Part shown: positions 1 to 40,585 of the stretch, one piece after another
Layout of the letters: every line of letters begins with the position of its first letter
Position numbering within the stretch: position 1 is the first letter of the stretch
Origin: Synergistaceae bacterium
GTDB taxonomy: Bacteria; Synergistota; Synergistia; Synergistales; Aminobacteriaceae
Assembly (NCBI GenBank): GCA_031267575.1
Contig: JAIRYN010000010.1
Span: forward strand, 1 to 40,585
DNA length: 40,585 nt
Reading direction: 5' to 3'
The notes under the pieces: generated by a model
Seen by the model: only the letters and a program-made list of their open reading frames with translations
The model's database searches: none
What the model was told of the DNA's origin: nothing
Made by a program: the position numbers and the translations under genes

Positions 1-143
1 AGAAAGCCTTCGCCGTGTTCGCGTATATATCGCCGTTTTTGGCCGCCAAATTCCTTGTCATTAGAGAGCTTTTCTTCATTGCTAAATATCAGATTAGGAA
101 AGGAACTAAAGCCGATGAGCAAACGACAAATACTACCCTATAG
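1..143 (+). CDS. C-terminal end of a membrane protein (partial)
   Basis: Frame 3 is open from the window edge to a TAG at 141-143 and encodes about 46 residues: a hydrophobic stretch (AYISPFLAAKFLVI) followed by a charged tail. This looks like the last membrane helix and cytoplasmic tail of an integral membrane protein, but the fragment is too short to name a family. It lies 46 bp upstream of the PP-loop gene on the same strand, so both could belong to one operon, perhaps a surface-polysaccharide cluster beginning left of the window. Frame 1 is also open to 159, which lowers confidence. Confidence 0.45.
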   Translation, partial: KAFAVFAYISPFLAAKFLVIRELFFIAKYQIRKGTKADEQTTNTTL

Positions 144-189
144 TTACATATCGTAAAAACAGATTTATATTTATCAGAGGGGAAATAAA

Positions 190-1449
190 ATGATTAAAGT
201 AGGCAGCCCTACACTTGCAAGAATCGAGGATATGACTATACTGTCTGTTTCAGTAGACAACGGCTACGATGGAACACTATCGGATTTAACATTTACGTTT
301 GAAAGTTCATACGAAAATGGTCTTGCTATTGATCGAGCGGATGGTTTACTTGTGTGTATGCTTCACTGGTTGGCAGCTCACAATTACGATGTAACATTTG
401 ATTTGCCGATTTCTGAAAGGCTTTACTATCAAATAACTGAATTTATCATACCAGCACTAAAAAGAGCAACCAAGGTTTATTGTCCATCCATGGCCTCTCC
501 CCTCCCCCGTGGTAAGTATGTGGGAACAGGAATGACCTGCGGAGTCGACAGTTTGACTACTTTTAAACTGAATGTCACAAAAGACATTCCTGCGGAAAAC
601 AAAGTCAATATTCTCACATTTTTTGACGCGGGCACGTTCGCGGGACACAATGCTAAGGCGGATATAACTTTGGATAGAAATGGCAATCTGATAGGTGACG
701 CAAGCATCCGAGCTAGTGAAACTTTTCAGAATTCAAAAAAATTCGCGGATGAAGTCGGACTTCCATTATTCTATATTCGGTCGAATTTGGGACAGGTTTT
801 GAAATATAAGGAATTTCAACCGCAGGAATTCTCGTTTACGCTAAATGGATGTATACTACTTTTTCAAAAAATGTTTCGAATATACTATTTCTCTTCGACT
901 CGTAGTTTGGACGATTTTGGGGTTGATCGCGAGCAACTCCTCGATACTTCGCGTTATGATGTTTTTACAATGCCGATGATTTCAACTGACATACTGACAT
1001 TCTATTCAGCTGGCTCACCCTATAGTCGTTTGGAGAAAACGTCTTTGATAGCCGCGGATAAACTCGCTCAAAAGTACCTTTCTGTTTGCACTGGCTCTGC
1101 CCACAACTGTGGTTACTGCGACAAATGCACACGCACTATTCTTTCACTTGAAGCTCTGGGATCTTTAGATTGTTTTTCTGAAGTGTTTGACCTTGAACGA
1201 TACAGTCATACTCGAACAAAACAAATAGGGAAGGTTATAGCACGGAAATTCACAAGAGACGTATACTTGACGCCAATATACTCTATGTTGAAAAAGCAAC
1301 ATAAAATTCCATGGTTAAGCTACATCTGGGCATTAATCTTTTTAGCAATGAACCCATTTACGCGGATGTTCAAAAATATGGATATTGAAACCAAGAATAA
1401 ATTGAGACGGTGGGGTGTTAAGCACAACCTTATAAACCCATTTCACTAA
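190..1449 (+). CDS. PP-loop ATPase-like protein (ExsB/QueC/asparagine-synthase style)
   Basis: A 419-residue protein starting at an ATG preceded by AGAGGGGA at good spacing. Residues 112-121 (GTGMTCGVDS) resemble the PP-loop pyrophosphate-binding motif SGGxDS of ATP pyrophosphatases that adenylate a carboxyl or carbonyl group. Residues about 305-317 contain a C-x2-C-x2-C cluster (CGYCDKCTRT) like the zinc site of QueC. The first 100 residues carry no motif I recognise. The second residue of the PP-loop is Cys where Gly is usual. Base composition is more AT-rich than the operons to the right. By family and neighbourhood it may act in surface-sugar or secondary-metabolite assembly, for example as an amidotransferase-like enzyme, but the substrate cannot be told. 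The PP-loop assignment is moderately confident; the role is not known. Confidence 0.6.
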   Translation: MIKVGSPTLARIEDMTILSVSVDNGYDGTLSDLTFTFESSYENGLAIDRADGLLVCMLHWLAAHNYDVTFDLPISERLYYQITEFIIPALKRATKVYCPSMASPLPRGKYVGTGMTCGVDSLTTFKLNVTKDIPAENKVNILTFFDAGTFAGHNAKADITLDRNGNLIGDASIRASETFQNSKKFADEVGLPLFYIRSNLGQVLKYKEFQPQEFSFTLNGCILLFQKMFRIYYFSSTRSLDDFGVDREQLLDTSRYDVFTMPMISTDILTFYSAGSPYSRLEKTSLIAADKLAQKYLSVCTGSAHNCGYCDKCTRTILSLEALGSLDCFSEVFDLERYSHTRTKQIGKVIARKFTRDVYLTPIYSMLKKQHKIPWLSYIWALIFLAMNPFTRMFKNMDIETKNKLRRWGVKHNLINPFH

Positions 1450-1528
1450 TATCTTCCTGCTTATAACCTTGACTGTGATACCCGTTACATTTAGCCCAAC
1501 AGGTATATACCCATACTCTTTCAGTTTT

Positions 1529-1546
1529 ACCCAGCCTAGGCTGGGT
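1529..1546. terminator. Perfect 18-bp palindrome downstream of the PP-loop gene
   Basis: acccagcctaggctgggt is self-complementary and could form a 7-bp stem with a CTAG loop, 80 bp past the stop at 1449. There is no T tract after it on either strand, so it may be a weak terminator or a protein-binding palindrome. Confidence 0.3.
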
Positions 1547-1671
1547 ATCTTGATTCGATGCTGCCGCGCTTCCGTGTCCTTTTCATTGGATAGAGTTAGA
1601 TTTTTTGCGGCAAAAAGTACAAAAGTACAGTAGATGATCGCGCGTGATCTTTGGCTTTTGGTAGCCCCAGA

Positions 1672-1706
1672 ATAGGGGGGAGCTATTTTCTCGTGCTCCC
1701 CCCTAT
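1672..1706. terminator. Strong 12-bp hairpin between convergent genes
   Basis: ataggggggagc (1672-1683) and gctcccccctat (1695-1706) form a perfect 12-bp GC-rich stem with an 11-nt loop. It sits 33 bp past the stop of dctM (minus strand) and faces the PP-loop gene (plus strand), a typical place for a bidirectional transcription end. Neither strand has a long U run after the stem, so an intrinsic terminator is likely but not certain. Confidence 0.5.
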
Positions 1707-1738
1707 AAATACAATGAAGTTAAAATATTTCAGCACGC

Positions 1739-3019
1739 CTAACCGAACACGAGGTTCGGCAGGAACAGTACGACCTGCGGGAAAAAGATCAACACCATAA
1801 CGAGAATGAATAGCATAATATAAAAAGGAATAGCTTCTTTGGCTGTTTCTTGCGGTGAGCAGCCCATGATTTCGGAGGTGGAGTAAAGCGCCACACCGAC
1901 AGGAGGCGTCATGATGCCCGCCGTCACCGTGGTCATCATGACAACGCCGAAGTGTACCGGGTCGATGCCGAGCCTCGTGATGACGGGGATAAACACCGGC
2001 GTCAATAACAGAGCGATGACTCCCGTCTCAATGAACATCCCCGCCAGAATCAGGAGGAAAATGATCAAGATCAACAGGATGTGTTGGTTCGAGGTGATGC
2101 CCAGTAGCATCTCCGCGATCGTCTGAGGCATCCTGTCGAACACGATCGCGTAGCCGAAGGTACCTGAAAGTCCCAGGATGAGCATCAGCACCCCCACGTC
2201 CACGAGGGTTTGTTTCGCGGTATCCCAAAACGCTTTGAGCGTCATTTCCTTATAAATCACGCTACCCACAAATACGGCGTAAGCCGCCGCGAAAGCCCCG
2301 GACTCTGAGGGGGTAAACACTCCGAAACGAATACCCGCGATAAGAATGAACGGGAAAATTAGCGCCCAAACGTTTTGCACCAAGGCACGACCCACCTCGT
2401 TCGCTGTCGGCGCCCGATCGGTGATGGGCATGTAACCCCGTCTCTTTGACGTAATGTGAACGGTGACCATGAAAAACACCATCATCAAGAGACCGGGGAG
2501 GACGCCTCCCACGAACAGCCTGCCGATCGATACCTCTCCTACCGAGCCGTAGATGACGAAGCCCATACTGGGGGGGATCGTGCAGGTGATCAGCGCGGTA
2601 AGGCCGTTGACAGCGGCACCGTAGCCCCTGGAGTAGCCCTGTTTGATCATTTCAGGACCAAGGATTCGGCTTTCCATGACGGCGTCGGCGTTAGCGGAAC
2701 CGGAAACGCCTCCCATCAAGGTGCTCATAATGACGCTGACCTGGGCCAGGCTTCCGGGCAGGTGACCGACTAAAACTCTGGAAAGGTTGACCAGACGCTC
2801 GGTGATGCCGCTCGAGTTCATGAGGTTTCCGGCGAAAATAAACAGGGGAATCGCCAGTAGGGTGAAGTTCTGCGTCTGCGAAACGATGCGCTGCACGGTA
2901 ATGCTCACCGGAATATCTGGGCTCGCCACGATAAAAATAAATCCAGAAAGGCCAATGGCAAACGCCACCGGCATCCCCAGAAACAGCAAGATCAAAAACA
3001 CAGAGACCATCAAAGTCAT
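1739..3019 (-). CDS. dctM: TRAP transporter large membrane subunit DctM
   Basis: A 426-residue, very hydrophobic protein with roughly 12 membrane segments, the normal length for DctM-family permeases of TRAP (tripartite ATP-independent periplasmic) transporters. These move dicarboxylates, keto acids or similar substrates using a sodium or proton gradient. Family-like features include the Gly/Pro-rich stretches GGVSGSANADA and TPPVGVALY. The ATG at 3019 is preceded by GGAGG at suitable spacing. It follows dctQ by 25 bp and dctP further upstream, the usual P-Q-M order, so it is the last gene of that operon. The family is certain; the substrate is not readable. Confidence 0.93.
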   Translation of the reverse strand: MTLMVSVFLILLFLGMPVAFAIGLSGFIFIVASPDIPVSITVQRIVSQTQNFTLLAIPLFIFAGNLMNSSGITERLVNLSRVLVGHLPGSLAQVSVIMSTLMGGVSGSANADAVMESRILGPEMIKQGYSRGYGAAVNGLTALITCTIPPSMGFVIYGSVGEVSIGRLFVGGVLPGLLMMVFFMVTVHITSKRRGYMPITDRAPTANEVGRALVQNVWALIFPFILIAGIRFGVFTPSESGAFAAAYAVFVGSVIYKEMTLKAFWDTAKQTLVDVGVLMLILGLSGTFGYAIVFDRMPQTIAEMLLGITSNQHILLILIIFLLILAGMFIETGVIALLLTPVFIPVITRLGIDPVHFGVVMMTTVTAGIMTPPVGVALYSTSEIMGCSPQETAKEAIPFYIMLFILVMVLIFFPQVVLFLPNLVFG

Positions 3020-3044
3020 GAGTTACATCCTCCGCTCGGATAAT

Positions 3045-3551
3045 TTACACGGCGTCGAGTCCGGTGTTTTTTAGCGTTGAAGAATAATCGAGGATCTGTT
3101 TTTTCAGTTTGATCGAGGCGGAAATGATCATAAAGAACGAACAGATCGGAAGGCTGGCGGTTACGTAGGAGTAACTCATAGCGATGTTCTGAAACTGCCG
3201 TTTTGTGTTGCTGATGCAGAGCGGAATGCCGTAGACGATCAAAATCACGAGGAAAACGATGACCACCAGTGACCATGCAACGGCGATTGCTCTCTGGCAA
3301 TTCAAAGACAGCCTCGACGTGAGGAAATCCACGTTGATAATCCTGTTCTGGCGTATGCCCACGTCCGCCCCCATGAACGAAACCCATGAAAAAAGAAGCA
3401 GGGAAATGTCGACCGCCCAATTCTGAGGTCGTCCTACGCACCGCCCTATAGCCGAGATTAGAATGAGAACGGTCATCACGATAAGGCCGAACGTGGCCAA
3501 CGTTTCCTCCACTTTGCAGACTATTTCATAATATCGTTTAATTCCGGCCAT
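3045..3551 (-). CDS. dctQ: TRAP transporter small membrane subunit DctQ
   Basis: The frame is open further upstream, but the real start is most likely the ATG at 3551 (MAGIKRYYE), preceded by AAAGGAACG, giving 168 residues, the usual DctQ size. There are four predicted membrane helices, and the motif WAVDISLLLFSWVSFMGADV with the following charged IRQNRIINVDFL region is characteristic of DctQ. The subunit pairs with DctM in the membrane. The upstream extension (41 residues) would run back over the dctP stop at 3625 and is rich in Arg and Ser, so I reject it. Confidence 0.9.
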   Translation of the reverse strand: MAGIKRYYEIVCKVEETLATFGLIVMTVLILISAIGRCVGRPQNWAVDISLLLFSWVSFMGADVGIRQNRIINVDFLTSRLSLNCQRAIAVAWSLVVIVFLVILIVYGIPLCISNTKRQFQNIAMSYSYVTASLPICSFFMIISASIKLKKQILDYSSTLKNTGLDAV

Positions 3552-3624
3552 GACGCAACGTTCCTTTCGTTGTAAAACGTCGCGAAGGCGTATTGGGGGC
3601 CGCCGCGACGTTTTGAGATTTTCG

Positions 3625-4635
3625 TTACTTGCCGATCTCCGTGTAGATTTGCTTGCGAAGCTCGGTAAAGCCAAGAACTTCGTAAGCGGTGTCCGCGGCT
3701 TTCTTGAAAGCGTCCAGGTTTACCTCGACAACCTCCATGCCTTTCTCCACCATCTGAGCCTCGTACTGATCGCTGAGCTTGATGTTTTCCTGGGAGGTCA
3801 GCTCACCCTGTTTCGTGAACTCCTCTACCAGAAGGTTTTGATAAGATTCCGGGAGAGTTTTGAACCATTGCTCTCCGACCATAAGACCGTTGAGGAGCTG
3901 GAAATGTCCCGTTTTATCGATATATTTCAGGACTTCGTACACGCGTGCGCCCCAGTTCGCGGAGTGTTGGCTTTCGCAGCCATCGATGGCCTGTTGCTGT
4001 ACGGCGGTGTACACTTCGGTCCAGCCCATCGCGACGGGAGTGGCGCCCAACGCCCGGACCGACTCGGACCAAGCGGGCGCGCCGGGAGTACGAATCCGAA
4101 GACCTTTCAGATCCTCCGGGGTTTTGATCGGCTTGTTCGTCATGAAATGACGGGCTCCAGCGAACCAGTTGAATGCCAAGATGCGGATGTTATTTTCATC
4201 GGCCAGCTTACGAATACATTCCTTCCAGTAGTTGGTGGCTTCGACTTTCAGCAGATCGTCGTAATTGTCGGCGAAGTAGGCGACACCAACGATACCGACG
4301 TCCTTGACGTAATTCGCCATACGTCCGGCGTCCGTCACCACAGCGACGTTAACGCCCTGGATCGCCTGCTCGATGACATCCTCGTCGCTGCCCAACTGCG
4401 CGCTGGGATAGACCAGAACTTTGAATTTTCCGCCAGTACGCTCGGCCACACGCTCGGCGAGGGCATAAAACCCCTGACAGAATGGGTCGGAATCGGCCAT
4501 TTGCGTGGAAATTCTGAGAGTATATCCTTTGCCGTCCCCTTCGACCGGTTCGCCGGCTGACGCGGCAAAAGCGGGAAGCACCGCTGACAATAGAAGCATA
4601 GACACTACAGATAGTACTGAAAGAAACTTTTTCAC
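3625..4635 (-). CDS. dctP: TRAP transporter substrate-binding protein DctP
   Basis: A 336-residue exported protein. It begins at GTG (4635) preceded by GGAGGG with 8 nt spacing; an overlapping ATG upstream is out of frame. A signal peptide covers about residues 1-25 (LLLSAVLPAFAAS). The mature part is a DctP-type binding protein: GLRIRTPGAP at 179-188 carries the Arg (R182) that in this family forms a salt bridge with a substrate carboxylate, and the WTEVYTAVQQQAIDG segment is typical. It would capture a carboxylate in the periplasm and hand it to DctQM. It is the first gene of the operon, and the 154-bp gap before the end of dppF (4636-4789) should hold its promoter, although I see no convincing -35/-10 pair. 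Confidence 0.93.
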   Translation of the reverse strand: MKKFLSVLSVVSMLLLSAVLPAFAASAGEPVEGDGKGYTLRISTQMADSDPFCQGFYALAERVAERTGGKFKVLVYPSAQLGSDEDVIEQAIQGVNVAVVTDAGRMANYVKDVGIVGVAYFADNYDDLLKVEATNYWKECIRKLADENNIRILAFNWFAGARHFMTNKPIKTPEDLKGLRIRTPGAPAWSESVRALGATPVAMGWTEVYTAVQQQAIDGCESQHSANWGARVYEVLKYIDKTGHFQLLNGLMVGEQWFKTLPESYQNLLVEEFTKQGELTSQENIKLSDQYEAQMVEKGMEVVEVNLDAFKKAADTAYEVLGFTELRKQIYTEIGK

Positions 4636-4789
4636 ATTTCATCCCTCCACTTCAGATTGTGTTTAGTACTTGTTATTCACGACTTGTTCGAGCCAAACGC
4701 CGAAAACCCACATTAAAAATTCGATTACTCCGTGTATAATCTCACCATAGTGATCATATTATAGTATAGATATAGAAATTAATATTTAA

Positions 4790-5797
4790 TTATCCTACTA
4801 TAATGCAACTCTCCTCCGGAATGCAACTCTCCTCCGGGCTTGAATAAAGGTGACAGCAAACCGAATGACCGGGCGAAATTTCCCGCATTTGAGGGCGCGT
4901 TTGCTGGCAGATAGGCATCTTTTCCCGGCAGCGCAGGTGGAAAGCGCATCCTTGGGGCACGTTGACGGGGCTGGGGATTTCACCGGAGGAGATAATCTTC
5001 TCGGACTTCAGCTTCTCTTCTTCGACCGTTGCAACCGGTATCGAGGAGAGCAACATCTGGGTGTAGGGATGGCGGGGGTTCTGAAAAAACTCCGAGGTTC
5101 GCGCCTGCTCGCACATCCGGCCCAAGTACAAAATCGCCACGCGGTCGGCCACATTGCGCATGAGACTCAGATCATGGGTAATGAAAAGATAAGAAAGATT
5201 TCGCTCGCGCTGAAGCTTCACCAGCTTCCCAATAACTTTGGCTTGAATCGAAACGTCCAGAGCCGAGGTGGGCTCGTCGAGAACGATCAGAGATGGGCGC
5301 GAGGCAAGAGCGCGGGCCACGGAGATCAATTGACGTTCTCCGCCTCCCAAAGCGTGAGGGTACTTGTCCGCGAAGTCACCCGGTAGTCCCACCTCTTCCA
5401 ACAGTTCTTCGGTCCTCTTGTACATTTGTTCTTTCGAGAGTTCCTTATCGTGAACGGTCAGCGGCACCATCAGACTTTTACGCACCGTTCGCTTGGGGTT
5501 AAGGGAGGATCCAGGGTCCTGAAAGACGATCTGGATTTCTCCCTTTTGCCGCGGAGTACGGTAAAGCCCGGCGAGTTTTTCCCCCTTGTAGACGATGTCG
5601 CCCTCCGTCGCCTCGTACATCCCCACCAGCATGTAGGCGATGGTGCTCTTGCCAGACCCGGATTCCCCCACCAGACCCAGGGTTTCTCCCTCGCGCAGCT
5701 CCAAGTCCACGTCGTCGATGGCCTTCACCACAAGGCGATTTTTCAAGGGGAAATATTTCTTCAAGTGTTTGATTTCAAGTATTTTTCCTGTCGTCAT
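4790..5797 (-). CDS. dppF: Dipeptide/oligopeptide ABC transporter ATPase (DppF/OppF)
   Basis: A 335-residue ABC ATPase. Walker A is GESGSGKST (44-52), the signature is a slightly unusual LGGGERQ where LSGGQ is typical, and Walker B is LIVLDEPTSALD. The Cys-rich C-terminal region (CAFHLRCREKMPICQQ) is the oligopeptide-transporter C-terminal domain. It pairs with DppD to power peptide import and is the last gene of the dpp operon. The C-terminus ends with a duplicated hexapeptide CIPEES-CIPEES, encoded by an exact 18-bp tandem duplication (4803-4838) that has extended the protein. An ATG with AGGA upstream supports the start. Confidence 0.92.
   Translation of the reverse strand: MTTGKILEIKHLKKYFPLKNRLVVKAIDDVDLELREGETLGLVGESGSGKSTIAYMLVGMYEATEGDIVYKGEKLAGLYRTPRQKGEIQIVFQDPGSSLNPKRTVRKSLMVPLTVHDKELSKEQMYKRTEELLEEVGLPGDFADKYPHALGGGERQLISVARALASRPSLIVLDEPTSALDVSIQAKVIGKLVKLQRERNLSYLFITHDLSLMRNVADRVAILYLGRMCEQARTSEFFQNPRHPYTQMLLSSIPVATVEEEKLKSEKIISSGEIPSPVNVPQGCAFHLRCREKMPICQQTRPQMREISPGHSVCCHLYSSPEESCIPEESCIIVG
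4803..4838. repeat. 18-bp tandem duplication at the end of dppF
   Basis: Two 18-bp units that differ only in the last base lie side by side inside the last codons of dppF, so the duplication adds six residues in frame. Confidence 0.9.
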
Positions 5798-5825
5798 TTT
5801 TTCTCGTCCTAATTTTTTTATCGCC

Positions 5826-6857
5826 CTATTTTGCGAAATGGCAACTGGTGCGGTGACCCAGGGAAATTTCCCGATGTGGTGGTTTCTGTGCGCGGCAAAC
5901 TTCCTCCACGTGGGGGCAGCGTGGAGCGAAACGACACCCCTTCGGAGGCTGCGTGTAGTCTGGGATGCGCCCCGGAATTCCCTCGGCGAGGCTGTCCCCC
6001 GTCAACTTTGGAACACAGGCCATCAGAGCCACGGTGTAGGGGTGTCGGGGGTTCTTGAAAACGTCTTCGGTCGCCCCGCTTTCCACCACCGTTCCGGCAT
6101 ACATGATGTTGACATAACTGGTGGACTCACGGATGACGCCCAGAGAGTGCGAAACCATGATGACCGACAGCCCTTTATCCTCCGTCAGTCCATTGATGAG
6201 ACGCAAGATTTGATCTTGAATCGTCACATCCAAAGACGTACCGGGCTCGTCGGCCAACATCAGCCGGCGTCCGGCCGCGATAGTGATCGCGATACACACC
6301 CTCTGCTTCATTCCTCCGGAAAGCTGGTAGGGAAAGCTCTTCATGATCCGCTTCGGGTCGGGGAGCATCACGTTGTTCAGGGCTTCGATCGCCAAGGCAT
6401 AAAGTTTTTTTTTCGGTGTGCTCTTGGGGTTGGCGTATTGGAGAGCGGTCAAAAATTGCGATTCAACGCTGAAAACGGGGTTCAAGGCGCTGGAGGGGTC
6501 TTGAAAAATCATCCCGGCCCCCCTGCGGCGCATGGCGTTTAGGTCAGTGTCCGGCATTTCGAAGACGTCGCGCCCCTCGAATAAAATCCTCCCTCCGTTC
6601 ACAATGGCGTTTCTGGGCAGAACTCTGAGGATCGTCTTCAGCATCGTGGTCTTGCCGCAGCCGGACTCCCCCACCAGGCCGACCCGCTCTCCCTCCCCGA
6701 CGCGAAAGGAGATACCGTCCAAAACGTGGCTGCTCTTTCCATACACGTCGAAGGAAACGGACAGATCCTTGACTTCCAGTAAAGCCTTTTTTTCACTTTC
6801 TTTTTTAGCTTCTTTTTTAGCCGCGTTTTCTTGTCTATTTTCGCTGACGCTTGTCAA
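5826..6857 (-). CDS. dppD: Dipeptide/oligopeptide ABC transporter ATPase (DppD/OppD)
   Basis: A 343-residue ABC ATPase with Walker A GESGCGKTT (63-71), signature LSGGMKQR, Walker B LMLADEPGTSLD and the peptide-transporter C-terminal Cys cluster (CRFAPRCPHVEEVC). It is the partner of DppF. The start ATG overlaps the dppC stop by 4 bp (ATGA), indicating translational coupling. The N-terminus carries a Lys/Glu-rich extension of about 25 residues (AAKKEAKKESEKK) before the ABC domain, longer than usual and of low complexity. Confidence 0.92.
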   Translation of the reverse strand: MTSVSENRQENAAKKEAKKESEKKALLEVKDLSVSFDVYGKSSHVLDGISFRVGEGERVGLVGESGCGKTTMLKTILRVLPRNAIVNGGRILFEGRDVFEMPDTDLNAMRRRGAGMIFQDPSSALNPVFSVESQFLTALQYANPKSTPKKKLYALAIEALNNVMLPDPKRIMKSFPYQLSGGMKQRVCIAITIAAGRRLMLADEPGTSLDVTIQDQILRLINGLTEDKGLSVIMVSHSLGVIRESTSYVNIMYAGTVVESGATEDVFKNPRHPYTVALMACVPKLTGDSLAEGIPGRIPDYTQPPKGCRFAPRCPHVEEVCRAQKPPHREISLGHRTSCHFAK

Positions 6858-7726
6858 CTTTCATCCGCTCCCAACATGTTGCTGATGCCGTCCCCAAAGA
6901 GGTTGAAACCCAAAATGATGACGATAATCGCCAGGGCGGGGAAAACGGTAAACCACCATTGCCCCGGCATATACTTGACTCCCTGTGAGATCATGCTGCC
7001 TAGAGCCGGTTTAGGCGCTTGCTCGCCGAGGCCGGCGTAGCTCAGAGTGGCGCCCATGATGATCACGTAGCCCATGTCCAGGGTCATTTTCGTCAGCAGC
7101 GAAGAGAGGCAGTTCGGCAAAATTTCCCTGAAAAGGATGTGGAATGTTCCGGCCCCCGTCAGTTCGGCGTAGACGATGTAATTTTCGGTCCGCAGCGACG
7201 AGGCCACACCATAAGACAAACGAGCGTACCAAGGCCACCACATGACCGTGATCGCCAGCATCGAGTTGATCATGTTCGGCTCCAGGACGGACGCGACGGC
7301 TAAGGCCAACACCAGAGGCGGGAGCGCTAAAAAAATATCGGTGAGCCGCATCAAAACAGTGTCGATTAGCTTTCCTTTGTTATACCCAGCGACGACCCCC
7401 ACGATGAAGCCCACCGGCGCGGAGACACAAAGCACAATCACCCCCATCAGCAGGGTGTTGCGGAATGAACCGACAATACGGCTCAAGATGTCTCGCCCTA
7501 TTAGATCGGTGCCGAAGGGGTGTCGGAGGCTCGGAGGCTGGCTCGCGTTGGCGAAATCCACGAAGGAACCGATGTGCTGGGGATACGGAACGACGTACTC
7601 TCCCACGCAGGCCAAAAGGACAAAACCAACCACGATCACCAGGCCCAACACCGTGATCTTGCTTTCGGAGTATTTCAGCCAGCTTTTTTTCAGCGTATTT
7701 TTAAAAGATTCTTTCAAGAACATCAT
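6854..7726 (-). CDS. dppC: Dipeptide ABC transporter permease DppC
   Basis: The start chosen is ATG at 7726 (or the adjacent ATG at 7723), behind AAAGGTGG, giving about 290 residues, normal for DppC. The open frame upstream to 7849 runs back into dppB and is not coding. The N-terminal OppC-type extension, about six membrane helices, and the EAA-loop region (YAELTGAGTFHILFREILPNCLSSLL) that contacts the ATPases are visible. It overlaps dppD by 4 bp and follows dppB by 14 bp. Confidence 0.92.
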   Translation of the reverse strand: MMFLKESFKNTLKKSWLKYSESKITVLGLVIVVGFVLLACVGEYVVPYPQHIGSFVDFANASQPPSLRHPFGTDLIGRDILSRIVGSFRNTLLMGVIVLCVSAPVGFIVGVVAGYNKGKLIDTVLMRLTDIFLALPPLVLALAVASVLEPNMINSMLAITVMWWPWYARLSYGVASSLRTENYIVYAELTGAGTFHILFREILPNCLSSLLTKMTLDMGYVIIMGATLSYAGLGEQAPKPALGSMISQGVKYMPGQWWFTVFPALAIIVIILGFNLFGDGISNMLGADES

Positions 7727-7740
7727 GATGCCACCTTTAT

Positions 7741-8766
7741 TTACTTGGCACGAGACTGGCGCATACGGGGGTCGAGAATCATCACCACCATGTCCACCAG
7801 CACATTGGTCGAGATGAAGATGACGCCCAAGACCAGCACCACACCGCAAACGGCATTGATGTCCTTACCCAAGATGGCGCTCATGGCGTAACGGGACATG
7901 CCGGGCCAGTTGAAAATCGTCTCCACCAAAAACGCGTTCCCGAAAATAGCGGCAATATCCAGCCCCATAATGGAAACAGTGGGAATGATCGACGGTTTCA
8001 AAAGATACTTGCGGTTAATGACCTCGCGCGGTACCCCCTGAGAGGTCATCATCGTGATGTAATCTTTTCCCTCGTTTTCTAGCATGTAGGAGCGGGTCAA
8101 GCGCGCCTCCTGCATGGTGTGCCCCAGAGAAAGTGCCAGTGCCGGCAAAAGCAGATGAGTGAAGGCATCCCACGCCGCCGCTGGCTGCCCGGCGATCAAC
8201 GCGTCGAACACCATCAGCCCCGTAACCGGCGGAACCTCGAAGCCCATGCTCAGGCGTCCACCGATGGAGGGCAAAATCGGCACCCAGTAGCCGAAGGTCA
8301 GCAAAAAGAGAACGGCCCACACAAACGTCGGTGTGGCGATGATAACGTAGCTGCAAAAGCGTATCAGGTAGTCCGGCCAGCGATTTTTGTACATCGCCCC
8401 CAACACACCCAAAAGCAGGGCGAAGAATATGGGAGGAATACCCGCCCATATGGCCAGCTCCAGCGTGGCGGGCAAAAATTCGCGCAGGTCTTGGAGAACC
8501 CCGCGCTTCGTCACCGTCGAAACCCCTAGGTCTCCTTGCAGCATGTCCGTGAGCCAGTAGTAATATTGAACCGGCAGAGGCTCGTTATAGTGCATACGCT
8601 CTCGATACCTTTCCACCACCTCTTCTGGGGCGCTGGGGCCGAGAGCCAGGCGAGCCGGGTCGCCTGGAATGATGCGCATCAAAGAAAATATCAACATGGA
8701 CAAGCCGATCAGTACGACCAACGCCCAGCCCAGCCTTTTCAAAACGGTTATCAACAGTGACGGCAA
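7741..8766 (-). CDS. dppB: Dipeptide ABC transporter permease DppB
   Basis: 341 residues starting MPSLLITVLKRLGWALVVL, the typical DppB N-terminus (R-hydrophobic helix-PGDPAR). About six membrane helices are present. The EAA-like loop is DYITMMTSQGVPREVINRKYLLKPSIIP, and the NWPGMSRYAM and DPRMRQ motifs near the C-terminus are family hallmarks. It forms the heteromeric peptide channel with DppC and lies 32 bp after dppA in the same operon. Confidence 0.93.
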   Translation of the reverse strand: MPSLLITVLKRLGWALVVLIGLSMLIFSLMRIIPGDPARLALGPSAPEEVVERYRERMHYNEPLPVQYYYWLTDMLQGDLGVSTVTKRGVLQDLREFLPATLELAIWAGIPPIFFALLLGVLGAMYKNRWPDYLIRFCSYVIIATPTFVWAVLFLLTFGYWVPILPSIGGRLSMGFEVPPVTGLMVFDALIAGQPAAAWDAFTHLLLPALALSLGHTMQEARLTRSYMLENEGKDYITMMTSQGVPREVINRKYLLKPSIIPTVSIMGLDIAAIFGNAFLVETIFNWPGMSRYAMSAILGKDINAVCGVVLVLGVIFISTNVLVDMVVMILDPRMRQSRAK

Positions 8767-8798
8767 GCCCTTAACCCTCCAATACGATGGCGCTCTTG

Positions 8799-10394
8799 CT
8801 ACTTTTGACGGTCGGGGTAGATTTTGATGTCTCTAAGGTAAAGCGAAAAACCTTGCAGCCCGATCTTTGGAGCCATTTCGACGTAAGAAGACTGGTACAC
8901 CAAACGTTCCGGCGTTTCCGTGAGGGGAATGAAGAGAAACCGCTGGGCGCAGTACCTTTGAATTTCTTTATAGGCGGCCGCGCGCTCATCGATGTTCACC
9001 AAGGCCAACGCTTTGTCGATCATGGCGTCCAGCGTCGAATCGTTGACCCAGTTCATGTTTTCCCACGTGCCGGTAGTCTTGGATCGCAGTTGCGATACGA
9101 ACTGAGAGGCCGAGTCGGAGGTGACCGGGGTGATGGACACCAGGGTCGCCATAGGGGATGTGTCCACGTTGGCGGAGTTCGACACAATGGTGGACCAAGG
9201 TAGTTCCACGATGGAAACTTTCAGTCCTATTTGCGAAGCCAAAGCCTGGATCATCAAAGCGACCTTTTCCCGGTCGGCGGACTCCGAGTTCCAGACCAAT
9301 TCAATGGGATAGTCGGCGATCGTCGCCGCGTACTTGGACTCGGAGAGGGTTTTTTTCGCCTTTTCCAGGTCCAGGGAAAGGTCGAACACGGCCTCGTAAC
9401 CCAGGGAGTTTGAGGGTACGACGCTCTTTTTCTGAACGGAGTCCGGAAGAATCATCGTGCACAAGGTGGTGTAATCCACCAGATATCCCAGAGCCTCCCG
9501 CACTTTGGGATCGTCCACCGGCGCTTTCTGGTTGTTCATCCAGAAATTGATGCCGCTGCCCGCGTAGTTGAAGGCCAGTTTGAGGGTGTTATCGGAGTCC
9601 AGCATCGACTGGATGTTCTCCGTTGTTTGATAATGGTCGGTGCACTCCAGCTCCTGGCGGCTCATCATGGTCTTGACTCTGACGGCTTCGTTGGAGGCAT
9701 AAATCAGGAATTTTTCCGGCACATTCGTTTCAAAACCGGTCCAGTAGGCGCTGAAAATGCTGCCTCCCACCGACATATTGGTGCTGACGCTGTCGATGAC
9801 GTAAGGGCCGGAACCGACGTCGTGCTCCAGCAGGTAGGTCTTGCCGTAGTCGCCCTTGTCCCCATAGTCGCCCACTGAGGTGTAATTGGCCTCCAACAGT
9901 TTCTGATCCAGAATGTAGAAGCGAACTAGACTATTCAGCAAAGGTCCGTAAGGCACTTTGCAGTTTAAACGCACCGTGTAGTCGTCCACCGCCTCCACGG
10001 AGTCGACGTAAGAGTAGAAGAGGAAGGCAAATCCCTCTCCAATCTCTAACAGCCGCTTCATGGAATAGGCCACGTCGTTGGCGGTCAGCTTGTTGCCGCT
10101 GTGAAAGACGATGTCTTGACGGATTTTAAAATCCCACGTCAAGCCGTCCTCTGAAATTTTCCAGCTTTCGGCCACCCAGGGTCTGACCCCGCCGTCCGGA
10201 GTCGGAAAAACCAAGCTGTCGTAAACGTTGATCAGAACTGTTCCGGAAGCGTAATCGGAGCCCACAGCCGGGTCCCATTTCGGCATGATGACCTGCGTCA
10301 CCCGAAAAATGCCGTCTCCTTTTTCGGCGGCTCCCGCCAGGTTGGCCGCTAACAACGCGCAAAGCACCAAAAAACACACGGAAAATTTTTTCAT
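8799..10394 (-). CDS. dppA: Peptide-binding protein of the dipeptide ABC transporter (DppA/OppA family)
   Basis: The start is placed at ATG 10394 (MKKFSVCFLVLCALLAANLAGA), giving 531 residues with a clear signal peptide cleaved near residue 22. The frame extends upstream, but those residues have no signal character, while a purine-rich GGGGGCAAGAG lies before this ATG. The protein is a family 5 extracellular solute-binding protein (SBP_bac_5), with the RQDIVFHSGNKLTANDVAYSMKRL segment typical of DppA/OppA. It binds di- or oligopeptides outside the membrane for DppBCDF. Confidence 0.93.
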   Translation of the reverse strand: MKKFSVCFLVLCALLAANLAGAAEKGDGIFRVTQVIMPKWDPAVGSDYASGTVLINVYDSLVFPTPDGGVRPWVAESWKISEDGLTWDFKIRQDIVFHSGNKLTANDVAYSMKRLLEIGEGFAFLFYSYVDSVEAVDDYTVRLNCKVPYGPLLNSLVRFYILDQKLLEANYTSVGDYGDKGDYGKTYLLEHDVGSGPYVIDSVSTNMSVGGSIFSAYWTGFETNVPEKFLIYASNEAVRVKTMMSRQELECTDHYQTTENIQSMLDSDNTLKLAFNYAGSGINFWMNNQKAPVDDPKVREALGYLVDYTTLCTMILPDSVQKKSVVPSNSLGYEAVFDLSLDLEKAKKTLSESKYAATIADYPIELVWNSESADREKVALMIQALASQIGLKVSIVELPWSTIVSNSANVDTSPMATLVSITPVTSDSASQFVSQLRSKTTGTWENMNWVNDSTLDAMIDKALALVNIDERAAAYKEIQRYCAQRFLFIPLTETPERLVYQSSYVEMAPKIGLQGFSLYLRDIKIYPDRQK

Positions 10395-10424
10395 GACTCT
10401 TGCCCCCGTTTTCTTATTCAAGCT

Positions 10425-10456
10425 CAGGAGGGCAGAACTCGTTACCAACCCCCCTG
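10425..10456. other. Inverted repeat in the gap between peptidase and dppA
   Basis: caggaggg (10425-10432) pairs with cccccctg (10449-10456), 7 of 8 positions, in the 72-bp intercistronic gap. Hairpins here can set the high relative amount of binding-protein mRNA; that role is inference. Confidence 0.25.
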
Positions 10457-10466
10457 TGAACTCTAA

Positions 10467-11531
10467 TCAATATCCCGGCACGCCAAGTTTTCGACACAGC
10501 TTTCGCACGCCCTCGTCCACGTAAATGCCATCTCGCTCGAAGACGTTGCCGTCGAGAACAATTGTGGGGCGCAACAACGTTCCGTCGGTATGGGACGCCG
10601 CCGTCCAAAAGGCGCCCATGATCGCTTTTCCCTGACTGCCAATGCCGAACTCCATGCAGCCGAACACCCGCTCGTCCTCCACGATGCGCCCAGTAACAGC
10701 TAGCACTCCCGGATTGAAACCCAGAGAATAATGGGCCAGCCGGTACATGTTTTCGTCGCTGAACCCATCGAGCCACGCGCGGAACGTTTCCGCCTGAGCG
10801 CCTCCCGAAACCCGGACAACGCGGCCTTCTTTCAACAGAAGTTCTACAGGAGCGTTCAACTTGCCAATGGAAAGAGGCGGCCACAGCGCTCCATCGAACA
10901 CCAGCTTGCCCTCGATCGTCTCCTCCACCGGACACCAGCTTATCTGTCCGCCCAACATGATGGGGTATCCCTTGCGTGTGGCCTTCTGCCCGGAATGGCG
11001 AATCTTTCTCCCTTTATTGTATGCCTTCAGGTCGGTGCCGTTTTGGGCTTTGACGATGATCTCGTCTGATTCTTCCAGAGATTTTTTCATATACTCGCCC
11101 AGCCCGATCATTGCGTCATAGTCCACTCTGGCGACGGTCTTCACGATCATTTCCACGTCCATGCCGGTCAAGCAGATATACCGCGTTCCGAAGTCCATCG
11201 AATCGCGAAAAGCCTGAGAATGCATGATGTAAGAATACGCCAATTCGATCCAAACGTCCGCGCGGCTCACGGCAGCTCCGATGGGGGAGGGAGGCTCCAT
11301 GCAGGCGTTAGGAGCTGTGGCGTAAGTGATGACGGTGGGGATTCCGCCCACGGCATACGTCGCCTGAGCGACCGCATCGATTACTCGCCGATCGGAAGAC
11401 GTGTCTCCGGTGATGACGACGTTCTCCCCAGGCTCGATCAGCATGACGTCTTTGACGAGTGTCATCGCGCCCTTCATGAGTTCCAAATACAGGTATTCAT
11501 TTCTCGTCTCAATGCCTAAATTGAGTTCCAT
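10467..11531 (-). CDS. M29/aminopeptidase-T-like (or NicX-like) metalloenzyme
   Basis: 354 residues resembling the aminopeptidase T (M29) and 2,5-dihydroxypyridine dioxygenase-like superfamily (COG2309). It has the N-terminal pattern V-x-PGENVVITGDT, then in the C-terminal half RLAHYSLGFNPG, followed by MEFGIGSQGKAI and ASHTDG. The Glu, His and Asp of these segments are candidate metal ligands. It is the first gene of the dpp operon, so a peptidase acting on imported peptides fits the context. No signal peptide is seen, so it should be cytoplasmic. The superfamily is likely; the choice between peptidase and ring-cleaving dioxygenase cannot be made from sequence alone. Confidence 0.75.
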   Translation of the reverse strand: MELNLGIETRNEYLYLELMKGAMTLVKDVMLIEPGENVVITGDTSSDRRVIDAVAQATYAVGGIPTVITYATAPNACMEPPSPIGAAVSRADVWIELAYSYIMHSQAFRDSMDFGTRYICLTGMDVEMIVKTVARVDYDAMIGLGEYMKKSLEESDEIIVKAQNGTDLKAYNKGRKIRHSGQKATRKGYPIMLGGQISWCPVEETIEGKLVFDGALWPPLSIGKLNAPVELLLKEGRVVRVSGGAQAETFRAWLDGFSDENMYRLAHYSLGFNPGVLAVTGRIVEDERVFGCMEFGIGSQGKAIMGAFWTAASHTDGTLLRPTIVLDGNVFERDGIYVDEGVRKLCRKLGVPGY

Positions 11532-11595
11532 AACTCGACAAACCCCACAATCCTTTTTTTAGTCTATCGACTCGGTATGAAAATATCGTACAATT

Positions 11596-11649
11596 CGACT
11601 GATCGACTGATCGACCGAGCGCATTGTCTCTCAAACATTGTCTCTCAAA
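11596..11649. repeat. Two adjacent short tandem duplications (8 bp and 14 bp)
   Basis: cgactgat occurs twice in tandem (11596-11611) with a partial third copy, and cattgtctctcaaa occurs twice in tandem (11622-11649). They lie in the non-coding gap upstream of the peptidase gene. Apart from these and the mobile element copy A, 11532-12075 shows no gene. Confidence 0.85.
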
Positions 11650-11734
11650 GAAGAAGCACAAAATTATCGATTTTTCGATTGTTGAGCATATTTTATATCC
11701 TGGTAATTTTAAGGTAATCTACATAGAATTTTAC

Positions 11735-12026
11735 GATAAAGCGATGAGAATCGCAACGCCGTTGTTGGCGGCGTTTGTTTTATATTTGGTTTCTTGCCAT
11801 ATGTCTACTTTCATGTTAAACTCCTTTTATGGCTTATCAACGCGAGATGCTGGGCGGAACACGACCGGGATATTAATGTGGCTGTAAATATTCTAAGAGT
11901 TGGGGCATCCACTCTTAAAGGAAAAGACGTAAGACCGGTTTCAAAGGAGAAGACGTAAGACCGGTTTTAGTCGGCTGTTTTTGTCGATCTTAGAATCTCA
12001 CAACTTTAGTCGTGGGAGTATGTTAA
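11735..12026 (+). mobile_element. Non-autonomous IS200/IS605 (IS608-like) mini-element, copy A
   Basis: It follows a TTAC (11731-11734) and starts GATAAAGCGATGAGAA, as do copies C and E. It carries a relic of a TnpB C-terminus (CGAEHDRDINVAVNIL-type codons), here broken: the first Cys region is altered, and a 25-bp tandem duplication lies at about 11919-11968. It ends with the right-end hairpin (about 11996-12016) and TTAA where the other copies have TCAA. Its right edge lies about 50 bp upstream of cbiR. TTAC target and TCAA end match the IS608 insertion rule, which is established knowledge for that subgroup. No transposase is encoded. Confidence 0.8.
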
Positions 12027-12075
12027 TCCATTATCAATCAATATTCGTTATCATACTCGATAAAAAATAAAAATA

Positions 12076-13041
12076 TTGATAAATATTGATACATTAAATA
12101 TTGATATATTAAAGAAGAAGAGATTCGAGAGTATAGCGTCGAGGCCAGCAACTGACCCGCTATCTAAACAGGGTATTGCGGGATTGTCACGAAAGAGGGC
12201 AGAAAAGAAGGCAGAAATCAAGAGAGATAGGCAAGAGCGGGCTGTGAGAAAGAAGGGCGTCTCTCCCTGGATACATTTTCCTTTTCGGATAGGAACAACT
12301 TCCTACATCCGCGAAGCTTGCATTTTGGACAACCTGAAATGGCTTTCTGGCAAAGTGGACGAGGTGCAGCTCGTGCTGTTCGAGACCCCGGAGTTGTCCA
12401 ACATCCCAACAGCCTCCGACGTGGAGGAGTTCAAACGCATCGCCGAGGACGCCGGGCTCGCTTTTACGGTACACCTTCCTGGAGATATAGAGCTTGCCAG
12501 CTCTGACGAAACGCAAAGAAGAACCTCGATCGAGCGTTTCAAAAGAATTGTCAAGCTCTCCCAGCCGCTGTCCCCGATATGTTGGGTGTTGCATCTCTCT
12601 CTTCCGCCAGAGGGCGAGGATCCAGAAGTCCATATCGACAGACTGAGAAGCAGTATGAACCAACTGACCGGGGAATTTTCCTCGCCGCGAGATCTCGCGG
12701 TAGAAAATATTCACAAGACATTCGAAGTTGAGACCGTCATTGTGGAGTTGTTCGACACGTCAGTATGCGTCGACATAGGGCACTTGCTCTTATTCAACGC
12801 GGATATATGGCAGCATTTGGACCAATGGCTGCCGAGATGCCGTAACGTCCACCTTCACGGGACGAAGGACGGACGTGATCACGAAAGTCTCGACTGTCTC
12901 CCTTTTGGCTTTGCTGGCGACCTCTTTCGAAGGCTCTCTCTCGAACCCGGTCTGGAGACTGTAACTATGGAGGTCTTCGGGATGGAAGACTTTGAAAAAT
13001 CCGTCACAGCGCTGTGCGCGGATGATGTGAAAATATATTGA
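12076..13041 (+). CDS. cbiR: Cobamide-remodelling phosphodiesterase-like protein CbiR
   Basis: The frame holds 321 codons, but the recognisable domain begins near residue 68 (FRIGTTSYI, 70-78) and is about 255 residues, the CbiR size. It is a TIM-barrel of the AP-endonuclease/xylose-isomerase-like superfamily. Candidate metal ligands are the His of CWVLHLSL, Glu of LAVENIH, Asp and His of CVDIGHLLL, His of NVHLHG and Glu of TMEVFG. CbiR hydrolyses the phosphoribosyl bond of cobamides so that the lower ligand can be swapped. The first 65 residues are Lys/Arg-rich, start at a TTG with no Shine-Dalgarno sequence, and include an AT-rich tandem repeat. The true start is probably internal, for example the GTG near 12244. 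It lies just after IS copy A. The family call is from memory of the motif pattern and is fairly confident. Confidence 0.72.
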   Translation: MINIDTLNIDILKKKRFESIASRPATDPLSKQGIAGLSRKRAEKKAEIKRDRQERAVRKKGVSPWIHFPFRIGTTSYIREACILDNLKWLSGKVDEVQLVLFETPELSNIPTASDVEEFKRIAEDAGLAFTVHLPGDIELASSDETQRRTSIERFKRIVKLSQPLSPICWVLHLSLPPEGEDPEVHIDRLRSSMNQLTGEFSSPRDLAVENIHKTFEVETVIVELFDTSVCVDIGHLLLFNADIWQHLDQWLPRCRNVHLHGTKDGRDHESLDCLPFGFAGDLFRRLSLEPGLETVTMEVFGMEDFEKSVTALCADDVKIY

Positions 13042-13042
13042 T

Positions 13043-13207
13043 GATGTGGGAATATATGGTCTAACAGAACCTAAAACGAGATTCAGAGGTGGACAGAGAC
13101 TGAGCATATCGAATTGATTATAAGCGCGACAAATTTATATTAAATTTATATCATACTCCTTCTTATTGACATTACGATAGTAGCTTGTTATGCTCCTTTC
13201 GTATTTT
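13043..13207 (+). repeat. Dispersed repeat R1 with a consensus-like sigma-70 promoter
   Basis: This segment resembles 22735-22902: a shared left part (about 13053-13071, ATATGGTCTAACAGAACC versus ATATGGCCTAACGGAACC) and a nearly identical right part (about 13158-13206), with a diverged middle of the same length. See the promoter entry inside it. Confidence 0.6.
13166..13194 (+). promoter_or_regulatory. Sigma-70 promoter TTGACA-17-TATGCT in repeat R1
   Basis: TTGACA (13166-13171), a 17-bp spacer and TATGCT (13189-13194) make a near-consensus promoter. The nearest downstream gene is the 4-hydroxybutyrate dehydrogenase, 486 bp away, so either the leader is long or the promoter serves a small RNA. 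Confidence 0.5.
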
Positions 13208-13679
13208 AAAAACTGAATATAAGAGGTTGTTTGGAGAAGTTCCGAACGTAAAATATTCAACGAAAACATCGATATTGAAACCGAAAACCAAGATTATATC
13301 GAGATATCGAGAATCAATTTTTTAAAAAGTGTTTATCTTTGGATAAACTTTGCAAGATTCAGCTTTTCCTTAGATTATATGGTATATGGTCTTCAGAATA
13401 CTATGCGAAATGTATCTACTAGCTATAAGTAGATATTAGTACGCTCAAAAAATCGGAAGATCGAAAGACTGCGTTTCAATATTCCCTGTGCATAATTCCC
13501 TGTGCATAGGCAATGAGGACACCCAAATTGGTAATGAATATTCCATAACGGCATATCAATATTCGCATATCAATATGCCACTTTTGTCTCTTCTCAAAAA
13601 ACAGTACGGCGATATAGTGAAGTGACTTATCATAAACAAACCCGATGATCTGCCCATCTGTATTGAGGAGGTAAAATTT
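13208..13679. other. Intergenic leader region with hairpins and short duplications
   Basis: No gene is visible. It contains a hairpin with an 8-bp stem (tatctact / agtagata, near 13409-13433), a 14-bp exact tandem duplication (13481-13508), and a hairpin ggcatat...atatgcc (13550-13579) that itself contains a duplicated catatcaatat. The last 14 bases hold the GAGGAGG ribosome-binding site of the next gene. Confidence 0.5.
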
Positions 13680-14816
13680 ATGAGTTTTTTCGTGAAAACC
13701 ACTATCTCCAAAAGCTACAGTTTTCAGGATTTCCTGCGGCAGTGGCGGATAGGAAATGAAGATCTGCTTATCAGCAGTCAGCGTATAGCAAAAGCCGTAT
13801 TTACTGAAGAGCCGTTGTCATGCGACGTTCTGTACCAGGACCGCGAAGGTGAACCAGATGACGAAATGGTGGACGCGATGCTCGAAGCCATCGACGAGAA
13901 CGAAACAAAAAACGGACGGGCGTATAAACATATTGTCGCCGTCGGAGGAAGCACGATTATCGGCATTTCAAAATTGCTCGTGTTCGGAAGCAAGTTACGC
14001 TGCGAGGAAATTTTTAACAAGAGGGCAGAGCTTCCACGCAAATGCAAATTGCTGGCTGTTCCAACTACTTGTGGGATTGATGGCGAGGTTACCGACACCA
14101 CGACTATTGCTGTCGGAAAGCAGCAAACAAAACGAGAGCTTTCCGCGCCCGCTCTATTCCCGGACGAAGCTATATTGATCGGAGACTTGTTGCGCACTCT
14201 TCCTTATGAGGTCTTTGTGACCAACTCGATTGACGCGTTGAGTCACGCGATGGAAGCCTACATTTCCCCAAACTCCACCTTGTTCACTCGAACGGTTGTA
14301 GAATCGGCCATAGAGCGGCTTTTGACGGGATATAAGAAACTGGCCGAAACAGGAGGCGTAAAAGCTGAAATTGTATCGGACGATCTACAGTCGTTCCTGA
14401 CGGCAAGCACAATGGTAGGAATGGTCGCTGGCAACGCGGGGCTCGTGCATGCTCTTTCTCATCCCATAAGCGCCACGTGCAACGTACCGCACAGGAAAGC
14501 GAATTACCTGATCTTCGAAGAAGTTTTCGCAACGTACCGGCGATTGAACGCGGATACCTCAAGTTTGGAAGCAATGTTGAGGACTCTTCTGAGCTGTGGG
14601 CAACGCGATGTAACTGGATCCGATGTATGGAAAAGCCTTTTCGGACTCTTGGCGTGTGTCTCGCCTCGCCAAACGCTTCGCGAGTTCGGCGTCAATGAGG
14701 CCGGATGCCGAGAGATGGCGAGGTGGACCGTTCGAGAAGGACAAAGATTTTTGAGCGACAACCCGCTCCCAATCTCGCAAGAAGTTATCGAAGATATTTA
14801 CAGAAATTGCATTTGA
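13680..14816 (+). CDS. 4hbD: 4-hydroxybutyrate dehydrogenase-like iron-containing alcohol dehydrogenase
   Basis: 378 residues, ATG preceded by GAGGAGG with 8-nt spacing. It belongs to the group III metal-dependent alcohol dehydrogenases and resembles the Clostridium kluyveri 4-hydroxybutyrate dehydrogenase throughout (FVTNSIDALSHAMEAYISPN, HALSHPIS, VPHRKANYLIF, PLPISQEVIEDIY). Metal ligands are expected at the Asp and His of SIDALSHAMEAY and the His residues of VHALSHPIS and VPHRKAN; all are present. The dinucleotide-binding motif GGGSxxDxxK is changed to GGSTIIGISK, losing the Asp, and CGTGSEVT reads CGIDGEVT, so cofactor use may differ. The stop codon TGA (14814-14816) lies in the right end of an inserted IS fragment, so the original 3' end may have been altered. 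It would interconvert succinate semialdehyde and 4-hydroxybutyrate. Confidence 0.8.
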   Translation: MSFFVKTTISKSYSFQDFLRQWRIGNEDLLISSQRIAKAVFTEEPLSCDVLYQDREGEPDDEMVDAMLEAIDENETKNGRAYKHIVAVGGSTIIGISKLLVFGSKLRCEEIFNKRAELPRKCKLLAVPTTCGIDGEVTDTTTIAVGKQQTKRELSAPALFPDEAILIGDLLRTLPYEVFVTNSIDALSHAMEAYISPNSTLFTRTVVESAIERLLTGYKKLAETGGVKAEIVSDDLQSFLTASTMVGMVAGNAGLVHALSHPISATCNVPHRKANYLIFEEVFATYRRLNADTSSLEAMLRTLLSCGQRDVTGSDVWKSLFGLLACVSPRQTLREFGVNEAGCREMARWTVREGQRFLSDNPLPISQEVIEDIYRNCI

Positions 14817-15058
14817 CATACTCCCACGACTAAAGTTGTGGGAGTCTCAGATCGACAAAGACAGCCGACTGAAACCGGTCTTACGTCTTCTCCTTTAAGA
14901 AGTGGATGCCCCACTCTGAGAATATTTACAGCCGCATTAATATCCCGGTTGTGTTCTACCCTGCATCTCGCGCCGCATCTCGCGTTGATAAGCCATAAAA
15001 GAAGTTTAACATAAAAGTAGACATATGGCAAGAAACCAAATACAAAACAAACGCCACC
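14813..15058 (-). mobile_element. IS200/IS605 mini-element, copy B (minus strand, left end lost)
   Basis: On the minus strand it carries the same internal sequence as copies A, C and E, a TnpB C-terminal relic (DINAAVNILRV, CLCRS), the right-end hairpin (near 14822-14842) and the TATGTCAA end (14813-14820 reversed). A 12-bp tandem duplication (gcatctcgcgcc/gcatctcgcgtt) disrupts it. Its left part is replaced at about 15059 by a second right end in opposite orientation. The last two bases of the element end supply part of the 4hbD stop codon. Confidence 0.8.
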
Positions 15059-15115
15059 GTTGGCTGTTTTTGTCGGTCCTAGAATCTCCTCGCTTTAGCT
15101 GGGGGAGTATGTCAA
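15059..15115 (+). mobile_element. IS right-end fragment in inverted orientation
   Basis: tggctgtttttgtcgg through gtatgtcaa (15115) matches the right end of copies A and E on the plus strand, with a degraded hairpin (about 15087-15106). It abuts copy B head-on, so the locus has outward-facing right ends on both sides. The stop and last six codons of the cobA-hemD fusion lie inside it. Confidence 0.75.
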
Positions 15116-16624
15116 TGACATGGAACAATCTCCCGATAACAAAATTTCTACCGCGTCCGCCAGATCCTCCAGCGTGGCCTTTTTCGCAACCTTGACCTCA
15201 TAGCCCGCTTCCCGAGCTGTTTTTCCTGTTTGTTCACCGATGCAGACAGCCTTGACGCGGGCATCCGGGCACAGTGCCGCGAAATTAAGGACCGAGGACG
15301 CACAGGTGAAGGCCACGGCGTCCACATCTCCAAGATCCGCTCTGGAGATGGCCGGGAGCGTTTGGTACAGTGGCATCTCGTCGAAGCTAAGACCCCCGTT
15401 CCTCAAAATCCGCGCCAGGTCCGGCGCGCTATTCAGGGCTTGGAGCAGCAAAAGACGCTGGGGAGGCGTTTGCCTGCTGGACTGATATTCACGAAGCAAG
15501 CTCTCCCCAAGCGCGGCTCCACTGTAGAGGGGCGGAATCAGGTCGACCCTCAACCCGTGAGATTCTATGGCGTCTTTCGTAGCCGGACCTACCGCGGCGA
15601 TCTTCGCGTCCCCGATTTCTCGGATATCTCTGCGGTCCCTCTTTAACCTCTCAAAAAAAAACTCCACGCCCGCTGTGCTGGTGAAGACGAACCACCCGTA
15701 GCCGCTCAAAGCGGGCAAAGAATCGAGGGTTGCCTCCATCCGAGAAGGACACGCCTCCAGAACTTCCGCGCCTCGCGAACGCAAAAGCGCCGTCAGACGA
15801 CCGTTTTTATTGCCTTGAGAAGCTTGGCAGACAAGCACGCGCTTGCCGCCTAAAGGCAAGCGCGCACGCCAATCCAGCGCTTCGGCCAGAGTGACAACGC
15901 GCCCAACAACCAAGAGTGCTGGAGACCGAATCGACGGCGAGGCAAATTCGGATTTGACGCGATCCATCAAGTCGGCCAGATCGGCCAAAACCCCCGTGAC
16001 TCGTCTTTGACGCGCTGTTGTCCCCCACTCGACCACCGCCACTGGCGTGCTTTCGTTCATGCCAGCCTCAGTCAGCCGTCGGCAGATTTCCCCCAACTTC
16101 GAGGCCCCCATTAAAAAGACCAAGGTCCCTTCCAATCGAGCCAGAATGTCGTAGTTGATCGGCGCGCCTCCGCGCTTGTGAGCCGTGATGATGTGGAGCG
16201 ACGAAGCGTAGTCGCGGTGCGTGACAGGGATACCCGCAAAAGCGGGAACCGCCAGCGCCGAGGTTACCCCTGGGACCGGCTCGCAAGGAATTTCCCTGCT
16301 CATCAGGGCTTCCATCTCCTCGCCACCGCGCCCGAACAAAAACGGGTCACCTCCCTTTAAACGCACGACGCGTTTACCCTCCAGGGCTTTTTCGATCAGG
16401 ATTCTTTCGATTTCCTCTTGAGGTATAAGATGGTGTCCTCCGCTTTTGCCTACGTCGATCAGCTCCGCCTCTGGAGAGGCATACCCCAAAACGCCGGAGC
16501 CGATCAAATGGTCGTACACGACGGTGTCCGCCTGCTCCAAAAGCCTCCGCCCTTTCACCGTCAAGAGTTCCACGTCCCCGGGCCCCGCTCCCACCAGCCA
16601 GACTTTACCTTCCAAAAAATTCAC
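15095..16624 (-). CDS. cobA-hemD: Fused uroporphyrinogen-III C-methyltransferase / uroporphyrinogen-III synthase (CobA-HemD)
   Basis: 509 residues. Residues 1-250 are an SAM-dependent uroporphyrinogen-III methyltransferase (SUMT): VGAGPGD (11-17), VRLKGGDPFLFGRGGEE, and PVPGVTSALAVPAFAGIPVTHR. Residues about 258-500 are a HemD-type uroporphyrinogen-III synthase with its two-lobed pattern and the typical VFTSTAGVEFFFERL and VAFTCASSVLNF segments. The fusion converts hydroxymethylbilane to uroporphyrinogen III and then to precorrin-2, the branch point to siroheme and cobalamin. This arrangement is well known in clostridia and related groups. It overlaps hemC by 20 bp. The last six residues (LTYSPS) are encoded by the IS right end, so the native C-terminus has been replaced. 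Confidence 0.93.
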   Translation of the reverse strand: MNFLEGKVWLVGAGPGDVELLTVKGRRLLEQADTVVYDHLIGSGVLGYASPEAELIDVGKSGGHHLIPQEEIERILIEKALEGKRVVRLKGGDPFLFGRGGEEMEALMSREIPCEPVPGVTSALAVPAFAGIPVTHRDYASSLHIITAHKRGGAPINYDILARLEGTLVFLMGASKLGEICRRLTEAGMNESTPVAVVEWGTTARQRRVTGVLADLADLMDRVKSEFASPSIRSPALLVVGRVVTLAEALDWRARLPLGGKRVLVCQASQGNKNGRLTALLRSRGAEVLEACPSRMEATLDSLPALSGYGWFVFTSTAGVEFFFERLKRDRRDIREIGDAKIAAVGPATKDAIESHGLRVDLIPPLYSGAALGESLLREYQSSRQTPPQRLLLLQALNSAPDLARILRNGGLSFDEMPLYQTLPAISRADLGDVDAVAFTCASSVLNFAALCPDARVKAVCIGEQTGKTAREAGYEVKVAKKATLEDLADAVEILLSGDCSMSLTYSPS

Positions 16625-17582
16625 CCTTTTGCAAACGAGACGCCAACGTTTCGCCCAACTTCACCGCGTCCTTTCGATCTCCAGAGAGGGAGCCCACACG
16701 GTAGAGATCCTGGTTTTCGTTCACGTAAAGCCCCATGAGATTCATCTCCGTTCCGCTCACCCGCGCGTAGGCCGCCACGGGCAGAGCACACCCTCCCCCC
16801 AGGCTCGCGACAAAGGCGCGCTCGGCCCTGGCGCAGCTCTCGGTGTTGGGGTCGTTTATGGCCTCGATAAACTCGCAATCTTCCTGGCGTCCTTGACAAG
16901 CCAGGCATCCCTGCCCCGCTGCCGGGATCATGTCTTCTGGAGCGAAGATTCTGGAGATACGCGACTCCAACCCAAGACGCCATAATCCCACCGCGGCTAA
17001 AACGAGAAAAGCGTATTCTCCTTTGTCCAGTTTTTTCAAGCGCGTCAGGATATTGCCGCGGATCGGGCGCACGCGGCCGGGCATCAGTCTCGCCAGCTGC
17101 ACGCGACGACGCGCGGCAGAACAGCCGATGTCTCCGTTTTCGTTTATCTTGCGCTCCAAAGGCGACACCAGCGCGTCCCGCGGATCACCTCTCTCGAAAA
17201 AGGCGCAGATCGGGAGACGCTCGTCCTGTTCCATAGGCATATCCTTCAGGCTATGGACCGCCACATCGATTTTCTCGTCCAATAGAGCCTGTTCCAGTTC
17301 CTTCACGAAGAGTCCCTTGACACCGAAGCGGTTTGTTCCGAGGCCGTCTTCTCTTTGCACCAACTGATCGAAGGGGCGAAGGTTCAGGTCTCCTGAGGTC
17401 TTCATCGTCACCAATTTCACGCGAAGCTCAGAGTAGGCGTGGGTGAGAGCTTCCATGACCAGGCGAGCCTGTTGCACGGCCAGCACGCTATCGCGGCTGC
17501 CGACGCGAATAGTTTTCTTTACGCACCTCACGATCTTTCCATTCGAGTTCCCATTTGAGTTTCCATTCGAGTAATCCTCCAT
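16605..17582 (-). CDS. hemC: Hydroxymethylbilane synthase (porphobilinogen deaminase)
   Basis: 325 residues. Family motifs are VGSRDSVLAVQQA, LVTMKTSGD, GLFVKELEQALLDEKIDVAVHSLKDMP and RPIRGNILTRLKKLD. The dipyrromethane-cofactor Cys is C265 in SLGGGCALPVAAYA. It polymerises four porphobilinogens to hydroxymethylbilane, the substrate of HemD encoded next. The N-terminus has an extra low-complexity stretch SNGNSNGNSNG made by three tandem 12-bp units (17537-17572), not part of the usual fold. It starts 51 bp after the phosphatase stop, so it may be co-transcribed with the signalling operon upstream. Confidence 0.95.
   Translation of the reverse strand: MEDYSNGNSNGNSNGKIVRCVKKTIRVGSRDSVLAVQQARLVMEALTHAYSELRVKLVTMKTSGDLNLRPFDQLVQREDGLGTNRFGVKGLFVKELEQALLDEKIDVAVHSLKDMPMEQDERLPICAFFERGDPRDALVSPLERKINENGDIGCSAARRRVQLARLMPGRVRPIRGNILTRLKKLDKGEYAFLVLAAVGLWRLGLESRISRIFAPEDMIPAAGQGCLACQGRQEDCEFIEAINDPNTESCARAERAFVASLGGGCALPVAAYARVSGTEMNLMGLYVNENQDLYRVGSLSGDRKDAVKLGETLASRLQKGEFFGR
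17537..17572. repeat. Three tandem 12-bp units at the start of hemC
   Basis: ttccattcgagt, tcccatttgagt and ttccattcgagt lie in tandem and encode repeated NSNG near the HemC N-terminus. Confidence 0.9.
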
Positions 17583-17633
17583 TGAGCGTGAATTTTAACT
17601 CTTTTTTAGCTCATAATGCAATCCTTTACGTTT

Positions 17634-19316
17634 TTACTGACTGACGCGTTTGCCCTGAGTGGTAGGTTTTTCGTCGTCTGCCCGCCACTCTATGGCGAGT
17701 AGCGTGATGTCGTCGGATTGTTCCGCGCCGTCCGTGAAAGCGTCAATTTCGGCGTTCACCGCGGACACCAGATCTTTCACGGATGATCCGGTGAGGGCTC
17801 TCAGTTTTTTCTTCAGGCGCGTTTCGCCAAATAATTCTCCTTGACGATCAGTGGCTTCGGTCACGCCGTCGGTGTAAAGAAAGAGAACGTCGCTTTTGTC
17901 CAGAGTCACAAAACCTTCTCGATACCTGACGTCCTCCATAGCCGCCAGAGCAAGCCCAGACTTGAGCTTCATATACTCGAACTCGCCACTCTGAGATAAG
18001 AGCGGTGGATTGTGCCCGGCGTTAACGTAGGCCAAATCCCCCGTATTAAGGTCGAGAAAACCCATAAACGTCGTCACGAACATCGAAGTCTCGTTGTTTT
18101 CGCAGAGCGCGTTATTAACGTTCGCGAAAACTTCGCTGAGCAATTTACCGGACTGCGCGTAACTCTTGATGAGCGTCCTAGCTACGACCATAAAGAGCGC
18201 CGCCGGCACTCCTTTGCCCGAAACGTCAGCGATCACGATGGCTAAAACGCTGTCGTTGACGAAAAAGAAGTCGTAGAAGTCGCCGCCTACCTCTTTCGCC
18301 GGGCGCATGGAAGCATAGATGTCGATCTCGCGGCGGTTGGGGAAGGGAGGAAAGACGCGTGGAAGCATATTGGCTTGGATATTCGCCGCTACTGATAGTT
18401 CCGCTCCAATACGCTCCTTTTCGGCGGTGACCATGCTCAAGTTCAGAATATAGACGTGAAGTTCGCGCGCCATGCGGGTAAACGCGTCCGCGAGGGATTC
18501 CAGCTCGTCGCCCGTCTTGATGTTCACGGAAAACGTGGCAAGATCGTCCATTTGTTCGCGCACAATGGTTTTTGCGGCTTTGCCCAGTGTGTCGATCGGT
18601 TTCAACACCGTGAGACGGATGACGAAGAAATACCCGATGATGAACAACGACAAAACACTCGCGATAATCAGAACGATCGTGGCGATAAGTTTGTTTATCC
18701 GCGCGTTGATCATATCCATGGATATGTCGACACTGGATAGCGCGACAGGGTTGCCGCGCGAGTCCCGAATGGTGACGTATGCCGACGCGAGATAACCATA
18801 CTCGTCGTTATTGGTGATTAAAATATGTTCCTCCTTCTCCCGATTCAGAAACACGCCGCGCATAATTTCTTGCCCGCCGCCGTAATAATCGTCGCGGTCG
18901 CCGAGGTCACAAACGCCTGCTTCGCCTTTGTCTCCAGCGTCCCAGACATAAAACATCTGGTCTTCATAGGGAATCACGACATAAAAGTATTTGAGCCCGA
19001 CGATACGCTTCACTTTCTGGAGCGTTTGCCGCACCTGTTCGTAATAATCGTCCTTGGTCAATGTGGAGGCGTATTCCGCGATTTTATTTCCATCGATGGT
19101 TTCGGCGGCTATCTTCGCTTCGTTAAACACGACGTTCGCGTAGTAAGCTTCCATGCTTCTACGGTAGTTACGGGCGATGACGACGCTCAAGACCGTGATG
19201 AGCACGAGCGCCATGACGAATAACCCTGAAAGGAATTTCAGTTGGAGTTTCCCGCGCCATTTCAGCGCCAGACCAGATTTTTTCATATCTCTCCGCTTCA
19301 TATCTCTTCGCTTCAT
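17634..19316 (-). CDS. Membrane-bound SpoIIE/RsbU-type PP2C phosphatase with extracytoplasmic sensor and HAMP domain
   Basis: The frame opens at 19358, but those codons overlap the preceding gene; I place the start at ATG 19316, with further in-frame ATGs at 19301 and 19286. Numbering from 19358, there is a membrane helix at 42-62, an extracytoplasmic Cache-like region 63-225 (WDAGDKGEAGVCDLGD, SSVDISMD), a second helix about 226-247, HAMP 248-300, a short coiled linker, and a PP2C phosphatase from about 340. Catalytic metal motifs are present: GGDFYDFF (358-365), DVSGKGVPAALF (378-389), LYTDGVTEATD and SDDITLLAIEW. Such proteins dephosphorylate a STAS anti-anti-sigma factor in response to a signal. 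The STAS protein and its RsbW-like kinase are encoded upstream in the same operon. The start region is built from 15-bp repeats that copy the ribosome-binding site and ATG. Confidence 0.9.
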   Translation of the reverse strand: MKRRDMKRRDMKKSGLALKWRGKLQLKFLSGLFVMALVLITVLSVVIARNYRRSMEAYYANVVFNEAKIAAETIDGNKIAEYASTLTKDDYYEQVRQTLQKVKRIVGLKYFYVVIPYEDQMFYVWDAGDKGEAGVCDLGDRDDYYGGGQEIMRGVFLNREKEEHILITNNDEYGYLASAYVTIRDSRGNPVALSSVDISMDMINARINKLIATIVLIIASVLSLFIIGYFFVIRLTVLKPIDTLGKAAKTIVREQMDDLATFSVNIKTGDELESLADAFTRMARELHVYILNLSMVTAEKERIGAELSVAANIQANMLPRVFPPFPNRREIDIYASMRPAKEVGGDFYDFFFVNDSVLAIVIADVSGKGVPAALFMVVARTLIKSYAQSGKLLSEVFANVNNALCENNETSMFVTTFMGFLDLNTGDLAYVNAGHNPPLLSQSGEFEYMKLKSGLALAAMEDVRYREGFVTLDKSDVLFLYTDGVTEATDRQGELFGETRLKKKLRALTGSSVKDLVSAVNAEIDAFTDGAEQSDDITLLAIEWRADDEKPTTQGKRVSQ

Positions 19317-19324
19317 ATCTCTTT
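19284..19324. repeat. 15-bp tandem repeats copying the translation start of the phosphatase gene
   Basis: On the minus strand the unit agagatATGaagcg(a/g) occurs two and two-thirds times, encoding repeated KRRDM and giving three possible ATG starts, each with a purine-rich stretch before it. Confidence 0.85.
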
Positions 19325-19327
19325 GCT

Positions 19328-20161
19328 TTATACCTCTCCGCCGTCGGAACTGACGCAAAGTCGTAAGTGTCCGTCCACAACACCGTACAATATTTTATTC
19401 TCACGAACGAATAGAATATCCGCGTCACCAGCGCCGATTTTATACATTCCTGTCGCGAGCTCGTTGACGTTGAAGAATAAACCGTTCACAATGACTCTCG
19501 TAAGTTTGTTGTATTTGCGATAGACGCTCTTGGCCTCCGCTAGCGTCATATCGTGATGCAACATCATAATCGCGTTTTCAGGACGCTTCCAATAGGGGAA
19601 CGTTTCGGTCTGTGGCGCCGCAGCGCTCCAATATCGCTCGAAACCACTCATCACTTCCCGCGTCATGTCGTGCGCCGCCGCCGCGCATTTCAAATAGACG
19701 TCTACGCTGTCCTCGTTTTCCATTATCGGGAAATGGCGCTGTATTAAAATATCCCCTTTATCGATTTGCGGAGTGATTTTGTGAAGCGTCACGCCGGTTT
19801 TCTCCATGCCGCGCTCCATCGCGCACTCCACCGGATAATAACTTCGTCCGACCGGCAGAAGCGAAGCGTGAATATTCATACCTCTAAAACGAGAATCCTC
19901 CGGTACGGGAATCTTATAATTATACTCCGCGACGAAAAACAATTCGCAGCCCATCTCGTTTATATACTCCATCATACGCGCTTCCGTTATCTGCGTATAG
20001 TGAACGGGTATCCGGTGAAGCCGCGCTAGCGCGACGACATTTCTCTCGCAAAAATAATCCTCTTCTTTACGGTAAGTGTAGAGCGCCACGATCTCGTGGT
20101 TGAACAATAAATGTTGAAAAACCTTTAAAAACACGTCGGATCCGAAATAAACTATTTTCAT
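19328..20161 (-). CDS. Formyltransferase-family protein (Fmt/ArnA-like)
   Basis: 277 residues, with the formyl-transferase fold from the N-terminus (MKIVYFGSDVFLKVFQHLL). The catalytic triad Asn-His-Asp is intact: N96 and H98 in GMNIHASLLP and D134 in PQIDKGDIL. The 38-residue spacing between N and D is the same as in E. coli Fmt. The C-terminal part (about 200-277) does not resemble the tRNA-binding domain of methionyl-tRNA formyltransferase, and the protein is shorter, so a small-molecule amine or amino-sugar substrate using N10-formyl-tetrahydrofolate is more likely. It is embedded in the partner-switching operon, 8 bp after the MATE gene and immediately before the phosphatase. Its link to signalling is unexplained. 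Confidence 0.75.
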   Translation of the reverse strand: MKIVYFGSDVFLKVFQHLLFNHEIVALYTYRKEEDYFCERNVVALARLHRIPVHYTQITEARMMEYINEMGCELFFVAEYNYKIPVPEDSRFRGMNIHASLLPVGRSYYPVECAMERGMEKTGVTLHKITPQIDKGDILIQRHFPIMENEDSVDVYLKCAAAAHDMTREVMSGFERYWSAAAPQTETFPYWKRPENAIMMLHHDMTLAEAKSVYRKYNKLTRVIVNGLFFNVNELATGMYKIGAGDADILFVRENKILYGVVDGHLRLCVSSDGGEV

Positions 20162-20169
20162 ACGTTCAC

Positions 20170-21906
20170 CTATATTTTCACCACAAGGGAATTGAATCCG
20201 CCGTACTGCCTGTAAAAGAAATCCTTCGCCTTCTGTTTGACGACGCTCATACCCATAGCGTCCATGTCGAAACCGCCTTTCTCACTCGCTTTGTTCGTGC
20301 TCAGAGCGAACGGGTTGAAAAACCTGGCGTTGTCGCGTATGTGCAGCGTGAACATCCCGTCTGTTTCCGCCACAATCGTTATCTTTATATAACACTCGCG
20401 AACGTTTAGACCGCGAAAACCGTTTTGCACGATAGCGAGACATAATTCCTCTATGGTCATAGTAACGTAGAACACTTGCTTTGCTTCCGCTCTCCACATT
20501 TCGCAAAACGCTTCTGCCTGTACGCTTGCCGCGACGATTTCCTCGTTTTTGCCGCGCACGGAACCATGGTAAATTCGGGAAGAGTCGAATTGTTCTTTTG
20601 TGCGACCGTGCAATTTGGCGTAAAGCATCCATGTCGGCAAAGACAAGGCCTCCGTCACGGGAAATAACCACCAGAACATATCTGCGTCCCAAAGCGCGAA
20701 CGCTACGGTCATGGGCAAAAGCACAACGCAGCCGCGAAGCGTCGCGACGACAAAACTCTCGCGGTCCCTACCACAAGACTGAAAATATCCAGCCGACAGA
20801 AGGGATATTCCCGCAAAGACCGACCCCACGCAAAACAATCTCAAAGCGAAAACGCCGGTGCCTATCGCTTCTGCGTCCCAAAGCCCGAACAGCGCGCAGG
20901 TCTGTGGCGCGAAGACGGCGATAACGAGGGCCATGAGAAGGCCAGCCGTTCCCCCGTAAATAAACGATAACCGCAGAGCCGAACGCTCACCCTCTTCCCA
21001 GTGTTCGCCGTGATAAGTGCTTGCGATAGGCTGCGTGGCCCGGATCGTTCCCTCGTAAAGATACAATATCAGGTACGCGGCGTTTTGCAACATATCGAAC
21101 ACGGCAACAGATGTTTCGTTCCCCGCGCGGATCAGATAATTGTTGCTGAACATGATAAAGACGAGCGAGAAGAGATATTGCACCGAACCGGAAAATCCCT
21201 CGCCGAACGCGGAAAAGGCGTAACCGGGCGCAAAGGCAGTTTTTTTTACTTGAAGAACATGCTTTTTTCCAAAAAGTCCGGGCAAATAAATTAGGATGGC
21301 GACAACCTGTCCTATAGCTGTTGAAAGCGCCGCTCCCGCCGTTCCCATCCCGAGCGCCAATACGAACAGCACGTTCAAGGTGATATCCAGTATGTTCCCC
21401 ACGACCGAGCCTATTCCAGCAAGTTTCCCGTTGTCGTCGTTGCGCAGATAGTAGTTCAGCAGGTTCGACAGGTAAAAAAGTGGTGTCGCCGTCACGAGTA
21501 TCCTTAAATAGCTTTTTGTCGCGCCGTACAATACACCGTCGGTTGGAACTGTGCCGAGAGCCCAAAGCAATTCTTCCATAAAGGCATTTCCCAAGACAGC
21601 AGTCAGTACGCTCACGCCGAGCGCCGTCTGCGTAACGCGGTTGAAACTTGAAATCGCGTCTTCGACCCTGCCGTCGCTCAAGAGTTGGGAATAGCGGACG
21701 GACCCGCCGATGCCAAAACCGTGAACCAGCGCGCAGTTGATCATATATACGGGCAAAATCAGCGAAACGGCGGCAAGCCCAACGGACCCCATACGCTGGC
21801 CCACCACGACAGCATCGGCGATATCGGACAACGCCCAGCCTATGGAAGATACGATGGCCGGGATCCACAGTTTCCGGAAAATATTCGTGGTGAATCTGTC
21901 GGTCAT
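20170..21906 (-). CDS. MATE-family transporter fused to a degenerate GHKL (RsbW-like) ATPase domain
   Basis: 578 residues. Residues 1 to about 430 form a MATE multidrug/toxin extrusion transporter of about 12 helices (IADAVVVGQRMGSVGLAAVSLILP, NYYLRNDDNGKLAGIGSVVGNILDITLNVLFV). Residues about 455-578 resemble an anti-sigma-factor-type GHKL ATPase with N-box MTIEELCLAIVQNGF, D-box HIRDNARFFNP and G2 region MDAMGMSVVKQKAKDF. Compared with the RsbW-like protein encoded next to it (N-box EEIFVN, DSGVPYDP, GGLGIF), the N-box Asn is Ala (A491), the D-box Gly is Ala (A527) and the G2 box reads AMG. The tail is therefore probably catalytically dead. The gene overlaps the RsbW-like gene by 4 bp, so the products are translationally coupled. 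I infer a transporter that binds, or is gated by, a partner-switching protein. Confidence 0.85.
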   Translation of the reverse strand: MTDRFTTNIFRKLWIPAIVSSIGWALSDIADAVVVGQRMGSVGLAAVSLILPVYMINCALVHGFGIGGSVRYSQLLSDGRVEDAISSFNRVTQTALGVSVLTAVLGNAFMEELLWALGTVPTDGVLYGATKSYLRILVTATPLFYLSNLLNYYLRNDDNGKLAGIGSVVGNILDITLNVLFVLALGMGTAGAALSTAIGQVVAILIYLPGLFGKKHVLQVKKTAFAPGYAFSAFGEGFSGSVQYLFSLVFIMFSNNYLIRAGNETSVAVFDMLQNAAYLILYLYEGTIRATQPIASTYHGEHWEEGERSALRLSFIYGGTAGLLMALVIAVFAPQTCALFGLWDAEAIGTGVFALRLFCVGSVFAGISLLSAGYFQSCGRDRESFVVATLRGCVVLLPMTVAFALWDADMFWWLFPVTEALSLPTWMLYAKLHGRTKEQFDSSRIYHGSVRGKNEEIVAASVQAEAFCEMWRAEAKQVFYVTMTIEELCLAIVQNGFRGLNVRECYIKITIVAETDGMFTLHIRDNARFFNPFALSTNKASEKGGFDMDAMGMSVVKQKAKDFFYRQYGGFNSLVVKI

Positions 21907-22310
21907 GCTTTCGTGCTGCCTATTTCCTTTATTATGGTGAGAATATTCTTATTTTTATCACGGCGATAAGAGATGCTATCCATAAGAGATTTTGCCATAA
22001 AAATACCAAGTCCTCCAATCTCACGTTCCTCGGCGGAGAGCGTGATGTCAGGGTCGGCTTTTTGTAAGGGGTCATAAGGAACGCCGCTATCCTCAAACTC
22101 AATTGTCGTGTCGCCACTGCTGGCGACACGCACGACCACTTTGCCAGTGTCTGATGTGTAGGCATATTGGGCTATATTGACGAAAATTTCCTCAGCAGCT
22201 AACAATATTTTATTCCGTACTTTTCCCGGCAAACCAGATATCGCGTCGACGATAAATTCGAGCACCGTGTCGAGATTCTGCACCTCCGCCTCTATTTCCA
22301 GTTCTCTCAT
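21903..22310 (-). CDS. RsbW/SpoIIAB-like anti-sigma factor serine kinase (GHKL ATPase)
   Basis: 135 residues, the usual size. The N-box AAEEIFVNIAQYAY has both Glu41 and Asn45, which hold the Mg-ATP. The D-box is EDSGVPYDP (D74, G76) and the G2 box is GGLGIFMAK (99-107). All catalytic elements are intact, so it should phosphorylate the STAS protein encoded just upstream, with which it overlaps by 4 bp. Such kinases usually also bind a sigma factor or another output protein; no sigma gene is in the window. A 4-bp overlap with the MATE fusion gene follows. Confidence 0.9.
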   Translation of the reverse strand: MRELEIEAEVQNLDTVLEFIVDAISGLPGKVRNKILLAAEEIFVNIAQYAYTSDTGKVVVRVASSGDTTIEFEDSGVPYDPLQKADPDITLSAEEREIGGLGIFMAKSLMDSISYRRDKNKNILTIIKEIGSTKA

Positions 22311-22621
22311 TGTCGTTTATCGCTCTCAATATTGAGTATATCCGCGAATCCCGTCATCTCGAACACCTCCATAATCGCGCTCGATATATGGGTGAGCTTC
22401 AGATAACTCCCCACGGCCGTCGCGCGTTTGTGCCCCGCGAGCAGTATCCGTAGCCCCGCGCTGGAGATGTAAGGTACATTAGAAAAATCCAGCGTGACAT
22501 TTTTGTACTCGTCAATCGCGGCGTTAATTTCGGGTTGGACCTGCGGCGACGTGACGGTGTCGAGTCGTCCGTCAAGTGAAAAAACGCATCCACCGTCGGT
22601 GGCGATTTGTGTCGTCTTCAT
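22307..22621 (-). CDS. STAS-domain anti-anti-sigma factor (RsbV/SpoIIAA-like)
   Basis: 104 residues, a single STAS domain: VTLDFSNVPYISSAGLRILL is the hallmark segment. The expected phosphorylated serine is Ser54, aligned to the Ser of DSxGL in SpoIIAA. The usual Asp before it is Ser. It is the first gene of the operon, behind a strong GGAGGAG site, and overlaps the kinase gene by 4 bp. When dephosphorylated by the SpoIIE-type phosphatase at the operon end, it would bind the kinase and free the unknown output protein. Confidence 0.92.
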   Translation of the reverse strand: MKTTQIATDGGCVFSLDGRLDTVTSPQVQPEINAAIDEYKNVTLDFSNVPYISSAGLRILLAGHKRATAVGSYLKLTHISSAIMEVFEMTGFADILNIESDKRQ

Positions 22622-22734
22622 GAAAAACTCCTCCTCGCATTTAAAGCGTTACCTCTATGATGTGTATAGATTCTCATGACTTTTCTTTTTTGTCTATACT
22701 ACTAAAGGCTAAAGGAAATTATTGTTTCTCTGTG

Positions 22735-22902
22735 ATAATGGGGTATATGGCCTAACGGAACCCACTCTTTGGACGTGAGGGCGTAGATTGTGAAGGCCAT
22801 CGTATAGTATAGATATAAATATCTATTCATATTCACTTATATTATCAGATTCCTTCTTATTGACATCACGATAGTAGCTTGTTATGCTTCTTTCGTACTA
22901 TG
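22735..22902 (+). repeat. Dispersed repeat R2 with the same sigma-70 promoter
   Basis: This segment resembles 13043-13207: the left part (ATATGGCCTAACGGAACC) and the right part (CCTTCTTATTGACATCACGATAG and onward to TTTCGTA, about 22851-22897) are conserved, with a diverged AT-rich middle of nearly the same length. Confidence 0.6.
22860..22888 (+). promoter_or_regulatory. Sigma-70 promoter TTGACA-17-TATGCT in repeat R2
   Basis: TTGACA (22860-22865), a 17-bp spacer and TATGCT (22883-22888). It points toward the sulfate operon, 390 bp before its first ATG. Confidence 0.5.
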
Positions 22903-23002
22903 AATAAATACTTATGTCTATATTATACAATGGCCTCCCTACGAAGCCTTCTAAGCTTTTTGTAACAACCTGTTTATTATTCGAACTGTGTTCAGTCAAG
23001 AT

Positions 23003-23042
23003 GTTGACATTAAAAACGGAAGGTTGACATTAAAAACGGAAG
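23003..23042 (+). repeat. 20-bp tandem duplication carrying a -35 box
   Basis: The 20-bp unit gttgacattaaaaacggaag occurs twice in tandem at 23003-23042, duplicating TTGACA at 23004-23009 and 23024-23029. Confidence 0.9.
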
Positions 23043-23051
23043 TGTTAAAAT
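23024..23051 (+). promoter_or_regulatory. Promoter of the sulfate operon
   Basis: TTGACA (23024-23029), a 16-bp spacer and TAAAAT (23046-23051). It implies an untranslated leader of about 220 nt before the ATG at 23279. The leader contains small hairpins (ggcg-ttg-cgcc at 23152-23162, accgt...acggt near 23179-23195) and a run of seven T after taggaa at 23229-23241, which could allow attenuation. No known riboswitch motif was recognised. Confidence 0.5.
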
Positions 23052-23278
23052 ACATCTTAAATTTATAATACATATTATAGATATTATATTTATATATTAT
23101 ATATACGATATTTATGTATTCGAGGTAATTTTTGATGTTTGTCATGATGTGGCGTTGCGCCGGGTCTCCGCTAGAAGAACCGTCCCACGAACGGTGTATT
23201 TCCTGAAGAAGCGAAGTAGCTGTTGCTGTAGGAATTTTTTTATTCACCTAAAGACCTAAAGAAAAGAGGATATTACCC

Positions 23279-24325
23279 ATGAAAACGTTATTTTCCCAAA
23301 CAACGAGAAAAGCCCTGGCCTTTGTATGGCTCACCATTTTCTTCATGACATTCGTCGCGTTCGCGTCTTACGCGGCCGAGGCCGCCAATTTAAAACCCGT
23401 GGAAATTACCAACGTGTCTTACGACCCCACGAGGGAGTTCTACGAGGACTATAACAAGGCATTTCAGGAATACTGGAAGAACAAAAGCGGACAGGACGTG
23501 ACTATCGTTCAATCTCACGGCGGTTCGGGCAAACAGGCCCGGTCGGTGCTGGAGGGTAACGAGGCCGACGTGGTGACGCTGGCCCTGGAACAGGACATTG
23601 TGGAACTGGAGAAGGGCGGTTTGATCGAACCAGGATGGATACAGGAACTTCCGAGGAACAGCGCGCCCTATACCTCAACCATCGTCTTTCTGGTGAGAAA
23701 AGGGAACCCCAAAAACATTCACGATTGGGACGACATCGTGAAGCCGGGGGTTAAAATTATTACCCCGGATCCCAAAACATCGGGGGGCGCGCAGTGGAAT
23801 TTCCTGGCAGCCTGGGCCTTCGCGCTCAATTTGTATCAGGGAGACGAGGCCCAAACTACGCAGTTTCTTAAAGACTTGTACGGCAACGTGACCGTGCTGG
23901 ATTCCGGCGCACGGGGCTCCACCACGACCTTCGTGGAAAACGGACAGGGTGATGTGCTGCTGGCGTGGGAAAACGAGGCATTTCTGTCCCTTAAAAAATA
24001 TCCGAACGACTTTGAAATCGTGACTCCCAGCATCAGCATTCTGGCTCAGCCTTCCGTGGCGGTCGTCGATGAGGTGGCGAAAAAGAGAAGCACCCAGGAA
24101 GTCGCGAAAGCGTACTTGGAGTACCTCTATTCCGACACGGCGCAGCGCCTGGAGGCCCAACACTACTACCGCCCTTCTAATCCGGATATCCTGAAGGAAT
24201 TTGCCTCCGTTTTCGACTTGCAGGCGAAACTGGTCAACATCAACGACGATTTCGGAGGTTGGCAGGCGGCAAAGACAAGGTTCTTCATAGACGGAGCCAT
24301 TTTTGACCAGATCTACAGAAAATAG
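23279..24325 (+). CDS. sbp: Sulfate ABC transporter substrate-binding protein
   Basis: 348 residues, with signal peptide in the first 32 or so (FFMTFVAFASYAAEA). The mature protein has the sulfate/thiosulfate-binding signatures VSYDPTREFYEDYNKAF, QSHGGSGKQARSVLEG and ADVVTLALEQDI, plus TPDPKTSGGAQWNFLAAW; Ser and Gly backbone groups of these loops bind desolvated sulfate in the family. It is the first gene of a long operon that continues with the permeases cysT and cysW and the ATPase cysA. An AGAGGA site lies about 10 bp before the ATG. Confidence 0.95.
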   Translation: MKTLFSQTTRKALAFVWLTIFFMTFVAFASYAAEAANLKPVEITNVSYDPTREFYEDYNKAFQEYWKNKSGQDVTIVQSHGGSGKQARSVLEGNEADVVTLALEQDIVELEKGGLIEPGWIQELPRNSAPYTSTIVFLVRKGNPKNIHDWDDIVKPGVKIITPDPKTSGGAQWNFLAAWAFALNLYQGDEAQTTQFLKDLYGNVTVLDSGARGSTTTFVENGQGDVLLAWENEAFLSLKKYPNDFEIVTPSISILAQPSVAVVDEVAKKRSTQEVAKAYLEYLYSDTAQRLEAQHYYRPSNPDILKEFASVFDLQAKLVNINDDFGGWQAAKTRFFIDGAIFDQIYRK

Positions 24326-24353
24326 TCTCCGCGCGAACAGGGGGATCTTCATA

Positions 24354-24397
24354 TTGATGGGAAAATTGATTTGATGGGAAAATTGATGGGAAAATTG
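24354..24397. repeat. 12-bp repeats copying the cysT translation start
   Basis: ttgatgggaaaa occurs at 24354-24365, 24371-24382 and 24383-24394, creating several ATG codons each preceded by GGGA. Confidence 0.85.
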
Positions 24398-25225
24398 AGG
24401 CTGGCGCGGGGAAACAACGTCATTCCGGGATTTGGGTTGTCGATAGGCATCACCCTCGCCATGCTGAATTTCATCGTGTTGATTCCCCTGCTCTCGATTT
24501 TGCTGAATCTTTCCGGTATGTCGTTGGGCGAATTTTGGAAGACCATTACTGACAGGCAGCTTCTCGCGGCCTACAAGCTCAGTTTTTCCTGCGCTCTAGT
24601 CGCCTCTGTAATCAACGTTTTTTTTGGTATTTTATTGGCGTGGATTCTGACGAGGTATGAATTCACCGGCCGGCGTATTCTGGATGGATTTATCGAACTC
24701 CCTTTCGCGCTCCCCACGGCAGTCGCCGGCGTGTCGCTCACCACGTTGTATTCCGATAAAGGCTGGATCGGAGGGCTGTTCGACAAAATCGGCGTCAAGA
24801 TATCCTACACCGCTACCGGTATCACGATAGCCATGATTTTCATAGGCATACCCTTTGTGGTCCGCTCCATCCAACCGGTCTTGGAGAAATTGGACAGACA
24901 GTACGAAGAGGCTGCTATGATTTTGGGTGCAAGTCGGTCCCGCACGTTTTTCAAGGTGGTTTTCCCGGAGATTTTCCCCGCCGCCCTCACCGGTTTCGGA
25001 CTGGCTTTCGCTAGGGCCGTAGGAGAGTATGGCAGTGTGGTGTTCATTGCCGGGAATATTCCTTACCGGACGCAGATCGTGCCACTTTTGATCGTGAGCA
25101 AGCTGGAACAGTTCAACTACGCCGCCGCCACATCCGTAGCGCTGGTGATGATCGTCTTCGCCTTCGTGGTGTTGTTCTCGATCAACATCATCCAGGCTCG
25201 GGTCAGCAAGCGCGCCGGAGAATAA
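24374..25225 (+). CDS. cysT: Sulfate ABC transporter permease CysT (CysU)
   Basis: About 283 residues with six predicted membrane helices. The EAA loop (EEAAMILGASRSRTFFKVVFPEIFPAALTGFGLAFARAVGEYGSVVFIAGN) is the classical CysT sequence. The start is ambiguous because tandem repeats give ATG at 24374 and 24386 (and TTG at 24371); the extra residues MGKL are of no obvious importance. It lies 48 bp after sbp and 5 bp before cysW. Confidence 0.95.
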   Translation: MGKLMGKLRLARGNNVIPGFGLSIGITLAMLNFIVLIPLLSILLNLSGMSLGEFWKTITDRQLLAAYKLSFSCALVASVINVFFGILLAWILTRYEFTGRRILDGFIELPFALPTAVAGVSLTTLYSDKGWIGGLFDKIGVKISYTATGITIAMIFIGIPFVVRSIQPVLEKLDRQYEEAAMILGASRSRTFFKVVFPEIFPAALTGFGLAFARAVGEYGSVVFIAGNIPYRTQIVPLLIVSKLEQFNYAAATSVALVMIVFAFVVLFSINIIQARVSKRAGE

Positions 25226-25230
25226 CAGAG

Positions 25231-26049
25231 ATGGACGCGGAGCAAAAATTTGTCAAGAAAGCGCTGATTTTCGCGGGAATGGCTTTCATCGTCGTCATGC
25301 TGGTCGTTCCGCTCGTCACGGTGCTGGTGTACTCCCTGCGAGAGGGATATGCCGTTTTTTCCGAGGCAATTACGGACAACTACGCGATCAAAGCCTTAAA
25401 CCTCACTTTATTCGTCACGGTCATTACGGTCGTCGTCAACACGTTTTTCGGAGTGGCCGCTTCTTGGGCGATCACCAAATTCCGGTTCAGAGGCAAACAA
25501 TTTCTGACCACACTCATCGATATCCCCTTTTCCATTTCACCGGTCATCGCGGGCCTGGTGTTCATTCTGGTCTTTGGTCGGATCGGTTGGGCCTATCCTT
25601 TGCTGGAAGCGCACGGCGTCAAAATCGTCTTTGCCGTACCGGGTATCGTACTCGCAACCCTGTTCGTCACATTTCCTTTTGTGTCAAGGGAACTCATTCC
25701 CCTCATGCAGTCCCAGAGCAGCGACGAAGAAGAAGCCGCGGCGCTAATGGGGGCGAAATGGCTCCATATTTTTCGCAAAATCACCTTTCCACACATCAAG
25801 TGGGGATTGCTCTATGGAGTGATTTTATGCACAGCCAGAGCGATGGGGGAATTCGGCGCCGTATCCGTCGTGTCCGGGCATCTGCGCGGAAAGACCAACA
25901 CTCTGCCTTTACACGTGGAAATTCTGTTCAATGAATTCCATTTGACCGCCGCTTTTGCCGTTTCTTCCCTCCTGGTCGTCATAGCCGTGATTATCTTGAT
26001 CCTGCGGAACATCGTCGAATACAAAGTGAAAAAAGGGGACTCGCTTTAA
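25231..26049 (+). CDS. cysW: Sulfate ABC transporter permease CysW
   Basis: 272 residues with six membrane helices and an EAA loop (EEEAAALMGAKWLHIFRKITFPHIKWGLLYGVILCTARAMGEFGAVSVVSGH) that matches CysW. ISPVIAGLVFILVFGRIGW and TLPLHVEILFNEF are also typical. It forms the channel with CysT. The stop at 26049 directly abuts the cysA ATG at 26050, indicating coupled translation. Confidence 0.95.
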   Translation: MDAEQKFVKKALIFAGMAFIVVMLVVPLVTVLVYSLREGYAVFSEAITDNYAIKALNLTLFVTVITVVVNTFFGVAASWAITKFRFRGKQFLTTLIDIPFSISPVIAGLVFILVFGRIGWAYPLLEAHGVKIVFAVPGIVLATLFVTFPFVSRELIPLMQSQSSDEEEAAALMGAKWLHIFRKITFPHIKWGLLYGVILCTARAMGEFGAVSVVSGHLRGKTNTLPLHVEILFNEFHLTAAFAVSSLLVVIAVIILILRNIVEYKVKKGDSL

Positions 26050-27108
26050 ATGTACGTGGAACTGAAAAATATCGACAAAAGTTTCGGCGGTTTCCGCGCC
26101 GCCGCCGGTGTGTCCTTTTCCATCGAAAAAGGGAAGCTGGCAGGTATGTTGGGTCCTTCCGGCAGCGGTAAAACCACGATTCTGCGCATGATAGCCGGAT
26201 TGGAACACCCCGACTCCGGTGACATCTATATCGATGGGGTTCGAGTCAACGACATCGCGGCATCCAGACGAGGGGTCGGGTTTGTTTTCCAGAACTACGC
26301 GCTGTTTCGCTACATGAACGTATTCGACAACATTGCTTTTGGACTGGAAGTCCAAAAAAAGGACAAAAAATTCATCAATGAACGCGTGAGCGGTTTGATT
26401 AAGCTGATCGGCCTGGAAGGAATGGAAAGGCGCCACCCCCATCAGCTCTCCGGCGGGCAAAAACAACGCGTGGCCTTTGCTCGTGCTTTAGCTCCGAATC
26501 CGCATCTGCTCCTCCTGGACGAACCGTTCGGCGCGATAGACGCCAAGGTCCGCAAAGAGCTGCGGATATGGCTGCGGGAAACCATAGTCAAAGTGGGCAT
26601 CACGTCAATTTTCGTCACCCACGATCAGGACGAGGCAATCGAGGTGGCGGACGAGATTATCGTTACGAACAGCGGGCGTATCGAGCAAAAAGGCTCTCCC
26701 TCGGATATTTACAAGCACCCCGCTACGCCTTTTGCCGCGAAATTCATCGGTCAGTCGTCGATCCTGGAAAACTACGCCGTACTGAAGGGGTTCGAGCCCA
26801 CAGAGGGATACGATAGGGCCCTCATACGGCCAGAGTTCATTCATGTCACGAAGTTCGGCAAACAACAGTACGTCAACGCCGCCGAGGAAGGAATCCTTGA
26901 AGGCGTGTTTTTCCGCGGAGGGCTTTTGGAGTTGCGGGTGAAGATCAAAGAAATGCATTTCACCACCTACCGTTCGCCGGAAGAAGAGGAATTATCACCC
27001 GGCGAGCGCGTCAGCGTAGTGATTTACCGGCTCTTTTTGTACGACGACACGCGGGTGCTCTTGGTCAAAAACAGTATGCTGGAAGACACGAACCCGGTCT
27101 TCATCTAA
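26050..27108 (+). CDS. cysA: Sulfate ABC transporter ATPase CysA
   Basis: 352 residues. Walker A is GPSGSGKTT, the Q-loop VFQNYALF, the signature LSGGQKQR, Walker B LLLLDEPFGAID and the switch His in FVTHDQDEA. A C-terminal TOBE-like regulatory domain follows from about residue 245 (RPEFIHVTKFGK). The length and order sbp-cysT-cysW-cysA are standard. It energises sulfate and thiosulfate uptake. Confidence 0.95.
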   Translation: MYVELKNIDKSFGGFRAAAGVSFSIEKGKLAGMLGPSGSGKTTILRMIAGLEHPDSGDIYIDGVRVNDIAASRRGVGFVFQNYALFRYMNVFDNIAFGLEVQKKDKKFINERVSGLIKLIGLEGMERRHPHQLSGGQKQRVAFARALAPNPHLLLLDEPFGAIDAKVRKELRIWLRETIVKVGITSIFVTHDQDEAIEVADEIIVTNSGRIEQKGSPSDIYKHPATPFAAKFIGQSSILENYAVLKGFEPTEGYDRALIRPEFIHVTKFGKQQYVNAAEEGILEGVFFRGGLLELRVKIKEMHFTTYRSPEEEELSPGERVSVVIYRLFLYDDTRVLLVKNSMLEDTNPVFI

Positions 27109-27141
27109 TCGGGTCATGGTTCAGGTCATAAGGTTCAGGTT

Positions 27142-28887
27142 ATGAGGAAGAAATTATCTTTGAAAATATTGTCCACCGACTTTCTCTGTATCGGCGGTGG
27201 CGCGGCAGGGTGTTACGCCGCGCTGACTTTCTGTGGGCAGTCCGATGGTTCGGTGATCGTTGTCGAAAAAGCGAACATTCGGCGCAGCGGATGTCTGGCT
27301 GCTGGGGTCAACGCCCTCAACGCCTACATCGTTCCCGGTAAAACGCCGGAGGATTACGTCGCTTACGCCCGCGCTGACGCGGAAGGCATCGCGCGGGAAG
27401 ACCTGCTTCTGACGATGGCGGAGAGGCTGAACAAAACCGTGGCCCGCGTGGAAAAGCTGGGATTGACCATCCTGAAGGACGAACACGGCGCCTACGCCAC
27501 ACGCGGCAATCGAAACATCAAAATCAACGGAGAGAATATCAAACTGCTTCTGGCTGCTGCTGTGGAGCGCGAACCCCGGATCACCGTTCTAAACCGTGTA
27601 AACGCCATCGACTACATCATTCAAAATGGGCGCGCTGTGGGGGTTTTCGCGGCGTCCGCGGAAAAAGAAGTTTTGTACGCGATCTACGCCCGCGCCGTGC
27701 TCTGCGCCACCGGGGGCGCGGCTGGGCTGTACAAGCCCAACAACCCTGGCTTTTCCCGGCACAAGATGTGGTACCCGCCTTTCAACACTGGCGCTGGGTA
27801 CGCGATGGGTATTCGCGCTGGGGCGGAGATGACCACCTTCGAGATGCGCTTTGTCGCTCTGCGATGCAAGGATACGCTGGCCCCGACCGGCACGCTGGCG
27901 CAAGGAGTGGGCGCAAAGCAAGTCAACGCCTTAGGCGAGGAGTACGAGCGAAGATATGGTTTCACGACCGCGTTACGAGTATACGGCGCGACGCGCGAAA
28001 ACTTGGAAGGACGCGGGCCTTGTTGTTTGCGCACCGCGGGAATCACCCCGGAACAAGACGAAGATTTGTGGCGTGCCTACCTCAACATGGCGCCGATCCA
28101 AACGCTGAAATGGATCGAGAGCGATATGCCGCCGAGCGCGCGCAATGTGGAAGTCGTCGGCAGTGAACCCTACATCGTCGGCGGGCACACCGCCAGTGGA
28201 TATTGGGTGGATGCCAGCCGCGAAACCATGATTCAAGGGCTTTTCGCGGCCGGTGACGTGGCTGGCGGCTGTCCGCAAAAGTATGTTACGGGCGCGTTCG
28301 CCGAGGGGGAAATCGCCGCGGAGTCCGCGCTGAAATACATGGCGGATGAAGCGCCGCAACCCGATCTTGTGAAAATCGAGGATTTTCAGTCTCGTTTGGA
28401 AAAAATCCTGAACAGACCGAGCGCCGATAGAGCCGATAGAGCCTATAAAATCGATAAAGCCGATAAAATCAATGGCTCGGAAAGTTTTTCGCCGTCCGCG
28501 GACGACCTGGAGGCGGAAATGCAGGACGCCATGGATCGATACGCCGGAGGAATCGGATCGGGTTATGCCTTTTCGGAGGCGAGTCTTCGGGTTGCGGCGC
28601 AAAAAATCAACGAGATCGAGGCGCAGACTCAATCGCTTCTCGTTCCCGATATGCGGTCGCTGTTAGAAAGGTTCGAGCTGACGGATCGGCTGACGGTGTG
28701 CCGATCGGTTCTCGCTCATTTGGCCGCGAGGAAGGAAACCCGCTGGCGCGGCTTCGCGGAGAACCTGGACTACCCCGATAAAAGCGATGAAGGGTTGAAA
28801 TTCGTCAACTCCAGATTAGAAAACGGCGAGCTGAAAGTCTTCACCCGCGAAATCGGTCGCGGAGAAAAGGCGGGAGGTGTCGCGTGA
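27142..28887 (+). CDS. aprA: Adenylylsulfate reductase alpha subunit-like flavoprotein (AprA-like)
   Basis: 581 residues. The FAD-binding Rossmann motif is CIGGGAAGCYAA (17-27). The fumarate-reductase/AprA-type core includes MRFVALRCKDTLAPTG, aligned with the AprA segment holding the substrate-binding Arg, and GGHTASGYWVDASRETMIQGLFAAGDVAGG with a conserved His. AprA reduces APS to sulfite and AMP with FAD. Here the gene stands between sulfate uptake and cysD, with a small ferredoxin partner, so it probably serves assimilation rather than respiration. It is shorter than dissimilatory AprA. Residues about 425-445 are a low-complexity insert (ADRADRAYKIDKADKI) from tandem repeats. A fumarate-reductase-like function is the alternative, but context favours APS. 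Confidence 0.82.
   Translation: MRKKLSLKILSTDFLCIGGGAAGCYAALTFCGQSDGSVIVVEKANIRRSGCLAAGVNALNAYIVPGKTPEDYVAYARADAEGIAREDLLLTMAERLNKTVARVEKLGLTILKDEHGAYATRGNRNIKINGENIKLLLAAAVEREPRITVLNRVNAIDYIIQNGRAVGVFAASAEKEVLYAIYARAVLCATGGAAGLYKPNNPGFSRHKMWYPPFNTGAGYAMGIRAGAEMTTFEMRFVALRCKDTLAPTGTLAQGVGAKQVNALGEEYERRYGFTTALRVYGATRENLEGRGPCCLRTAGITPEQDEDLWRAYLNMAPIQTLKWIESDMPPSARNVEVVGSEPYIVGGHTASGYWVDASRETMIQGLFAAGDVAGGCPQKYVTGAFAEGEIAAESALKYMADEAPQPDLVKIEDFQSRLEKILNRPSADRADRAYKIDKADKINGSESFSPSADDLEAEMQDAMDRYAGGIGSGYAFSEASLRVAAQKINEIEAQTQSLLVPDMRSLLERFELTDRLTVCRSVLAHLAARKETRWRGFAENLDYPDKSDEGLKFVNSRLENGELKVFTREIGRGEKAGGVA
28423..28470. repeat. In-frame short tandem repeats inside the AprA-like gene
   Basis: gccgataga is repeated exactly (28423-28440), followed by further imperfect copies (tataaaatc, gataaagcc, gataaaatc). 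It encodes alternating ADR/YKID/KADKI residues in what is probably a surface loop. Confidence 0.8.
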
Positions 28888-29195
28888 GTGTCGAGATTTT
28901 GCGGGACCGATGCAGGGGCTGCGGGCTTTGTTCTCAGGTTTGCCCCGGCGGTCTGATCGAAGTATGCGACGGCCGGGCGTATATCGCCAAACCCCAGAAC
29001 TGCTGGGGCTGCGCTTCATGCCTGAAAGAATGCCCAGAGGGCGCGCTGCGGCTCTACCTGGGCGAGGACATTGGAGGGTTGGGCGGTCGCCTGTGGGTTC
29101 GGCGCGACGGCGTACTGCTGCGCTGGCATATCGCAATGCCGGATGGTTCCGTGAAGGTCCTCACTGTGGACAGTCGGGACGGAAATAAATATTGA
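28884..29195 (+). CDS. aprB: AprB-like 4Fe-4S ferredoxin subunit
   Basis: 103 residues with two [4Fe-4S] motifs: CRGCGLCSQVCP and CWGCASCLKECP, each with the C-x2-C-x2-C-x3-CP pattern. The start is GTG at 28884, overlapping the TGA of the upstream flavoprotein gene by 4 bp, so the two are translationally coupled and should form an Apr-like heterodimer in which this subunit delivers electrons to the flavin. The C-terminal 50 residues resemble the short beta tail of AprB. Confidence 0.88.
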   Translation: MSVEILRDRCRGCGLCSQVCPGGLIEVCDGRAYIAKPQNCWGCASCLKECPEGALRLYLGEDIGGLGGRLWVRRDGVLLRWHIAMPDGSVKVLTVDSRDGNKY

Positions 29196-29213
29196 GCTGA
29201 CGAAGGTGTTGTC

Positions 29214-30104
29214 ATGACGCATTTGAACGAATTGGAAGCCGAAGCGATCTATATCATTCGGGAGGTGGCGGCGGAGTGTGAACGCCCTGTCATGCTTTAT
29301 TCCATCGGAAAAGACAGCTCCGTGATGCTGCACTTGGCTTTGAAGGCGTTTTACCCCGAAAAACCTCCTTTTCCATTTCTGCACATCGATACGGGTTGGA
29401 AATTTCGTGAAATGATCGAATTTCGCGACCGCCGGGCGAAAGAACTGGGCATTACTCTGTTGGTCTACCGCAACGAGGAGGCCATCGCTCAGGGCATCAA
29501 CCCCTTCGATCACGGTGCGGCTTATACGGATATTATGAAGACGCAGGCTCTCAAACAGGCACTGACACAGTACAAATTCACAGCGGCCTTCGGAGGTGCC
29601 AGGCGGGATGAGGAAATGTCCCGCGCGAAAGAGAGGGTTTTCTCTTTCCGCAACGAACAACATGCCTGGGACCCGAAAAAACAGCGCCCGGAGGTTTGGA
29701 AACTGTACAATACGCAAATCGGCAAGGGCGAAAGCATTCGCGTCTTCCCGCTCTCCAACTGGACAGAAAAAGACGTCTGGCAGTACATTAGGCGCGAGCA
29801 TATCGAAATCGTTCCGCTGTACTTCGCGGCGAACCGCCCGATTGTCGAGCGGGAGGGCAATTTGATCATGGTGAACGATGAACGCATGACGCTTTTGCCT
29901 GGCGAAACGGCGCAAATCAAGAAGGTGCGTTTCCGTACTTTGGGTTGTTACCCGCTGACCGGAGGCTACGAATCCGACGCGGACTCGCTGGACGCCGTCA
30001 TAGAGGAAACGCTGTCCGCGATCACATCTGAGCGCGCCAGCCGGGTTATCGACAAAGAAAGCAAGGGTAGCATGGAACGGCGCAAACGAGAAGGATATTT
30101 TTAA
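29214..30104 (+). CDS. cysD: Sulfate adenylyltransferase subunit 2 (CysD)
   Basis: 296 residues, normal length. The PP-loop SIGKDSS (30-36) and [18 protein letters not shown] are signature elements, and the C-terminal ends with the ERRKREGYF motif of CysD. It forms APS from ATP and sulfate, with the GTPase CysN encoded 23 bp downstream. It lies 18 bp after the AprB-like gene. Confidence 0.97.
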
Positions 30105-30127
30105 GAGAAGATCGAGGGGCTTGATAC

Positions 30128-30157
30128 ATGAACGGTTTATTTATGAACGGTTTATTG
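30128..30157. repeat. 15-bp tandem duplication of the cysN start
   Basis: atgaacggtttattt and atgaacggtttattg lie in tandem, so the protein begins MNGLFMNGLLKF and has two candidate ATG starts (30128 and 30143). Confidence 0.95.
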
Positions 30158-32743
30158 AAGTTCATCGCGTGCGGGAGCGTAGACGACGGAAAATCCACTT
30201 TGATTGGACGTATTTTATACGACGCCAAGCTGCTGTATGCCGATCAGGAACAGGCGCTGCTTCTGGACAGCCAACTGGGCAGCCGCGGCGGGAAAATAGA
30301 CTATTCTCTGCTGCTGGATGGCCTGATGGCCGAACGGGAACAGGGCATTACCATCGACGTGGCGTACCGCTATTTCACCACCGACGCCCGAAGTTTCATC
30401 GTGGCCGACACGCCGGGGCATGAGGAATATACTCGCAATATGGCGGTTGGCGCCGCTTTTGCCGACTTGGCGGTTATTTTGGTGGACGCCGTCAAAGGCG
30501 TGTTGAGACAAACACGTCGTCACGCGCGGATTTGTGCGTTGATGGGAATTAAATTCTTTGTTTTCGCGGTCAACAAGATGGATCTGACGGAGTACGACAA
30601 ATCCCTTTTCGAGGGTATTCAAGCCGATATTTTCGCGTTGCGCGATGAACTTTCCTTAAAAAACGCCGCCGTCATACCCCTTTCCGCCACCGAAGGCGAC
30701 AACGTTACGCAGCGCTCGGAACGCGTTGCGTGGTACGATGGGCCGACGCTGCTGTCCTATCTCGAAAACGTGGACGTTTCGGATGACGTCTTCGAGACGG
30801 GTTTTTACCTTCCGGTACAGCGGGTTTGTCGTCCCGACCAAAGTTTTCGCGGTTTTCAGGGGCAGGTAGAATCCGGAGCGGTGCAGGTAGGAGACGTGGT
30901 CACGATTTTACCTGGCGGAGAAAACGCGGTGGTCAAAAGTATTTACGTTGTCGATCAAGTGAATCGAAACATTTCCGAGGCCGCCACCGGTCAGCCGGTC
31001 ACCCTTCAACTGGACCGGGAGGTGGACGTGTCCCGCGGGTGGGTGCTGGAGCGGGGTGCGAAACTCTCCGTGGGAAGAAATTTTGTCGCCTCTCTGCTGT
31101 GGATGGACGACAACGAGCTGACGCCGGGCAAGGAAGGAATCTATTGGGCCAAAATCGGCACGCGGCTGCTGCCCTGTGCCGTAGAGAAAATTCTCCACAA
31201 AACCGATGTGAACAGCGGAGAGAGCCTTCCCGCCTCGTCGCTTTATAAAAACGAAATCGGTCTTTGCGACGTCGCCCTCTCGCATCCGGCGGTTTTCGAC
31301 GTGTTCAAGGCGCACAAAACACTCGGAGAGCTGATTTTAATCGACCGAGTGACCCACTCCACAGCCGCTTGCGGCGTCATCGAGGCAATAGGAGAGAGTC
31401 ACGAACTTAAAAAGTGTGAACTTAAAAAGCGCGAACTTGAAAAGTGCGAACTTGAAAAGAAGAGTGACGGCCCTATGAAATTCAATACTCTGTTGCTGCA
31501 CGGCTTCCAAAAATCCTTCGCCGGAGGTCCTTCCGTTACCGATGGAGACGCTGGCGCGACCCTGCCGCCCATTTATCAGAACTCGGCTTTTGCCTACGAA
31601 TCCGCGGAAATATTGGGGCGGGTGTTCGACAACAAGGCTCCAGGTTTTGTGTATACCCAGATCAACAATCCGACGATTAGCGCTTTTGAGCAACGCATGG
31701 CCTTCATCGAGGGCGGGGCGAGCGCGGTGGCCTGCGCTTCTGGTATGGCGGCGATCTCCATGACGCTTCTCAACATTCTGCAAAGCGGAGACGAAATTAT
31801 CAGCAGCAACGCGCTCTTCGGCGGTACGTTGGATTTATTCGGCGATCTGGAACACTTCGGAATACACACCCGTTTCGTCGAGGACATGACCGGACAGGGA
31901 GTCGAATCCAACATCACCGAGAAAACGAAGGTGGTGTTAACGGAACTGATCAGTAATCCCAAACTCAACGTCGTCAACGTGAGGGAGCTGGCGAGTGTGA
32001 CCAACCGACGGGGCATCCCATTGATCATCGACAGCACTACCGCCACCCCGGCGCTCATTCGTCCGCTGGAAGAGGGCGCGGACATCGTGGTCCATTCCTC
32101 GTCGAAATACATCAACGGCAACGGAAGCGCCATAGGCGGAGTCATTATCGATGGAGGAAAGTTCGAGTGGGATTTCGCGAAATTTCCTGTTCTGCAGAAA
32201 TACGGCAAAATGGGAAAGTTGGTTTTTACCGCTCGACTGCAACAGGATATCTGGCGTAATTTCGGGTCTTGCATGTCCCCACAGCACGCTTACCTTAATT
32301 GTCTAGGGCTCGAAACTCTGGGCCTGCGAATGGAGCGCCTCTGCGCCAACGCTCTGGCTCTGGCGAAATCCCTCGAACGGAACCCGGATATCGCGAACGT
32401 AAACTATCCAGGACTCGATGGAAGTCCCGACAAAATCAACGTTGATCGTCAAATGAAAGAGGGGCGCGGCGGCGCACTTCTGACGTTGCGGGCAGGGTCG
32501 AGAAAACGAGCTTTTAGGCTGCTTGACAACCTACAATACGCGCGTATCGCGACAAACATTGGGGACGTGCGTACCCTGGTGATCCACCCGGCCTCCACAA
32601 TCTACGCCCATTTCACAGAGGAACAAAAGCGCGCGGCTTCTGTATACGATGATTTGATTCGCGTGAGCGTCGGTTTGGAAAACGCCGAGGATCTGATCGA
32701 CGACTTTGCACAGGCGGCGGCCCAAGCAAACCGCGACGAATGA
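30128..32743 (+). CDS. cysN: Fused sulfate adenylyltransferase GTPase subunit (CysN) and O-acetylhomoserine sulfhydrylase-like enzyme
   Basis: 871 residues in one frame. Residues 1 to about 425 are CysN: P-loop GSVDDGKST (about 16-24), DTPGHEEYTRNMA, NKMD and the translation-factor-like beta domains, ending at AACGVIEAIGESH. Residues 426-449 are a charged linker of four 5-residue repeats (ELKKC, ELKKR, ELEKC, ELEKK), encoded by four tandem 15-bp units at 31403-31462. Residues 450-871 (from MKFNTLLLHGF) are a complete PLP-dependent Cys/Met-metabolism enzyme of the O-acetylhomoserine sulfhydrylase type, with PLP lysine K660 in HSSSKYINGNG. The two activities are the first and last steps of sulfate assimilation. 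I know of no standard fusion like this; a separate sulfhydrylase gene is usual. No strong ribosome-binding site precedes the internal ATG at 31475. Confidence 0.9.
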   Translation: MNGLFMNGLLKFIACGSVDDGKSTLIGRILYDAKLLYADQEQALLLDSQLGSRGGKIDYSLLLDGLMAEREQGITIDVAYRYFTTDARSFIVADTPGHEEYTRNMAVGAAFADLAVILVDAVKGVLRQTRRHARICALMGIKFFVFAVNKMDLTEYDKSLFEGIQADIFALRDELSLKNAAVIPLSATEGDNVTQRSERVAWYDGPTLLSYLENVDVSDDVFETGFYLPVQRVCRPDQSFRGFQGQVESGAVQVGDVVTILPGGENAVVKSIYVVDQVNRNISEAATGQPVTLQLDREVDVSRGWVLERGAKLSVGRNFVASLLWMDDNELTPGKEGIYWAKIGTRLLPCAVEKILHKTDVNSGESLPASSLYKNEIGLCDVALSHPAVFDVFKAHKTLGELILIDRVTHSTAACGVIEAIGESHELKKCELKKRELEKCELEKKSDGPMKFNTLLLHGFQKSFAGGPSVTDGDAGATLPPIYQNSAFAYESAEILGRVFDNKAPGFVYTQINNPTISAFEQRMAFIEGGASAVACASGMAAISMTLLNILQSGDEIISSNALFGGTLDLFGDLEHFGIHTRFVEDMTGQGVESNITEKTKVVLTELISNPKLNVVNVRELASVTNRRGIPLIIDSTTATPALIRPLEEGADIVVHSSSKYINGNGSAIGGVIIDGGKFEWDFAKFPVLQKYGKMGKLVFTARLQQDIWRNFGSCMSPQHAYLNCLGLETLGLRMERLCANALALAKSLERNPDIANVNYPGLDGSPDKINVDRQMKEGRGGALLTLRAGSRKRAFRLLDNLQYARIATNIGDVRTLVIHPASTIYAHFTEEQKRAASVYDDLIRVSVGLENAEDLIDDFAQAAAQANRDE
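31403..31462. repeat. Four tandem 15-bp units at the CysN-sulfhydrylase junction
   Basis: gaacttaaaaagtgt and three near copies fill the linker in frame. Differences are single bases (Lys/Glu, Cys/Arg changes). Confidence 0.95.
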
Positions 32744-33291
32744 GCTGTCGTGAGAGTGGACCTCCGCGCGATGTCTATCCCTGTATTTTTCCCCTTTTTC
32801 CGTTTTTCATGAATATCGCGGGACGCAAGGCACTCGTCATCGGTGGGGGCTCCGTGGCTCTGCGGCGTACCCGCGCTCTCCTGACTTGTGGCGCGACCGT
32901 GACGGTTATCAGCCCAGAGTTTCACGAAGATTTTTCTGTTCTTTCCCAGATCTACGGGGAAAATTTACGGTTGGTCAAAAAACGTATTGAAAAAGTTAAA
33001 GATCTCGATTTTGCCGGTGTTTTTATAGCGGTTCTGGCGACAAACAACAGAGAACTCAACCGCGACCTGGGGGAGCAAGCGCGAAAGGCGGGTATACTCG
33101 TTTCCGTATCCGACGCGCCGGAAGAATGCTCTTTTTTCTTTCCCGCCCTGGTGACCGAGGGGGAGGTGGCCGTGGCGGTCTCGGCGGGGGGTTGCCCGTC
33201 GCTGACCCGGCGCCTGAGTGATCGCCTGCGCGCAGTGTGGAGCGGTTGGGTTCAGGAAGCGAAACGGGGCGAGGTTATTTTTCTAGATTAG
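32740..33291 (+). CDS. Precorrin-2 dehydrogenase / siroheme synthase N-terminal-like protein
   Basis: 183 residues, the Met8/CysG-N family: NAD-binding GRKALVIGGGSVALRR (about 27-42), VFIAVLATNNRELN, and the later FFFPALVTEGEVAVAVSAGGCPSLTRRLSDRLR that is strongly conserved. It oxidises precorrin-2 to sirohydrochlorin and may also insert iron. It completes the siroheme pathway together with cobA-hemD at 15095-16624. Its ATG overlaps the TGA of the cysN fusion by 4 bp. The first 12 residues before the YPCIFPLF strand look dispensable. It is the last gene of the sulfate operon; siroheme would serve a sulfite reductase encoded elsewhere. Confidence 0.88.
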   Translation: MSCRESGPPRDVYPCIFPLFPFFMNIAGRKALVIGGGSVALRRTRALLTCGATVTVISPEFHEDFSVLSQIYGENLRLVKKRIEKVKDLDFAGVFIAVLATNNRELNRDLGEQARKAGILVSVSDAPEECSFFFPALVTEGEVAVAVSAGGCPSLTRRLSDRLRAVWSGWVQEAKRGEVIFLD

Positions 33292-33393
33292 GACTTAGGG
33301 TTTCAATTTACTTTACTACCCGTTTTGTTTTTATGACCCGTATCGTTTTCAATACTTATGTTGTTTTCAGGTCCCATTGGAAAAGAGATCAGA

Positions 33394-33588
33394 CACTCTG
33401 AGAATATTTACAGCCGCATTAATATCCCGGTCGTGTTCCGCCCCGCATCTCGCGTTGATAAGCCATAAAAGGAGTTTAACATGAAAGTAGACATATGGTA
33501 AGAAACCAAATACAAAACAAACGCTGCTGTTGGCGGCGTTGCGATTCTTATCCAACGGCTGAAGCCGTTGGATAAGAATCGCTTTATC
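33394..33588 (-). mobile_element. IS200/IS605 mini-element, copy C (right end lost)
   Basis: On the minus strand it begins after TTAC (33589-33592 reversed) with GATAAAGCGATTCTTATCC. It has a perfect 19-bp left-end hairpin (33541-33559 and 33564-33582, TGAA loop), the shared internal sequence, and codons for CGAEHDRDINAAVNILRV. It stops at about 33394, before the right-end hairpin. The 79-codon ORF running through it is a relic, not a working TnpB. Confidence 0.8.
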
Positions 33589-33628
33589 GTAATTGATATT
33601 ATGCAAAGAAAGGGAGTCTGCTACGTTT

Positions 33629-33712
33629 TTGAAACGTTTTTTTAAACCGCTTATTGTCGTGTTCGCCGTGCTACTCAGCGCAGCCGATGCCGTCGACGCT
33701 CGCTTTCGTTAA
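33629..33712 (+). pseudogene. Signal-peptide remnant of an exported protein
   Basis: A TTG-started frame of 27 codons reads MKRFFKPLIVVFAVLLSAADA and ends DARFR-stop. AGGGAG lies upstream. It looks like the 5' end of an exported-protein gene cut short next to mobile element copy C. The rest of 33292-33809 outside copy C shows no gene. Confidence 0.3.
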
Positions 33713-33809
33713 TTTACTGGTGCTGTTGCATTCTCGTCGAGTAAGTCCTCACAAAGATCGAGCTGTGCCTCAACAAATTTTGCAAAGACGCTTTCCTCTC
33801 TATTCTATT

Positions 33810-34814
33810 CTATTCATGATCATAACTGACGCTTTCTGGGAACGCTTCTTTAAGCGCCTCTACGTTGACATAATCACGCACGTCAAACACGTTTTTTATG
33901 AAACCTGCTCCCCGGCCCCATTGATTTATAGCGTCGAGCGTGTCGAGTGTGGTTTGGGTAAAATTGACGCTGATTTCGTTCCGCTGCAGATTCATCAACA
34001 CCTGCTCGGCGGGAATGTTGATCTGTTTCTGTACGATTTCGGCGGTTTTTTCCGGTTCCGCATTGATGAACCGCACTATTTCTTCAAGGGCTTTCACGTA
34101 ATTCACGACAATGTCTTTATTCTCAGTGAGAAATTTTTGCGTGGACAGCAAGACTGTCACCGTTTGTGAGTCGATGGTCGCGAGATCAGCGATCCCCCGG
34201 ACGGAGGGTATTTCCGCGAGCGCGACGGACGCCTGTCCACCTCCCCACATCCCTGTCGCTTGTTTGGATTTCAGAGCAGCAACGCCCTCTTGTGGGCTCC
34301 CTATGGGCAGTTGTTTGATAGAAACCGGATCGACGCCAACGGTTTGCAGCAGCCTAGCTGTCCAATATTCCTCCACGGTGCCCTTGCGCAGCGCGATGGA
34401 TTTTCCCGCCAGATCCGACGGAGAGGTGACTGTATCGTCATTGACGTAAAATGCCCAGGAGAACGGCGTGCCCGCTTTTGAAACAGCGAATTTGGTGTAG
34501 ATACGAAGGTCGCTTTTTTCCATAGCCCCGATGCGGTTCAAAATCGCGAAGTCCGCCGCCATGCCAAAATCGAGCTGGCCAAGCGTGAGCGCGTCGATCG
34601 TATTGATCCCGGCTGAAAACGCTTGAGAAATAACGTTCAAACCGTATTTTTTGTAAATTCCCAGTTCTTCCCCGACCGCTGGCACGAAAGAATCGGTTTC
34701 TCCTGCCATCACACCCACGCGTATTGTGGGGAGGGTTTCCGCCCCAAGAGCGGAAAACACGAAAGACAAGAAGAACAACATTGTGACCGCGGTTATTTTT
34801 TTCAAAGCCCTCAT
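33810..34814 (-). CDS. ssuA: ABC transporter substrate-binding protein, nitrate/sulfonate/taurine (NMT1/SsuA) type
   Basis: 334 residues with an N-terminal signal peptide (about 1-24, LFFLSFVFSALGA). The mature part has the SsuA/NMT1 pattern: VGVMAGETDSFVPAVGEELGIYKKYGL, TLGQLDFGMAADFAIL, and LAGKSIALRKGTVEEYW. It should bind a small sulfonate, sulfate ester or similar anion and work with the permease and ATPase genes at 38140-39719 on the same strand. IS copy D and two arylsulfotransferase genes separate it from them. The gene symbol is by family only. Confidence 0.85.
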   Translation of the reverse strand: MRALKKITAVTMLFFLSFVFSALGAETLPTIRVGVMAGETDSFVPAVGEELGIYKKYGLNVISQAFSAGINTIDALTLGQLDFGMAADFAILNRIGAMEKSDLRIYTKFAVSKAGTPFSWAFYVNDDTVTSPSDLAGKSIALRKGTVEEYWTARLLQTVGVDPVSIKQLPIGSPQEGVAALKSKQATGMWGGGQASVALAEIPSVRGIADLATIDSQTVTVLLSTQKFLTENKDIVVNYVKALEEIVRFINAEPEKTAEIVQKQINIPAEQVLMNLQRNEISVNFTQTTLDTLDAINQWGRGAGFIKNVFDVRDYVNVEALKEAFPESVSYDHE

Positions 34815-34853
34815 CTCAATCGAACCCCTTTGTTGTTGTTATATCGTTATATC

Positions 34854-35095
34854 TTGACATACTCCCATGACTAAAGTCATGGGATTCTAAGATCGACAAA
34901 GACAGCCTACTGAAACCGGTCTTACATCTTCTCCTTACGTCTTCTCCTTTAAGAGTGGATGCCCCCACTCTGAGAATATTTACAGCCGCATGAATATCCC
35001 GGTCGTGTTCCGCCCCGCATTTCGGACACGTCCATCCGCATTTCGGACACGTCCATCCACGGGCCGAACGGGCTCCGCTCCCCTGAGCTTGAACA
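34854..35095 (-). mobile_element. IS200/IS605 element fragment, copy D (longest TnpB relic)
   Basis: On the minus strand it ends TATGTCAA at 34854 with a perfect right-end hairpin (CCCATGAC...GTCATGGG, about 34864-34883). It keeps more of the native TnpB zinc finger (WTCPKCG) than the other copies. A 21-bp exact tandem duplication (35017-35058) and a 13-bp one (cttctcc region near 34922-34949) disrupt it. The left end is missing; homology fades near 35095, just past the end of the arylsulfotransferase gene. Confidence 0.75.
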
Positions 35096-35118
35096 ATGAC
35101 GTTATATGAAACACAGTT

Positions 35119-36579
35119 TTATTCAAAAATTCGCGTGCCCTTTCGGCGTTCTCTGGGCAGCAGGTTGATCGCTGGGTACTCGAAAGCCGAGAGACGTTCC
35201 AGCCCGACGCCCGTCACCAGGACCGCACTTTCGGAGTTTTCCCCGACGGGCGAACCTGGCACGCGATAATACCGTATATCGGGCGCCGCTATCGATTCTT
35301 CTTTTGGTAGATCCCGTTGAGGTATCCACTCGTAGGGCACCCGGTAGGCTCTGTACACCATGTTGTGAGTGCCTCCCATAGAATTTGAGTAGTATGGGTT
35401 GATGTACTCCCACACGGTCCTGTGATCGATGGTCACCTCGAAAATTCGCCCGTCCGAACCTTCAGTGATGAGAGTGTTCCCGTTTGGCAGGCGCTGCGCG
35501 GAACTCACATACGGACTGTAAAAACGAAATTCATCGGAGAAGCCTGCGTTGACCGCGTTATATTCCCACTCGACCTCCAAAGTGACGGGGTTGAACTCGA
35601 TCACGCGCGAATAATCCCTGTGCACGCTGTTTTGTCCCGTTTTGGACGTCCCGCCCGGTAGGCCGTACCCTCCCCACCCACCGTTGTCGAACACGAGCAG
35701 GTTGCCCTCTCCGGGCAATCCTTTGGGAATCATGTGAAGATGATGCTGCCCTATGATCCAACCCAGTTGTTCAAGCGCCGCGTTCTCCCGAAAATCGGGC
35801 CCGATGCGCCAAGCCACCTTACCGGTGGCCTTGCTGGTGATCGCGAGGATATTCGCGTTGCGGGCGTCCCAGATCATATTGTCGGGATGAAAGCGCTCAT
35901 CGCCTGAGTCGTACCACTTATTGGGGCCGAGCGTCGAAAGACAGTTGACATGCAGCCAATCGCCGAGTCCGCTTGTGACCACCGAAGGATTGCGGAACAG
36001 TACGTTGAGAGCCTTTTCGTCGAAACCCAGTTCATCGAAATGTTCATTCGCGTTCCACTCCCAGAGGAGATTTCCCTCCCAGTCGACTTCGATGAAGCGG
36101 TCATCCAACAATTTTTTGTCGGATATCCTGTTGTTGACGATGTCCTTATGGACCAAGATCAGCGTGTTTCCTCCATCGACGCGTGGTTTCGAGAGCGGGG
36201 AGTAATAACCCACCGACGACCCCTCACGTTCAAAATCGTGATGCTGACGCGCGATGTACTCGGCTGGCCTGTCGGGGTCCTCTATGAATTCGTTTTTCTC
36301 GAACTTCCACACGACCTTACCGTCCCAGTCCACTTGCAGCAAAGCCAGGTGATCCTGAAAGCCGTATTTTGGATTTCGCGCGCCTGGAGAACCAAAGACC
36401 TGTCCACCCGGCAGGATCTTGTTGGGAAAACCGAGCAAACCCTCCCAAAGTTGCACTTCATTGCCCCTCATGTCGATGAGCAAAGCCCCTTTAGCCGAAG
36501 GAAATATCGTGTACCCGCTCCACGCGGACGCTGAATCGTAGTACGTCGTGCCTGTCGGGTATATTCTTGGATGTCCCAT
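35119..36579 (-). CDS. Arylsulfotransferase (ASST)-family protein, paralogue 2
   Basis: About 486 residues from ATG 36579 (MGHPRIYPTG), preceded by AGGAGGAG; the ATG two codons upstream touches that site and is less likely. Matches to the ASST/aryl-sulfate sulfotransferase family include GALLIDMRGNEVQLWEGL, RQHHDFEREG, NEHFDELGFDE, GPNKWYDSGDERFHPDN, IIGQHHLHMIPKG and SAQRLPNGNTLITEGSDGRIFEV; repeated W-x-W/NG segments give a beta-propeller. His residues in QHHD and QHHLH are candidates for the sulfated catalytic His. No signal peptide is visible, so it is probably cytoplasmic, unlike the classical periplasmic enzymes. It lies 12 bp after its paralogue. Confidence 0.85.
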   Translation of the reverse strand: MGHPRIYPTGTTYYDSASAWSGYTIFPSAKGALLIDMRGNEVQLWEGLLGFPNKILPGGQVFGSPGARNPKYGFQDHLALLQVDWDGKVVWKFEKNEFIEDPDRPAEYIARQHHDFEREGSSVGYYSPLSKPRVDGGNTLILVHKDIVNNRISDKKLLDDRFIEVDWEGNLLWEWNANEHFDELGFDEKALNVLFRNPSVVTSGLGDWLHVNCLSTLGPNKWYDSGDERFHPDNMIWDARNANILAITSKATGKVAWRIGPDFRENAALEQLGWIIGQHHLHMIPKGLPGEGNLLVFDNGGWGGYGLPGGTSKTGQNSVHRDYSRVIEFNPVTLEVEWEYNAVNAGFSDEFRFYSPYVSSAQRLPNGNTLITEGSDGRIFEVTIDHRTVWEYINPYYSNSMGGTHNMVYRAYRVPYEWIPQRDLPKEESIAAPDIRYYRVPGSPVGENSESAVLVTGVGLERLSAFEYPAINLLPRERRKGTRIFE

Positions 36580-36591
36580 GATCATCTCCTC

Positions 36592-38115
36592 CTATTTCTC
36601 AAATTTCTCAAAATCGACGACTTTCTCAAAATCGACGACGCAGAAATTCGACAGCTCGGCCGCGCCGGACGGAGAAAGTTCACGGAAAGGATCGGCGACA
36701 AGTTTTTCCGAGCCGCCGGCCACTCCCTCGACCTTGGTCACCTTGCCTCCTGGCCCAAGAGGAGCTCCAGGGACACGGAATTCGCTGACATTCGGAGCCT
36801 CTATCGAGTTCTCGTCTGGCGGGTCGAGCTGCGGTATCCAACCGTAAGGCACACGATAGGCCCTATAGGTCATGTTATTCACTAGAATTCCGTCGCGTCC
36901 GCGTGTTATCGTGCGAAAATAAGGTGAGACATACTCCCATACTGTTTTGTGTTCCGGAGTCACCTCGAACAGCCTGCCGTCGCGCCCTTCGGTGATGAGC
37001 GTATTGCCGTTGGGCAGACGCTGGGCCGAGCTGACAAACGACGTGTAGAATTTGTACGAGTCGAGAGGGTGAATGTGTCCCGCTTCTTTGGGAGAATACT
37101 GCCACGCTATCTCAAGCGTCGTTGGGTCGAATTCGAGGATGCGCGAATAATCACGGCGTACATTCGCCGTTCCGTACTTCGAGACGGAGTTCGGCGCTCC
37201 ATACCCCGCCCAGCCTCCGTTGTCATAGACGAGAAAATTTCCCTCTCCTGGAAGTCCCTTTTGGATGAGGTGCAGATGGTGCTGGCCTATGATCTGCCCA
37301 AGAGCGCCCCCGGTTTTCTCGAAGTCAGGACCCACGCGCCACACTATTTTCCCCGTCTTTTTGTCGATGATCGCCATCACGTTCGCGTTCCGGCCATCCC
37401 ACACGATATTGTCCGGGTGAAAGCGGCCGTCCCCGGCGTCGTACCACTTATTTGGGCCAAGCCTGTTGATGTTATTGATCGCGAGCCAAAACCCCTGCCC
37501 GCCGTGCGCCACGTCGGAAGACGGAAGCCGGTATAGAACATTCTTCGCCGCCTCGTCGAAACCCAATTCGTCGAAATGCTCATTCGCGTTCCACTGCCAG
37601 ACGATCTCTCCATCCCATGTGACCTCGATTATGGAGCTGTCGAGCAGCACTTTGTCCGATACGTGAGGATTGAACACGTTCCGCGTGACGATCATCAGCG
37701 TATTGCCGCCATCCGCGCGCGGCGCGCCTCCAGGCGAGTAATATCCGGTCGCGGAGCCCTCCCTCTGGTAATCGTGATTCTGCCTGGCGATCCACTTTGG
37801 GGGCCTGCCGGCGTCGGCGACGTATTCGAACCTGTCGAACTTCCAGACGATGTTTCCATTCCAATCCACCTGAACGAGGTCCAGGTTGTCGAACGTGTGA
37901 CAAGCCGGGGCGCGTTCACCGGTGCTGCCCATCACGTAACCTCCAGGCAAAATTTTGGGAGGATCGCCCTTGAGTCCGCGCCAAACGCGAACTTCTTTCC
38001 CGTTCATGTCCATGAGGATCACGCCCTTGGCAGACGGCAGAACAGTGTAACCGCTCCAGGCGGCGTCCTTGTCGTAAATAGTCACTCCGGTCGGATAAAT
38101 TGTCGGATGGCCCAT
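36592..38115 (-). CDS. Arylsulfotransferase (ASST)-family protein, paralogue 1
   Basis: About 507 residues from ATG 38115 (MGHPTIYPTGVTIYD) with GAGGAGG at 6-nt spacing; the longer TTG start upstream lies within that site. Family motifs are as in the neighbour (RQNHDYQREG, NEHFDELGFDE, GPNKWYDAGDGRFHPDN, IIGQHHLHLIQKGLPGEGN, SAQRLPNGNTLITEGRDGRLFEV). The first His of the HHD motif is Asn here. The C-terminus ends with repeated VVDFEK VVDFEK FEK, from an 18-bp tandem duplication (36604-36639). It lies 24 bp after the permease gene. The family transfers sulfate from aryl sulfate esters to phenolic acceptors; the substrate here is unknown. Confidence 0.85.
   Translation of the reverse strand: MGHPTIYPTGVTIYDKDAAWSGYTVLPSAKGVILMDMNGKEVRVWRGLKGDPPKILPGGYVMGSTGERAPACHTFDNLDLVQVDWNGNIVWKFDRFEYVADAGRPPKWIARQNHDYQREGSATGYYSPGGAPRADGGNTLMIVTRNVFNPHVSDKVLLDSSIIEVTWDGEIVWQWNANEHFDELGFDEAAKNVLYRLPSSDVAHGGQGFWLAINNINRLGPNKWYDAGDGRFHPDNIVWDGRNANVMAIIDKKTGKIVWRVGPDFEKTGGALGQIIGQHHLHLIQKGLPGEGNFLVYDNGGWAGYGAPNSVSKYGTANVRRDYSRILEFDPTTLEIAWQYSPKEAGHIHPLDSYKFYTSFVSSAQRLPNGNTLITEGRDGRLFEVTPEHKTVWEYVSPYFRTITRGRDGILVNNMTYRAYRVPYGWIPQLDPPDENSIEAPNVSEFRVPGAPLGPGGKVTKVEGVAGGSEKLVADPFRELSPSGAAELSNFCVVDFEKVVDFEKFEK
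36595..36639. repeat. 18-bp tandem duplication at the end of the arylsulfotransferase gene
   Basis: tttctcaaaatcgacgac occurs exactly twice (36604-36639), with a partial third copy before it, in the last codons of the gene. Confidence 0.9.
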
Positions 38116-38139
38116 CTCATACCTCCTCAAACATATTAA

Positions 38140-38940
38140 TCATTTCACGCCATACCTTTTCAGTGCGGTGCTCCCGAAAAGCCTGAGCAGTCTATCGGAG
38201 AAATATCCCGACAACCCCAGGGTCAGTATGCCGACGAAGATCCAGTCTGTCCGAAAGTAAAGGCGCGACGTGTAGATCAGGTAGCCTATTCCGCTCTGCG
38301 CGGCCAGCATTTCCGCCGCGACGATCGAAACGATCGCCCCGGAAAGCCCAAGCCGTATGCCGGTGAATATGGATGGCGCCGAGGCGGGGACGGTCACGGT
38401 GTAGAAAATCTGAAATGGGGAGGCTCCTTGAGACTGAGCGACCCGCGTTTTTATCTTATCGATGCTGACAACGCCCGCAATAGTGTTGATGGTAACCGGA
38501 AAGATCGTCGCGTACACGATGATGGCGATTTTCGACTCCTCCTCAACGCCAAACCACATCAGAAACAAGGTCAGAAAACCGATGGCCGGCACAAACCGGA
38601 AAAAATTCACGAACGGCTCAAAAATCTCTCTGACGAGGGCAAATTGCCCAACGGCCAACCCGATGGGGATTGCGCACACTATCCCGATACTCCAGCCCGC
38701 GAATATTCTCATGAAGCTGATCGCGACGTAATCGAGTAACACTCCGTTCTTGAGGATCTCCCACCCCCCTATCAAAGTCCGCGCCGGTCCCGGCAAAAAA
38801 TTGGCGTCGTTGTACATCGAAGCCGCCTGCCATACCGCCAACAGCAACGCGAACGTCACGATTCCCTTTTTCAACAAAAAACCGATAATTTTATTTCCTC
38901 TGTTTTTTCCTTGTAACGCCATATCTCCACCAGCCCTCAT
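38140..38940 (-). CDS. ssuC: ABC transporter permease, sulfonate/nitrate/taurine (SsuC/TauC) type
   Basis: 266 residues with about six membrane helices. The EAA-like loop is KTRVAQSQGASPFQIFYTVTVPASAPSIFTGIRLGLSGAIVSIVAAEMLAAQSGIGYLIY, typical of SsuC/TauC. The ATG overlaps the TGA of the ATPase gene by 4 bp; a second ATG (38922) behind GGTGGAG is also possible. It forms the channel for the substrate captured by the binding protein at 33810-34814. Confidence 0.92.
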   Translation of the reverse strand: MRAGGDMALQGKNRGNKIIGFLLKKGIVTFALLLAVWQAASMYNDANFLPGPARTLIGGWEILKNGVLLDYVAISFMRIFAGWSIGIVCAIPIGLAVGQFALVREIFEPFVNFFRFVPAIGFLTLFLMWFGVEEESKIAIIVYATIFPVTINTIAGVVSIDKIKTRVAQSQGASPFQIFYTVTVPASAPSIFTGIRLGLSGAIVSIVAAEMLAAQSGIGYLIYTSRLYFRTDWIFVGILTLGLSGYFSDRLLRLFGSTALKRYGVK

Positions 38941-39719
38941 ATCTCGTATTCGACGTCAAAGAACCCCTGTATTTTCTGGATAAACGCGGAAACCTGGCTA
39001 TTGTCGATTTTGCGCGGATAAGGAACCCCGATCTCAATCGTTTCGATGATCGTCGCGTTGGGTGCGCGGGACATGACACTGACTTTTTGTCCGAGAAAAA
39101 CCGCCTCCTGGATGTCGTGCGTGACGAAAAGAATCGTTTTTTCGGTTTCTCTCCAGATACTGATGACCTCTTTCTGCATCAGCCTGCGCGTTTGAGCGTC
39201 GAGAGCGCCAAAGGGTTCATCCATAATCAAAATCTCCGAGTCGTTCGCGATGCTTCGCGCGATTTGCGCGCGTTGCTTCATACCTCCGGACAGTTCATCA
39301 GGATACTTGTTCTCGTGCAACTCGAGTCCTACCAATCGGATGCACTTTCGCGCTGTTTCACCACGCTCTTTTTTCGGTGTCCCGCTGAGCCGCAGGCCAT
39401 ACTCGACGTTCTTCTGCACCGTGAGCCACGGGAATAGAGCAGCGTCAGCGTTTTGGAACACCACTCCTCTATCCCTGCCGGGGCCCTCGACATCGTTTCC
39501 ATACACCGTCACCTTGCCACCGCTTTTCGGGACAAAACCCGCAATAATGTTGAGCAATGTCGACTTTCCGCACCCGCTCCACCCCAAAAAGACGTGAAAT
39601 TCTCCTCTCGCTATGTCGAGATTGATGTCGTCGAGTATATTGCTTCCGGCCCCGTTTCCCGCTTCCGAATCGTAGGATTTGGAAAGATGCTCGATTCGGA
39701 TCGCTATTTCTTTCTCCAT
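38937..39719 (-). CDS. ssuB: ABC transporter ATPase, sulfonate/nitrate/taurine (SsuB/TauB) type
   Basis: 260 residues. Walker A is GWSGCGKST, the Q-loop VFQNADALFPW-like (QNADAALFPWLTV), the signature LSGGMKQR, Walker B ILIMDEPFGALDAQTR and the switch His FVTHDIQEA. The length and sequence style match SsuB/TauB/NrtD. It is the first gene of the operon; 39720-39930 upstream is AT-rich and should hold its promoter, though no clear box pair stands out. Confidence 0.93.
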   Translation of the reverse strand: MEKEIAIRIEHLSKSYDSEAGNGAGSNILDDINLDIARGEFHVFLGWSGCGKSTLLNIIAGFVPKSGGKVTVYGNDVEGPGRDRGVVFQNADAALFPWLTVQKNVEYGLRLSGTPKKERGETARKCIRLVGLELHENKYPDELSGGMKQRAQIARSIANDSEILIMDEPFGALDAQTRRLMQKEVISIWRETEKTILFVTHDIQEAVFLGQKVSVMSRAPNATIIETIEIGVPYPRKIDNSQVSAFIQKIQGFFDVEYEI

Positions 39720-39933
39720 TTGTCCTTCCCCACTTATTCTTTCTTGTGATATACATAACGCTATAGCGTGTCGTATTGATAAAATATATTAATCATATAT
39801 GAATTATATAATTACTTTTACACATTATTTCCCCTTTGTCAAGAGAGAGGACAGGAGAAATCAAGGCAACAGTATTTACTTTCCATCAAGCATTCCAATC
39901 ACTAGCTTCGCATATTCGCATAGGTATTTTTAC

Positions 39934-40265
39934 GATAAAGCGATGAGAAAGCCAACGGCTTCAGCCGTTGTTGGATGAGAGGTGAGATTGGATGAGAGAT
40001 GAGATTGGATGAGAATCGCAACGCCGCCCACGGTGGCGTTTGTTTTGTATTTGGTTTTTTGCCATACGTCTACTTTTATATTAAACTCCTTTTATAGCTT
40101 ATCAACGCGAAATGCGGGGCGAAACACGACCGGGATATCAATGTGGCTGTGAATATTCTCAGAGTAGGGACATCCACTCTTAAAGGAGAAGACGTAAGAC
40201 CGGTTTCAGCCGGCTGTCTTTGTCGATCTTAGAATCCCACAGCTTTAGTCGTGGGAATATGTCAA
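39934..40265 (+). mobile_element. IS200/IS605 mini-element, copy E (both ends intact)
   Basis: It follows TTAC (39930-39933), starts GATAAAGCGATGAGAAAGCC, has a left hairpin (CCAACGGCTTCAGCCGTTG), the shared internal sequence, codons for a TnpB C-terminal relic (DINVAVNILRV), a right-end hairpin (about 40229-40252) and ends TCAA at 40262-40265. A 17-bp repeat (2.6 copies, 39971-40014) sits after the left hairpin. At 332 bp it is the most complete copy and encodes no transposase. Confidence 0.85.
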
Positions 40266-40276
40266 TCGTCGTGTTA

Positions 40277-40305
40277 TTGCTTTCCGATATAAAATGTGGT
40301 ATAAA
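40277..40305 (+). promoter_or_regulatory. Possible sigma-70 promoter TTGCTT-17-TATAAA
   Basis: TTGCTT (40277-40282), a 17-bp spacer and TATAAA (40300-40305), about 100 bp before the ATG at 40401. It begins 11 bp past the right edge of copy E. Confidence 0.4.
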
Positions 40306-40400
40306 AATAGGTATAAAATATGAGATGTGTTTGGCGGAGAAAATTGGGATTCTAAATTTTGTGTCAAGGTTTTGATCGAGTTAATTTAGGGGAGAAAATC

Positions 40401-40535
40401 ATGATTTCAACGCTTGTTTTTCACGTAAAATCGGATATAATAATAAACAAGCAACAAGCAACAAGCAACAAGCAACAAGCAACAAGCAACAAGCAACAAG
40501 CAACAAGCAACAAGCAACAAGCATTATCTTCTTAA
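40401..40535 (+). CDS. Small ORF containing 11 heptanucleotide repeats; possible phase-variable gene start
   Basis: The ATG is preceded by AGGGGAG with 6-nt spacing. The frame encodes 44 residues: MISTLVFHVKSDIII, then three rounds of the 7-residue NKQQATS repeat plus part of a fourth, then ALSS and a stop at 40533-40535. Because the unit is 7 bp, loss of one unit or gain of two would move translation into a frame that stays open to the window end (at least 21 further codons, reading LLKFFKALCLFDIITIAAS). Function unknown. It could instead be non-coding. Confidence 0.4.
   Translation: MISTLVFHVKSDIIINKQQATSNKQQATSNKQQATSNKQQALSS
40446..40522. repeat. Heptanucleotide tandem repeat (aacaagc), 11 perfect copies
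   Basis: 77 bp of the exact 7-bp unit aacaagc. No interruptions are seen, which suggests recent or ongoing slippage. Confidence 0.97.
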
Positions 40536-40585
40536 ATTCTTCAAAGCTCTTTGTCTCTTTGATATAATAACTATTGCGGCTTCGT

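Follow-up and report, generated by a model that had tools for sequence, protein, structure and literature searches.

Phase switching by a repeat inside a leader peptide has been described for the pili of Streptococcus gallolyticus, where the pil1 attenuator was established by mutants, chloramphenicol, and reporter tests (PMC3894217). In pil1/pil3, a short ORF with its own ribosome-binding site (RBS) carries a pentamer repeat (GCAGA), whose unit is not divisible by three. Downstream come a terminator hairpin and then a distinct gene, and the repeat number sets whether the leader stops before the hairpin or in/past it. Two further systems share some features with the locus described here. The heptamer arrays of Haemophilus influenzae hmw1A/hmw2A have promoter-like sites on both sides (PMC8262952), and in Streptococcus suis modS the number of 5' GAGCA repeats sets the frame behind a translated start (PMC6265453). 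Our literature search found repeat-slippage leader-peptide attenuation described only for the S. gallolyticus pili, and a search for the heptamer AACAAGC, in array form or as a single word (six of seven rotations), returned no phase-variation paper.

The window analyzed here is a 40,585-nt stretch of a Synergistaceae genome that ends within a heptamer-repeat module. By analogy with pil1, this module probably follows the same attenuator logic, with a heptamer (AACAAGC) in place of the pentamer, in another phylum, and at nine loci in one genome. Unlike the pil1/pil3 switches, which precede pilus genes, the copies in this genome are accompanied by radical-SAM and glycan-type enzyme genes, as judged from sequence alone.

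Array, leader ORF and promoter-like sites in the window

The array (AACAAGC)11 occupies positions 40446–40522 of the forward strand, on which all elements of the module lie, and every unit is perfect (TRF: unit AACAAGC, period 7, 11.1 copies, 100% match, 40446–40523). Eleven perfect units are no chance event. A Shine–Dalgarno sequence (SD), AGGGGAG, at 40388–40394 is followed by the leader ATG at 40401, and the array begins 45 nt past this ATG. As assembled, the leader ORF (40401–40535) encodes MISTLVFHVKSDIII(NKQQATS)n...ALSS* with its stop codon at 40533–40535. As in pil1, a repeat unit not divisible by three thus sits within a short ORF that has an RBS of its own. The first-pass annotation was right that an RBS and ATG open into 11 perfect 7-bp repeats and that the present copy number leads to an early stop.

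The frame entered after the array depends on the remainder of the unit number n divided by three. A remainder of 0 leads to a stop at 45 nt and a remainder of 2, the assembled state, to a stop at 13 nt, while the frame for n = 1 mod 3 contains no stop up to 40585; the claim that removing one unit or adding two would open the frame to the window edge therefore holds.

Three promoter-like sites flank or overlap the leader. Candidate promoter P1 (TTGCTT-17-TATAAA, 40277–40305), recognized by consensus only, agrees with the sigma-70-like promoter annotated upstream, and its −10 is largely conserved in eight loci of the module; the 5' UTR (40322–40387) is common to the same eight loci. P2 (TTGTTT-16-TATAAT, 40414–40441; 9/12 matches) ends 4 nt before the array. 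On the 3' side, P3 (TTCAAA-17-TATAAT with a TG before the −10, 40540–40568; 10/12 matches) reads TTCAAA-17-TGATATAAT. At its right edge (40576–40585), the window enters the 5' arm of a terminator-like hairpin. These initial 10 nt of the arm are identical in three paralogues (contigs C57, C22, and C60), and the remainder of the hairpin lies past the contig end.

Immediately to the left of the module, positions 40105–40265 resemble the end of a TnpB gene of the IS605 type together with its right end, and the last 65 bp of this stretch are found some 35 times across the genome. Further upstream, in the ORF list, two similar tandem genes on the minus strand (35119–38130) appear arylsulfotransferase-like and adjoin a sulfonate/taurine-type ABC transporter.

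At least nine copies of the array in one genome

Position 40585 is the end of contig C10 in an assembly of 76 contigs that is 97% complete. Searching this genome with 40201–40585 and with three AACAAGC units revealed the array at eight further loci (at least nine in all), seven of which also have the conserved 5' flank. Fully read arrays have 3 units in C57, 8 in C69, 10 in C60, 11 in C10, and 13 in C64, whereas those reaching a contig end have at least 6 (C43), 9 (C31), 15 (C22), and 16 (C63) units. Nearly all copies sit at contig ends, as would be expected of near-identical repeats that interrupt an assembly. The unit number is different at each fully read paralogue, which is in keeping with the contingency-type locus that had been proposed.

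Alignment of eight loci gave the order −10-like TATAAA, 5' UTR, SD, ATGATTTCAACGCTTGTTTTTCACGTAAAATCGGATA, and array. Variable columns numbered 16/58 in the UTR, 2/13 in the SD region, and 3/37 from the ATG to GATA, making the last of these the most conserved block of the module. A GGAG-type SD and the ATG were retained in all eight loci. The array begins 43 nt past the ATG in C43, against 42, 45, or 48 nt in the other seven loci. In five of the six loci measured, the array end is separated from GATAYAATAA by 35, 38, or 47 nt, each of which is 2 mod 3; this count takes C64 as the exception as judged by eye. Frame spacing thus departs in C43 and C64. The 63 nt past the window array are the same as those of C69, match those of C57 save for a 9-nt difference, and finish with the 10 nt of the hairpin arm. 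A leader piece, TCGTAATTGTTCAAGCTCAGGAGG, was found at other places and considered as a gene family; this was rejected, as the piece is part of a separate dispersed repeat. The dispersed repeat TTGTAATTGTTCAAGCTCAGGGGGGCGGAGCCCGTTCGGCCAAA occurs at many places in this same genome (L039–L052) and is in part similar to the sequence that precedes the module's gene start.

The right side of the module was read from three paralogues, C57, C22, and C60. In each, GATAYAATAAC stands 35–47 nt past the array and is followed by a hairpin, GCGGCTTCGTT...AACGAGGTCGC, with an inner CGTG/CACG stem and then TTTTTT. This hairpin, a candidate counterpart of the intrinsic terminator of pil1, was detected by folding (−26.9 to −28.3 kcal/mol, z −6.3 to −7.9) and was not listed by a simple terminator scan; an Rfam search of the paralogue leaders gave no match. 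Eighteen hairpin pairs are kept in all three sequences, six of them with a one-sided change and none with a two-sided change, so that among three related sequences pair conservation lends the hairpin modest support.

The frame for n = 1 mod 3 crosses the hairpin in all three paralogues and stops just past the T run in C22 and C60, whereas the two other frames stop 16–52 nt before the hairpin; the present stop of the window lies about 43 nt before the hairpin start. Since one open frame in three over 50–60 nt is the chance expectation, this pattern alone is weak evidence. On the 3' side of the hairpin, an SD is followed by the start ATGTTTGATAGATTGCTCTCG, with GTG in C60. Past 40585, the C10 locus is predicted to complete the hairpin and to carry an RBS with a start that resembles ATGTTTGATAG.

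In C57 and C22, the first ORF past the hairpin breaks off after 16 codons, and B12-binding radical-SAM genes then follow (PF02310 and PF04055, tested in C57 only); in C60 it is open and cut by the contig end. The start of the C60 gene matched a zinc ribbon below threshold only, and a search of the rest of the genome gave no good relative; neither the 142-aa frame of C57 nor the 81-aa ORF of C22 matched a Pfam family. Related clusters in C25 and C65 contain glycosyltransferase, SPASM radical-SAM, and FkbM methyltransferase genes (families tested in C65). From these families, we infer that the downstream enzymes act in surface glycan chemistry. The B12/radical-SAM gene is rare in the family, with distant relatives in genomes G004 and G034 only.

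Probable leader-peptide attenuation and competing explanations

We consider it probable that the window array is part of a phase-variable leader-peptide attenuator. The module, its paralogues, the hairpin, and the reading frames are there to be read in the DNA, and the following steps would link them. A transcript started upstream would carry the short ORF, with its own RBS and (AACAAGC)n inside, and slipped-strand gain or loss of units in the population would shift the frame past the array. In two of the frames, the ribosome would stop before the hairpin, which would then form and terminate the transcript short of the next gene (OFF). In the third frame (n = 1 mod 3), translation would run across the hairpin and block it, and the next gene would be transcribed (ON). 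Of the fully read copies, C60 (n = 10) is predicted to be ON, and C10, C69, C57, and C64 are predicted to be OFF. The attenuator is favored because its anatomy matches that of S. gallolyticus pil1, and what carries the argument is the conservation of RBS, ATG, and hairpin together with a spacing that is largely retained, rather than the frame pattern alone. Against it count the broken first ORF of C57 and C22, the departures in spacing at C43 and C64, and P2 and P3, which have no place in this model and are left unexplained by it.

Phase variation at the window locus is likely, and the locus is predicted to be in the OFF state. The first-pass annotation had proposed an OFF contingency locus whose ORF continues rightwards as a surface gene: copy number does set the frame, and the early-stop frame is the present one, but a surface gene as the continuation of the leader ORF is unlikely. 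This judgement rests on the paralogues because the sequence to the right of the window is absent from the assembly. The open frame closes 107–110 nt past the array in C22 and C60 and amounts to 106 codons without a Pfam match in C57, and in all three the terminator-like hairpin and a separate RBS and start codon come next. Translational phase variation within one long surface-protein gene, out of frame at n = 11, is accordingly improbable, even though the frame for n = 1 mod 3 meets no stop before the window edge and a family relative, G076, has the AACAAGC heptamer inside a WbsX ORF. In modS, the repeat sits in the effector ORF itself, whereas the paralogues here have a separate downstream gene, and a repeat and effector joined in one long ON-frame ORF were not found in C22, C60, or C57.

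A different possibility, which we regard as rather unlikely, is that the array, placed between P2 and P3 or serving as the 5' untranslated part of a transcript from P2, tunes transcription or mRNA stability by its length without a leader peptide. The positions of P2, 4 nt before the array, and P3, after it, suit such a rheostat, as does hmw1A, whose expression falls as 7-bp repeats are added between its own P2 and P1 (PMC8262952). Moreover, among the matches listed from other phyla, a sigma-70-like promoter with at least 10/12 matches ends a few bases before the array in 9/62 non-redundant arrays, against 0.35 expected from shuffles and 1/66 on the reverse strand. The attenuator does not need this pattern, which supports a rheostat or another role for P2. 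Length tuning leaves the conserved SD, ATG, and hairpin unaccounted for, however, and a transcript from P3 would begin at the hairpin itself; unlike in hmw1A/hmw2A, whose two-sided promoter-like sites are matched here by consensus only, an SD and ATG lead into the array and a hairpin follows it. There is also a slim chance that the module is an inert dispersed repeat, a broken promoter-leader piece scattered by recombination whose units no longer switch. The ORF broken past the hairpin in C57 and C22, the gene fragments that adjoin, and the many other dispersed repeats in this genome would fit this, but SD, ATG, hairpin pairing, and perfect arrays are retained at diverged copies, and unselected arrays should gather point changes.

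Leader-peptide attenuation remains our preferred reading, and a wider one can be put forward tentatively: the nine copies may form a dispersed switch set for a surface-modification repertoire, with P2 as part of the device. On this view, unrelated phyla would have recruited AACAAGC more than once, always in the same orientation and next to a −10 hexamer, as a mutable cassette for initiation and leader. In such a cassette, transcription from the first bases of the array might promote slippage or set the OFF level. If true, a multicopy attenuator in Synergistales would, given the look-alikes in other streptococci, Lactobacillaceae, and Oscillospiraceae, make this a general type of switch, and ordinary phase-variation screens may miss such switches because the repeat lies outside the effector ORF.

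Related arrays in the family and in other phyla

Among the 83 family genomes searched, the genome of the window included, the array was present in two others, G004 and G076. G004, whose array matches that of BNVH01000011 (Synergistales bacterium MS502-76), begins with ATGACAAGG..., which leads into 12 full units. A hairpin (−21 kcal/mol, z −3.0) comes next, and behind it lies a gene for an MBOAT acyltransferase (PF03062) in a neighborhood of glycosyltransferase-like genes. The G076 locus matches L174 (Synergistaceae RGIG3383); its WbsX glycosyltransferase ORF (PF14307) opens with about five units, out of frame with the TTG/ATG start; on its sequence, this is classical in-ORF phase variation of the modS class. 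That both relatives have the array before or inside surface-glycan enzyme genes again accords with a contingency-type locus.

Among the matches listed, the AACAAGC array occurs in many unrelated genomes. The array continues into an open frame of at least 150 codons in 17/61 cases on the AACAAGC strand versus 5/63 on the reverse strand; the corresponding numbers are 24 versus 13 for a leader start with SD, 16 versus 10 for a terminator-like hairpin, and 8 versus 2 for both, all plain counts that ignore relatedness. The best look-alikes among these matches are L108 (Lactobacillaceae), L150 (Streptococcus porci), L139 (S. caballi), and L151 (Oscillospiraceae), which, together with G004, have a layout like that of the window module. 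L159 (Treponema vincentii) has an array and a terminator with no clear leader start.

In L106, L129, L131, L151, L159, L165, L169, and L173, from unrelated phyla, a TTGACA...TATAAT-like promoter ends 1–4 nt before the array and often overlaps the possible leader start. In L150, L139, and L157 (Streptococcus sp.), the heptamer precedes a gene for a DNA methylase of Type III-like kind (PF01555, tested in L150). In L150 and L139, this gene stands behind a hairpin and a short leader ORF, and the methylase may be phase variable by attenuation. In Brachyspira (L130, L136, L145, L167, and L178), several AACAAGC arrays closely precede genes whose large products appear to be membrane-bound and gave no confident Pfam assignment, and two of these arrays share almost the same leader.
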